A stretch of 64,000 bases of DNA, taken from assembly GCA_963969495.1 (NCBI GenBank), contig OZ018325.1, positions 200,481,946-200,545,945 on the forward strand. The letters run 5' to 3'. Below, piece after piece: positions 1-64,000 of this stretch (position 1 is its first letter; each line of letters begins with the position of its first letter). The position numbers and the translations under genes are program-made. A model generated the notes under the pieces. It was not told where the DNA came from. It searched no databases and worked only from the letters and a program-made list of their open reading frames with translations. This DNA comes from Ceratothoa steindachneri (taxonomy: Eukaryota > Arthropoda > Malacostraca > Isopoda > Cymothoidae).

Positions 1-987
1 GGTGTAACGTATGTCTATATATGTACATGAGTATTTGCCTTTGAACTTTCGATCCCTCGCGTGAGAAATACGGGCGTTAACCACTTCTCAATGAAGAGGT
101 CGAGGTTTCGAATCCCTGCTAAAAGCTTGATTTTGTTTCTGCCATTTATGGGAGAGTGCAAGAGAAGTGACTTGGAAGATTGTTGAAGGTGAGAGGGAGT
201 AGTTTTATTAAAATGAAAAAAAAAGAAGCTTCACATCTCCAAATTTATTAAGTGTGTTCGACCAGAAATCCTGCTGGTCCTTCTGCTCGAAGAAGTATTC
301 CCGTTATATACTCCCTGTAAGAGATTCCCTCTGATAGACGACCAACCTTGGCCAAAAAGTGGCCTAATTGCCACATATCTTGCCATCTTCCATCTTACAA
401 GTGATTGGGAAACGAATGCGAAGAAAGGGCCGACAATAATATAGTTGCTCGTCTAAATGGATCATAGATGGTTTGGAAGTCGAAAACCACTGAATATTTG
501 AAGCCCAATTTGTACTTTTTAGTTAACATAAACGCGGATAAAGAAAGTATGTTTCTTAAATTTTCGCTATCATGGAATGTATGTGTGTTTGTGTATGTGT
601 CGTGCATAAATCCATACGTGGTTGTCTGTGTGCATATGTGTCTCATTGACATCCTGTGAGCTGCTTTTTCCCCACGGGATCAGAGGTCATAGGTCACCAA
701 GTGACGTCATGAGTTACGATGGCCGAGATTTGTTGTCATGTCTCGTCGGCGAAGACAGACTTCCGAGGGATAGACGGAACAGTTGTCATATGTCAGCGCG
801 CTCGGTCCCGCTTGGAGAAGCTCGCGTCCAACTTCCCGACAGAGAGGTTTAATTTAGAGATTGTAAAGCTAAATCAGAGCAGAGCTTCTTTCCTTTTCTG
901 ACGGTTTTTGTCATCCACTGCATGTAAATGGAAAGTGTCTACTCGTCTCATCACAACGCACCCTCCTTATATAATTCGACTCTCACC

Positions 988-990
<3 letters not shown>
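1..990. other. Non-coding sequence, no gene recognised
   Basis: No reading frame here resembles a known protein. Around 95-112 lies a tRNA-like B-box (GGTTTCGAATCCC), but I could not fold a cloverleaf around it, so I do not call a tRNA. Bases 660-900 are more GC-rich than their flanks and could be part of a decayed repeat. Confidence 0.5.

Positions 991-1069
<79 letters not shown>
991..1069. repeat. (TA)n microsatellite, 79 bp
   Basis: This is an uninterrupted alternating AT tract. It ends exactly where the left end of the mariner-like element begins, which suits the TA target site of that superfamily. Confidence 0.97.
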
Positions 1070-1072
<3 letters not shown>

Positions 1073-1139
1073 ACTATTTTGAAGTCATTTGATAATCGGT
1101 ACAAATAATCATGAAAATCTTATAACAGGCCTTTTAAAA

Positions 1140-1990
1140 TTATCCACCATTAGCGCCAATGATTACTTCACTTTGGGGTCTGAATTATTGACATGCCCGA
1201 ATCAGAGGATATTTATCAATTTCGGACAGTCTTTGTTATAGCGGCCTTGAGAGATTGAATGGTGTTATGGGATGTTGATTGACCTCTTTATCGACGACGC
1301 CCCATACGTCCAGTGGATTGAGGTCGGGTGAGCTAGGATGCCATGTGTGTGGGAAAACATGGTCTTGGAAAATGGCAGGCATCCAAAGCTTGCCTTATGA
1401 GATGGTGCATTATTTTTGGAAGAAGTAAGGTCTTCCCTTTGTACTCTGTATATCTAAAGTCTCATAATCTTCTTCAAAACCTCTGTAAACAGCAGCATTG
1501 ACTCTTAAGCGATGTGAAAAAAAGTGAGAGGGCATGACATCTCCCTCACTGCTAACGACTCCCATAACCATCACAGTTGAAACCAAAGCATTCCAGCTTT
1601 GTTTCAACTGTGAGAGCAAACGCTTTGCACGGATCAAATGATTCTCTTTCGTCTTACCTGATATGGGCTAACTTCTCTGCATCACATACGACTTGTAACG
1701 GATATCTTCTTGCACAACTCTTATGATGGTGCATTCTGAAGGCTTGAAGTCCTTTTCAAGGGCCCTGATCGCTTTCCGGTACTTTCTGCACAGATTCTTG
1801 GGTTCTGATGGTATTAGAACTCTTTGCATGTATTGGATCCCTTTCATCAGCTTCCAGATCTTTTCTAACTTAGGAACGAAAGATCGAGCAACTTTCAGAA
1901 CTCGACTAATCTCTGTATAATTATGCTGAACTTTTATGGCAACGATTACATTCTTTTCATTTGCTTCGTCACTTTTTCATTCATTTAATC
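1140..1990 (-). pseudogene. Mariner-like transposase pseudogene
   Basis: Read on the reverse strand with frame changes, the order of motifs matches mariner-like transposases. An N-terminal DNA-binding part ends in EDIRYKSYVM. A central block reads VMVMGVVSSEGDVMP, then GRPYFFQ, then PDLNPLD, then a C-terminal IRACQ..FRP..E..I.ANGG tail. PDLNPLD would hold the third acidic residue (a D, so a DDD-type rather than the DDE of Tc1). The block with the first catalytic Asp is not recognisable, and the second reads NNAPSH where DNAPSH is expected, after allowing one missing base. There are several frameshifts and stops, so no functional enzyme is encoded. Family identity is firm; the subfamily is not. 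Confidence 0.75.
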
Positions 1991-2077
1991 TGAAAGAGAA
2001 AAAAACAAGGCCTGCTGACCCAAAGTCGCGTGCTCTCACTTATTCTGATTTATGACCTTACGACCTTCAAAACTTTC

Positions 2078-2323
2078 AATAATTCCCGGACTAATCTTGG
2101 GAGGACCGTGGCAATTATATCATTCGAAAGATAATTTAAAACAACACAAGGGTTTCAAATTTCGTTAGAATCGGCCGAATAGTTATGATGTTATATTCCA
2201 AACAAAATAATTCCTGGACTAACCTTGATAGGACCTTGGCAATTATATCATTCGAAAGATAATTTAAAACAACACAAGGGTTTCAAATTTCGTTAGAATT
2301 GACCAAATAGTTACAATGTTATT
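2078..2323. repeat. 128-bp tandem duplication
   Basis: Two adjacent copies start at 2078 and 2206, each beginning AATAATTCC.GGACTAA. They are nearly identical for about 85 bases around ATATCATTCGAAAGATAAT and diverge slightly at the ends. They lie in what would be the 5' non-coding part of the mariner-like element. Confidence 0.85.
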
Positions 2324-2444
2324 ACCAAAAAAAAGAAGCAAAACGTGGACCGACTGACATAGTGAGATATAGAGTCGCACCCGACTAAAAATAGTTCTAA
2401 GAATGAGCTATTCAAAATGATGTCCTCAAAATAGTAACGCACCC

Positions 2445-4560
2445 TATATATACATATATAGTTTTCACTTTCCCAAGAATCCCTAAATACTCTTCTATGT
2501 CTCTTTGCTCTTTCTTAAATATATACATATTCAACTTGGGCCAGACTTTGATGTGGACATTGGTCCGTGCAGGTGACTTGATCATTAAAAAACTCCACAT
2601 ATGGTCAGACATAGGCGCAAGTTCAGTGATTTGGCTTGAAATATAACGCTTCTGCTACGACCTTAATGAAGGTATTGGCTTCCTCGTCTCAAATAATCCC
2701 TTTATGTAATACATTTATGCATTTGAATTTCCCTGTTCTTCTTTTTTCTTAATTTCTTTGTTCAATCGAATGAGGGCTGTGATTTGTTATTTATTTCTCC
2801 TATCTTCATTTCTGATTCGTGAAATCGTAGAGGCTTCTCCATTTTTGCTATCCGATCCGACTTCATGGCTCACGACATCCGGCGACAATTCGGCGCTGAT
2901 TAAACATAGTGCAGGAAGCAAGGATTTCACAATGCGTTAAACCTGTCATTCTGAGGTAGCGTTCTCGGTGAGTGGGTTCTCTTATTCCAGAAAACCACTT
3001 GAGAGTTCGGAGAAAAGTGACGTTTCCGTAGCGTCGCGTCGCTGACTCATGCACCTGAAAAGAACCAACCAACCATTCGTTCCTCCATGTGGCCAGAAAG
3101 GGAGTTGGGAGGGCGGGAAAAGTTAGGGTGTCGGGGTCGGAGGTAATGCATTTGAAGCTTCTGGCGTAGTCGGTTATTATGAGCTTCACGTGTTTCTATT
3201 TTCTTCAATGAATGGATGGCGGGAAGTACTAATGGCCGTTATTTTAAGGTCACCATTTACGAGGATGACCTTTGGAAGAACTGGACAAGGACTTAACACT
3301 CAAAATTTAGCGTGCCAAGTAGTTTACTCAAACACTAAAAGGTTGAAATCTGTATTCATTTTCGTTTTAGCAACTTTGTTCGCTCAACAAGATGTATGGT
3401 TGGTGATACTTACATAGGGATTATATCTTCACAATTTCGAGATGAAAGCGTTCTTTGTATGTCTAGATCGACCGGAAGATAAAGAATGACTCAACAAAAG
3501 ATTTACGTCAATTTACCACAAACACCTAATAATAAAAATAGGCGAGGAGAACCCTAAACGTCAACTGATCCGTGCAAGTTTTGAATTTGTTTATGTCTAT
3601 AAATAGCGTCCAACACCGCGATTTGGTATTGTTCATGGTCTCTCTCGAGCATTTATTCCGGCTCGGATTTTAAACCCTGCAGACATTTTACCCTCTCCTA
3701 ATTTCATCATTTTCTTTGAGAAGCCACTTGTACCAGTAGGGTCTAGAACTCTCCAGAACCTTACGAACCAATTAAGCACCCTCCCTCCCGTCTTCCCGCG
3801 GGCATTGGAGCTAGGAAGGTCACGCAATCTTCCTCTAGAGGTCAGTTGAAAGCCTGTGTTGACGCTACCCCGGACATCCCCTTGCGGGGCTCAAATTTTT
3901 GGGAAGTGGAGTACTGGCAGGCTTCTTGTACCACTGACCAAGCCTGTCACCATGATGACCTCTGATGTATCATGGCGGGTGTGAAGCCGACTGTTTATAA
4001 TATCTGCCCACTTTATTTAGGCTTAGGGATAGCTGAGGGGATTGAGCGTCTTGTCTCTTGATCTAAGCGACGCGGAGTCGCGATTTAGGGAGATAATTTA
4101 ATTTTCCAAAATATAAATCCTATTTAGGGAATCTGGGTGCTTTGTTTTTTTTCCCGCTCTGCTATTCGAAGCCTCTAAAAGGCCTGCCTTCGTTGCTAAA
4201 GGGGAACAGGTTAAGGAGAAGTGCTCGCCCTCAGGGTCCTTCTTAGCTGCTCATGTAGTCTGTTTAGGCTATGTTCAGTGCGCCCATTGACCGTATTCCC
4301 TCGTTGGTTTCACTTTTGAAATAAGTTAAAATACCCCTCCTTTATGTTTCATACGGTGAACCCCCGCAGGGTGGTACCCTGTGTAGACTGAGACACATGG
4401 TACCTGGAGGAGCGGCACCTCCTGCCCGAGTGCTCGTAGAGCGAAGGCCTGGCGCACTGAGTTCACTTCAATTTTTGACATGCGTGGGGGAAGCCAGATC
4501 GATCCCCTGTTCCTCTCTCCACTCTTTTTTTTCCCCTAAGAGTATTTCCTCCTTATTTCT
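2445..4560. other. Non-coding sequence, no gene recognised
   Basis: Short open frames here match no family I know. From about 3840 to 4560 the base composition rises in GC and resembles the retrotransposon copy that follows, so this may be its rearranged upstream part. I cannot align it convincingly. Confidence 0.4.
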
Positions 4561-4564
4561 ACTG

Positions 4565-6150
4565 TCTAGGTTAAGGATCTGACCCCGTCAGAAGAGAGAG
4601 AGGCTTTGAAACCTCTATAAATAACGCTCATTAGCTCCCTGCATATTGCTGTAGACGTGAAAGGAGAGTCAAAAAAATTGGGGGCAAGTTCTCGGTGGAC
4701 CCCCCCCCCTCCCGTTCTCCCAGAGAACGGGACCACAATCTCAGACCCCTTCTCAGGCTGGGTAGCTGCTCCGCCAGCATTCATTACACGTCGTAATGTC
4801 GCTGAAGGCCGTCAACTGGACTTGCCTCCAAAGGCGGAGAACTCTTGAACGATGCTTTCGCTTGATGTGCGGACATATGCCCCCGGTCCGGTTTATGTCT
4901 CGTATGCCATCTTCGACACGTAGGTGGGTGAGGTAGGGTCCTTTTGTTGGATTTGTTCAGGATCTGGAGAGATGGATTCCTCCCAGAACCATGGCAAATG
5001 TCTACACTGCTCGCTTTTCGCAAATCGAGGATAGATCACTGACAAGGCCGGTTTCAGCCCAATTTCTTCCGCGTGTGCAAAGTTGATTGAGAAATTGGTA
5101 AATGTTAGATTAACCTTTTTCCTGGACACCGGAGGACACGTCTTCTGCAGGGTAAGGTTTTAGCAAGTTCCTCTCCACGTCGGATGCTCTGCTCCGGCGA
5201 GATCTTCCTTGGTAGACCGGACTAGTCCACGATGTTTTTCGATCTGAAGGTCTATGATACCGCATGACAATACAGCATCAAGGAGACCCTCCCCATCATG
5301 GGACCGAGGGGACAACTCTTTATCTTCATATCTCAGATTTTTCCGAGACCCTCGATTCAGCTACGGATGGCGGAGTCGACTCCGACCTAATAGGGCATGG
5401 AGAGGGCGTCCCGCAGGAAAGTGTCCTGATTGTGTCACTTTACCTTGAGCTTCGACGCTATCATCTTAGTGGTGCCGGAAGATGTTCCCGCTACGCCCTA
5501 CGTAGACGATCTTTCGATCTCATTTAGTGCGTCCCAAATGTTAACTCTGACGCGTAGCACAAGTTTAGGTTTCTTGTGGCCAAGACTATGGTAGTGCACT
5601 TCTACCTGTAGATTCGAACCGTTTTCTTGGTATTGGTTTTGACCGGCGCACCTCCCGGGAGGCCCATATTCGCAGCATTAGGATCTCTTGTACTCGTGCC
5701 ATGAACATTCCTCGTTCCGTGACGTTCAGCACTAGGGATGCTGATAGGGCTACTGCCTTGTTGTTTTATCTTTAAATTTATTCGTTCAAAGCTTACTAGA
5801 GATGCGAGTTTCACGCATTCGCTTCCTACGCCTCACTGCTAATGGCAGGCAGGCTTTAATGCCCTATTGGCTGTCAGGCTAACTAAAAGACCTGGCTCCC
5901 GCCTCTGGGTCCGTTTCATGACATCTTCAGATCTTGGCCGTCGTGACAACTAATACGACTTATTAAGGGACCCACTCTGTCCCACCTTCCTAGCGGCACA
6001 GTTGTGAGCTGCGGCCTTTGGGGAGCGACCATCTACTGAACCACTTCCGTTCGGTCTCCGTTGCAGTACAGACTCCGTCATCATCCTTTAACGCGCCAGA
6101 GTTCGATCCCCTGAACAGCTCGAGAATCTGAAATGGGTTAGGCGAGAGGG
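4565..6150 (+). mobile_element. I-like non-LTR retrotransposon, copy A (partial)
   Basis: GC-rich block homologous to copy F at 27-32.8 kb. The stretch 4640-4850 matches the region between endonuclease and RT in copy F (shared GGGGCAAGTTCTCG and GCTCCxCCAGCATTCA). It is followed by an RT domain, and then by a segment (about 5830-6150) shared with copy C at 14130-14500, including CTGCGGCCTTTGGG. There is no ORF1, endonuclease or RNase H. The left border is approximate. Confidence 0.75.
4980..5790 (+). pseudogene. Reverse transcriptase pseudogene, copy A
   Basis: Reading across frames gives the ordered RT signatures of non-LTR elements. A degenerate YRPIS block reads FSPIS at about 5050 and is followed by AKLIEKLVNVRLTFFL. 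GVPQ.SVL lies near 5405-5430. The catalytic motif is YVDDLSISFS at about 5497-5526, where YVDD replaces the common F/YADD. Several stops and frameshifts break the frame. The enzyme would have copied element RNA at a nicked target; this copy cannot. Confidence 0.75.
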
Positions 6151-6249
6151 ACTGGACGCGAAACATAGCTCACTGCCCTTTTTTTTCAATGTAGGGTTAA
6201 AGTTTCGAGTGCGTTCATAAAACATGAGAACAAAAAAAAGAGGAGTATA

Positions 6250-7530
6250 ACCTCGCCTCAGCTTGGTGTTGGAAAGGACGAGACGCCCAATGGCACACCA
6301 CTGTCTGGTAGAAGCCATCCCTCCCCCCGAACCCCCACAACTGGTAAAGGAATTTCCCCATAGCCACTTTTCGAGTCGCCATCGGGCAACTCCACTTCTA
6401 AAGAAGCGCCCCTCTATACTTCCTCAGGGGCTAATCCAACCCTCTTCTAGCGGTAGGGGGCTTCTCCTTCTCTATCTCCGGGTAAGCGCCTTCTCCTTTA
6501 CCTTTTTCGCAGTCGGCCTCGGTGCCCCCGCCGAAACGGAAAAGAACTACTGCGGAAGCGTGGGCCGCTTCCCGTACGTCATGCTTCGACGCCTGGCCTT
6601 TTTGTATTCTTTGGGGTATTCTCCCAGATCCCTGCCGAATGGCTGCCGTGCTTGTTTTTCGCAAGCTGGGGATAGATATCCCTATCCCGGCTGGTTTCCG
6701 CTAGATTTCCCTCTTACTTCCTCCGTTTGCAACTTGGAGAAATTGGTTATTAGGTTAATTTATTTCTTGTACAGCGGAGATCCTCTTTCATGCACAGTGC
6801 GACCGACCTTTGCAAGTCTACTCAGCATTGGATGTTCTCCTTCTGTTGGAAAATGCTATCTACGAGTCCTTCCTTTGTACGATACCACATGGCGAGACGG
6901 TATCAGAGAGACAGACCCCCTCCTTCCCACACACACGCACACCACGGGGGAGAATGTGTTGCCTCCCAATATTTTTGTTTCTGCAAGATCTGGATTCCAG
7001 GTACGAGTGAGGGCGCTATTTCCTGTCCAATATGGCAGGAGGAAGGCGTCCCGCAGACAAGTGTCCCCACTGTCACACACTTTGCTTTGAGCCTTAACGG
7101 TATTACCTCAGTGCTGCCTGACGATGTTCTCCGTGCATTCTACAGATCTCTTTTGATGTGGCCTAGATGCCTACATTGGAACGTCGCCTCCATGTCTTTG
7201 AACTGCATCCCCCTCACTATCCCTAACCGCACAGATTTCAGTTTTCTTTGGCCAAAACTAAGGTGGGACACTTCTGTCGCCCTCCACGGCTTCACCCGGA
7301 GCCCGTCTTGTTCCTGAATGGAGCTTACCTGTGTTATTCTCACCTTTTCCTTGGTCTTATTTTTGACTGAAGCCTCATCTGGAAGATTCAGATTCACAGC
7401 CTTATGGTCTAGTGTACCCGCGCCATGGCTTTCGGCACTTGGGGTGCTGATAAAGCTACTGCCTTACTTTTCTCCCCCTCCTTTGTTCGTTCCAAGCTCC
7501 ATACTGACGAACACGAGAATCCTCTAAAGA
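6250..7530 (+). mobile_element. I-like non-LTR retrotransposon, copy B (rearranged)
   Basis: The first 300 bases match the 5' region of copy F (both contain CGGGCAACTCCAC, at about 6380 here and 27530 there). They are joined directly to an RT domain, so most of ORF1 and all of the endonuclease are missing. It lies just downstream of copy A in the same orientation. No 3' tail is visible before 7530. Confidence 0.7.
6590..7500 (+). pseudogene. Reverse transcriptase pseudogene, copy B
   Basis: The frame open from 6263 to 7090 ends in RT sequence. It carries a block matching G.LPD..R.A.V..R followed by SVCNLEKLV.RLIYFL (the copy A counterpart is KLIEKLVNVRLTFFL). YDTTWRDGI at about 6881-6907 is the classic AYDTTWR block of RT. 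GVPQTSVPT follows in another frame near 7045. The catalytic ADD box region (about 7120-7150) is degenerate (ISFDV). At least one frameshift separates the blocks. Confidence 0.75.
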
Positions 7531-8620
7531 GAAACTGCCCGTATCGTTTTCCACATATTAGTCATGATCAAGACGGAGAGAAATTTTGTCGTTCCTAAGC
7601 TCTATTGCTTTAGATTATTTAATTACACTCCATGTGTTCCTGAAGCATCTTACAAGGCCATCAAAATTATGGTTCCTAAGTTTTCTAACCCCTCTTGCTG
7701 CAAAAAAAAAAATCTGCCACTCGTTCTGGGGGATATAAACTTCAGGAACAAAAAAATCCAAAGATGACTATTCTTGGCTTAATAACGCTCGGGGGGTTGT
7801 CATAATTTGTGGGTTTTAGCTTTTAAATCCTTCCTTTTTGAGGATTGCTCACAGGTTCTTGGTCGAATTAAGATGTATGTATAGACTTTCCTGGCCAAGG
7901 CCCATATATATGGTATTGTTGTCCGAGCCACTTGGACGTCTGCTTTCTATCATGCCGAAAAACGCACGGATCACAGCCAAAATGTTTACGGATCCTCCGC
8001 AAAAGTTGCTCTTAACGGACATTTCGTTACCGTTTTTTGTTTATATGGGTGAACATTCTTGGGACTAAATTTGTCTATGCTCCGCATATATAAATTATTA
8101 CCCCCCCCCATAAAAAATATATTTTGACTAAATCTATGGCGTATTTCTGGTTCATAAGAATTGTTTCATATATGTTGCATGCCAACCCCCGGTAATTCCA
8201 CCTTGTTTCTTTCCCGCAAAATAGTCTTTTAAGTTTCTTTAAATTATGGTTCCACCAGACAAATTTTGATCGTCTCAAAATTCTTCTAAGATTCCGTTAC
8301 ACAACCATACCACCAGGAGATGATGGGGGTGTGATTGGAAGCTCATTCCTTTTACTCTTTGTTCACTGCTTCCGGTGGGTCTGTCGGCCTTCTTATCGGA
8401 TCTTTGTGGGTCTTTCTCCAGGACTGGAATTACCCCCTCCCTCCTATTTAAAGGAAATCTGCCCAGTGGTTTGGATAGCCCCCTCCTTTAATGGAGTGGG
8501 TTGGCTTTGTGCATTTTGCTGTGTGTAGTATTTTACGACATTATATTTAGATTTATTCTCTTTATGTGGGAATAGATTGGATGAAGTGTGGCTGTGGGAT
8601 TCGCAGTGGTATTTTTTAGT
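7531..8620. other. Non-coding AT-rich sequence
   Basis: I see no gene, RNA or mobile-element signature in this stretch. Confidence 0.5.
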
Positions 8621-9220
8621 TTAAAAAGAGGAGAAATCCCACGTGGGTATCACCAGCAGATATAATAATAATTCGTATTTTTGTATGGCGCTCTTCAAGG
8701 CCTTCGGAGAGGTCCTCTCTACCAACTGAAAAATGCTTGAGAGGAGAAGAGGTGAGTGTTTAGCCACGCTTGAAGGTACCAAGGGATGGTGAAAGCGTAT
8801 CGCACCAGCCAGATCGTTCCACATTCTCGGAGCAAATGTAGAGAAGGCAAGGGCACCCCTGCAGCACAGATGAATGTGAAGCATAAGCATAAAGGGGCAG
8901 AGCGCGAACCTAGGGCCTTCAGGGAGGAAATAGCCTCACTGAGGAAGACGTGTAGGAGGGGTATGTGGCGTTTAAGATCTTATAGAAAAAGTGGAAGACC
9001 TTGAATGCGATGTAGGATCGGATGGATACCCAGGACAGTTCACTGAGCTGGGGATGTAGAGGGTGAACAATGTCTCCGGCGTTAAGAAGATGGACTGAAA
9101 GGTACATAAATAAAGTGGATTTGCACGCCTACAAGACCATGAGGGCGCACAACTCTCGCAAACCTTCTCCCGTTCTGAAAAAAATCTTGATGGGGCCGTA
9201 ATGATTACAGAAAAAGGGTG
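8621..9220 (-). pseudogene. CR1/L2-like non-LTR RT C-terminus, fragment
   Basis: Read on the reverse strand, frame-shifted blocks match the typical C-terminal tail of CR1/L2-type ORF2 proteins. LSWVSIRSYIAFKVFHFFYK corresponds to the L.WLPIR.RI.FK....YK block and is followed by NATYPSYT. AFSTFAPRMWNDLAGAIR corresponds to the AF..AAPRLWNSLP..IR block. No RT catalytic box is left. The family is unrelated to the I-like copies on either side. The assignment rests on motif order only, so the exact clade is open. Confidence 0.6.
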
Positions 9221-11379
9221 CACTCATTTGTTCACTCCCTTTAGACGGAAGACCTGCAGTTTTGCGCTCTGAACAGATCGCTTGATGGACATCTAGAAAC
9301 GTTCCTTTCCTTTCTCAACAGTGGTAGCAACAGATTCCTACAGTACCCCCTATTGTAGTTTGTTTACATTATTATTAATTATAATCTCACATGACCTCAG
9401 TTCTTGGTATGTAAGATTTGACCTAAGTCTGTGCCACTTGACTTGTTTTATTTTCTTTCTACTTAATATACCATAATTCAACGGATGACAAAGGCCTCAA
9501 AAGCCTATCAGACGTCATCCAGTCAACATCCGCCTCATAAACTCATCAACAAGATTGCGTCCAAAACACTGCTTAAAACGGCATCATCATCATGGCTTGT
9601 CAGAAATCTTTCTCTTTTCACCTTTTCTTTTCACGCTAGTAAAGATTCTCGCTGGATTATGCCACTTTAATTTTATTAATTATTAATAAATCGTTGTTTG
9701 TTTTTTTTACTGAATAAAAGGTATATTATTGTTTGTTCCTAAAAGTATTTTTAGGGCTCAAAAATATAATCCAATCGGTGGCTGCAGATTATCTATTTGT
9801 TCATTCAAACTGTCAGGATTATTTCTACATAAAACCAGTATATTTGAAACTTTTTTCCCGAGATTAGTTTCGAAGGGTTATTCCCTCGAACTGGATGAGA
9901 ATCTCTTGAAATTAGTCTTGCAGTAAGTTTACAACTTATTGCATTTAAAAACGCAATCACCGATGATTAAAAAGCGTGTATGTACTGCTACTATGATGGT
10001 TTGTAATGTTTTTTTTTTGTTAAATTCTGCTAATGTTGGTACTCTCGAAAATTTCGACTGATTCGAGCGATCAGGTTTGGCAGGGTAAAATAAACGTATG
10101 GTTGGGAAGTTCCATTACATGTAATTGTGTATATATGTAAAGGTGATTGGTCACTATGAATATCCTAGTTGCCTCGAATGAAGCCAAAAAGCTGAAAAGG
10201 ATAATTTATACATCAAGTGTGGTTAGCCCCGGGATGGATTCCCTCTTTGGCTCAATTTTAAGGCGTTAGCCATGTATTAACAGTGTTCAGATCCCACGTT
10301 AAAATGCATATTGATCCTGAGACAGTTTAAAAACAACCCAAAACATGTATAATTTGGTAGTGAAACCAGTAACAATATTTAATAAAAGAATTTTTCTTGA
10401 AAATCCAATTATCTCTTACAGGATCGACCCTGTTTCTAGTATTCGAACCGGAAGTTTCGGATTAATGCCATCTCCTTTTAGACCTTAGGTTAGGGACATC
10501 TTGGTTTCATGGGATGCTTAAAATTTTAAAGATAACCGCCGTTTATCACTTTGAATTCATTTGAACTATGTCGCCTGAAAGAGTAAGAAAAAGCGAAAAG
10601 ATAACTTGTTTCTAGCACTAGGTGACACTAGAAGTTATGAATGAACACATTCATATTTTATTTAAAAAATAAAGAATAAATAATACTTTTTTTTTAGTTC
10701 TTGTATTATGAAAATAAATGTATTCACCTTAAATATTTTTACCCTTGAATGTTATATAATTGTAATGTCTTTCTTACTAAAGATTCATCATTATTTTTCT
10801 TTTTGCAATGATTAAAAAATAGCTTTATAGCGATGTTTAGTTAAATCAACCGCCTCTGACAGGCGTTGCTCTGGAATAATTGGAGGGGTGAATATTTTCA
10901 TTCTGTGGTGTTTGTTGTTGTACTCTTGTCTTTGTTGTTTCTTATGAACGTAAGGCGAAGTAATTCTACAACGAAGGGATATCTCCAGCGAAATAAAAAA
11001 CTACCTTTTTTCTGGTTTTACCAAATCTAATGTTCACGGAACGGAAGCAGGTTGGGAAAGTTATATCGGTCCCTTCCGGCCGTACCTTGCTCAAGAGTTT
11101 TTTCAATTCCTCTAACTTCACCGCTCTTTTTATCGAAGTTGTTTAAAAAAATCCCAAACTTTCTGGCGAAGATAAAAATGTTTCATAACAGGAAGTCACG
11201 CTTTTGTACAATGTCCAGTTTTTGACCACCCACCGCACCATTGAAAATGATGAATAACTTGAGCGCAAAAAAAAATGAAAGTGCAATGCCGGAATCACCT
11301 CAAATTATTTTGAAGCTCGTATCATTGTCGGTAACTCGTAAACTTTTCAAGCGAGAGGTTTGGATGCCCAATCCTGGTT

Positions 11380-11381
<2 letters not shown>
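9221..11381. other. Non-coding AT-rich sequence
   Basis: I find no coding or structured element in this stretch. Confidence 0.5.

Positions 11382-11438
<57 letters not shown>
11382..11438. repeat. (TA)n microsatellite, 57 bp
   Basis: Pure alternating TA. No transposon end is visible at either border, unlike most other TA tracts in the window. Confidence 0.97.
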
Positions 11439-11441
<3 letters not shown>

Positions 11442-14085
11442 GAAATGTATTTTGGGTATATTTGTATGCTTTGATAGTTTTAAGAATGGTACCTACTCTC
11501 ATCGACAATACAACAAAATCTTTACTATCTCTATTCATTGCCCAAATCTTCTAAGTGAATATTTCAGTAAATCCTGTTCACGTAGCTTTCTTCCTTCTTC
11601 TATTATAGCTCCCTCCCCCATCCCTCCCCGGTCCCACTTCTCATTGGCCTTCCCCCTCCCGGCGCTCCTATATTTTGGAGTTTGCGTATGTTGTTATTTA
11701 TTGTCTGGCAACTTAGCTGTTGACTTCGGATCTCTTTCATAACCGCCACATGTCCACGTTGCGAAATAGCATTTGTCGTGTATAGGGGGTTCTTTCTACA
11801 TAATCTTTAGGCCAGTTTGAATTTGACTACATTTGGTTTCGATTAAATTCTGGTTTACGCCATAGTCTATGACCACTCAAACAAACCAGCTAGGCATAAA
11901 GGCGGAGCTTGGCAAGTTGGCGAATGTTTTCTTTTGCCGTTGTGGCTTTAATTTCAATACTTTACCCGATATTTATATATAGTTTATATAAAGCAAGAAC
12001 GACTATTCGAAGACTTACGCAAAAAAAAACGCAACAAAATCAGCTGATTGTCACATCAGTAGCTTTAAGTTATCATACACTTGGCAACTTCTATTGACAC
12101 TGAACGCATTTTATACGCGCGCGCGCGCGGTACGTTCAGTTTCTGGTTAAACAGTAAACACTGTTCTCCCTTTGTGCGAACCTTCATTTCGATTACATCT
12201 ACGCCATGCGCTGCTTGTTCGTCTATTCATTGTAAACTTTAGAAGTGAAATCTCTTAGGATTTCTTTTGATGTAGTCGTGTATCAAAGGATTTTCCGTAT
12301 CTTTTTCTCGCTGTAAAACATCCCTCCTCCCTTGGGAGAAAGTTTCCAAAATGGTTATAATTGTGGGGCTTGGCAGACTTCTTCTGAAATGAATAATGCA
12401 AATAGGAATTCTAAAATTTCTCCTTCAATTTTATCTGTGTATGTTTACACGAAAAATATATTATTTTTTTATACCATCTTTTATTTATTCCCTTACATAT
12501 TGTTTTAACAGGATACTGTTTCAGTCGAGTATTTTATTTTCTCCCTACTTTTTACCCCCGTGACGGAACGATAGCGGGGTCACGCGTGATGGGCCCAGCA
12601 AACCCCATTTAGGATTATTTTGCCCTGTAACTTCGCACATTTTCACATTCAGAACTTCATGACTTCCGCTTTTTTTTTACAAATGTATGCCATTTGGGGA
12701 AAACTTATTAAACTTTAAATTGTTCAAAATTTGCTACAGACTGTTTAAAGATACCTTAGTAATAATCCGTAGCCTTTTTTTTAATATCCATGAGCCATTT
12801 CTGGACTCTTGTTACAAGATATAAAATTTGGTTCTTTACTATAATATTAAGCGCAAAAAACAATGGCTTGGAAGAATGTGAAAAGAGACATTCATTTATG
12901 TGTTCCTCAATAATGTGCAAACAGTTACTGCAGGCTTTGTAGACGTTCAGCAATCGCAACGTTTTGAACAAGAACGTCCTTCACCTGTCCTCTTTCAATA
13001 CACGCCCACTCTTGGCACGTTTGACCTAAGAAGAAAAATATTGTATTAGTCTTGGAAGTTTGTCCTCATTCTCCATAACATCGGATTGCCATTTATTCGT
13101 CATTAATTGCCTCGCCCAAATAGCGGACCTCTCGCGAGCTTCAAGGGGATAAGACGTTCGATTTCTTAGGTCAAAGCAGCTCATGAGCAAGTTGGCCGCC
13201 CAATGGGCGGATACCTTTTTACTCGTCCCCGTGTGTGCATTTTCACACGCACCGTTCCATCAATACACAACACCGCTATCCTTTTCTTTCACACAACAGG
13301 AGCTGCCAAGTGTAGGCCATGAATGGTCTTTTGCAGTCTCCTTCTTTTCTTATGTTCTTATGTTCTTATTCACATTCACAGCACAGTCTACATACCCACT
13401 GTCTCTGTTCCGGAGCTTCCTGTCGATGGAGTACTAGTGTCCTTAGGTGCGCGCTCATATCCACAGTATTTTTCTTTAATCCATCCATGGGTGTCATTTT
13501 TTATGGCTGATCAGTTTGGAATAATTATTAGTTTTATTTAATTTTTCTTTAATAATTATTTAGTATTTCCCGGTCTGGGGATCTCGTCCAAGATGCGATG
13601 AAGGTAGAAAAGGCTATAAAATATATTTCATCACGACCGAATAAATTCTTCAAGAAAGATATCCACTGCTTAGTTTAACGGTGGGGAAAGCATTGTGGGC
13701 GATGATAGAAACTACTTTGATTCGTAAATGTTTTTTATATATTAAATGATTTTGCTTTCATTAAAACATTTTCTTGACAACCTAATAAATTACTGGCGAC
13801 TTCGTATCAGTGACTAGGATTCACCTTCTGGACACGGTTCTCCTGGGATTTTTTTCTTGTTTAACTATGTCGACTCTAATAAGTGCTTATAAGTGTTATT
13901 AATATGTTCGTACTGCAAATTCAACTCTTTGACAGGGCCCGGGTAAATTGTTGCGTTTCTCCTTTGCCCTCTATGCCCCCACTCTTTTCTAAGAATATAC
14001 CCTCCTTATTTACTCTAGGATTTGTAACTTGTATAGACAACGCCCGCAGGCTGCAATATGCCAGGCTTGTGTGGTCTTAGGCGTC
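11439..14085. other. Non-coding AT-rich sequence
   Basis: The only structures are a short (GC)n run near 12117-12128 and small homopolymers. I recognise no gene. Confidence 0.5.
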
Positions 14086-14089
14086 GCTG

Positions 14090-15385
14090 CGCTATTAATG
14101 AAAGAGTAGTTTTGCCTTAATAAGACCTTGTGCTTAATGGGTTACCATCCCCCTGCGGCCGTTCTCGGGTGCACAAGGCTGTACCACTTATGGTGGACGG
14201 GCGTTACCTACTTGTTGCCTGTCAGTCCAACTAAAAGTCTCTCGTCCATCTCTGGGTCTGCCACAAGACATCTTAAGCTCCTGGCCCTCTTATTGACAAT
14301 TAATGAGACACTAATGGTTCCATTCTGTCGACATACCTCTCTTGCTGCCCATTTGGGTGCTGCGGCCTTTGGGTAGCGACTATCCACTGAATAACTTCTG
14401 GTCCGTGTGCCTCGCCGCACAATCGCGAACTCCACGGATTAATGCACCCAGGGTAGGAGCCCTGAAAAGTCTGAAAACCCGAGACGGGGGATAACACGCC
14501 GTGCCCCTTCAGAGACCGGATTATGATGTTTAGCGACTCAGACTCACAAAGCGCTCTGAGTGCTCTCGGGGCATTGGATTCTCCGCAACCCCCATTTCTT
14601 TGTACGGTATCCGTGATGCCACGGTTACGGCGAGCCGGGCAGAGGTCGAGATCATCTTCTGGCGACGAGACCTGCGTTTTGCTCTTTTTCAAGGTGATTA
14701 CACTGCAGGAATCAGGTCAGCCTTCAGGCTGCTGCCTGGCAAAAAAGATGGTGAGATGGATGAGGGGAACCTAAAGTTACGTGACATTGCGCCGCGACTG
14801 TTCCCATAGACCTACTACCCCCTCAATGCCGCCGCGGCTTTGGGTCACTTTCTGTCAGTCTCCGAATTGGACACACTTGCGGGACGCAGTGACATTTGAT
14901 GGAGCGCTCTCCTGCACCTTACTGCGACGACTGCGTTGCCCCCTTCCCCTTCGACTGTTCGGTACATTCTTATTGAATGTCCCAGTCTGGGTAATCTTCA
15001 CGCACGTTACCTGTCCCGATACGTGACGAGCGGGGTCGCTACCCCTTGTCCCTTGTGCTCGGGACGAGTTCGCATGATCACATGCAGTGTGCGTCAAGGC
15101 GACGAGTTGTGCACACAAAATTATGAACTATTTGACTTCTTAGAAAAGGCTGGCGTCCTCCATTTTATTCTCACTTTGGTGTTGGGCGCATGCTCTCCCG
15201 CTGAAGTGTGCTTCCTTCTTGCTTTTTTTGCTTCTTTTGCCTTTGGTTTTCTTTATTTGCTTTGGATTTCTGGGTGTTTTTTTTCTCTTTCGATTTGTAA
15301 TCTAGCCTAGCATTAAGCTATGGGATGATTGCGTTGATTTCTGCCCTAGTAGGCAGTCGCTAGATGGGCGATGAAAAGAATAGAA
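14090..15385 (+). mobile_element. I-like non-LTR retrotransposon, copy C (3' part)
   Basis: Contains the RT C-terminal region shared with copy A (CTGCGGCCTTTGGG at about 14360), an RNase H remnant, the conserved C-terminal block and the family's 3' UTR. The 3' end carries GCCCTAGTAGGCAGTCGC near 15343, the signature shared with copies E and F. Copy D starts directly after it. Confidence 0.8.
14520..15020 (+). pseudogene. RNase H / ORF2 C-terminus pseudogene, copy C
   Basis: RNase H degrades RNA in an RNA:DNA hybrid and is the last enzymatic domain of I-type ORF2. The FSDSDSQSAL block (third acidic motif) is visible at 14529-14558. It is followed in shifted frames by the VEIIFW block. The sequence then jumps to the region that in copy F follows the GNERAKESA motif, so the segment with the last active-site residue is deleted. 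Downstream blocks equivalent to RIGHTR.TH and CP.L..L.ARYL are present in altered frames. It is not functional. Confidence 0.75.
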
Positions 15386-15830
15386 CCATCTCCGCAGCCT
15401 CTGCCCCTTAAATGAGGGCAGCAACTAAGGAGCTTGGGGCCCCTCACCACTGTAGAAAGCTGGACGGTCTCTCTTGGAAAATCGGGTTCCCCAAAGGACG
15501 TGGGACCTACCACCACAAAGCCGCTTCGCTAGCCATATCTTTCGAGGCACGATGAGAAGATCGTACACACAGCCAAACCTCGTGAGACCATCCCCGGGCC
15601 CTCCTAAGAATGCCTCCGAAAGGAGGAAAGCAACAAGGGTGAGAAGTCGGGCCCCTCCAAAAGAAGGACCCTACCCCAAATCCATCCCGCCTGCTGAAGG
15701 TATCGAGGTAACAGAAGGAAGCCTCGTATGGCGAGCCAATACTTCGAAGGCAGCGGCATCTTCGGAGCCTTTTACGGGTCCGAAGTTTACGGCCATTCCC
15801 GTGAGTGTCTTGTTTTCAAGCAGACCTCCT

Positions 15831-16011
15831 CCCGCATTACCTTCGAGCTAGGTCATGAGGGCATTTTTCTTGAATGTAATTTGCATAGATTCCAGACACC
15901 TGGGAGGAGCTGCGGTAGCTCGTCTCTTCCCTCTCTCGTAGCTATTTATTTGCCTTTAAGAGCCCAGGTTGAGTGCCTGTCCCCTTGCCACCCTTCGGCG
16001 TATAAGAGTAC
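15831..16011 (+). pseudogene. APE endonuclease N-terminus, copy D
   Basis: SELGLEAIFLQWNCRGLP in copy F corresponds here to FELGHEGIFLECNLHRFQ, and the next 35 residues also align in a shifted frame. The catalytic Asn of the .WNCRG block is at the position now read as CN. Only about 60 codons remain before the break to the inverted RNase H piece. Confidence 0.65.
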
Positions 16012-16195
16012 CTATTTCATGATCCAGTCCTTGAATTGTGCACGAACCGTAATCTTCTGTACCGATCGGTGTATTGGAACCAGCTCGGCCGTGGAGACAT
16101 GCAGCGCCCGGTAGAGCCCCGTTGACTTGAAACAATGGATACTGAATGAAAGCTGACACCCTTTTCGGATTTGAAGCCACCCGTGAACATTGGCA
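16012..16195 (-). pseudogene. Inverted RNase H fragment inside copy D
   Basis: The reverse strand encodes a stretch matching the first half of RNase H in copy E. FTAELVAIHQSVQEITRRA there corresponds to STAELVPIHRSVQKITVRA here, giving the second acidic motif (TAEL). The MYTDG motif is degraded to VHGWLQ. Its orientation opposes the endonuclease before it and the RT after it, so it marks an internal inversion. Confidence 0.8.
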
Positions 16196-17060
16196 CTCAA
16201 GTTGATAGATAAATTGGTTAATGTTAGGTTAGTTATTTTTTGCACAGCGGAGGCCACCTGTCACCCGCAGAATGCGTTTTTCGCAAATTCCACTCCACGT
16301 CGAGCGCTCTGCTCGGACTGGTAAATGCTATTTGCGAGGCCTTGCTTCGTAGTCAGCATTTCGCCACGGTGTTTATCTATCTGGAGAAGCCCTGGGATAG
16401 CGCATGACGATAAAATATCATAGAGAGCCTTAACAGCATGGGGTGACGGGACGCCTCACAATTTTCTACGATATAGTCGTTCCCTGTAGAGGGGGACCGC
16501 TCTCCGGTCGTTAGATCGGATAGCGGTGAAATTGGACGTACCACACAGGAATGTCCTCGGCTAACTCTCTCTCTTGGGTATCAACAGTATCATCTTGGTG
16601 CTGGCGGAAGATATTCTCGCTCCATTATACGTAGACGACCTTTCGATCTCTTTTTGTGCGACTTAGATGCTTACTCTGGGATTTGAGACTACGACAGGCT
16701 CTTCCCACCGGTCTCTCGCTTTGTCGAAGCGTAAAGTTTCGTGTTTTTTTTCTGTCGAAAACAAATGCGGTGCACTTCTGTCACCATCTCCCGCTTCACC
16801 TCGCACCGGACTCGTTCCTAAACGGGGTTCGCCTGGATCTGGTGGTCGCACCATTTTCTTGTTGTTTTTGACTGCCACCCCACCTGGGAGGCTCATATTT
16901 GCATCCTTAGTCTCTTGTACCCGCGCCATGGTTCCGTGATGTTCAGTACTTTGGGTGCTGATACAACTACTGCTCTTGTATTTTACTGCTCCTTAGACTA
17001 CGGATGAGAGTTTTACGCATCCTCACCCAAGCGTAAATTGTTGAAGGTGGACTCGATCCA
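16196..17060 (+). pseudogene. Reverse transcriptase pseudogene, copy D
   Basis: Nucleotide identity to the RT of copies A and B starts at about 16205 (AAATTGGTTAATGTTAGGTTA). The catalytic region reads ...YVDDLSIS at about 16628-16655 in one frame, from the same bases as copy A (GTAGACGACCTTTCGATCTC). Downstream is PDSFLNGVRL, equivalent to PVLFLNGAYL of copy B. It carries many stops and cannot encode an enzyme. Confidence 0.7.
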
Positions 17061-17430
17061 CCACACTGGTCTCTGTGTTGCGGCCGGTATCTCATAGCCA
17101 CTATAGGGAGCCTCTTTATCGACGCCGGTGAGATGCTGCTCGCTTTCCGCCGCAAACATGACATCATGCGTTTGTAAGCGTAAGCACATGGTCTCCATCA
17201 ATCGGCAACTGGTTTTAAATGATTCGCGGTTGATCTTGACTGCGCCTATGCCACCGTGAGACGCCAATCATACCTTCGGGTAAGGTAGGGCAACTTCTTC
17301 GAGCGTTCTATGTATCTCTTGGACCTATGGAACATTGTCGCTATGCCTCTGCTTGCAAGTTTGTTTGTTTTATATCGCGGGAGTATTGGTACCGAGGAAT
17401 AGGCCGAGGGGTGGTTGGAGTTTTCCCCGA

Positions 17431-17434
<4 letters not shown>

Positions 17435-17475
<41 letters not shown>
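17435..17475. repeat. (TA)n microsatellite, 41 bp
   Basis: Pure TA tract about 100 bp downstream of copy D. A smaller TA run follows at 17674-17692. Confidence 0.97.
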
Positions 17476-17477
<2 letters not shown>

Positions 17478-18540
17478 TATTATCACGAATGCGGAGGGGT
17501 CGTCGTACTACTCCTTATACTTCGTTCGACCCGTGCCCTGAATGGGTTTATTGACTCAGTGCTTAGAGGTTGGCTACAGAGGGATTGGAATAAGCTTTGC
17601 CAGCAAGCGACCCAAAGGAAGTTAGATACACAACAATATGAAAATAAAGTTTTAATGAACGCTAAACAAGAAAAATATATATATATATATATACAAATAA
17701 GGTTCTTTGAGAGATAAATTAATAAGTGAAGCTCGGATATCTCACTTGGCTTGTAAATAACTGTTCACTATGTAAATCCCTATACACTTTTAATGTTGGT
17801 AAGCTTCGCGGTGAAGTTGGGGAATGTGAAAGGGAAGAGTTACCTTGGAACCTGATGTTCGGATGGCGCTGGTGAGTGAAGGTGGTGAGATACGGGGTGG
17901 AGACGATGAGGTTGGTTCTCCAGGGACCGACCTGATCCCACAATTCCGTCACGATTCTGCTGGAAGAAGGCGGTGACGGGACCTTCTTGTTAAAGAGGGC
18001 CCCACGCTCGTGAACTCCGAGAAATCTTGGGTGCCTTTGTGAGGGGGCCGAAGTGACCTATCAACGCGTAGGGTCACGGAGAAAGGCCGGGATGTAGTTT
18101 TCTCGCTTAGGGAACCAGAGTGAGGCTGTTTGTAGCTTCGGCTCTGAAAACGTGAGTACGAGCCTGGGTCCGCACTGACTTGTAGACCAACCGGGTAAGG
18201 AGCCTCCCTAACTGGGACCGATCTCCTCTCTGAAGACTTGGTGCATCTACGATTTACCACAACACCGAGATAGATGGCAATTCCTGCCCTGCCAGACGCT
18301 GTGCAAGCTCTACTACCGAGGGTTAAAAGAATTCATCTTTTATACCCGAAACTCGGGAGAGGTTCACCTGGCTCCGGAAGTAGATTTGATGTCAAGCGGC
18401 TTTCTTAGGGTGAGAGCTGCTTGATTATTTCCTCCAGTTCGTCCTTTGTAAAGTTCCGGAAACCACCGGAAGCCAAGATGGGCTCCCATCTATTGATAAC
18501 CACTCCTGGAAGGAATGCGGTGGTTAGCTGAAATTGCCGG
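17476..18540. other. Non-coding sequence, no gene recognised
   Basis: GC content rises from about 17800. Open frames exist on the reverse strand (17949-18260 and 18405-18770) but match no family I know; the second overlaps the forward RNase H of copy E and is probably its shadow. Confidence 0.4.
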
Positions 18541-18549
18541 CTGGTTCTT

Positions 18550-19046
18550 CCGGCGGGAGGCCACACGCTGGAACCGTGCCAGTATATACGGATGGCTTCA
18601 AGTCCCAAGATGGGGTCGGCTTCCACGCCGTATCCCCTCTGTTTGAAGTCAGCGGGGCTGTGCCAGGCGCTGCGTCTGTCTTCACGGCCGAGCTGGTGGC
18701 AATACACCAATCGGTACAGGAGATTACGCGACGTGCCCGGTTCGGAGATCGGATTGTGATCTATAGCCACTCACAAAGCGCCCTGAGTGCTCTCGTGGCA
18801 TTGGAATCTCCGCATTTCCTGGTTCGCGATATCCGTGAGGCCACGGTTTTGCGGATGTCGAGATTATCTTCTGCTAGGTTCCTAGACATGAAGGAATTGC
18901 GGGGAATGAGCGCGCCAAAGAGTCCGCGAGGACTCTGCGACCGGACCAGCGTTTCGCTCTTCCTCAAACCGACTACATGGCAGGAATACGTGCAGCTCTT
19001 CGGGTTGCCTGGCAAAGAAGATGGGAGACGGTCGAAGGGAACTTAA
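18550..19046 (+). pseudogene. RNase H domain, copy E
   Basis: A 170-codon frame from 18534 gives the longest RNase H reading in the family. VYTDGFKSQDGVGFHA holds the first Asp. FTAELVAIHQSVQEI holds the Glu. IYSHSQSALSAL should hold the third acidic residue but has His (YSHS instead of YSDS). The frame then shifts, and the GNERAKESA block is read only in another frame (about 18902-18930). The element-wide replacement of the last Asp (AK instead of AD) is present here too. It is inactive as it stands. Confidence 0.8.
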
Positions 19047-19059
19047 AGTTGCGTGCCAT

Positions 19060-19300
19060 TGCGCCGCGACTGTTCCCATGGACCTATCCCCTAATGCCGC
19101 GACGGCTTCAGGTCGCTTTCTGTCGTCTCCGAATCGGGCACACTCGTGTTACGCATCGCCATTTGATGGAGCGCTTGCCTACGCTCTATTGTAAATACTC
19201 CGTCTTCCCCCAGACAGTTCGGCACATTCTTGTCTAATGTCCCAGTCTGGATGATCTCGCACGTTACCTGTCCCAGTACTGGGATGGGAGGGGGGGGGGT
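19060..19300 (+). pseudogene. ORF2 C-terminal Cys/His block, copy E
   Basis: Frame-shifted coding for RLRIGHTRVTHRHLMER, followed by a block with TVRHILV.CP and DLARYL. Non-LTR ORF2 proteins with RNase H commonly end in such an H..H..C..C..H segment of unknown function. The same block occurs in copies C, F and G, which shows that all four share the same 3' coding end. Confidence 0.7.
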
Positions 19301-19645
19301 CGCTACCGCCTGTCCCTAGTACTCGGGACGAGTTCGTGTACACCGACCTGTGGACTTTTAGACTTTTTGGAGGAGGCTGGCCTTCTCTCCGTTATTTAAT
19401 ATTCAAATATGGATCACGGTCTTCTTTAGCGTGGGACCGCGGGCCTTCCCCCGTCGATGGAGCTCGCTCTATATTTTTTAAATTCTTTTGTTTTTTTCTT
19501 TTTGTTTGTAATATTTTTTTGTTTTTGTTGTTTTTTCGTTTTTTAATTTGGCTTTTTTGTATAGCCTAGATACACGCTAGCTTGATCACGGCGACTTATG
19601 CCCTAGAAGGCAGTCGCCAGATGAGATAATAGAACAAAAAGAACA

Positions 19646-22600
19646 AAAATAAATATGGCCTTTTAAAATTCGTCTTACAAGTGAAGGCAAAGTTAAATCT
19701 CAGTTTTATGATGGTTACAGATTTTAAATTAAAAGCCCTCTGAAGCTCAGAGGGTAGGCGCCTGAAATTAATGGGTAGAGATTTCTTTACGCTGCCCAAA
19801 GCCCAACCCGCACGGTAATTGATAGATGGAAAAAATCACTAGATTGATTGCTGCTGTTCCATGGTTCCGAAACCCATGCAGTTAATTTTATGCCTCTTGC
19901 ATTTAAACGTACTCATTATCCATAGTTTTGCGACCAGGCCTCGATAAATCTCTGCAACTATTCTTTGGTACAACAGTTCACTAAAGGGAATACATATTGA
20001 GGTAATAATAAACTAAAATGGTTTCATTTTGCCATTGCGAGGGGAACAAATTTATTTAATTGGGGGTTTGTGGAGTTTCTGAAAATCCGGCAACCACCCG
20101 AGCGTTTTCTCCAAATCTGCTATAGCCTGCTTGTTTTCACCCAAGCCATCTTTTTGTTCCCACTCTTCTTATTTTCTCTAATTGCGTATGTTCCGAGTCG
20201 AACTTTCTAAGTCATTCCTCCACATTGGATGTTTCTTCTCATGACATACCTAGGATGGAAAAATTCAATAGTCTTCAACCATACATATTGATGTACGCAT
20301 TTTATCTACACACATGGGTTCGGCCTATACGCACGCACACGTGTGCACCGCCGAGTTAATTTAACGTCCTCTCTACAACATCGGTCGTACATGAACTTGG
20401 GTAATGACGGACAATGTCCACGTTCCAGCCTCCCTATTACGAGACCTGCTATGATTCTCTATTTTCTTTGTATCTTTCTATTTTCGTATTAAGATATCTT
20501 ACTGAAAGGTAGAAGATAATATAAAAAGTACAGTTCTTTTTCTGTTTTTGTGTTTGAATGAGCCAACTCGTAAAGGAGTGTTGAACTGGCCCGGAATTTC
20601 CGAAATAACTTTCAGCATTTGGCAACTTTTTCTCATATGGAGAAAGGGTTCCTTTATGTTTTCAGGCCATATTATATCCTCTATTGCATGGGCTAAAATC
20701 ACACATACGTTGTATTGTATTTTAAAATCATTAGAGGCTCATCTCTTTAGTTGTATACGATACTAAAAAAATACAGCGTTCGTTTGGGTCACGGAAGGAC
20801 TTGTGCTATATTAATTACGTCCGTTCACTTCTAAAAATTTTAGCTCTCCGAATAGCCACAGTTGTGGAAAATGAAATTTCAGGCAACTGCACGCTTTGAC
20901 CTTGACGGAAGGTTTGTAGTTGTTGTTTTTTTTAGTTTTTTTTTGTCGCTAAAGTCTTGCTCGTCGCCACAGCTTTTTACCTTTTTTATAACCTCTTTTA
21001 TAAAATGAATAGCATTTTTGTGCGCCAAATTTTAAATAGGTTTTGACAAAGGATTCGCCCGTGTGTACATTGAGTTTGGTGTCTGTATGTGAACGGATGA
21101 AAATGCGCGCTATACGACCCTAATTCGCGCATGACTAGATGAGAACATTATCTCCTAATTGGCTTTATATGTGTGCATGTATATACACATTCACGTCCAT
21201 ATCTAGCTCTGGCTTGAGGCGTTGACCTCTCATAATTTTCCTTTATTTCACATCAACCTCACTATTTTCCCACAAAGTGAGGGTGGCGCGCCTCAGCGCC
21301 CTGTTAAACTGAACGGGTTCCGCGCGACACCCCGGCCCATAATCCTGAACACGGTGTATTGAATACCTTTTTCACTTTGCCATGACAAACTGGCAATTTA
21401 CGAAGGCATAGGAGGAACAACCGAACAGATCGACGTAATGTTTTCCGATTCAATCTTGTTGTTTGAGGTCAGTTTCCGTCTTCCGAAGCCAAATATATCA
21501 ATTCAAGGAATTTACGCACCCCTCGGAAAAGACGGCTTTAATTCTACACACACACAAATGATATGTTTATTTGTGTGCATTTCGACTGGGTAAGATTATT
21601 TGACTGCCCTGAGGCTCTACGCACATGTAAGCATAACAGATGAGAGTATAGCTGAGAAGAGAATACACAAGTGTTAGTGTGCGATAGGGTTGGTAGACCG
21701 GCGAAACTCACCGGTGGCCCGCGAGCAAATTTGTAAATACAAAAATTAAAATATTTTATCAATCAAAAACTTTAAAAAATTCTTTGCACTCGTCTCACAA
21801 CTCCCAGAAATTGAAGAAAATATATTTTTCATTGTTTTAACATTGATAGTTTTCTATTTCTTTTTGGTAGGAGGGGGTAAGCTTGCACCAAATAAAATAT
21901 GAATGTCACGCACGATGCAATAATATTAGTTCAATTTCGGTCAAATAGGGGCAATTTTGAAAAGAAAGGGTTATTTTGGGAGTTGAACGTTTTTTTTTAT
22001 TCAATCTGAGGAGTGATATTATTTATTAGCACTGCCCATTGCGTTAATTTTGATTTATGAATTTTTAGGATCTTTATAAAGTTTTTTAGAAAATATTTTC
22101 TTATTTATTGTTACAAGATACGTGTTGATTGTTAGGTTTTGAAGGCTAAATGAGTGATAATTGTCCTTGGATGGGGTGTGTGAGGGTGTTCGCTTGGTAC
22201 TATAGCACTTAGCACTCATCAATAAGAAAAGTCAAAAAGTACCGGAAAACCATGGTAGGTTTTGGCTTAATAGGCCATGAAGAGATTGGATGGGGAGCCT
22301 ATTTATTTATGTTGCATTAAACATGGAACATGTATATGAGAAATGCATATAGTTAAGATCTGTGAAAATCACTCATTGGAACATCGCTACTTATGGCATT
22401 TTGCATTCCTCGCTATAATCATGAATAGTTCAAACCAAACCAAATATTTCAGGGTGATTTAAACCATATTTTTGACAGTCGAGTCACGACGTCGATTTGT
22501 TACATAGAAACCCAAACATTGTTTTCGATGAGACTGAAAAAAAAATCAAACGGCCGTATTTGTCTTCCTAAATTAGGGGAACATAGAATTTACTTAGACT

Positions 22601-24667
22601 TGAATGAGTCCTTAATTTTATTTTCAGATCTCTGTATAATGATTGAAATTGCTATGCGCTCTTAGTGGGAATTTATTCAGTGCTGCTGTCCTCAATATTT
22701 AGAATTTATGGGGTTGAATATAGCAATCGTTTTTATCCGTGGGTCCTTTTTTTTTCTCGCCGTTTTTCCTCCATTCGTGTGGATAGAGTTAAGTATAAGG
22801 GTGAAAGGAGGGTCTTGCGCCACTAATAAAATGGATCTGGGTTTATTTGAACGTCTTATGCTGAATTTCATTTAAGGGCAGAATATTGACGGTTTTACCA
22901 CGGTTTTATCAGGCCTGGACAACTTCTTAAATCTTAAACGTATGTTTTGTTATATTTAAATAGAACCATAAAGTTTAAAAAGGTAAACTTTAAGAATTTA
23001 AAGATTTGGGGGGGGGGGGGGGTAAAAGTGCAATGCTTATTTCCCTTAAAGTTTTTAATGTCTATGGTTTGATTTTTTTGGCGGTGTATTATTATTAAGA
23101 AATGCGAACCAACGATAGCATCTCTCCTAGAAAGCGTTTGAAAGATTTTCTTTTTGTTTTTAATTTAAAACGAAAACCAACGAAAGCATTTCCCGCAAAG
23201 GGTTTGTGAGGCGAGATATGTAAATAAAGTGAAGAATGAGGGAAGCTAAACTGTGCGGAAGATAGATAATCAGTTAGGGCTCGTGATCCTCCAAATGTGA
23301 GCTGCAGTATGGTTGCCTAGTCAACTTTGCTGTTGTTGGTATCTGGAAGGTTTTGTTCCTTTCCCTCCCCAACATCCGCAGTTTGTCCTTTTTGGTATTG
23401 TGTTTTAAGTTCGAGGAATAGAAAGTCTACACACCTGCCCCTGCCCCTCTCCCCCCCCCATACGTGCGTTCGTTCGTGAAGACCTTGAAGATTGGGTAAG
23501 GAAAGAGGTTCAAGGCCTAAGGCCCGAGGAGGATATCGAGGGAAGGTCGATCCTACCGCAGGAAGCAAATTAAGACAAGTGCCATCCGGCGCGGATGCCT
23601 TCCTCCACATTGCTTGCAGACGATGACTGCGTTGTTCTCAAATGTGGAGGTTATGATCTAAGGAGGAGCTCGAAATATAGAGGATCCTTGAGGCTACAAG
23701 GAAGACCTATATCATTTGGTTAGATAGACAGGTTAGAAGATTGTCTATTGAGTCATTGTGTTATGGACTCGCTTTTTCCCTTGCACTAATTTCAACACTT
23801 GCAAACTTCTATTCAGCATTTTCCGACAGAGTTGTATACGTTAGTTTTTTCCTTTATTAATTAATGAAGTAAAAAAAACCGCATGCCTTGTTGTACCTCA
23901 ACGATCTTATGGATGTGCTCTTTGGTGTGCGCAGTTCCTTTGGATCTCTGATTTTTTTATGGCGTTGCCCTCCCCGGTGGCTGCCCCCCAAAATATGAAA
24001 TAAAAAAATGAATGGATCTTTGAAAATGGTTACCTGATAAAGAGTTTGACCTCGCTTTGCTAATCCTCTTTGGGATTTCAAAGCGTTGGCACAAGTGTAG
24101 ACGATGAGTTTTTCTTTAATCCTAAGAAGGTTAGAGTATTGAATGTTCGCTATGAAACCGATATAAATTATTACTTTCAGTTTGCTATTGATGAAGTAAT
24201 TTGAGGGTTTTTTTTAAATTGGTTCAACAATGTCCGCCAAACTTCGGTCTTTGATATTCATTGAAATGAAAATTAATCTTGTGATGGCACCGGACTTCCA
24301 TAAAACGCCACCCAAACAAAGCCATCTTAGTTTTCTTTCCAATTTCCTTATCCAACTTTTTTTTTTAAATCCTAAGTAATTTCTGGCTTCTTGGTGAAAA
24401 TAAAATAGCCTTGTTTTTTATAGTTTTACCGTACTTTTTTGCTATTATCCTTTAGAGAAAAATGACAAGATTTGTTTTTTTTTATGTTTTGGAAAACCAT
24501 AATCAATCCCTTTAACTAATTGGCATTCTTAAATAGGATTTTGTTCGCAGAATTTCTCTTTCCAAGTTCCTTCAGTAATTTGTTGTTATACTTTTTAGTT
24601 CGCTTGCTTTAGTTACCATAATAATCTTCTTTTTTTTATTATTGATGTTCACTTGATTAATTTCATC
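19646..24667. other. Non-coding AT-rich sequence
   Basis: Five kilobases without a recognisable gene. A run of 15 G lies at 23008-23022. Bases 23098-23320 resemble part of the window's right end (63590-64000) in motif order (CCAACGA.AGCAT, GCGGAAGATAG, GAGCTGCAGTA), so they belong to a weak dispersed repeat. The frame at 23317-23610 (-) matches nothing I know. Confidence 0.5.
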
Positions 24668-24740
24668 GGAGGTCCCGCTAGCCTAGTGAATGAGGCGCTA
24701 GAGCTAAGCCAACTTCTCGGGTGCGATTCCCGAGAGCTGA
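24668..24740 (+). mobile_element. tRNA-derived SINE head
   Basis: Contains an RNA polymerase III A-box-like TAGCCTAGTGAATGAGG (24679-24695) and, 24 bases after it, a B-box-like GGGTGCGATTCC (24719-24730), with a 6-bp T-stem (CTCGGG/CCCGAG). The 5' acceptor strand does not pair with the sequence after the T-arm, so this is not an intact tRNA gene. A GC-richer body follows to about 25060; its 3' end is not defined. Confidence 0.6.
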
Positions 24741-26380
24741 TTTGGAGTTCGCTGGGAGCAGTCGCATGTTGTCGGAGTACAATTGACGCAGGCAGCTACA
24801 TCATTCTCACGTCATAACACACCTAGCTAATCACAGTTGCTTCTTCCTCCTTTCTCTTTTCCGCACCCATTACTCAGGCGTCCCGGAATCTGCTGCTGAA
24901 GGGGCTACCTCACAGTACTGACGCCGAACGAGCCATGAAAGGTTCCTTGCTCGCTTTTGCTTGCAAAAAAGAACAAAGATTACCGATCTTCCTGCCCCAC
25001 CCCACGCACATCCCTTGAGGATCCGTGGTGGAAGCCACGGGCCTGCTAGCTATTGTTATTTTAATCTTTGTTGATTTCGCCCCGTAAAATCCTATGAGGA
25101 AATATCAAATATTATGTTAACTTCCAAGCCTACATGGTGCTGCTATAGTATGCAGTCGGTCTACGAGCAAGCGTGACGTCATTCATGGAAACGTGTATTA
25201 AAAAAGGACATGGCAAATTTTGCCCAAACAAAAATGGATGGCATTTTCCGAATATTCGTTTGCCGAAACTTGAGTCAAATTGCCATAAACTCTGCCAACC
25301 CTGTATATTTTTTAATTAAAAGTGAGCATATTTTGAGTTTAGTTGGTTTTGTGATGCTTAGATCTTCGTATTGGCAAAAAACACTTTTTTTTAATTAAGA
25401 TTTATACTGTCACTGTCAACTTTTAGTACTTTTTAATATAGTAAGTTTTAAGGTAGGCCGCATACTATACTAGCACTGCCTTCAGGAAGTATTTAAAAAC
25501 AAAGGCATAGGCATTCCATTGTAAAGGTTCGAACCTCCTTGCGAAGTTACCCCAAATTTTAATGTTTCTCGCTGAGGCCTCTGTCTTTATTGTGGCGATT
25601 AGGAGAAAGATGTACAAGCTGGTGAATTTGGATAGAGTGAGGCAGGGATGGGGGTGAAAAAAAGAGTGCGGCGGAGAATCCAGTCATGTTAAAAGCCACA
25701 CCTTTCCAACTGGACTAAAACGGGATGGGCGAACTCCCCCCTCCCCCCACCCAATATCCCAGCCATGGATGAATGGACGAAAGCTGCTAGTTGGCGACAA
25801 GCCTGCGAAATTACTCCGCCCAAGAAATTAATCGAGAGGATTGTAATGAAAGTTCCGAAAGGAATAACTATTAGGTTGTTTCAAGTACCACCCATAAACT
25901 CGTGTATGTATTTGTTCAATAAACCTTTTGGAGCAACTAGGCCATTCTCATTTGAAATCTCCAACTTTCTGAACGGGTTTTTATGGACGACTCAGAATTT
26001 GCATTTTATTGTGAAAAGTTTTTTTGGACGAAAAATTTCCAAGGAAAACAGCTATTTACTTCCCCACCTTTTGTTTTGTAATGTATTTAATTACGTAGCA
26101 GAGTAAACAATTCTTTTATATGAAAATATCTTCGCAGAGAAATCGCGGAATATATTCGCATTTCCCATTTCATTGTCTCTTTATGGATAGATGACGGCTA
26201 TCTGACTTCCTGAGGGAGCAGCGACAAGATCGGAAGAATTGGAAAGCTAGGCGGAAAGAAAGTAGGAGAGGTATATAGGACAAACCAACTACCACAAACT
26301 AGGCATTGGGATTCTCGAACCCTGTCACTATTCCATTACGGAAACAAGGAAGCATAGGGGCAAGGGACTAAGAGATAGTA
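24741..26380. other. SINE body candidate, then non-coding sequence
   Basis: 24741-25060 may be the SINE body. Beyond that I see no gene. A 113-codon frame at 25765-26106 (+) matches nothing known to me. Confidence 0.4.
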
Positions 26381-26855
26381 CGAGGGGTGGTCAATATCAC
26401 ATGGAAGTGTTATCAACATCATCCACGACAATTTGGCCATGACCAAGGTCTCTGCCCGTTGGGTCCCTAGAAACCTCACGAAACCTCACGCCCCATGATC
26501 GACTTCAACGTCGTCAAAATCCACAAGGCCAGAGTTGCACAAGCTGCCCTGCGCGAGTGCGGATTCGAGGAGCTCAACCATCCCCCTTTACAGTCCACAC
26601 ACATCTGGCCCCCAGCGACTACTCTTTATTCCACCAGCTCAAAGCTGCACTGCGTGGACGCCGGTTTGGGGACGATGAAGATGTCCAGCTCGCCGTCCAG
26701 GAGTGGATTGAACAACAGTCGGCAATTCGAAGCCTCAGGGACAAGTGGCGCAAGTGCATTGAAGTCGAGGGTAGTTATATTGAAAAATAATAAAACACTT
26801 TTCTTCATATCTCGTTTCCTTATATTCGAATTGCAAAACTTATTGACCGCCCCGG
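26381..26855 (+). mobile_element. Mariner deletion derivative (MITE-like), 475 bp
   Basis: Left end CGAGGGGTGGTCAATA and right end TATTGACCGCCCCGG form inverted repeats, and both ends are flanked by TA (26379-26380, 26856-26857). The inside holds the end of the transposase N-terminal domain (KVSARWVPRNL near 26440) fused to its C-terminus. About two thirds of the gene is absent. It would need transposase supplied in trans to move. Confidence 0.8.
26430..26790 (+). pseudogene. Mariner (DD34D) transposase remnant
   Basis: Two blocks remain. KVSARWVPRNLT comes from the end of the helix-turn-helix domain. HKARVAQAALRECGFEELNHPP, then LAPSDYSLFHQLKAALRGR, comes from the catalytic C-terminus. LAPSDY holds the third catalytic Asp of mariner. 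The first two catalytic Asp lie in or at the deletion. The terminal frame (26557-26790) ends in EVEGSYIEK, a usual mariner C-terminus. A frameshift separates the two catalytic blocks. Confidence 0.85.
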
Positions 26856-27607
26856 TAATAACAAGTCAGCTCTATCGCTCCCTCCCTCTGAAGAAATGTT
26901 TAACTTGCACTGCTTCACTTCGTGTCTGTCCTACGAAGAAAGTGTGAATAATGATTTTTCTAAATGGCTATTGCTTACAGCCCCTCCCCCCTACTTTATA
27001 GTTGGTGATTAAAATAGATTTATTCCTTTAAATTGACCCCGTAAGAGGCGCGGCGATTTGCCTTCCTGGCCGCCGTGCTGACGGGATTCAGCGCCCGTCC
27101 GGCCCAGCTTAGCCTCTTCTCCTTCTTTCACACAGCCCGTGTTTCTCCCCTACTTCCTCACTTCTCCTACAACCTCTCCCACAACTTTCTCTGGTCGGCC
27201 TCTATTTTCATAGGGTAGATGCCAACTATCCCGGATCGGGGCTGAGAGGTTTTTAACAACCTACTTCATCTCCACCCATACCTTCATCACACCCCCTTTC
27301 CTTCTCACTTCACACTCGATCCTTTTTACGCCCTGCCGAAGGGCTGCCAGGTCACCAGGCGGGAGGGGGCGGCCTAAAATGGCGGCACCTGGCTTACGCA
27401 CCCATGCAGAGCGGGCTACTGTGAGAGGTGATTAGCGTGTGCATCTCGTGAAAAGACTAGGGTCTCCCCCCCTGCCCGAGGATGAAAAGTTAAAAAAAAA
27501 CCCTCTTCCCCTCACCATCGAGGAGCCGCTTTCGGGCAACTCCACTGAAAAAATGGAGGTCGCCCCCCCCCCCCTCTGTCCTTTCACAGGGTAACCTCTA
27601 AAATTCT

Positions 27608-29451
27608 TTGACCGCAGAGGAGGCTTACTCCTCTCCTTTGCCTACGGGTATAGGGGACTCCCCCTCACCCCCTTTTCTAGAGGTAGACTCGGGTGCTTCC
27701 CTCTTTCCAGCGGCAGTCCCCCCCTTTACTTTCCGAGGGGACTGCCAAGAAAGGCAGCCCATAACCAACCGCTCCCAATTTAAGCAGCTCGGTAGGAAAA
27801 AAACCCTTAAGGGGGAGAGGGAAGTCAGGGCCCAACGGTCGCTTCCCTCAAAAGACATGCTGGCTCGAATATTAAAGCTAGCGGATGTCAAGGCACGTGC
27901 CCCCCTAACCCGACTAGAGAGACCGCTCCCAATGGGACCTGGGATGGCCACATGGACCTCCCCCCCCCCCCGAGATAGACATGGTCCTGAGGCAACCCAG
28001 TCTCAGACGGTAGGGCCTTCCATGGGGAAAAATCCGGGTTCGGCGCCAAGCACCGAAAACGAATCTGCCCCTATGCAAGATCTTCCTCAAAAGTCATGGG
28101 TCTCCAAGGCAGTACAAGGAGGGGAGGGATTTCCTCCTCTGGCTGGTGCTCCTGCGACCGCCAGCGCCTTCTCTATCTCGGAGAAGGACCTTGCTGAGGC
28201 CAGGCCATCTGGCCTGGGGGCTCCTGCCGGCGCAGGGGTGAAGCGGATTCATTCCCCGCCATTCTCTCATAAGATGAAAAAAAAAGACTCGGGGGCTGCT
28301 CTCCATCTGAGGGGACGGATGGGTCTGCTACTTCGGTAGGCGACCAAGCCAAGATTGGCACGTCCGGCCGCGCTCCCCGCCCCCCGGGTGCGGAGTCCCT
28401 GACAATGACTAAAAGTACAAATGCATAGAGCGGAGCTTCGATTAGGTCGGGGCCCCTCATTCAGAGATTACCCGGCGTTTTCGAGCCCGCTGGCTTCAAA
28501 CGCTTCCTGGTTATTCGCTCCACTGATGGCAGCATGTTAGGTAAGGGCAACATGATCCATCAGAGGAGAGCTTTAGCTAGTGTGATTGGTAGAGAGCCGA
28601 AGGTGACCCGTTTCTTGGGCGGGAGCCTTCTGGCGAATACGTCGAATCCTTCCGAGACGGCCATGATTTGTGTCCTTCAGACACTTGATGGCACACCTGT
28701 GAGTGTTACGCCGCACTCTACCATGAACTTCGTAGTTTATGCGAGGAAATTCGTCGACTACTCCATAGAGGACATCATCTCTGTGATGAAAAAACAGGGA
28801 GGGGCCTCGAGACCTACCCCTACATTCTTCGTCACGATCGACTGTGACAAGCACCATGAGTCGGTGCCTGCTGGTTGGTATCGCTACTGCGTGAAGGCAT
28901 TCGTGGCACTGCCACGGAAGTTCTATTACTGCCACTGCCTCGGCCACACTAATCGCTCCTGTCGACGTGCAAAGTCGGGTTTACCCGAAATCTGTGTAAG
29001 TTGCTCCAAGGACGCACACGATATGTCCAAATCGCGTGTGGCCAAGTGTGTCAATTGCGGAGAGCCGCACCCCGCTTCTTCGAAGCAATGTGGTGCGTAT
29101 CTCCTTGAGAAGGAAATCCTGGCCGTTCAGGCTCAGGATCGTGTCTTATTTCGCGAGGCTAAGGACTTTTTCCTGGCGCGCCCGGCGCTGCCTGCGACGT
29201 CCTGTGCCCCGAAGTTGAAAAAGACACCCTCTGCTCCTGGCCCCTCCAGGCCTAAGAGTACGGTCGCTTCCGCGTCCATTCGGAACCCTTCTGCGGGTTC
29301 TACCCACCCCGGGCGCTCCCATGGTAAAGCTGGTGGGACAGTGTCCACACCCCGCCCCGGCCAAAACCAGGGCTTCCCTCCTTCACCTAGCATGACCGTT
29401 TCCGGTAAGGCGAAACGGCCACGCACCTCCACCGAGTCGTTAGACTCATAG
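27608..29451 (+). pseudogene. ORF1 (Gag-like protein) of copy F, broken
   Basis: The RNA-binding ORF1 protein of the element, which would package its RNA. The first 243 codons are low-complexity, rich in Pro, Ser and charged residues. At an A9 run near 28275 the frame must change to stay aligned with the rest. An in-frame TAG near 28427 follows. Then comes the conserved Gag part, open to 29451. No ATG marks the start of the first frame, so the true start is unknown. Two lesions in about 610 codons mean the copy is only moderately old. Confidence 0.7.
28534..29451 (+). CDS. Gag-like zinc-knuckle protein (ORF1 C-terminal 305 codons)
   Basis: Open from an ATG at 28534. It starts within a conserved block that begins further upstream in the same frame (FKRFLVIRSTDGSMLG). 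VTPHSTMNF at residues 58-66 matches the VTPH..LN block of insect and crustacean non-LTR Gag proteins. Zinc knuckles follow: YCHCLGHTNRSCRR (about residues 132-145), CVSCSKDAHDMSKSRVAKC (about 152-170), then CVNCGEPHPASSKQC. The last is followed by EKEILAVQ and FREAKDFF, a typical end of I-type Gag. The tail is Pro/Ser-rich with basic runs. Most likely an upstream-truncated reading of ORF1 rather than a protein in its own right. Confidence 0.7.
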   Translation: MLGKGNMIHQRRALASVIGREPKVTRFLGGSLLANTSNPSETAMICVLQTLDGTPVSVTPHSTMNFVVYARKFVDYSIEDIISVMKKQGGASRPTPTFFVTIDCDKHHESVPAGWYRYCVKAFVALPRKFYYCHCLGHTNRSCRRAKSGLPEICVSCSKDAHDMSKSRVAKCVNCGEPHPASSKQCGAYLLEKEILAVQAQDRVLFREAKDFFLARPALPATSCAPKLKKTPSAPGPSRPKSTVASASIRNPSAGSTHPGRSHGKAGGTVSTPRPGQNQGFPPSPSMTVSGKAKRPRTSTESLDS

Positions 29452-29532
29452 GAGGGAACACCCCTGAAGTTGGTTGCCGCCATCATCCGGGGTTCGTAAA
29501 GCTGCACCCCGAAAGGAGGACACCACTAAACC

Positions 29533-30018
29533 AGGGTGTCTACTGCCCTTGAAATCCTTGAAAACTCGTTGAATTTGATGAAAAAGGTATATGGTCCTTG
29601 AATTTAAAAAATAAATCATTGAGTGATTGTTCAAATGATTTTTCGAATTGACTATTTATATACTTTTTAATGTCTATTAGGAAAATAGTAATATTTAAGT
29701 TAATCTACTCACTAATGTGAGTGAACATATGTATGCTTTGGATGCATTGTATTTTATGATGGATGCTCGCTATACTTGTGTGACTGTCGCTTGGATACCT
29801 TGTTCTTGTTTTTTGGGGGGTTGATTTTGGTTATGTTTTGCTTATAACCCATTTTATCCTTAAATACCTCACCTTCATCAATGTCCCATAATGTTTATTG
29901 CACTTTTATAATTTAAAGAAAAAAAACTGGCCTCAACGCTTCCTTGATTATTTTTTTCAAAGTCCTTGAAAACCTTGAAAATTCCTTGAATTCAAATCAC
30001 CAAACAAGTAGACACCCT
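29533..30018. mobile_element. AT-rich MITE between ORF1 and ORF2 of copy F
   Basis: A 486-bp AT-rich insert in GC-rich sequence. Its ends are a perfect 12-bp inverted repeat (AGGGTGTCTACT / AGTAGACACCCT). Next to each end lie clusters of CTTGAA-type motifs (CCTTGAAATCCTTGAAAAC on the left, CCTTGAAAACCTTGAAAAT on the right). No clear target-site duplication is visible. No coding capacity. It separates the ORF1 stop from the endonuclease. Confidence 0.75.
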
Positions 30019-30077
30019 TTAAAGGAGCTTCGGCTCCTTCGCCCACGCCCAGTGGTGGGCTGGGTGTCTCGGAGACA

Positions 30078-30860
30078 GTGGATCCTCGAAAAGAGGGCCC
30101 CCGCATCTCCTCCGAGCTAGGCCTGGAGGCCATATTTCTTCAATGGAATTGCCGCGGACTCCCAGCCAACTGGAAGGAGTTGCGGACGCTCGTCTCATCA
30201 CGTTATCCGTTAGCTATCTTTTTGCAGGAGACCATGGCTGGGCGCATGCCCCCTGCCCACCCTGCCGAGGTATAAGGGTTTTACGACCTCACCACCACGG
30301 GATGGGGGCCGGGTGTGGGGATGTTCGATTTACACCCGGCATGATGTCTCCGTTCTTCTCTTCGCTTTAGATACCTCCTTTCAGTCAGTAGCTGTGCAGC
30401 TGCACCTTGATAGGAGGTATACTGTTATTTCCGCGCACACTCCCCCATCAGCCGTCATCGACGCGGGGAACTTTTGCTGCGTCGTGGCACGTTTGCCGAT
30501 GCCTTTTCTCTTGCTCGGAGATCTAAATGGTAGACACCCCCTCTGGGGAGACTACTCTATTAATTCCCCGGGGTCAAGTCCTTGCCGACATGATCGACGA
30601 CCTTGAGATGGGTGTCCTAAATGGGGATGAGTTTACACATCACTGTACGATTACCGCTTCATTTTCCTGGTTCGATCTATCTTTGTGCTCTCCGGATGCA
30701 CAGCCTGATTTTGATTGGGAGGGGGGGGGGGGTGTTCGATGACCTCCATGGTAGTGATCATTTTCCCGTTTAAATATAATTTTCTGAGCCGCTGCCTCCC
30801 CCCGAAAGCCCGCCCCGATGGTGATTGGCGCGGGCACGGTGGTCTGCGTTTCAGGAAATG
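30078..30860 (+). pseudogene. APE endonuclease domain, copy F
   Basis: This domain would nick target DNA to prime reverse transcription. Across three frames the ordered active-site blocks are visible: FLQWNCRGLP (catalytic Asn) and FLQET (catalytic Glu) in the first frame; LLLGDLNGRHPLWGD (Asp, Asn) near 30500-30545; WFDLSLCSP near 30671; and GSDHFPV (terminal Ser-Asp-His) near 30750-30770. A run of 12 G at 30720-30731 coincides with one of the frame changes. The catalytic set is complete but the frame is broken at least twice. Confidence 0.8.
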
Positions 30861-30999
30861 ACTGAATTTTCTTATCTTAGTCGAGGAGTTAAGGTCGGTA
30901 GATGAGGCCGTTGAGTTCTTCTCGAGCAACCTCATCGCCGCGGGCCTAACTACTATTCCTAGAAGGTCTGGCCGTTTTTCACGCCAATCACTCCTGTGG

Positions 31000-31690
31000 T
31001 GGTCATCCGAGTGTGAGACGGCCCTCAAGCAGAAGCGTTATGCCTACATGCGCTATAAGAGCCGCCCGAACAATTTCACTGTCGGTCAATTTCGTCGAGC
31101 TAGGGCTAGGTTCCGGTATATTTCGAAGCACTCCCGCCGCTCTTCTTTGCGGGCATACGTGTCTTCACTTAACGGGAAGACCCCTCTAGCAGAGGTGTGG
31201 AAGCGAGTCAAAAGCAATCGGGGCAAGTTCTCGCAGGATCTCCCCCTCGTTCTCCAGTAGAATTGGACCGCGTCCGTGGCAGAATCCTTTGCGACCGCTT
31301 TCTCCGCATTCTCCAGCCGGGATGCTGCTCCACCAGCATTCAATGCACGTCGCGATGTCGCGCAAGGCCGCCGGCTTGACTTTATCTCCAGAGGCCTTCC
31401 CCTGGCTACCGGTGCCTTCCGCACTTCCCCCAATGGGAACCTACTTGTCGTTCCTGGGGATATGCCACTCGCTTTACGCCGTTCACAGTGCATTATTCAT
31501 CTGCACGCGCGAGCCCGTCGCCTCCCTCAGCCTCCAACTGCTCTCACTGCGTCCGCAGCTGATTTCGACGGTGCCTATGCCACCGAGAGACGCCAGTCAT
31601 ACCCTAAGCCCTTTGGGTTTAGGGCTAGGAAACTCCTTCGAGAGCTAGGTATAGCTCTTGGCCCGGTAGCGCCCTTGGTTCTGCCCAGGA
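31000..31690 (+). pseudogene. ORF2 linker regions with RT core deleted, copy F
   Basis: 31000-31400 is the region between endonuclease and RT, shared with copy A (4640-4850). 31480-31680 is the region between RT and RNase H, shared with copy D (17050-17290). Between them the approximately 900 bases of RT seen in copies A, B and D are absent: there is no YRPIS, GVPQ or YVDD block. One frame runs through the junction from 31276 to 31989, so the deletion did not interrupt local coding. Confidence 0.7.
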
Positions 31691-31734
31691 CGCCACCCTC
31701 GAGGGTACCACCTTTGGCTATTTGTCGCCACTCC

Positions 31735-32210
31735 TCTGCTCCCAAAGCTTGTACTGCGCCGGCAGTATTGCGTTCGACCTTTTTGGAGCACACCTCGTGT
31801 CACGGTGGAACCGTGAGAATGTATACGGATTACTCCAAGTCCCAAGAGGGGTCGGCTTCCACGCCCTATTCCCTCTGTTTGAAGTCAGCGGGGGTCCGCC
31901 AGGCGCTGCGTCTGTCTTCACGGCCGAGCTGGTGGCAATACACCACTCGGTACCGGAGATTACGCGACGTGCCCGGTTCGAAGACCTGATTGTGATTTAT
32001 AGCGACTCTCGGGCCATTGGAATTTTGTCACATCCTGTTTTGCGATATCCGTGACGCCACAGTTTTGGCAAGCCGGGCGGTGGTCGAGATTATCTTCTCC
32101 TGGGTTCCTAGACATGTAGGAATTGCGGGTAATGAGCGCGCCAAAGAGTCCGCGAGGACTCGTCGCCTGGACCAGCGTTTCGCTCTTCCTCACACTGACT
32201 ACATGGCAGG
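31735..32210 (+). pseudogene. RNase H domain, copy F
   Basis: Blocks in order, in shifted frames: VRMYTDYSKS (first Asp; the usual Gly after it is Tyr), FTAELVAIHHS (Glu), IYSDSRAI (third acidic residue), then VEIIFSWVPRHVGIAGNERAKESA. Functional RNases H of this type usually have GNExAD, so the last acidic residue here is Lys. About 15 residues after YSDSRAI are missing relative to copy E. Confidence 0.8.
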
Positions 32211-32813
32211 AATACGGGCAGGTCTCCGGGCTGTTTTGCAAAGAAGATGGGAGACGATCGAAGGGAACTTAAAGTTGCGTACCATTGCTCCGCGACTTTT
32301 TCCATGGACCTACCCTCCAATGCTGCTAAGGCTTCAGGTTGCTTCTGTCGTCTCCGAATTGGACACACTCGCGGGACGCACCGCCATTTGATGGAGCGCT
32401 CGCCTGCGCCCTACTACGAAGACTGCGTTGTCCTCCAGACTCTTCGGCACCTTCTTGTTGAATGTCCCTGTCTGGGCGATCTTCGCGTACGTTACTGCTT
32501 ATCCCGTGTACTCGGGACGAGTTCGTGCACATTGACTTATGGACTCTGACATTTTGGAGGAGGTCGGCCTTCTCGTTTTTTTTTAACTAGGTTGTTTTTT
32601 TTTTGTTGTTTTCTCTGTAGGTCGCACGTCCCTGAGCCGTGGGGAGGTGGACCTTCCCCCGAGGCTGCAGCCTGCTTCCTGCTTGTTGCCTTTTTTCTTT
32701 TTTATTGTTTTCGTTTGTTATTATTCTAAAGTAGCCTAATACTTGGCTGTCGTGGTGAGTACTACGACGTATGCCCAAGTAGGCAGTCACCACATGGGCT
32801 CCTAAAAGAAAAA
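32211..32813 (+). other. ORF2 C-terminal block and 3' UTR, copy F
   Basis: RIGHTRGTHRHLMER, then CVVLQTLRHLLVECPCL, form the terminal Cys/His-like block (about 32350-32500). The 3' UTR from about 32550 is T-rich with a GC-rich patch at 32630-32680. It ends with CCTAATACTTGGCTG, then GCCCAAGTAGGCAGTCACC. Copies C, E and G end in the same way, so this is the 3' signature of the family, presumably bound by the RT. Confidence 0.75.
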
Positions 32814-33595
32814 ATCCTTTAAATTGATTAATCTCTATAGTTCTGATATAATCTTTGTTTTACTTTTGTTGACAGCCAGCCTCCAAATCAGCCGCAATGG
32901 GGCTGAGCAGAGCATTTTTAATTTCTCCTTATTTGCAATTCCATTTGGGTATATTTGTATCTGGCCCCAAAATCTAAAACTACCATGGGGTATTGATAAA
33001 TGAATAAAGCAAAAGCTGAACCCTTACTAATTGTTGGTTAAAAGAAAGGTCCATATAAAAGGGATGATACGATAACTCGATAATTAATAAACCGGTCTCA
33101 CAAAGATGGCCACCTAACTCCTCACCGCTTGGTGGTTTGATCGTTTTGTCGGCCAGTGGTGCCATAGATGAAAATAGAAAAGAATGTTGATATATCGCGA
33201 GAACCATTCCTGAACAGGGAATGGTGTCGAATCTTGATGGGTTTGGGGAGTGATAGATGGGTCTGATCACCCGTCGAATGTGTTTTAAGAGTAGGGTATG
33301 TAATAGACACGCTACTCCCCTGTAAAAGCTTTTCCCTCTCCCTAGGAATTTGGGAGTTGTTTGGGGAAAACATTTTGAAATGCGCCATTTTGGTATCAAT
33401 ATTTAAGGCTAATAGTTTAGTATACATACCCGTCTCCCTCCGGCGCCTGAGCTTGCCTTTTCTGTGGTTTGTTTGGGATTCTTGGTGAGGGTTTTTTTTA
33501 TGCGTATTCAGATAACTGCCTTTCTTTACGCTAAATGAATTTTTCAGCTGCTACCCTTGTTAGCGGTCGCCAGAGGAGACCCATGGATTAAAAAA
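32814..33595. other. Non-coding AT-rich sequence
   Basis: A 139-codon reverse-strand frame (32980-33399) has no recognisable domain. I see no other feature. Confidence 0.4.
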
Positions 33596-33738
33596 GGGGA
33601 TCTTGTAAAGATGAGGCATTCCAAGTTTTTTTTCGACCATAATATAATCTAACCTATTCTAGATAGGTTAGGTTTAGTTAGATTAGGTTATATTTGCGCC
33701 GAAAAACACTAAGGATGCCTCATCTTTACAAGATCCCC
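33596..33738. mobile_element. Foldback MITE, 143 bp
   Basis: The two halves are near-complementary. The arm starts GGGGATCTTGTAAAGATGAG and returns as CTCATCTTTACAAGATCCCC; the inner parts (TAATCTAACCTA and TAGGTTAGGTTTAG) also pair. The whole would fold into one long hairpin. There is no coding content. No target duplication is obvious. Confidence 0.85.
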
Positions 33739-34135
33739 ACATAAGTATACATTGATGCTTTTTTACGACCATAGCTCATTTTTCATCTTGCTCTCTTCCT
33801 TTCACTGGTAATCATCTTTTCTTGTGGCAGCGTCTTTTTTTTAGGAATTTGTTTATCATCACATACATCCGTTTGTGTTGAGTGAAAACTTCCTTCATTC
33901 AGATTCGGTAAACAGTTATGGCAGTCATTTTGTTTTGTCATTATAGACTAGGGCCGTTTCATAACCAACAGCATCACCCTAATGGCCTGACTTATACACT
34001 TCAAACAATTTTATACATTAATTAAATTTACCCCGAAAATAGAAACATCCGGGAAATAGGCTAGATAAATCCATTCTTTAGTTAATAGTTCAGACATAAC
34101 CGTTTTCACCGGATCAACAAATCACAGCTGGGCTG

Positions 34136-34142
<7 letters not shown>

Positions 34143-34174
<32 letters not shown>
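34143..34174. repeat. (CT)n microsatellite
   Basis: A pure CT dinucleotide run of about 32 bp. Confidence 0.95.
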
Positions 34175-34179
<5 letters not shown>

Positions 34180-34439
34180 ATTTTCGCATTGTTTTGCATG
34201 GGGGACAAATTCAAAGCATTTGAAGCGTGGCGTACGAAATTCTAGTTTTATAGTTTCCTGCACAAACACACCCTCTGCAGTCTATTCTGGTTCTGGTGGG
34301 TGTTGCTTATTTGTGGTGTACACTTCATTGTCTCGATGTAGCAATTATTTCTGTTTACTATAATAATTATAGGACCTTTTGAATTTCGTTGTTCATTGCC
34401 ACGCTTTGAGTCTCCACGAAACGGGTCAAATTCAGGTGC

Positions 34440-34611
34440 TTAGTAAAGATAAGCGTTCGAAGCGACCACTATTAAAGATAAGCACTCGCAACGACCTGCA
34501 GTAAAAAGATATAAGCGCTCGCATCATTCACTAGTAAAGATCTCGCAACAGAAACGTCTATTAATAAAGATGAGCGCTCGCATCGACTAGTAGTAAAGAC
34601 AGGTCCTTCGC
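34440..34611. repeat. Degenerate tandem repeat, about 30-36 bp units
   Basis: Five to six units share AGTAAAGATAAGCGCTCGCA, each followed by a variable 10-base spacer ending in GAC. Units differ by several substitutions and small deletions. Confidence 0.75.
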
Positions 34612-35928
34612 TATATAAAAATAGTTTCAGTTCGTTTTGCAAAAACAAACCAGACAAGGGGGAAAAGGAAAATTATTTCTGATAGCCCCTTTTTAATTGC
34701 TCGTCCTTCCGTGCTGTTCACTGACTTCGAATTGGGTTACATATATAGTTTGTGATGGTTCGCTCATTCTCTTATTGAGATTTTGCACCTAAAGTGCTAA
34801 AACATTAAGGTTGGCGTCCTGGTAAATCGTATCTAACTTATCTTTCCATGTGCGTAATTGTAACTAACGTGGTAAATCTGTTTATTATGATCTGCGCCTG
34901 GCTCGGGGAAGCTGAGCGGAAAAATTGACTAGTATTAATCAAAGTAATCCGCTAAGCGATAGAGAAGGGGGCTGATATCTCTCCCTAGGGATTATTACCT
35001 CATCCCTCCCTCGTAAATGTTGGCGAGATGCCCTCATTGGTTTTTGTCTCTTTTTAAGCACCAACTAACCTAGGGGTGGATATTTGCAGGGTTGGAGCAT
35101 TTTTCAACTTGTTTATAATGCGGTTTTCTAACGTCATTTTTTAAGGGTGGTTTTGCCGGGATTCTTAGCAGAGGCGAAAAGTGTTCGGGTGCTGTTGTTT
35201 TGCGTCCCTCTATCCTAATGCTCCAGGTAGTGTCCTCTTGTGCAATTGCCCTATGGAATCAGTTGAGTTTTGGGGACGTTTAAACAATTCTAATTCTATG
35301 GTCCTCAGAATTTTGAGTTGCTTACAAAGTTAGAGGAATGGTTTTAGTTATATGGGTAGGTTCCACACCTTGTATACCTACCTGTAGATGCTTTCCAGTC
35401 ATCAAATATGTATGTCGGGGCCTGTCTGGGCGGATAATTTTCTGAATAATTGGGAAAAGGGGTTTGCAGGCATCTTTTATCGGGATCTTCGTGTAGTGAA
35501 CTTGTCATCAAGACCAAAAAACGATTAGGTTCAGAAGGGCCTCTTCCTGATGGTACTCTATTCAGAAGTATGGTGATATATACGAATCTATATAGCCCCC
35601 TCACACACACCGTTTAATCGGATATACGTTATAATGTCCCTCCCCCGAATTTGATACTTTTTTAATGTACATCCATACTCATCGGAAAAGTGTTGCACAT
35701 CCACCAAATTACTCATGGAGAAATACGAGTTCCATGACTCGAAAATATAACTTGTATCTATCGGTTTACGAGGTTAGGTAAATTAAAAGTTGTAAAGGAT
35801 CTGGGTAGCCGTTCTGAATGAAAAGAAATATTTTTCAAACCTCTTGAAATCGATAATAAAGTGTGAAAGCTGCCGAGCAAACATGAACTGTAATAAGCGG
35901 TTAGAAAATAAAAAAACATGGTCGTTTA
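34612..35928. other. Non-coding AT-rich sequence
   Basis: No gene recognised; small open frames match nothing I know. Confidence 0.45.
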
Positions 35929-36870
35929 AAACGTAAAACTAACGCATCCCCCTCTCCCTCGTAAAAATCAGCAAGAATAGAACGTAAAACTAACAAGAAT
36001 ATAACGTAAAACTAACGAGAATAGAAAGTAAAACTAACAAGAATAGAACGTAAAATTAACAAGAATAGAACGTAAAACTAACGAGAATAGAACGTAAAAC
36101 TAACGAGAATAGAACGTAAAACTAACAAGAATAGAACGTAAAACTAACAAGAATAGAACGTAAAACTAACGAGAATAGAACGTAAAACTAACAAGAGTAG
36201 AACGTAAAACTAACGAGAATAGAACGTAAAACTAACGAGAATAGAACGTAAAACTAACGAGAATAGAACGTAAAACTAACAAGAGTAGAACGTAAAACTA
36301 ACAAGAGTAGAACGTAAAACTAACGAAAATAGAACGTAAAACTAACGAAAATAGAACGTAAAACTAACGAGAATAGAACCAAAAACTAACGAGAATAGTA
36401 CCTAAAACTAACGAGAATAGAACGTCAAACTAAGGAGAATAGAAAGTAAAACTAACAAGAATAGAACGTAAAACTAACAAGAATAGAACGTAAAAATAAC
36501 GAGAATAGAACGTAAAACTAACAAGAATATAACGTAAAACTAACGAGAATAGAACGTAAAAAAAACGAGAATAGAACGTAAAACTAACGAGAATAGAACG
36601 TAAAACTAACAAGAGTAGAACGTAAAACTAACAAGAGTAGAACGTAAAACTAACAAGAGTAGAACCTAAAACTAACGAGAATAGAACGTTATACTAAATT
36701 CTAAAGAGAACAGAACGTCATACTAAATTCTAAAGAGAATAGAATGTCATACTAAATAGAATAGAACGTCATACTAAAGAGAATAGAACGTCATACTAAA
36801 GAGAATAGAACGTCATACTATCGAGAATAACGTAAAACTAACGAGAATAGAACGTAAATTAACCTGGAAA
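35929..36870. repeat. 22-bp minisatellite, about 40 units
   Basis: The unit is built on AGAACGTAAAACTAACRAG plus AAT. Units are highly similar to about 36680, with alternating GAATAG and GAGTAG forms. From 36690 the motif changes to ACGTCATACTAAA. Frames open across the array, such as the one near 36430-36612, are artefacts of the repeat. Confidence 0.95.
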
Positions 36871-37145
36871 AATCTTTAAACTAACGCGAATAAAAAGTAC
36901 AATTAATGCGGGTAAAAACGTAAAGCTAACGCGAAAAAACTTAGACCTAACGCGACAACGTAAACCTAAAGCGACGACGACAAGGTCAACCTAACACGAC
37001 AAGGTAACCCTAACGCGACGACAAGGTCAACCTACGCGACAAGGTAACCCTAACGCGACAAGGTCACCCTAACGCGACGACGATAAGGTCGACCTAACGC
37101 GACAAGGTAACCCTAACGCGACGACGACAAGGTAAACCTAACGCG
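36871..37145. repeat. Drifted tail of the minisatellite
   Basis: Shorter, more GC-rich units of about 16-24 bp, such as CGCGACAAGGTAACCCTAA and GACGACAAGGTCAACC, appear to derive by drift from the 22-bp array, since intermediates (AACGTAAAGCTAACGCG) lie between them at 36890-36960. It ends in GACGACGCCACGG, where copy G begins. Confidence 0.8.
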
Positions 37146-37159
37146 ACGACGCCACGGTT

Positions 37160-37225
37160 TTGGCGACCCGGGTGGATGTCGAGATTATCTTGTGCTGGGT
37201 TCCTGGACATTTGCAGATTGAGGGG
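37160..37225 (+). pseudogene. RNase H fragment 5' of the array, copy G
   Basis: Encodes ATRVDVEIILCWVPGHLQIE, the block before GNERAKESA in copy F (ASRAVVEIIFSWVPRHVGIA). It leads in frame into the repeat array. Confidence 0.85.
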
Positions 37226-38197
37226 AATGAGGGCGCCAAAGACTATGCGAGGAATGAGGGCGCCAAAGACTACGCGGAGAATGAGGGCGCCAAGGACTAT
37301 GCGGGGAATGAGGGCGCCAAAGACTACGCAAGGAATAAGGGCGCCAAAGACTACGCGAGGAATGAGGGTTCCAAAGACTACGCGAGGAGTGAGGGTTCCA
37401 AAGACTACGCGAGGAGTGAGGGCGCCAAAGACTACGCGAGGAATGAGGGTTCCAAAGACTACGCGAGGAGTGAGGGCGCCAAAGACTACGCGAGGAATGA
37501 GGGTTCCAAAGACTACGCGAGGAATGAGGATTCCAAAGGCTACGCGAGGAGTGAGGGCGCCAAAGACTACGCGGGGAATGAGGGCGCCAAAGACTACGCG
37601 GGGAATGAGGGTTCCAAAGACTACGCGAGGAATGAGGGCGCCAAGGACTACGCGGGGAATGAGGGTTCCAAAGACTACGCGAGGAATGAGGGCGCCAAGG
37701 ACTACGCGGGGAATGAGGGCGCCAAAGACTACGCGGGGAATGAGGGTGCCAAAGACTACGCGAGGAATGAGAGCGCCAAAGACTACGCGGGGAATGAGGG
37801 CGCCAAAGACTACGCGGGGAATGAGGGCGCCAAAGACTACGCGGGGAATGAGGGTGCCAAAGACTACGCGGGGAATGAGGGCGCCAAGGACTACGCGGGG
37901 AATGAGGGCGCCAAAGACTACGAGGAGATTGAGGGCGCCAAAGACTACGCGAGGAATGAGGGCGCCAAAGACTACGCGGGGAATGAGGGCGCCAAAGACT
38001 ACGCGGGGAATGAGGGTGCCAAAGACTACGCGGGGAATGAGGGTGCCAAAGACTACGCGAGGAATTAGGGCGCCAAGGACTACGCGGGGAATGAGGGCGC
38101 CAAAAACTACGCGGGGAATGAGGGCGCCAAAGACTACGCGGGGAATGAGGGTGCCAAAGACTACGTGAGGAATGAGGGCGCCAAAGACTACGTGAGG
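37226..38197. repeat. 27-bp minisatellite, 36 units, born in RNase H coding sequence
   Basis: The distance between the first unit start (37226) and the final partial unit (38198) is 972 bases, exactly 36 x 27. The unit translates to NEGAKDYAR or close variants (NEGSKDYAR, SEGAKDYAG). It equals the RNase H block NERAKESAR of copies E and F at the same position. The final partial unit runs straight into the next element sequence (GACCAAACCAACGTTTCGC against GACCAGCGTTTCGC in copy F). Because the unit has no stop in four frames, it creates long spurious open frames of about 300-370 codons on both strands. One unit has a TAG (38066-38068) in the element's frame. Confidence 0.95.
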
Positions 38198-38784
38198 AAT
38201 GAGGGCGACCAAACCAACGTTTCGCTCTTCCTCGCACCGACTACGGTGTAGGTATCAAGGCGGCAAAGGAGATGGGAGATCGCCGAGGGGAGCCCAAAGG
38301 TCCTCGCCATTGCGCCGCGGCTGTTCCCATGGACCTGCCGCAGGTTTCCGTCGTCCTTGAATTGGGCAGTCTCGGGACGACCGCCATTTGATGGTGCGCT
38401 CCCCGGTTCCTTATTGCGAGGACTGCGTTGTTCCCCGGACTGTTTGGAGAATCCTTGTTGAATGTCCCTGTCTGGGTCATCTTCGCGCACGTTACCTGTC
38501 CTTGTGCCGGGATGAGCGGGGGGCGAGTTCGTGGACTATCTGACTTTTTGGAGGAGCCTGGCCTCCCCGATTTTATTTGACTCCCTCTGGTCTCGGTGGC
38601 CTGCTCTTGCGTCGGGGAAAGGCGAGCCTGCGCCCGCTGCCGGAGCGTGCTTCCATCTTGTTTGTTTTTAATATTTTATTTTTGGTCTTTTGCACCTTTT
38701 TTTATTCTAGCTTAGCATTAGTCTATGGTTGATTGCTGAGACTTAAGAGCCAGTCCCCAGATTAGCTACCCCTAAAAAAAAAAA
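38198..38784 (+). other. ORF2 C-terminus and 3' UTR, copy G
   Basis: Frame-shifted C-terminal coding sequence (TVWRILVECPCLGHLRARYL-like at 38435-38500) and a T-rich 3' UTR. It ends CTTAGCATTAGTCTATGG and then GAGCCAGTCCCCAGATTAG, a variant of the AGGCAGTC.CCAGATG end of copy E, plus a poly(A) tail. Confidence 0.75.
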
Positions 38785-41737
38785 CGATTACGTTCCCTCC
38801 CGGCCCCCATGTCATTAAGAGGATCTGCGGCTATCTATCTTCCACGCATTTTCACTTCCTTAACACACCTCTCCTTACAAACCTTTCACGCTGTTTAAAT
38901 TTAGTCGGGTGTAAGCCTACCGCCAGAGAATACGCCCCAAGTAGTCTCTCATTTTGGTTTCTCGACCAATATACATTCCACGTTTTTAAACTCCTGTCAC
39001 CTTCACTATTTGCTTTAAAAAAATGTCCGAAATTCCTCGGTTGGTTTTCACCTATTAAAAAAATATAGTAATAATACTCCAGGTATCACCGGGTACTTAT
39101 ATGCATGCAACTTTATTGAGGTGGTTGAATTACGCCCTCAGTAGAGCAGAACCTGTCAGGAACGCGACACCCAGACCCAAACCTTATGAAACCTAACCTT
39201 GCGTTCCATTTTACACCCTTGAAATATTAGACAGCAAAGCTCTGATTAAATCCGCTCTAAATCTTTTATAACGTCATCCTCTTTTAAATTCAATCATACT
39301 TATTTTATTTATATCCGCTCGGTGCGGTTTTAAAGTCCTACAACTGCTTGCGATCGTCTTTCTGCGTCGGCATGTGTTGATTCTTTCTGGGCTTCCTCCT
39401 TTTACATTTCGAATTGTCATCTTAAGGGAAATTTATGAAGAGCAGCATTCCAACTCGGATTTTCCCTCACCTCCGAGGATGCTATTGCCGTGGTCAATAA
39501 ATCTATGCTATGTTGAGGCGATTTGCCGCAGTTGTGATTCAAGCAGAAATATTCGCATCTGGGATAGATTGTGTGTGTGTGTGTGTAGGGGGTGGTAGGA
39601 TCAGGGGGTTTCCCATTTGAGGGTGAAGGATAACATTTTCAGGGTAATATCATTTATTTGGCTTTTGGCGACGGGGGGTACTGTAATTCATGGGCCTCTT
39701 TTCTGGAGATAGCGAAATTGCTGTGAATTGGTGTCTTTGGGCTTTTGCTAAGTCCAATTGTAGTAGTATTGGTAAGGGAGTAGACAGTTGAAAGAGGAGG
39801 TGGAATTATAGAAGCTCCAAGTCCCCCTCCCCCGGTATGAGCATCCCGGAAGAGCCTCCTAGACGTACCCCAGGCCAACCCCATTTCGTCATTGGCAGTC
39901 ACGAACGAAAGTCGCGCGAGGAAGTTTGTATGCCCCCTCCCCTCAGTTATAAGAGTTGGGGACCCCTGGGTAAGGGAAGGAAGGAACAAGCGAAGAGGAG
40001 TATTAATGGTGGGGTGGTAAGGTAACCCTTAGTTGAAGGGAATGAGTTGCCGGGAGAAGTGGCTAATCTTTTTCAATAGTAAAAAAAAAGCGATGGTATT
40101 GTTATAAGTAATTAAATTGTCTCGAGATTCGGCGAGACTTCCTGTAGTTTTGAACGCTTTCTTGATCCACTTATGAACGACCTACGAATCTCTCAAATTC
40201 ATATGAAGCATCTTTCCTTTGTTCGAATGAAATAAAGTCCACGTTCACTGATTTGAGGGTTGGGTTGGGGGAGCTTTATACATCTATTAGCAATCAATCA
40301 AACTGCATCTCTGACAATACTTCTACCTCCTGGGTAATTCATTTTCGCTCCCTAACTTGACATGCCTAGTTGTTTTTCGCCTTTTCATTAATAAATGTAG
40401 AAGAAAAACTTAATGAATACATTCGGGATCATATTATACCCTCGTCTCAACTCCCCCCCCTAAAAACTTTTTGTTTCCATTAGTCTCTAAACAAAGGCTG
40501 AGAGAATTAAAGGCGTCGTTTTAGCTCCGGTCCTTAATTTAGCGCAGCTGATGGTAGGCCCGAGAGACAGACAGACAGATGGCAGCTGCCATCGCAAGCG
40601 GCTATGGTGGTCAGACTTGCGTCAGACAATTTCGGGGAGTGTTTTGTGGCATGTTTTATTTTTTACGGAGGTCGATTAATGAGGTTTTAGAACGATTTCA
40701 TGATGTGTCTATCTAACGACTTTTACGCTGGTGGAACTGAGGAATGGGTCTTTGATGTCATCCTATGATTATAAGAATCTCATCGAGTTCTAATCTGATT
40801 AGGTTAAAATTTCACTCTCTGAATATTGGCATGATTTATTTTTAAAGTGAAAATTTGCTCTAAATCATGACTGTCATTTGTAAAGTAAATCTTTTCTGTA
40901 AGTTATGCTCTCAAAGAGGGTTTAACATAATTTTGAACTTAATGATAGTGGACGCTAATATTTCTATGTTACATCGATATGCCAGTTGATAAATAAGATC
41001 GCGTAACGCCAATATCTTTAGTAAATTCCTCCCCCACTCGCTATCTAAATCTCATACCCCGTTACACTGTTCGGTGCTAAACACTCCGAGATCTTTGAGT
41101 GCAGAGGCAGAGTGCAATTTACCTCTTTACATATATATGCCCATTCCGACCTTGCTGGCCCTTAGATTTGCATCGTCCGCTGAAAGTCGCTCAGTCCCAA
41201 TTCGAGGGTGACCTTGAAACCAATTTGGTAATAAGGAAATAACCCCTCAAAATACAAATGTAATTGCATGTAAGTGCTATTTTATTCCAATAGAAAAGAC
41301 TGAATAACTTGCTGACTTTTATTGAGCAAATATAAAATGCTCTAATTTTAAAGATGGCTCGTTCATCATTTTGCCGCCCCTCTTCTCTTTCGTGTTGAAT
41401 TGGGATTGGGATTTCAAAAGTGGTGGATATGTGGGAGAATAAGATAGGATAGATAGAAATAATAGTGCAAAAGGAGAGATGGATTGATGGGGTGATAATG
41501 TCAGTGATGTGTATGATGATGAGTGTGTGTGTGTACCAGGTTGCCTGGCAATCGCTTTATGTTGCGTTATTTTACTTTTATTTATCTCTTATCAGCAACG
41601 GAGCCTTTGTTTTCTTTTTTCTCGTTAAAGTTTTCTTATTTTCCTTAGTTTATGTTGATTTTTGGTGCACTCTCCTGTGCCGTTTGCTTATTTATTACAT
41701 TTATATGAATTTTATTTGCCTCCTTAGCATATCCATA

Positions 41738-41740
<3 letters not shown>
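38785..41740. other. Non-coding AT-rich sequence
   Basis: Nothing recognisable. A short (GT)n run lies at 39570-39586. A 118-codon frame at 41465-41821 is mostly hydrophobic and runs into the TA tract; I do not regard it as a gene. Confidence 0.45.

Positions 41741-41778
<38 letters not shown>
41741..41778. repeat. (TA)n microsatellite, 38 bp
   Basis: Pure TA tract 31 bp to the left of the Penelope-like fragment's inverted repeat. Confidence 0.97.
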
Positions 41779-41782
<4 letters not shown>

Positions 41783-41809
41783 AAAATTAATGCAATATCG
41801 CAAGAAAAG

Positions 41810-42701
41810 ATGAGGAATTAAACCACATTCTCCGAAGACAATTTCTAACCTTTTCCTTAGAGCATACAAAATATGTCATCCTCCCTATTTAGATGAAGAA
41901 ATTGTCATTATCAGGACCATTTTTCCTAATTTCTATTACCCCGATTGGTTCATATCGTCTGCCCATTTTGCAGCTAGGAAAACATTCTATGGTAATAAGC
42001 TTTCCCGCACTAATGACTTCAACAAATGTATAACATTGCCATTTAATAATAAATTAAATAGTTTAAAGGACATATTTGGAAAAGCGGGTATTAATCTAGC
42101 CTTTAAATATAATAATTCCTTAAACCAATTGATGATTGCCAGGAAACCCAAAGAACATCATAACATAGGAGTATATGCAATACCATGCAACGATTGCCAT
42201 AAAGTTTATATAGGGGAAACGGGGAGAAATCTAGACAAGAGATTGTATGAGCACAAAAGAGATATTAGAGTGGGCAGCGAAAGCAGTGGAATATTTTGCC
42301 ATGTTAGAGACTTGAATCATTCGATCGATTTCAATGGAAGTAAAATGGTATTTAAATCGGCTAACTATGTTAAGAGAAGAATCGTAGAATCGAGCTTGAT
42401 ATCGTCAGTTCCTAATTTAAATCTATCTGAGGGTCAATTTTTTTTAATCCTGTAATACGAAAGCAAATAAACAAAATAGTAAAATGTCAGCCCTTCAATA
42501 TGTTTAGGCCTAACCCCCCCCCTTCTGATTAGTCACAAGTAGGGGATTGGGGGGAGAAGAGGGGATCTTTCACTACCTGACCCTGTGTTATGTTTGTAAG
42601 CACTTTTCTTATATTTTCTATCCAGTGTCAGTTGAAAAAGGGTGTGAGATACACCGAAACTGATCTGAATTAAATTGTCTTCGGAGAATGTGGTTTAATT
42701 C

Positions 42702-42706
<5 letters not shown>
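41810..42706 (+). mobile_element. Penelope-like element, 3' fragment bounded by inverted repeats
   Basis: A perfect 35-bp inverted repeat encloses the fragment: 41810-41844 and 42672-42706, with core ACCACATTCTCCGAAGACAA. Between them lies the C-terminal part of a Penelope-like polyprotein with its GIY-YIG endonuclease. The right repeat runs directly into a (TA)n tract. Terminal copies in inverted orientation at a truncated 5' end are known for Penelope-like elements, so this looks like one rather than a chance repeat. The RT palm and fingers are absent. Confidence 0.85.
41814..42455 (+). CDS. Penelope-like ORF, RT C-terminus plus GIY-YIG endonuclease (213 aa, 5' truncated)
   Basis: The frame is open from just after a TGA at 41811-41813 to a TAA at 42453-42455, so its first 10 codons lie inside the inverted repeat. 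FLRAYKICHPPYLDEEI and the following FPNFYYPDWFI block are typical of the region after the RT in these elements. GVYAIPCNDCHKVYIGETGR gives the GIY (GVY) and YIG motifs with a CxxC between them. KRLYEHKRD follows, with the conserved Arg in GRNLDKR. The late Glu is probably in RRIVESSL. The endonuclease would nick target DNA for insertion. No lesion is visible, but the RT core and any proper start are missing. Confidence 0.85.
   Translation, partial: GIKPHSPKTISNLFLRAYKICHPPYLDEEIVIIRTIFPNFYYPDWFISSAHFAARKTFYGNKLSRTNDFNKCITLPFNNKLNSLKDIFGKAGINLAFKYNNSLNQLMIARKPKEHHNIGVYAIPCNDCHKVYIGETGRNLDKRLYEHKRDIRVGSESSGIFCHVRDLNHSIDFNGSKMVFKSANYVKRRIVESSLISSVPNLNLSEGQFFLIL

Positions 42707-42778
<72 letters not shown>
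42707..42778. repeat. (TA)n microsatellite, about 72 bp
   Basis: Sits between the right inverted repeat of the Penelope-like fragment and the 3' tail of the reverse-strand non-LTR element. Confidence 0.97.
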
Positions 42779-42782
<4 letters not shown>

Positions 42783-42839
42783 TTTATTATTATTAAGTTA
42801 CTAAGTTATTTTCTTAAAAGCTAGTTATTCATTTAGGAT

Positions 42840-43770
42840 CATTCCTAGGTAGTCTAGCTATATAGTGGTTCGATCTCATCCTGTATATTTCTTCGACTAC
42901 TTTTAAACCTTTGCTTAAAGTGTTGTCTCCTGTATTCTCTTTCGATGCGTATAACTTTATTTATTGTTTCATTTGGAAGTTCCTCCTCTAATTGGTGCCA
43001 TATTTTCTTGGCACGCTCGTGTAGGAATTGATTAATTGGTTTTAAGTTCTTCGATGTAGTTCTATTGATTGTATTCCTTCCAGTCTTGGGGTGTTAGTTA
43101 TAAATCTGGTCGCGGAATTTTGGACTACTTGTAATTTTAACATTCGCATTTTACACAAAATGTTAATCGGGATGACGGGGTACGTTAAAATGGGACGAAC
43201 TAGGGCTAGGTATAGTTTTTTTTATTATTATCTTCAGAGAAGTTTTTGATGTTGTTGGGGGTGACTCGGTACGTCTTCTTTTCGTTCATTTGTATGATTT
43301 GAAAATTTTTATCGTTTGTTTTTATTTTATGTGTCGTCGAATTCATTTATATTTATGATCTCTCTGGCAGTGCACTGTGCGATATCCCTTGGGTTTTGTC
43401 TTTCACTGGCGATGATCTGCGTGACTACGTCGGCCAGTTGTATATACATCGTGCTTTCCTCCAAGGGTTGAGGAAGGTCTCTGGTGTACACTGTGTACAG
43501 CGTAGGGCTCAGGCACCCACCTTGCGGGACCCATGCTTTTAGAGCGAAAGCACTGCCAGTGTAGTTGTTGATTGTGATTTTCGCCTTCCTGTCTTCCAGA
43601 TAACTACACAAGATTCTGCTTAGTTGTGGTTCTCCTCTGGGGTAATAGAGAAGATCCTAGACCAATGCCTCATCTCTCTTCTATTTTCCTGTTTTCATAC
43701 ATTGTGATTGCGCCTTCTTTCAGTTACATTTTGTCTTTAGGTATGGAACCTTTAAGTTTTTTGTACTAGT
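42840..43770 (-). pseudogene. RT remnant and C-terminus, family 2 reverse copy
   Basis: SYLEDRKAKITINNYTGSAF is followed by VPQGGCLSPTLYTVY and QLADVVTQII, where the catalytic LADD of the forward copy has become LADV. Downstream, LYLALVRPILTYPV and QNSATRFITNTPRLEGIQSI are the usual post-RT blocks. The RT fingers and the first half of the palm are deleted. Confidence 0.8.
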
Positions 43771-43879
43771 TCCAGAACCTTCTTGGATCTCTTTCAATAT
43801 CCATGTTTCTAATGATATTGTCCCATGCTATGTTAATATTTCTTCTGGTTAGATCATTCACTTGATTTTTGAGGTCTTT

Positions 43880-44825
43880 TAATTGTGCATACCTTTCTCT
43901 ACTGCTACCATGTCGACGGATTTCTTCAAACGTGTTGTAAATTTCTCTATTTTAGTTTTGATTTCATTCGTCCATTGGGGAGCAGGGATTGTTCTGTAGT
44001 TAGTTTTGGGGGCGTATAGCCTGTCGGCTTCTATGATGAGGTTTGTAATGTTGTTTAGGTGCGTGTTGATTTCTATTAGGGGAATTTCTGCAAGGGAAGT
44101 TATACCGTAATTTTCTAAATGTTTCTTATACTCGGTCCAGTTGGTCTTCGATAATGCCTTCCTTTGGGGAATTTCAATTTGGATAGGCAAGGTTGAAATC
44201 TTCGTAATGAGTCCGATGTGATCAGAACGTATTGCGAGTCTAGGAGTGGTGTGGATGTTGAAAGCGAAGTTGGGGTTAGTCAGTATTATGTCTGTAGTGG
44301 TTGAACACCGGTTTGTTACAAATGTGGAAAAATCAGGGCCCTCTCTTTGCACCATCTGCCTCTTTATGAGTAGTTCTAGAGTTTTTCCATTTCCATTAAA
44401 GGCGTTTGTGTATCTAGCAGAGTTGCATCTTGCATTGACGTCCCCTAGGAGGATCGCTGAAGTTGATGGGCGGAAGATCCGGATGAAGTTCGGGGTCAGG
44501 AGGTACGAGCGCCGGGGGGTTGGTATGCTCCGGCTACCACCAGATCCCCTGTTGTCATTTTTAGCTTAATAGCTATATATGACTCTTCCAGATCTATAAT
44601 TTTGGGGAAAAGATTTTTTATTCCCATCAAAGAGTGTGTAGGTATGGCTTGCAGCCCAAACTTTGAAATTTGGGAATTTGATGGGCTCCGTTTGTAAGTT
44701 CATACTATGTTCGTTTATGATGACTATATCTGGATCGATTTACCTAATTATGTTGCAATGAGTTTTTTTAATCCCTCCATCCATCGAAATTTAGAGTAAA
44801 GATTTTTAGTTTTTTGGGTATTGTA
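43880..44825 (-). pseudogene. APE endonuclease, family 2 reverse copy
   Basis: Ordered blocks on the reverse strand: LKIFTLNFDGWRD (catalytic Asn of the N-terminal block), LLGDVNARCNSARYTNAF (Asp, Asn) at about 44390-44450, DFSTFVTNRCSTTTDIILTN, then RSDHIGLITKIS (Ser-Asp-His). The frame 43879-44355 continues past the endonuclease into the pre-RT linker (IPAPQWTNEIKTKIEKF). The forward copy has the same order. Confidence 0.8.
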
Positions 44826-44829
44826 CGTT

Positions 44830-46215
44830 CGGATGCATTTTATCGTTTGGTGGGTCTTCTGTTTTTGGCCTTCTCAGAGTTCGCGGGTGATCTAATATGT
44901 CCTGGGCGTTTTTTCTTGAACTGGTCAGTAGGGAGATTAAAGCATGAATTCGCCGAAATTTATACGAGTCCTTGTTTAAGGGCATTAGTAATCTCGGTTT
45001 CATCATATTTGGAATCGTAATCCCATTTAAACTTCCCTTTGACCAGACCTTCAACAATTTCTTTGTTTATTTACTAACGGGAGTGAGTTCCGTAAGCTTT
45101 AAGGTTATATTTTTTTGTATTGTTTGTCTTTGCTTTTTCTTGTTCGTTTTTCTTTCACCAGTTTAATTTGTTCTATGACCTCAAAGTCTTCTTTATTGAT
45201 TTCAGTTTCGGTTTCTATTTGTTCTTCTGTTGTCTCTTTTGTTTCCTGTTCAGTTGACATTGAGATTCTGTACAGGTCACTGGAAGGCGAGTTCTCGGGG
45301 GAACCACATAGGTTTTAAGCCATTTTGTGTGAGCATTTTATTTAGCTCTTCCGAGTATGAGCTCGGTTTTGCCATGTTCACAAAATGTGTGTGGAGAATG
45401 CACAGTATGAGATCTGGCCTCATATTTTTCTCAATATTCACGATTGTTGTTTGTTCCTTTGCCAGCCTTGCCGTTGCCGCTGCGTAAGTCTTTGTCTTTT
45501 TCCTCTCCTCTCCTATCATTGCAGTCTTTTTTTTTAGTTTACTTTCTTCATGGGCCATGCCATTGAGAGGGGGCGGTGTAGATTTCCGCAATTGGCGCAC
45601 TTTTTTCTTGGCTTTTGCATTGTTCTCACCTATGCTCTGTGCTTGAGCATTCCGAGCATTTCATGCCCTAGAACCTACAGTCTCGGGTCGTGTGGTGATC
45701 GAGGGCGTAGCACTTAGAGCAGACCAAGAGAGAGACGAATGTTTCTTTTTCTATCTGGTCAGGCGCTATCTTGGTCAAAATGCGAGCAGTCTTTTTTCGG
45801 CAGCATTTAACGCCATTTCAGTGTCCTTCAATGTCGCCTTAAATACGTGAGTGTGTTCCTCTCCGTTTTGTTTTTTAAATTTTATTATTTCTTCTATTTT
45901 GGCCCATTCTTGATTTTTTTCCATCTCCGCCTTGATTTTGTCTGCGGAATGCTCACCTACCCACGGGTCAAGTCTTCTGCAAATCACTGACCTTTTGATT
46001 GCGACAACAGGTGGTACCCTGCCAACTAGCCCTATTTTATTTAGCTTTTTTGCAGCGTTTTCGCTAATTCGGTTGTCGAGGTCCTTTTCCGTATCACATA
46101 GGGCTACATAGCCATTGCATTGGTCTTTCAATCGTAGAACAACCACTCCTATTTCGGCGAAGATGGTTTGGGGGATTTTTCCCGGTCTGGCTTTGTGCGC
46201 CCTTCGAGAACCCAA
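44830..46215 (-). pseudogene. ORF1 of family 2, reverse copy
   Basis: A nucleic-acid-binding Gag-like protein. The N-terminal 146 residues contain YVALCDTEKDLDNRI, then RSVICRRLDPWVGEHSADKI and WAKIEEIIKFKKQNGEEHTH. A frameshifted middle (about 45700-45540) has three zinc knuckles: CSKCYALDHHTTRDC; CSECSSTEHR with an in-frame stop; and CANCGNLHRPLSM with its last Cys changed to Trp. The C-terminal part starts from RPDLILCILHTHFVN and ends with FKWDYD and CFNLPTDQFKKKR. All blocks recur in the forward copy. Several frameshifts. Confidence 0.8.
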
Positions 46216-46250
46216 GGGGGGGGGGCTGTCCCCCCAGTACTGGATGTTCT

Positions 46251-47900
46251 TCTGATGGATATTTTCTTTAATTTCATACCTGTATTTATATTTTTCCAGG
46301 GGAAAAAATGATGGTAATTATATTTATTTTTGAGTGAGGAGTTTCCCTTACCTCCATTGGGGATTTTATGTGCCCGTATTAGGGTTGCTGTCTTAGATGA
46401 GTTAATGGGATGATGATTGGATGAATGAACCCGGGTGGGATCCTCCGAGGGGTGAAGCATGGCGGACATTTTGGTGGACGGTGGTCGAATCAACTCCCAC
46501 CGCCGGGGGGTGCCGCCCCCTCGTTTTTTTTTGGATATTCTACGCTGCGTCCAACATACATAGAGACGGTTTCATCTCCTTCTATGGTTTTGGCCGTGCC
46601 TTCCTGGAGGTTCTTTTGGAACACCCTGGCACTTGCAGAGTAGTCCCATTGACTAGGAACCTATGACTCCGAGTTCCACAGTGGGATAGGCCTCAAACCT
46701 CCTTTCCTCGGAGCCTCAAATTATGCCTTTGGTCAGGCGGTGATGATAGACAGCTTCCCCATCCAGACGAAGTTCCCCCGAGGCAGGGGAGGGTGGTGAA
46801 ATTAGCCGGACATATTAAAATATGATGGTTGAATGAAGTGTATTTTTCTCTTTTTTAAGGGGGGGGGGAGTGAGGCGGATGAATAAGAGGTGAGAGAGGC
46901 AGAACAGAAATGAGGATGAATTCGATGGCTGGGTAGAGGTGGAATTCGAGCGAGGTTTGCCTGAGAATGGGAGTCTTGAGCGACAAGATTCCTTCAGTGT
47001 CTAATTCTCGAGGAATGTATTTATTTTAACGTTGGAGAGTGCGATCAGGCACAGCGTCCGTCCGTGCTGAGCGAAGTCGAGCAGTCTTCGCGTTGTTGAA
47101 TCGTTCTGGGTGTAACCCTAGCGCCCCGAGGGGTCTTTGTTGGAGGGGGGGGGGTCTCTCTCTTCCACTAAAAATACAACTTCCCTGTATTTTTGGTGAC
47201 AGCGCAGTTAGGAGTCTCTCTTACAGGGTTCCAGAGCACACTGCCCCCCCCCGCTCCCCAGAATACGAGGATCTCCCGTCATTGCGGAATACGGTCCGGA
47301 TTCGGAGATACGCTTCTGGGGTTGTATCCTTTCTATACATTTTCACTTCGACTAACTTTACCACTTAAGAATTTGTTTTCAAGAACTTTCAGTCGAGATT
47401 TTCTAGTTTCCCCCCCCCTCCCTGAGATGAAAATAAAAGAAAGTAATCCAATGATCAGATGCTCACTCAGCCTGAATAGGACGAGGAAGAGGAGGAGGAA
47501 GAAGAAAAAGCGAATAAATTGAAAGAACCGGGGCGATAGAAATGACCAAGGGCTGTGTGGGTCAAGATGTTTCAGTCTAGTGATTAGTACATAACTAGTA
47601 CATCCACGTCATAAAGGATAGTGACAATTTTTAGTTTTCTTAAAGTACAAAAAAACACAGTACAGAAAAATTGCATTAAAATATATTTCTATGCATTTAA
47701 AATCGCCCTCTTCAAAAATGCTTAAAATTTTGCAATGAAGAAACCAAAAGTAGCTTCACTAAACTTCAATTAAAAATAAACTATTTAAAACTAAAAGACA
47801 AAACACTGAAGAAGTCTGGCAAAGACCTGAAATATAATAGTTAATCAATCAATTCCGTAGGTATGTTGATATGAGTTACACACTCTCACACACACACACA

Positions 47901-47903
<3 letters not shown>
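46251..47903. other. Possible 5' UTR of family 2, then non-coding sequence
   Basis: 46251-46800 is patchily GC-rich and could include the 5' UTR of the reverse copy. G and C homopolymers of 9-10 bases lie at 46210, 46860, 47149, 47244 and 47410. No gene recognised. Confidence 0.4.

Positions 47904-47944
<41 letters not shown>
47904..47944. repeat. (TA)n microsatellite next to (CA)n
   Basis: A short (CA)n run at about 47886-47903 turns into a TA tract of 41 bp. It abuts a dispersed repeat that has the same TA neighbour at 62.2 kb. Confidence 0.95.
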
Positions 47945-47946
<2 letters not shown>

Positions 47947-48250
47947 TCACTAAATATAATTTAAGAAGGGGATTTGTATTAGTATTTGAATAATGATTTC
48001 ATCTTAGTTCGGTTATGACATGTTTTTTTATCAAAGTTATTTCTAATAATTCTTTTATAATATCAAAAAAACAAAATGGTGAAGTTCAGAAATAAATATA
48101 GGTTTTCAAATTTTGTGAATTTTTTAAAACCAAAAGAATTACAAATGGTGAAGTTCAGAAAATTTATTTTTATATATCTTCTATAACTCTATATTTTAGT
48201 TACGTGATATTTTGAATTATTAAATTTTAATCTTAGTAGCGAAACCATTA
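47945..48250 (+). repeat. Dispersed AT-rich repeat, copy 1
   Basis: About 300 bp that recurs in reverse complement at 61880-62220. Shared blocks include TAGTATTTGAATAATGATTT, TTCATCTTAG..CGGTTATGAC, GAAGTTCAGAAATAAATATA and TTAATCTTAGTAG. Each copy starts directly at a (TA)n tract. It has no coding content and contains two related GTGAAGTTCAGAAA segments. Its type (MITE or other) is unknown. Confidence 0.8.
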
Positions 48251-48272
48251 CGTGATATATATATTATATATA

Positions 48273-49679
48273 CAGTGGCGGCAACAAAAAAAGTGACATG
48301 TGACAATTCGGGGAAAATGAAACAGAAAAATGTAACTTACATATTTTATTATGAATATTTCATGAAAGTTAATACTTGGTCATGTTGCCCTTGCACTTGA
48401 TGACCATTCTGAGTCGATTGGGCATTGATTCAGCGAGGTTTGCGAAGTAGGTGGGGTCGATCGTAACCCAGATCTTCTTCAGTGATTCTATTAGGTCCTT
48501 GATGCTGCCGGATGCTGTCTCTTGAACTTTGGATTTCATCAGATTCCAAGCATTCTCAATAGGATTTAGGTCCGGGGAATTACCAGGCCACTCCAAAACA
48601 CTAATATTATTATCATTGAAGAACCTTTTCACTAACTGGGACCTGTGAGCAGGGGCACCATCATGCATGAAAAATTCACACCGATGAATTTCCCAAAATG
48701 GCAGCATGTGCTGCTTCAAAACTTCGAGATAGTTAGTCCCCCTCATGGTTACATTCTTGGGAAGGAAGTACAGACCTCCTCTGCCCTTGTTTCCACTAAA
48801 GGCACCCTACACCATCACACTATCAGGGTGCTTCACAGTTTTCACGGTATATTTTGGGTCATACCGAGACACATTGCTGGGACGACGCACGATCTTTGAC
48901 TCTCCTCTGACCAGCCTAAAGGTGCTCTCATCACTGAACATCACCTTCTTCCAATGGGCAGCTGTCCAATGTTTATAGGTCTTGCAAAAATTGAGTCTTT
49001 TCATCTTCATAGCCTTGGTAAGAAGTGGCTTCTTGGCAGCGCGGCGAGCCGGTAGGCCTAAGTCCTTCTGTAAGCGATGACGGGATGGTCCTGAGGGCGA
49101 CGTTCTGGAGAAGGTCTGGGTGTTTTTTCTTGATTGAAGCGGAGGTTACAGAAGGGTCTGACATCACTTCACGCCTTAGGATATTATCAGTCCTTGGAGA
49201 TGTCTTCCTAGCTGCACCAGTGCCCTCCTTCCTCTTTGGTATGGTACCTGGTGGCAATAACTCAGCTGCCCGTTTTAGGCGATAAATCGTATTTCTTGAG
49301 GTTCCTAAATCTGCTGCTACATCAATAAAAGACTTTCCCTGCTCTAATAGGGTCAAGGCACGGCTTTTCTCTGTCATAGAAAGTTTTTTCCGCCCCATTG
49401 TATCCACTTGCACAGAAGTTATAGCACGTCAAATGTAGGCACGAATGCAGGAAATCAGCACGCTGGAGCGTTGTACACCAAAACCTCACTGTACGAGCTC
49501 AAACGAGACAGTGAGTTCCAATAAAGCGCAGTTCTGTTGTCTTAGCTCAGGAGAGTCATCCACTCGTGGCATAAGCCCCGCCCCTTTTCATTGGCTTGTT
49601 GGCAAGTAAAATCGTGAAAGCGATTTTATGTATCGATTTCTATTGCCAATATTCAATGTCACTTTTTTTGTTGCCGCCA

Positions 49680-49682
<3 letters not shown>
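48273..49682 (-). mobile_element. Tc1-like transposon Tc1-a, 1410 bp, near-intact
   Basis: Bounded by perfect 26-bp inverted repeats (48273-48298 and 49657-49682), starting CAGTGGCGGCAACAAAAAAA, with TA on both outer sides. It encodes one DD34E transposase on the reverse strand. Both ends complete and two coding lesions only: a young insertion. It sits against the (TA)n tract 49683-49750. Confidence 0.95.
48369..49398 (-). pseudogene. Tc1-a transposase (DD34E), one frameshift and one nonsense
   Basis: The ATG at 49398 opens MGRKKLSMTEKSRALTLL, a helix-turn-helix DNA-binding region continuing LGTSRNTIYRLKRAAELLP. A one-base frame change occurs near 49100 (after ALRTI). The catalytic part has MFSDESTF (first Asp), FFMHDGAPAHRS (second Asp) and DLNPIENAWNLMK (Glu). 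Exactly 34 residues separate the second Asp from the Glu, so it is DD34E. VMVWG is broken by a TAG near 48807. The stop is TAA at 48369-48371. The protein would cut and rejoin the element at its inverted repeats. Confidence 0.92.

Positions 49683-49750
<68 letters not shown>
49683..49750. repeat. (TA)n microsatellite between two Tc1 elements
   Basis: 68 bp of pure TA. It is the right flank of Tc1-a and the left flank of Tc1-b, with no other sequence in between. Confidence 0.97.
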
Positions 49751-49753
<3 letters not shown>

Positions 49754-51317
49754 TGGGGGCAATAAATATCCGATACATGGTCAAAGGTTTAGTTACCATA
49801 GTTACACAACAGCAAAGTAATTGAAAATTGAACATCTTATGTATTTTGTACGTTGAATACAAATTTGCATCATATTGCAAAAATAGAAAAACATTACTAT
49901 GATTACGGCAAAAATATCAAACGAACGTTTCAAAAGCTAGTTAGTATTTGGTGATATGAACTTTCGTCGCTACTACAGCTTCCAATCGTTTGGGATATTT
50001 ACTTATGAGGTTCTTACAAATATTTGTAGGTATCTTGGCCCATTCTTCTTGGCATATTCTTTTTAAATCTGTTAAGATTTCTTGGGTCCCTTTTTTGAAT
50101 CTTTAGTTTTAATTCTCGCCACAGATCCTCGATAGGATTTAGTTCTGGCGACTGACTTGGCCATCTTTTATTTTCTTCTGTTGAAGCTACGCTGCAGTGC
50201 CCTTGGCTGTATGTTTTGGATCGTTGTCCTGCTGGAATGTCCATCCTCTTGGCAACTTCAAGTCGTCTGCAGACTATAAGAGATTATCATCCAGAATCCT
50301 GCGATACATCTGAACATTCATTTTCCCTTCAATAATATGGAGTCTTCCAGGACCTGCAGAGGAGAAGCAGCCCCATACCATTATGCTGCCTCCTCCAAAC
50401 TTCACTGTTGGGATTGTATCTTTAGGATCATGAGCTGAGTTTTTCTGCCTCCAAACGTGACTAACACTATTCCGCCCAAATAACTCAATCTTCGTCTCGT
50501 CAGACCATAGTACAGAGTCCAAAAAACTTGCAGACTTCTCTAAATGTTCCTTGGCAAAATTCAGACGATTTCTGACATGAATTGGTTTCAACAAACGTGT
50601 CTTTTTTGGTGTGCGAGAATGGAATCCCTCGTTCCTAAGAACTCCTCTGATTGTATTTTTGCATACATTTGTCCCAGCTGCTTCCAAATCTTTCTGAAGT
50701 TCAGATCGAGTCACTCGAGGATTCTTCTTTACTTTACGCACTATATGTTTAGCTGTACGATTTGAATTTTTAGATGGACGCCCTGAACGTGGTAGACTTG
50801 CAATGGACTGATATGACGTGAACCGGCGAATTGTGTCACCGATGTTTGAGATTGGTATTTTTAGCATAGATGAAATTTTTCTATAGCCCAAACCACTTTT
50901 ATGTAACTGAACAATTAGTTCTCTGCTCCTTTTTGGCAATTCTTTAGTCTTCGCCATATTAAAATTAGTGTTGAACGATGACCTCCTTCTCATGCAGCTC
51001 TCAGACACTGACTGAGGTCCGCTGTTTCACGTCGACGAAGTAGTTTATTCTTCTAGAAAGTTCTACAGCATTCCTGTCACGTAAACCACTTTGGAATATT
51101 TGAGAACTATTTATTATCGCTTTAAAACTAATTTTGTGGGTGTTTTGGATACTTTTTGAGGCGATATAATATCAATGCTTTACTATTTGTATATTCTAAT
51201 ACCGAATTTGTATTCAATGTACAAAATACATAAGATCTTCAATTTTCGATTACTTTACTGTTGTGTAACTATGGTAAATAAACTTTTGCCCATGTATCCC
51301 ATATTTATTGCACCCAC

Positions 51318-51319
<2 letters not shown>
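49751..51319 (-). mobile_element. Tc1-like transposon Tc1-b, 1569 bp, long inverted repeats
   Basis: The ends CAGTGGGGGCAATAAATAT and CAGTGGGTGCAATAAATAT (right end, reverse complement) start inverted repeats that stay similar for about 115 bases, including TTACCATAGTTACACAACAG in both arms. The left flank is TA; the right flank is TG leading into TGTGTATATA, a probable decayed TA. It encodes a transposase unlike Tc1-a in sequence, so it is a different subfamily. Confidence 0.92.
49941..50957 (-). pseudogene. Tc1-b transposase, broken
   Basis: The ATG at 50957 opens MAKTKELPKRSRELIVQLHK, a paired-like DNA-binding region with two helix-turn-helix parts and the linker SGRPSK between them. It is open for 228 codons through WSDETKIELFG (first Asp) and KFGGGSIMVWGCFSSAGPG. 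A TAG near 50274 interrupts ILDDNLL..SADD. In the same frame follows [12 protein letters not shown] (second Asp), then another TAG and a frame change before [19 protein letters not shown] (Glu). A final frame change leads to KYPKRLEAVVATKVHITKY and the TAA at 49941. At least four lesions, so older than Tc1-a. Confidence 0.9.

Positions 51320-51325
<6 letters not shown>

Positions 51326-51394
<69 letters not shown>
51326..51394. repeat. (TA)n microsatellite right of Tc1-b
   Basis: 69 bp of pure TA separated from the end of Tc1-b only by a short TG-rich run. Confidence 0.97.
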
Positions 51395-51397
<3 letters not shown>

Positions 51398-51499
51398 GGT
51401 CTTTAAGAATAAAGACGAAAGCGCTCGGAACCTTTTTTCACTTTTCCTTTGTGGGTGTATCTGCATAACTTTAATTCAGGTGCATTTTGTGAGCTTTTT

Positions 51500-52561
<1,062 letters not shown>

Positions 52562-52633
<72 letters not shown>
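52562..52633. repeat. (TA)n microsatellite, 72 bp
   Basis: Pure TA tract about 100 bp left of the pyrimidine-rich tract. Confidence 0.97.
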
Positions 52634-52637
<4 letters not shown>

Positions 52638-52721
52638 CAAGCCATGGCTTCGTTGCGCTCGCTATAGGGCCTTTCAGGCTGTTGGCCTTCGGCCTCTTTG
52701 ATCTTTCAAAACGATTGTAAT

Positions 52722-52890
52722 CATTTCTACCCCCCTCACCTCCATGTTCCCCTACCCTCTCATCTCCCTCTTCCTCTACCCCTATCACCTCATCTACTCC
52801 TCCCCCTACCACATCCCCTCATCTCTCCCTAGTCCTCATATGTTCCCCAACCATTTTACCCTTCTTAGTCTACCTCTCACCCTATCTCTC
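52722..52890. repeat. Pyrimidine-rich tract
   Basis: About 170 bp, mostly C and T on the + strand (CCCCTC, CATCTC, CTACC motifs). It is the counterpart of the purine-rich tract 53336-53616 on the far side of a foldback. Confidence 0.8.
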
Positions 52891-53094
52891 TAATAATCAG
52901 TAATTAAAGATATTTTTATGCCACAATATAAGAATTTCCAAGAATCGTCATCTCGATTTAATTACCACATGGCTTTTTATCCCTGGATAAAATATCTTAC
53001 TTTATTTCGAACACATATTTTTTCGGGGAAAGGACTGGCATCTCTGCTTATATTTATATTGTGGCCTAAAAATATCTTTACTTGCTGATTATTA
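52891..53094. repeat. 40-bp inverted repeat around 124 bp
   Basis: The arms 52891-52930 and 53055-53094 match at about 37 of 40 positions, starting TAATAATCAGTAATTAAAGA. The loop is AT-rich and non-coding. Together with the flanking pyrimidine and purine tracts it may be the core of a larger decayed palindrome or a foldback element. Confidence 0.8.
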
Positions 53095-53335
53095 TTATTT
53101 TTAGATTTAAGTAGATTCAGGAGAGGTGCGCATTTTCCCTATCATGTAATATACTTAAAATAACTAAACATTTCACCGCGCTTGCTCGGCAGTTTACGTT
53201 CACGCGTGACTGACCGTTAGTTATAAGCGAACAACGTTGTGACCACATAAACAGATCCAACGTCTAATCAATAAAACTATATTTGAAGAACGGGATATTT
53301 AAAAAAAAAATTATCTTGATTTATATGTCCTTTTA

Positions 53336-53616
53336 TAGGGGTGAGAGGGGGAGAGATTGAGGAAGAGGGGGGCGGGGAGTTATTAGAGAAGAGGGTTGAG
53401 AGAGGGGGGGAAAGGGGAGAGAATTTTCCTCTTGTTTTAGATATCCTTTTAGAAGTGAGGAGAGAGAGTGAAGGGTTGATATGGGTAGAAAGAGGGGAAA
53501 GATGGAGGGTGGAGACGGCGAAACGGGTGGGGGAGATTAAGAGCTAAGATAGAGGAAGGGGGGAAAGAATTTGAAGGAGATTGGGAGAGAGAGGGAGGGG
53601 GGGGGGAGAATGCACT
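53336..53616. repeat. Purine-rich tract
   Basis: About 280 bp, mostly G and A on the + strand (GAGAGGGGG, GAAGAGGGG). The frame open at 53341-53547 is Glu/Gly/Arg-rich because of composition, not because it is a gene. Confidence 0.85.
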
Positions 53617-53678
53617 GGAAATTCATAGTAGTTTTCTCGTCCACTTTAAATTTGTTTTTAAATATTCAAAAGATCACG

Positions 53679-53681
<3 letters not shown>

Positions 53682-53759
<78 letters not shown>
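53682..53759. repeat. (TA)n microsatellite cutting Tc1-c
   Basis: 78 bp of TA. The transposase remnant Tc1-c stops at its right border, within the QDNAPCH block. Confidence 0.97.
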
Positions 53760-53761
<2 letters not shown>

Positions 53762-54385
53762 CATGCAATATCCTGCCATAAAATTGCTAGGTTGGGCAGG
53801 GGCGGGTCTCATATGGGGTACAGCATGTGCTTGTGCTTGCAAAAGTTCTTTATACACCTGAGCTTTTACTCTGCCCTTCAAGCGGAGAAGTGGGCCAGTT
53901 CCTCCCGCCCAAATTATGCCCCACACCATAACGCTTCCTCCACCAAACTTGACCCTGCTCTTCACGCAGTTCACGGATAATCTTTCGGCAAGTCTTCGAG
54001 GGACGCTCCTCCTGCCATGTGAACCAAACAAATTGTACTTCGATTCGTCGCTGAAGTGTACTTTGAACCATTGGTCTTATGTCCCTAGAACGCGCTTAGT
54101 GGCCAAGGATGATCTAGCTTTCTAGTTCTTACGGATGATCAATTGACTGCTGGTGTGCGAGATTTTCAAGATCTTTGCGTCATATTGTCTTCCTGGAAAC
54201 ACAACGCTCATAGTTTCATGCACTACTCGGCAAATCTTGGCTGTTGTCTTGTATCAGTCCTTTTGTGAGATACAGACGATGGCTTGGTCATCTCTCTTTG
54301 AGCTTTTCCTAGGCCTAGCAGTAGAAATTCCACTGGTACATCAGCCTGTGCTATCGTTACGTGATATAATGTTATGTACGAGACT
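53760..54385 (-). pseudogene. Tc1-like transposase fragment, Tc1-c
   Basis: Reverse-strand reading, with stops and frame changes, gives a GRPR-type linker block (ARPRKSSKRDDQAIV) followed by KTTAKICRVVHET (second helix-turn-helix). Then come WFKVHFSDESKYNLFGSHG (first Asp) and VKFGGGSVMVWGIIWAGGTG. The sequence ends at WQDIAC, the remnant of the QDNAPCH block with the second Asp, exactly where the TA tract starts. The Glu domain and both ends are missing. It differs from Tc1-a and Tc1-b. Confidence 0.85.
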
Positions 54386-54749
54386 TTGGGGGTGTTAACC
54401 CTTTTAGCTATGGCTCTTGAAGTAGCTTAAATATTAGCTCCTGGGTATAGGTAGGTGTATTAGGTCCCCTAGGCACGTTTGCTGCTCGGAACTTTATCTA
54501 ATGGCTGAAATTGCTAAGAATTCATGAAGTCAGTTACTACCCTAAATTAGTTGGTTGTCTCAAAAATAGAAGTAATGGAATTACGCCTTTCAGACCAATT
54601 TTCACAACCATTTATTTGGAATAGAAATGCTGTTCTTGCACGTAACTTGCAGTTTCATCCACTATAACATATACAATGTACAACCTATTGCAATGCTTAG
54701 TTTATATCTGTAATTTGTCATGCATTAACTACCATTCTTTGTTTTGAAG
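54386..54749. other. Non-coding AT-rich sequence
   Basis: May contain upstream remains of Tc1-c, but I cannot place an end. Confidence 0.4.
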
Positions 54750-54968
54750 CTACTGTATAAGTTTTTGTGATGGAAATCTAAGTCTTTGAATCATTATGGC
54801 TGCTACTGTAATATATATAAAATTAGGTAAAAGGCCATGTTGTATGCAGGTTCTATTGAAGTCTACAACTGTGGCAGCGTTATTAATTTTAACTTGTATT
54901 TTCTTAGTATTTCTTACAAGTTTTTTAACGGGGTCTTCGAGGCGAGAAAAAACATCCGCGAATGACAT
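54750..54968 (-). pseudogene. Possible Penelope-like N-terminal fragment
   Basis: A 72-codon reverse-strand frame starting MSFADVFSRLEDPVKKL. The later part, VVDFNRTCIQHGLLPNFI, resembles the (F/L)L..C....L.P.F block near the N-terminus of Penelope-like proteins. Nothing else of such an element is found around it. The match is short and could be chance. Confidence 0.35.
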
Positions 54969-54989
54969 TCTTTATTCCTAGACGTCTTT

Positions 54990-56039
54990 CGACCATGTTA
55001 GGTCGTCTCTATCCTTACTTTTCCGGATGTCTCCTTGGTTTTTCGCGTTAAATTCGAAGGGGGAATTACTTACGGAACGGGGATAGATTTAGGAGAATTA
55101 CGTACCTTCCTGTTCTAACACTCCTAATATATTTGAGTAATCCATGGCTTCTCAACACATTTTCACCATTTTACACAACTTTCTGACGGCGATAACTTTG
55201 CTTCCGGGTTTGTTTTTGCTGTTTTGTTTTTTTGTCTTTCTTACAAATTAATAAAATGAGATGCAGCGCAGGAAGGCAGGATAAGAGATCAGTAAATTGG
55301 AGGGATTCTAACAACCAAGAATTGGTAGTTCTGTTGACATGGAAAAGTTTTTAGATGAGGGTCACTTTAATTTATTGCTTCCTGTGTCCAATGGGAAGCA
55401 ATCAATATCTTAGCGATTTCTGATAGGAAGCATTATGTCAAATGGTTCGATTTGGATGCCTCTTTTAACGACAGATATTATTGTATGAATAACCAAACGT
55501 AACCTAGGTTCGCTGTTACAATGGTGTAAAATAGGAAGCATATGTTCTAGTATTGTATCGGGAGGCCGTAAGATGGGGATTAGAAACTGACGTAACCAAT
55601 AGGTGACAGTGGCGTAAGACAGGATCGAAGAATGCGCTTCGCTTCAAAGAGCTATTCTACACTCAACTTTAAGAGAGTATAAAGTCCTACTTGATTTCTC
55701 ATCTGTTTTTCTACGTGAAAAAGTAGGTGAAGAATTTTGCGCGCCCATCAAGACCTCTGACGGCTTACGTCCCTGGCCCACTGAAGAGGTCGCGGGCGCG
55801 TGCGTGCGTTAACCGGGGAATCCCCGCACCGAACCTCATTTTCGGACCTGCGATTGTTCCTCTCTCTTAAGACCAGCAGCACATCTCGAGTCCTGATAAC
55901 TTCTCTACCGTTTAAAACCTGTAGAGACCACCGGTACCTGGCGTGCCTGAACCCCAGAAGGAAGCCCCACAGGGGGCGCGAAGAAGGGGGCGGAGTGTTC
56001 AGTACCGGCAGGTGGGTCCTGATAGACAATTAATATAGG
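54990..56039. other. Non-coding sequence, GC-richer from 55740
   Basis: No gene recognised. From 55740 the sequence becomes GC-rich and probably belongs to, or borders, the 5' UTR of the forward family 2 element. Confidence 0.4.
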
Positions 56040-56206
56040 TAGGGCAGAGAAGGTGGTCCGAGCTTAATAATAGGGACACATCTAAATAGGAGCCTGGTTG
56101 GCTCAAGGTAAAGAGCTTCCCTAGAGGGGCGTCATGGACGACCCCAGGAGACAAAAGAGAACCCCTCTGGGTAAAAGAAAAGTGCTCAAAACCCTCGAGG
56201 GAAAAA

Positions 56207-57596
56207 GTGTTTTCAACTATTTTGGGCTCGATTGAGATTGCACTATGCCGTTTAGTCGATCAAACCTACGGCTATCTCGCAATCTGCGACACTGACCATG
56301 ACGTAGACAGGCTTCTCAGTGTCAATGCACGAGCGAAGCTCGAGGAGCTGAACTTGAGCCCGAAGATCCCTCCCTATGTCTCTGCGCAGAGATCCATAAT
56401 TTGTCGTCGCCTGGATCCATGGGTCGGCTCCCACAGCATCGAGGAGATCAAAAATGAGATAGAGGCAAGGCGAACCTGGGCAAAAGTCGAAGAGATATGC
56501 AAGTTCAAAAATCGTGAAGGAGGCGAATACTCCCATCTATTTAAAGCCACCTTTCAAACCTCTGAGATGGCCGTTAAGGCATCCGAAGCTGGCCTCGTCC
56601 TATTCTACACCAAAATATCCGCTTCATGCATCGGGAGGGAAACCTTGTGTCAGTCCAGGTATGCTTCTCGTGTTATGCCCTGGAGCAGCACGCCACTAGA
56701 GATTGTACATTCGAATGAAAGGTCTGTAGCGAATGCGCCGGAGATGGCCACACCTGGCGAGAGTGTGGCCTTAATTGTAGTGGCCCTCATCGTACCCTGT
56801 CGATGTCGTGTCCCATGAAAAAGACACTAGTCAATGACAAAAAAAAAGAACATCCAAGAGGAGAAACACCTCAGAGCAACAACAACCACCTATGCACAGG
56901 CAACCAAGAGCCAGGAGAAGGAGAAGACTCTTCTACAATAAGACCCTTCAATGAACCTGGACCTTGTGATGTGTGTTATACACGCTCACTTTGTTAACAT
57001 CGCAGAGCCGGGAAGTTACGCTACCGAGTTGAATCGTATGTTGACGCAGAATGGGATGAAACCAATGTGGTTTCCTGATAATCCTCCCCTCAACCGAACT
57101 GTACCAAACCCAGACAGGAAGCAGGCCTACGGCTACTGTAAGAAAATGTTCAAGCTCACGGGATCCAAGACTGAACAAACCCAGCACATCTGATACCGCT
57201 ACAATAATGGAGCCCGACCAACCTGAACGAGAGGATACTGATTCCCAAAACGCGAGCCAAAAAACCAAGAGCCCCAAGAAGACCAAACAATCCTCGTTAA
57301 CTTACAAGTCTACCGACCTAAACCTACGAGTATATGCCTTCCCATCAGCCCCACTGCCAAGAACGGCAAAAGTCAAAGACATCATTGAAGGAATGATCAA
57401 AGGAAAATACAAGTGGGATTACGATTTTGACATCAGTGAAGAAGTGATTTCAGCACTCAGGCAAGGCAGGATCAAGATCTGTGGCGAATCATGTCTCAAC
57501 CTATCACACGATCAATTTAAAAAGAAGAGATCCGCCAGAGTGAGGTCGGCCGCATGCGTTGAGCCAGCAAAAGTATCAAACCTTCACGGGGAATAA
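56207..57596 (+). pseudogene. ORF1 (Gag-like) of family 2, forward copy
   Basis: The N-terminal block (YGYLAICDTDHDVDRLL, RSIICRRLDPWVGSHS, RTWAKVEEICKFKN) is open to about 56655. The frame then shifts to zinc knuckles: CFSCYALEQHATRDC (56662-56706), an in-frame TGA (56716-56718), CSECAGDGHTWREC (56725-56766) and a partial third CSGPHRTLSMSC. A further shift and a TAA (56939-56941) precede MNLDLVMCVIHAHFVN and KPMWFPDNPP. The last part, open from 57207, is described separately. No ATG is certain for the first block. Paralogous to the ORF1 of the reverse copy. Confidence 0.8.
57207..57596 (+). CDS. ORF1 C-terminal part, family 2 (129 codons)
   Basis: Open from an ATG at 57207 to a TAA at 57594-57596. 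Basic Lys/Ser-rich start, then LRVYAFPSAPLPRTAKVKDI and KGKYKWDYDFDISEEVISAL, ending CGESCLNLSHDQFKKKRSAR. The second half matches the reverse copy (KGKFKWDYD, CFNLPTDQFKKKR), so it is a conserved C-terminal domain of ORF1; its function is unknown. The ATG may not be a natural start. Confidence 0.65.
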   Translation: MEPDQPEREDTDSQNASQKTKSPKKTKQSSLTYKSTDLNLRVYAFPSAPLPRTAKVKDIIEGMIKGKYKWDYDFDISEEVISALRQGRIKICGESCLNLSHDQFKKKRSARVRSAACVEPAKVSNLHGE

Positions 57597-57597
57597 T

Positions 57598-58427
57598 ATG
57601 AACTACGCGACGAGATACATCAATAAACTGAAGATCTTTTCTCTAAACGTTAATGGCTGGATGGATAAAAAATTCGCTTACTACAATATAATCCGTGAGA
57701 TAGACCCAGATATCTTCCTCATTTCTGAACACAGACTTAATGCAGAAACCGAGCCTATAAAACTATATAACTACATCACCATTACCATCACAACTAGCCA
57801 CTCGAGTGAAAGATATGACGGCGTCGCTCTTGCAGTGCGAAAGGGCATTAAATTCAAGGAGATAAGTAACTTGGAGGAATCGTACCTAGCGATAAAAATT
57901 AGTATGCTTATCCACGATCTAGTTATAGCAGTAGGGTACCAGCCACCAAGAAGATCATTTTGCCCATACCTAATTTCCTCCGCCTATTCAGAAGGAACTG
58001 TTCAGTAATTCTTATCGGTGACCTAAATGCTCGTTGCAGGGAAACAGGTTACATCACGGCGTACAACGAGGCAGGTACCTCCCTGAGGCTTCTTATGGAT
58101 CGCGGCATGGTAAATATAACAGGCCCAGATTTCGCTACATTCCTAACAAGGAGATCATCTACTACTCCCGACATCATACTAACAAATATCAATTTCGCTT
58201 TGAACCAAAATACCGTTCCTGGCCCTTATTATCCATCTGATCACCTTAGTATGATTACCACAATCTCAGTCTCACCTATCCAGGTCAAAATCCCCTCCCG
58301 CAAATGCTTTCCCAAGGCAGACTGGATCAAATACAAGAGTCTTCTAAGAATATCGGGTAGAACCGTTGGACGGATCCACCCTCGAAGACACAGATCCGCA
58401 CTTCGAAAACCTTATCACCAAGATTAA
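57598..58427 (+). pseudogene. ORF2 N-terminus, APE endonuclease, family 2 forward copy
   Basis: The ATG at 57598 follows the ORF1 stop by one base (TAATATG). It opens MNYATRYINKLKIFSLNVNG (catalytic Asn), then LISEHRL (Glu) and ERYDGVALAVRKGI. The frame changes near 57985. The next frame has VILIGDLNARCRETGY (Asp, Asn), DFATFLTRRSSTTPDIILTN and PSDHLSMITTIS (Ser-Asp-His). All APE active-site blocks are present. One frame change separates them, and another follows at about 58350. Confidence 0.85.
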
Positions 58428-60241
58428 GGAAGCAGATAGAATAGCTATCCAGAGGGTTGAATACAAAACTCTCCCTGCTCCACGATGGAATGAGGAGATT
58501 ACGTCAAGGAAAGATAGATGGAGGAACTTATTACTGAAATAAACAAGAACGGGAACACGGCGGAACGATACCGTGAACTTAGAAAACTGCGCATGCAAAT
58601 TAAATATCTTATCAGCGAGGAATCTAAGACAATCTGGAATGGCATACTTGATAAAATAGACCTGGAAACCGACCCCCCCAAATTTTGGTCTCAGATTAGA
58701 AGATTAAGTGGTACTCAGCAAAATAAGACCAATATTACCATCACAGCAGAGGGAAGAACGATCACCGAGGACCAAGAGATAGAAATCCACTTCAGAGAGC
58801 ACTGGAAGAGAAAATTCGACATCACGGAGGAGGAAAACGACGATTTTGACTAAAAATATGAGGAAAGAGTCTTGTCATACCTGGAAGAGTGAGGACCAAC
58901 TATAACACCATACCACTTCGTCGATAACACTCGACGAGCAGAAGCCCAAGGAAAACCATTCACTCATAAAGAGTTTGAGACAGCTTTAAAGAACTTCAAG
59001 CAGAGGGCCCTTGAAATATCGGATATCACCAAGGCGCACTTAGTGAATGCCCCACCGAACATCAATGAAGCCATACTAAGTATTTAATGCCTGTTTAAAC
59101 GTTGGCTACTTCCCAGATCTACTTAAAAGGGCCAGACTGATCTTTATTTTAAAACCAGGGAAGCCCAAAACGGAAGTAAAAAGTTACAGACGCATATCCT
59201 TTCTAGCATTTATTGGGAAACTTTTAGAAAAACTTCTGAATGACAGACTAAAAAACCTCCTAGAAACAAGGGGCGGATACAACATGCAACAACATGGTTT
59301 CCCTAGACACCTCGGTACGGAATCTGCCCTTGCCCTTATGACAGAGTTGATGGCAAATGCAAAGGCTGAAAATAAGAGGGTGGATGTCGTACTCAGAGAC
59401 GTGGCCTCTGCATTCGACAATGTCTGGGTGCCCGGATTAAAGAACATTATGTGATCTTGAGATGGAAACTAATATCTCCAGAATCCTTTGTGATTATTTA
59501 GAGGATAGAGAGGCAACCATAAAGATCAATAATCACGAAGGACAACCCTTTTCGATGAACGCAGGGGTGCCTCAAGGGGGATGTCTGAGCCCAACGTTGT
59601 ATACTATACACGAGTGACCTCCCTTTTTCTACTCAAGATTACGCTATATGTGTACAGCTAGCCGACGACATAATTCAAATTATCATAAGCGACTACCCAG
59701 CTCCTGGAGACGTCGCAAATAGGACAGCTGGGGAAATTAACAATCTCAACTCTATGAGAAAAGAAACAAGATTCGCACCAATATGGGTAAGTTTAAGATT
59801 CTCCCTATCGGACGTACCAAAACGGCCGACATTAGAGCAAATGGCGAATACTATCCATATACCCGAGAAGCCCGAGTTCTGAGGACTCCTTCTGCAACAA
59901 GAAAGTCATATTTGGCCTTTGTCAGACCGATCTTGCTATACCCCGCCGTCCCATTACATTTGGCGAGCAAGACACAAACTCGCACGGCACAAGTAGGGCA
60001 AAATCAAGCACTGCGCTTCATCCTTGATCTCAGCTTACTGGACAGGATACCATCGATTAGACTACACGATCTCGTGGGGATCGACCCCCTGAATGTGACG
60101 ATGCACAGAAGAGCAACAGAAATATGGAGGAACATACATGAATACTTACCAGAAAGAGTCATGCAGAACATAGGAATACCCGAAATTGACGTTACCGACA
60201 AAGATTTGCCAGCAGCCAACAGCGGTTGCAAGAATACCTAG
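58428..60241 (+). pseudogene. ORF2 RT and C-terminus, family 2 forward copy
   Basis: The pre-RT segment 58518-58853 is open (PPKFWSQIRRLSGTQQNK). RT blocks in several frames: a PKTEVKSYRRISFLAF-like YRPIS region (about 59165-59210), FPRHLGTESALALM, ASAFDNVWVPGLK (about 59408), GVPQGGCLSPTLYTI (about 59567-59610), and QLADDIIQIIISD (about 59658-59694) with the catalytic ADD. The C-terminal frame 59783-60241 has SYLAFVRPILLYPAVPLHLA and QNQALRFILDLSLL, the usual post-RT blocks. Many indels and stops. Confidence 0.85.
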
Positions 60242-60610
60242 AACCAATTTATAAATAACTTCTTCTCACCGAAAAAACGATAAATATTAATATCCGAGTA
60301 ATTAGGATCTTAAACTAAATCTTACAAAAAATAAAATAAAAAGATCCGTAGTGGACAAAAATACTTCAAAATAACAATAGATAATCAAGAAACCGAGATA
60401 TCTCTATCTACAAAAAAAAGAAGCAAACATACGAAAACAAAGGCTTGAATGCTTAAAACAACATGCACGGAAGCATCACAAAAGTGCATGGAAAGTCATA
60501 GCCAGACGTACTGGCACAACATTCTCCTACTAAAACAACACTTTTACTATATTTTACCTTTCTTACTATCACACCCATTTTTCTATCTTTTATGATCAAT
60601 CAATCAATCA

Positions 60611-61110
60611 GGATCGAAAAAGTTAAGGGATAACTTCGTATAAGAACTCGCTTTCCAATTGATGCTCTTTCATCGCTGGTACGAAAAAGATACTTTCATG
60701 AAGTATCAGTTTCTGTAGGCCACTGCTGCCATTAAACAATAGGCTTGTTTAATCAGGAATAAATTAAATTAGTTGATATGAATAAAAATGACTTCTTTTT
60801 TTTTTACTCCTTTTGGTAACTATAAGAATAACCAATATAAATATCCCCCCTCTCCCCTGTTTCGTAGCTATTCCAATAGCCACTATGAAGGTTAAAACTC
60901 GATAATGCTTTGTTTCTGCCTCTTTGAATGGCGGCCGTTCAGAGTATCTCCCAAGTACGCTATGAAGGCCGCCACTCTTAATTGCTTACTCAGGATGAAT
61001 GACTTCACTATGTTAATTAATATGAATCTGTATCTCATCAACCAATGAAACTGTGGTTTGACAAGAAGCGTTTAGGAAGGTCATTATTATTGTTGAAAGT
61101 GTTTTGGTGT
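60611..61110. other. Non-coding AT-rich sequence
   Basis: No feature recognised. Confidence 0.45.
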
Positions 61111-61253
61111 TATGGTGGTATGATCTTTACACGATTTGTTTGGTTGGCTTTATGGTGGTATGATCTTTACACGATTTGTTTGGTTGGCTTTATGGTGGTA
61201 TGATCTTTACACGATTTGTTTGGTTGGCTTTATGGTGATATGATCTTTACATA
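61111..61253. repeat. 40-bp minisatellite, 3.5 units
   Basis: Units start at 61111, 61151 and 61191, with a partial fourth at 61231; each begins TATGGTGGTATGATCTTTAC. The first three are identical. The fourth has GATA for GGTA and diverges after about 22 bases. Confidence 0.95.
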
Positions 61254-61879
61254 ATTTTCTGACGAAAATGTCCCTACTGTTTTCGTCTATTTTTTAAAAA
61301 AAATTCTAATCTTGTTTCACGTATTATTGTTTCGTCACTGACTTTGTTTATGGTATTATTCTGTTGGAGTCGGGAGGGCACGCAATCTGTCAACCGCAGC
61401 ATGGTTTGCATGTTAGACAATACACCTTGCGGGGCCGGTTGGGGGGATCCCGTCCGCCATTTTAAAGGGACGGGTGGCGGCACAGGTAACCCACTTCTTC
61501 ATTCACTGCAATTAACATTCTCGTTGGCGACACTTCGAGTCCACCTTCAAAGTTAAGCCACAACGGGCGTGATTAATCGCCTACGAGTCCCGACTCGGGT
61601 CGCTTCACGGTATGGCTACCACGCCCAAGATCCTCCTGGTTCGGATCCTAGGTTAAACAAGGCCCCCAACTAACAAATGAAACGCCTTCTTAAATGAATG
61701 CAAATCGGTGATAAAATAAAAACTGCCATTTCCCCCCCCCCCCCTCCTAAATTTCTTGTCATTTAACGAATGGTCTTTTTAAACGTGGACAAATGTTTTG
61801 AATTACGAAATCCAAAATTACTTATTTATCAATACACTGGAAAATGCTCGCCCCCGTAGGGGGGAGCTTGCGCTTCACT
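61254..61879. other. Non-coding sequence with a GC-rich patch
   Basis: 61370-61680 is GC-richer and contains GGTTCGGATCC (about 61639), one base off a pol III B-box. No A-box at proper spacing and no cloverleaf, so I do not call a tRNA or SINE. A 13-base C run lies at 61732-61744. Confidence 0.4.
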
Positions 61880-62217
61880 ACTAAGATTAAAATTTTAAAT
61901 CTAAAAAAAGCAGCCATGTTTAATTTTTTATAAATTTTCTGAACTTCGCCAATTATAATAATTTTAAAAAGCAACTCTGAACTAAATTTCCCCCCTTTCA
62001 AAATATCACGTTGCTAAAATATAGTTATAGAAGAAGATATACAAAAATAAATTTTCTGAACTTGATAATTTTTAATTCTTTGAGTTTTAAAAAATTCACA
62101 AAATGCGAATAGTTATATTTATTTCTGAACTTTGATTAAAAAAAAACAAGTCATAACCAAACTAAGATGAAATTATTATTCAAATACTAAAAAAAATCGC
62201 CTTAAATTCTAGAGTTA

Positions 62218-62220
<3 letters not shown>
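61880..62220 (-). repeat. Dispersed AT-rich repeat, copy 2
   Basis: Reverse complement of 47945-48250, extended by about 40 bases that include another TTTTCTGAACTTCGCC segment. It also ends directly at a (TA)n tract, in the same orientation relative to the repeat as copy 1. Confidence 0.8.

Positions 62221-62294
<74 letters not shown>
62221..62294. repeat. (TA)n microsatellite, 74 bp
   Basis: Pure TA tract at the outer end of dispersed repeat copy 2. Confidence 0.97.
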
Positions 62295-62296
<2 letters not shown>

Positions 62297-62756
62297 CTTA
62301 GAGATCATTGAGTGTGTTGCTACGTACCTCGTTGATTTGGTGGCCAGAAGTGCGGATAGCTTCACTTGCTGCACTAGCAAGATAACCTGGTTCGAAATGA
62401 GATTTGTCGGCCGTCTTTTTATCCTTCTTAGCTGCATTAAGCTAATTACTATGGCGAGTAATTAGCTCAATAAGTTGGTTATTGAACCTTAGTTAGGTTG
62501 TGAGAGGCAAATGATTGCACACAGATTAGATGGAGATTCCGTATTTGATAATCGAACCGGATAATTTCTAGATAAAGTTAATTAACTAATTTTGTACATC
62601 CTGACTTTCCCTCCTATGTCGTCAAATGCAGCTCGCAAATTAGCCTTTCGAAACTGGGCCACCGACGCTCGACTCGAAGCGATGTAATTAATTACTCGCC
62701 GGAAAGATTTTGCTCTCTTGCCATGTAATGAAATCGTTAAAAGATTTATCCACAAA
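62295..62756. other. Non-coding sequence, no gene recognised
   Basis: No feature found. Confidence 0.45.
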
Positions 62757-63506
62757 CGGATCTCAGGTGTAGCATTGGCAATTGACCTACCAAGGGGTGT
62801 CAGGTGTAACATGGGCAATTGACATACCAACCGGTGTCAGGTGTAACATTGGCAATTGCCCAGCAAAAGGATGCCAGGTGTAACATGGGCAATTGATCAA
62901 CATAGGGATGCAGGTGTAACATGGGCAATTGATCAACATAGGGATGCAGGTGTAACATTAACAATTGACCAGCAAATGGATGTCAGGTGTAACATTGGCA
63001 ATTAACCAGCAAAGGGATGCCAGGTGTAACATTGACAATTCACTATCAAAGGATCTCAGGTGTAGCATTGGCAATTGACCTACCAAGGGGTGTCAGGTGT
63101 AACATGGGCTATTAACCAGCAAAGGGATACCAGGCAACATTAACAATTGACCAGCAAAGGGATGCCAGGTGTAACATGAGTAATTGACCAGCAAAGGGAT
63201 GCCAGGTGTAAGTAACATTGACAATTGTCCATCAAAGGATGTCAGGTGTAACATTGGCAATTGACCAGCAAAGGGATGTCAGATGTAACATGGGTAATTG
63301 ACCAGTAAAGAGATGCCAGGTGTAACATTGATAATTGCCCATCAAAGGGATGTCTGGTGTAACTCGCATTTGACCAGCAAAGTGATGCCATGTAAAACAT
63401 TGGCAATTGATCAGCAAAGGGATGTCAGGGGTAACATTGGCAATTGACCTACCAAGGGGTGTCAGGTGTAGCATTGAAAATTGACCAGGAAAGAGATATC
63501 AGGTGT
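62757..63506. repeat. About 37-bp minisatellite, roughly 20 units
   Basis: The unit is built on GATGYCAGGTGTAACATTGG followed by CAATTGACCAGCAAAGG. Units vary by substitutions and small indels (34-42 bp). GGTGTCAGG and GGATGCCAGG forms alternate irregularly. There are no unique spacers, so it is not a CRISPR-like array. Open frames here are repeat artefacts. Confidence 0.95.
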
Positions 63507-64000
63507 TGCTACAACAAATCATCATTGTTGATCACATGGTGGGAAATGGAGTGGATTTTAGTTGTGAACACCTTTTTGAGTCGAGAAAGGGTGATTTAGT
63601 TGCCGGGTTTTTATTTGGAAAAAAAAGAAGCTTCAAGTAACGAGGGCATCGCCGCCCGAAATCTTTTTGAAAAGTGGTGAAGTTAGAGTAGTGTAAGAGA
63701 AATCAGGGGAGGTAAAAAATTTGTAGAACAGTCATTAGTCCGGGTAGACTATTGGGGTGCTAGTGGCTCGCAACTCTCCTGAATCTGCCTTATTTGTGTA
63801 ACGAGAGCAAGCTGCTATATTTCCCCCTAAAAGTTTAAAACGAAAACCAATGAGGGCATCTCCAGATGGTTTGTTAAAAAGCTCTAAAATGAAGGAAGTA
63901 AAAATGTGTGGAAGATAGCCGCAAATCCTCCTACGGAGGTTCGGCCGGGTGGCCATACAATCTCCAGATGTTAGCTGCAGTAAGATATGCATGAAAAGCC
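63507..64000. repeat. Weak dispersed repeat at window end
   Basis: Two related segments (63600-63720 and 63835-63990) share ACGAGGGCATC-like blocks. The second also resembles 23150-23320 (TTTAAAACGAAAACCAA; GGAAGATAG; GTTAGCTGCAGTA against GTGAGCTGCAGTA). No coding content recognised; it continues past the window. Confidence 0.5.

Follow-up and report, generated by a model that had tools for sequence, protein, structure and literature searches.

A 27-bp minisatellite within a 5'-truncated LINE copy of Ceratothoa steindachneri, with one-unit and two-unit copies of its RNase H-coding unit elsewhere in the genome

Minisatellites derived from transposable elements (TEs) are already known to be common. 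In the human genome, 7,276 of 31,472 minisatellites were scored as TE-derived, and 601 of them were linked to L1 (Ahmed and Liang 2012, PMC3389668). In the Haber-Louis model, the unit of a minisatellite is bracketed by short direct repeats (as described in PMC6947457 and PMC3389668). Coding parts of retrotransposons have also given rise to satellite DNAs, such as PROsat and Pvc20 (L1 ORF2), HinfI (CR1 3' UTR and part of ORF2), and rye E3900 (gag), and satellites of a rodent, a seal, and chicken have been linked to parts of LINE ORF2 (PMC9659126). In the LTR elements of Lathyrus sativus (PMC7004042) and in soybean Gmr9/GmOgre (PMC3305785), an array located inside the mobile element occasionally lengthens.

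We analyzed a window of 64,000 nucleotides from the isopod C. steindachneri (C9:200481946-200545945), in which one LINE copy, designated copy G, contains a long array of 27-bp units near 200.519-200.520 Mb. As in the human TE-derived minisatellites, the tandem array comes from a stretch of an interspersed element; however, the LINE lineage and the host are different, and the one-, two-, and 36-unit states occur in one genome (PMC3389668). Two initiation models discussed in that paper fit copy G, namely slipped-strand mispairing with an incomplete terminal unit and flanking direct repeats of 5-10 bp. The incomplete last unit of the array is in line with the slipped-strand mechanism of Taylor and Breden (as outlined in PMC3389668 and PMC6947457). 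In most of the one-unit short-form copies examined, the unit lies between GCGGGGA and GCGAGGA at a spacing of exactly one unit length, which is the Haber-Louis arrangement, although the brackets are imperfect (6 of 7 bases equal; PMC6947457, PMC3389668). The repeat unit was supplied by a retrotransposon coding part, as in PROsat, Pvc20, HinfI, and E3900, but these are listed as satellite DNAs, whereas copy G has a single short array (PMC9659126). Copy G is also similar to the Lathyrus and Gmr9/GmOgre elements in having an array that can lengthen inside a mobile element; in those elements short arrays belong to the element itself, whereas nearly all of the copies examined here have one unit (PMC7004042, PMC3305785). 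Among the titles and opening lines of abstracts searched, largely outside the subscription literature, we found no minisatellite that had grown out of the RNase H motif of a LINE and whose one-, two-, and many-unit copies were present together in a single genome. A traceable seed and the different unit states at the same site are what copy G adds.

The array and its host LINE fragment

TRF detected a 27-bp array at 37222-38213 (36.7 copies, 91% matches, 0% indels, score 1555). When the array is cut in the RNase H frame, it consists of exactly 36 units with a total of 972 bases and then returns to the element (Table 1), in agreement with what had been read from the sequence alone. Minisatellites are composed of head-to-tail units of roughly 7-100 bp in arrays of about 0.1 to tens of kb, and the present array is within this range. 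Satellite DNA, by comparison, forms long arrays and/or occupies many loci. The array is a single 0.97-kb locus and no spread was detected; therefore, the term "satellite" used in the sequence-only reading was not retained.

Table 1. Positions of the features in the window
Feature	Positions	Strand	Description
Copy E, unit present once	18902..18928	+	NERAKESAR form
Copy F, unit present once	32128..32154	+	NERAKESAR form
Separate 22-bp minisatellite	35974..37147	+	AGAATAGAACGTAAAACTAACG; adjoins the LINE fragment directly
5' LINE remnant of copy G	37148..37222	+	RNase H coding (..VDVEIILCWVPGHLQIE); 5'-truncated at GACGCCACGG
Minisatellite array	37223..38194	+	36 head-to-tail 27-bp units of the type GGGAATGAGGGCGCCAAAGACTACGCG
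Partial, diverging 37th unit and right-hand junction	38195..38213	+	AGGAATGAGGGCG, followed by the element's own downstream sequence ACCAAACCAACGTTTCGC
3' part of copy G	38214..38784	+	Several deletions compared with relatives; 3' UTR; A-tract

In the RNase H frame, the units read GNEGAKDYA/R. They comprise 21 distinct sequences and have no indels, and 59 of the 972 positions deviate from the modal unit. The mean pairwise difference between units is 9.4%, and the variation is 11.8% in the first third of the array, 7.1% in the middle third, and 8.2% in the last third. A test for higher-order repeats gave only a weak excess of similarity at lags 3 and 5, reached by 2.5% and 2.4% of permutations, respectively (eight lags, uncorrected). 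The similarity of unit 36 to the partial unit that follows it was matched by none of 2000 shuffles. Unit 32 carries an in-frame TAG stop (38066-38068); therefore, no intact frame passes through the array in the RNase H phase.

The 75 bp on the 5' side of the array share 68 bases with L010, a related copy. When the first unit is included (37148-37253), this region is 75-92% identical to other genomic copies, and L010 is the best match (91.5%, E = 1.9e-37). In most of the copies matching this region, all or part of 38169-38521 continues the element past the single unit. The unit and both flanks are thus homologous to one element, and the array lies within its boundaries, as is expected of a TE-derived tandem repeat. 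The assignment of the flanks to the LINE family, proposed earlier, is borne out by these genomic alignments, and the proposed start at 37146 was correct within 2 bases. Copy G ends with an 11-base A-tract (38774-38784), and the combination of this tail with a 5' truncation is typical of LINEs. Element homology starts abruptly at 37148 and repeats lie upstream of this point. Therefore, copy G is a 5'-truncated fragment rather than the intact element that the sequence-only reading had implied, and a different minisatellite is present at its 5' edge. No target-site duplication of copy G was recognized by eye. Searches of the window with Pfam (six stop-to-stop frames) and Rfam gave no match.

The minisatellite at the 5' edge has a 22-bp unit and about 40 copies. 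According to TRF, the array proper spans 35974-36858 and passes gradually into degenerate repeats of 19-25/44 bp that extend to about 37147, and the GC content rises from about 30% to 53% toward the LINE fragment. We considered whether it could be a part of the element or the parent of the 27-bp array, and rejected both because no common unit was seen. The LINE may have landed at the edge of the 22-bp array, or the two may have met by deletion. Elsewhere in the genome, the 22-bp array has only approximately 70%-identical matches, which are located in a 24-bp array on C10 and in a 153-bp stretch at C9:178947694. The C10 match was rejected as a relative, since the 3.5 kb that were read contain a 24-bp array of a different consensus. 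The C10 array itself (C10:71818147-71827944) is about 10 kb long as judged from the match positions, and has 95% matches over the 3.5 kb. Two other tandem arrays were detected in the window by TRF: a minisatellite at 62753-63506 with a 37-bp unit, higher periods of 109 and 146 bp, and about 20 copies, and a nearly perfect, apparently recent 40-bp array at 61110-61251 (3.5 copies, 99% matches).

One-unit and two-unit copies of the RNase H motif

The LINE family was characterized using L010. Its 605-codon frame matches RNase_H (PF00075) with 28.4 bits (cut-off 25.8) and RVT_1 (PF00078) with 27.5 bits, the latter being just under the cut-off of 29.6 and covering only the end of the profile. The frame thereby combines reverse transcriptase (RT) and RNase H in one ORF, as in other LINEs with RNase H. 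Among the database relatives of the L010 protein, the best 18 are 42-47% identical across 98-100% of the query; both domains are precomputed for most of the 120 relatives listed. The named matches are mostly from arthropods (Petrolisthes, 39-46% identity; Procambarus, 40%; Araneus, about 35-38%), and they also include a rotifer and a few entries labeled as bacterial or archaeal. In a search against the sequences of solved structures, the RNase H matches were weak, the best having E = 0.035. Names such as X-element, BS, and jockey occur among the database matches but do not settle a putative placement in the I clade of LINEs, which is defined by reverse-transcriptase phylogeny; RT and RNase H are what was shown for the family.

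A W-[VIL]-P-[GS]-H...N motif is recognizable in 78 of the 120 relatives, and all 78 have N-x-x-x-D, as in GNERAD. The 27-bp unit corresponds to the GNE..A motif of the RNase H domain. The genome of C. steindachneri contains a long form (GNERADEGAKESA), which retains the aspartate of N-x-x-x-D, and a short form (GNEGAKDSA, GNERAKESA), in which it is missing. We take this aspartate to be a catalytic residue of RNase H. The array is derived from the short form.

Thirty-six copies that span the site, including copies E and F, were aligned. They form a non-random set, picked by similarity to copy G and by the search for two-unit copies; twenty loci were fetched around the best non-local matches, with 40 of 1,824 candidates scored. 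One short-form unit is present in 27 copies, 12 additional bases in five, two units in three (L040, L053, and L054), and a staggered duplication in one (L042). The alignment confirmed that copies E and F have a single NERAKESAR unit.

The same states were then counted by pattern matching across the genome. The short single unit followed by GAGGAC has 6,666 perfect matches. The pattern has two degenerate places, and at the three two-unit loci the second unit is also counted; L010 and L027 are examples of the short form. The long form, which is 12 bp longer (GNERADEGAKES), has 11,522 perfect matches; L012 (copy at 587, minus strand), L030, and L033 are examples of this form. A two-unit pattern of 35 places, in which up to 3 mismatches were allowed, gave 37 matches, 34 of them in the array and three elsewhere, and the reversed control gave none. 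The three other loci (C16:13486451, C4:129791538, and C9:37068612) have two tandem units with element flanks. A pattern for a duplicated long form recovered solely these three short-form loci. The staggered duplication is located at C5:89775382, and a deletion at the site prevents its classification as short or long. The corresponding pattern has 505 matches; among those listed in order of mismatches, L042 alone has fewer than two, and the others read as single-unit copies with substitutions. The resulting proportion, four loci against 18,188 sites or more, indicates an order of magnitude only, since the denominators count perfect matches alone and the two-unit search may miss older, more diverged copies.

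The three two-unit loci have a GCGGGGA junction in common, whereas many units of copy G read GCGAGGA. Therefore, the two-unit loci are parallel cases and not the ancestors of copy G. The loci on C4 and C9 also share one variant and may not be independent. The variant found in the first unit of copy G matches one other site, L061. This copy was rejected as a close relative of copy G because its similarity to copy G is no more than 74% on the 5' side and 67-74% on the 3' side.

The sequence-only reading held that the seed of the array can be named as an RNase H motif, and that copies with additional units or free arrays in the assembly would trace its origin. The named seed is supported by the 6,666 single-unit matches, the three two-unit loci, and the result of a genome search in which 451 bp of the array served as the query. 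That search, which skips very common words, revealed no second long array among its first-look candidates, of which 17 of 17 were scored. Two-unit copies were thus found at three loci, and free arrays were not detected among these candidates. An independent satellite that merely resembles the LINE, or was captured by it, would suit a repeat-prone region in which a second, different minisatellite adjoins the fragment. However, 75 bp of RNase H coding sequence run directly into the first unit, and the last unit runs on into the 3' part of the element. In addition, no second long array was found among the candidates scored, and the single-unit pattern occurs thousands of times, at the homologous element position in the copies examined. 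We regard this origin as extremely improbable.

Probable birth and growth of the array

The array is very probably a minisatellite that was born inside a dead, 5'-truncated LINE copy by a rare duplication followed by expansion in place. The starting state would be a 27-bp stretch encoding GNE-x-AK-x-x-A, bracketed by near-identical 7-mers 27 bp apart, as seen in the examined short-form copies. Twenty-three of the 27 short-form copies in the aligned set bear the anchor motif, and GCGGGGA and GCGAGGA are exactly 27 bp apart in 19 of these one-unit copies. Among 52 offsets tested, 27 ranks second and offset 11 is stronger. The present 5' bracket of copy G is GAGGGGA. Four of the five long-form copies in the set have the anchor motif, and in three of them GCGAGGA or GCAAGGA is 39 bp away; the fourth differs.

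Given this arrangement of the 7-mers, slippage or unequal exchange between these short repeats is the simplest explanation of the first duplication. The three two-unit loci suggest that such events would occasionally duplicate the 27 bp. Once two repeats lay side by side in copy G, slippage, unequal exchange, or conversion could have extended them to 36 units. This growth would have occurred in place after the insertion, with ongoing homogenization. Two other sources of instability were considered and rejected. A larger pre-existing internal repeat was not supported, because in five single-unit flanks the unit resembled the 29 bp after it no more than expected by chance (251-1432 of 2000 shuffles were equally good). 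Hairpin formation was not supported either, because five units folded as DNA were unexceptional (z = -1.13 and -1.52, with 31 and 12 of 200 shuffles equally good); in comparison, the 22-bp stretch gave z = 0.20 and the 3' flank gave z = -1.86.

Compared with the well-supported bases of the family, the 3' flank of copy G is changed at 51 of 302 positions and has also undergone several deletions. Its best genomic matches are mostly 68-83% identical, and a few pieces of approximately 50 bp are higher (40 of 5,128 and 40 of 704 candidates scored). These comparisons mark copy G as old or divergent. With no indels and a lower divergence than the 3' flank, the array seems younger than the insertion, but ongoing homogenization would yield the same picture. 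The substitutions in the two flanks do not differ significantly (5', 7 of 72; 3', 51 of 302; p = 0.15), the set used for the 5' comparison having been partly selected by 5' similarity.

The 3' flank (38195-38525) has 22 AT-to-GC and 18 GC-to-AT differences from the family, and the 36 other copies pooled have 116 and 504, respectively (Fisher p = 9.5e-7, with sites treated as independent). This contrast could be due to GC-biased conversion close to the unstable array or to descent from another subfamily. Copy G and L036 share a 3'-UTR stretch that is absent from L010; therefore, copy G may descend from a different subfamily.

The divergence of the units also bears on whether the array could have expanded in RNA or cDNA during reverse transcription and been inserted ready-made. 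LINE reverse transcriptases can jump on templates, and copy G is truncated close to the array, as expected if synthesis had stalled there. However, the units are 9.4% apart and the first third is more varied, which indicates stepwise growth over time, and the flank is more diverged than the units, which indicates that much of the array probably formed after insertion. Template switching is therefore an unlikely source of the whole array. The initial duplication may nevertheless have occurred at insertion, before the later growth of the array.

The length of the array rests on one assembly, and a misassembly is an alternative explanation of its size. However, the 21 distinct unit sequences, the length of 972 bp, which a single long read would span, and the chromosome-scale assembly (3.93 Gb in 529 contigs) make this very unlikely. 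A collapsed or slightly wrong unit count is possible, while an invented array is unlikely.

The coding phase of the units raises the question of whether (GNEGAKDYAR)n is a selected protein repeat of a domesticated gene. A 27-bp unit retains the frame, and an open frame of 308 codons spans most of the array. However, this frame has no Pfam match, the 5' end is truncated without the rest of the gene, and the stop in unit 32 lies within the array. Codon changes from the modal unit comprise 39 nonsynonymous and 19 synonymous changes, plus one stop. Reverse-strand frames of 386 and 351 codons are likewise open, as expected for a stop-free 27-mer. A selected repeat is thus scarcely credible. Since the copy is truncated and contains an in-frame stop, the frame has been retained not by selection but by the unit length of 27, a multiple of three. 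No function is evident for the array, which is most likely a neutral by-product.

The short form as a possible seed of minisatellites

All four tandemly duplicated loci, namely the array and the three two-unit loci, are of the short form. If duplications were proportional to the numbers of matched sites, a hand calculation gives a chance of about 0.02 that all four would be short-form, a figure to be read with the facts that copy G does not itself match the pattern and that the C4 and C9 loci may not be independent. The excess of the short form is a lead alone. A tentative explanation, to which we give a rather low probability, is that a latent minisatellite seed was created when the RNase H motif underwent a 12-bp deletion between the 9-mers GAGCGCGCC and GAGGGCGCC. 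The deletion would remove the conserved aspartate (GNERADEGAKES to GNEGAKES or GNERAKES) and bring GCGGGGA and GCGAGGA, otherwise 39 bp apart, to a spacing of 27 bp. A site that does not duplicate would thereby be turned into a seed borne by thousands of copies. The short form has two common junction variants, GAGGGCGCC and GAGCGCGCC, which look as if the deletion had occurred more than once.

In most cases the one-unit ancestor of a minisatellite no longer exists, which makes the beginnings of minisatellites difficult to study. In C. steindachneri, at least 18,188 perfect site matches (6,666 and 11,522), three duplicated loci, and one large array are present in one genome. Therefore, it could be measured, in this genome and its relatives, how often the first step occurs and how far it depends on the short repeats at either side. 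If the 12-bp deletion did create the seed, one LINE family would be a natural experiment on the rate of minisatellite birth, with well over ten thousand replicates. The array locus itself is ordinary, and its value lies in this large set of natural replicates.
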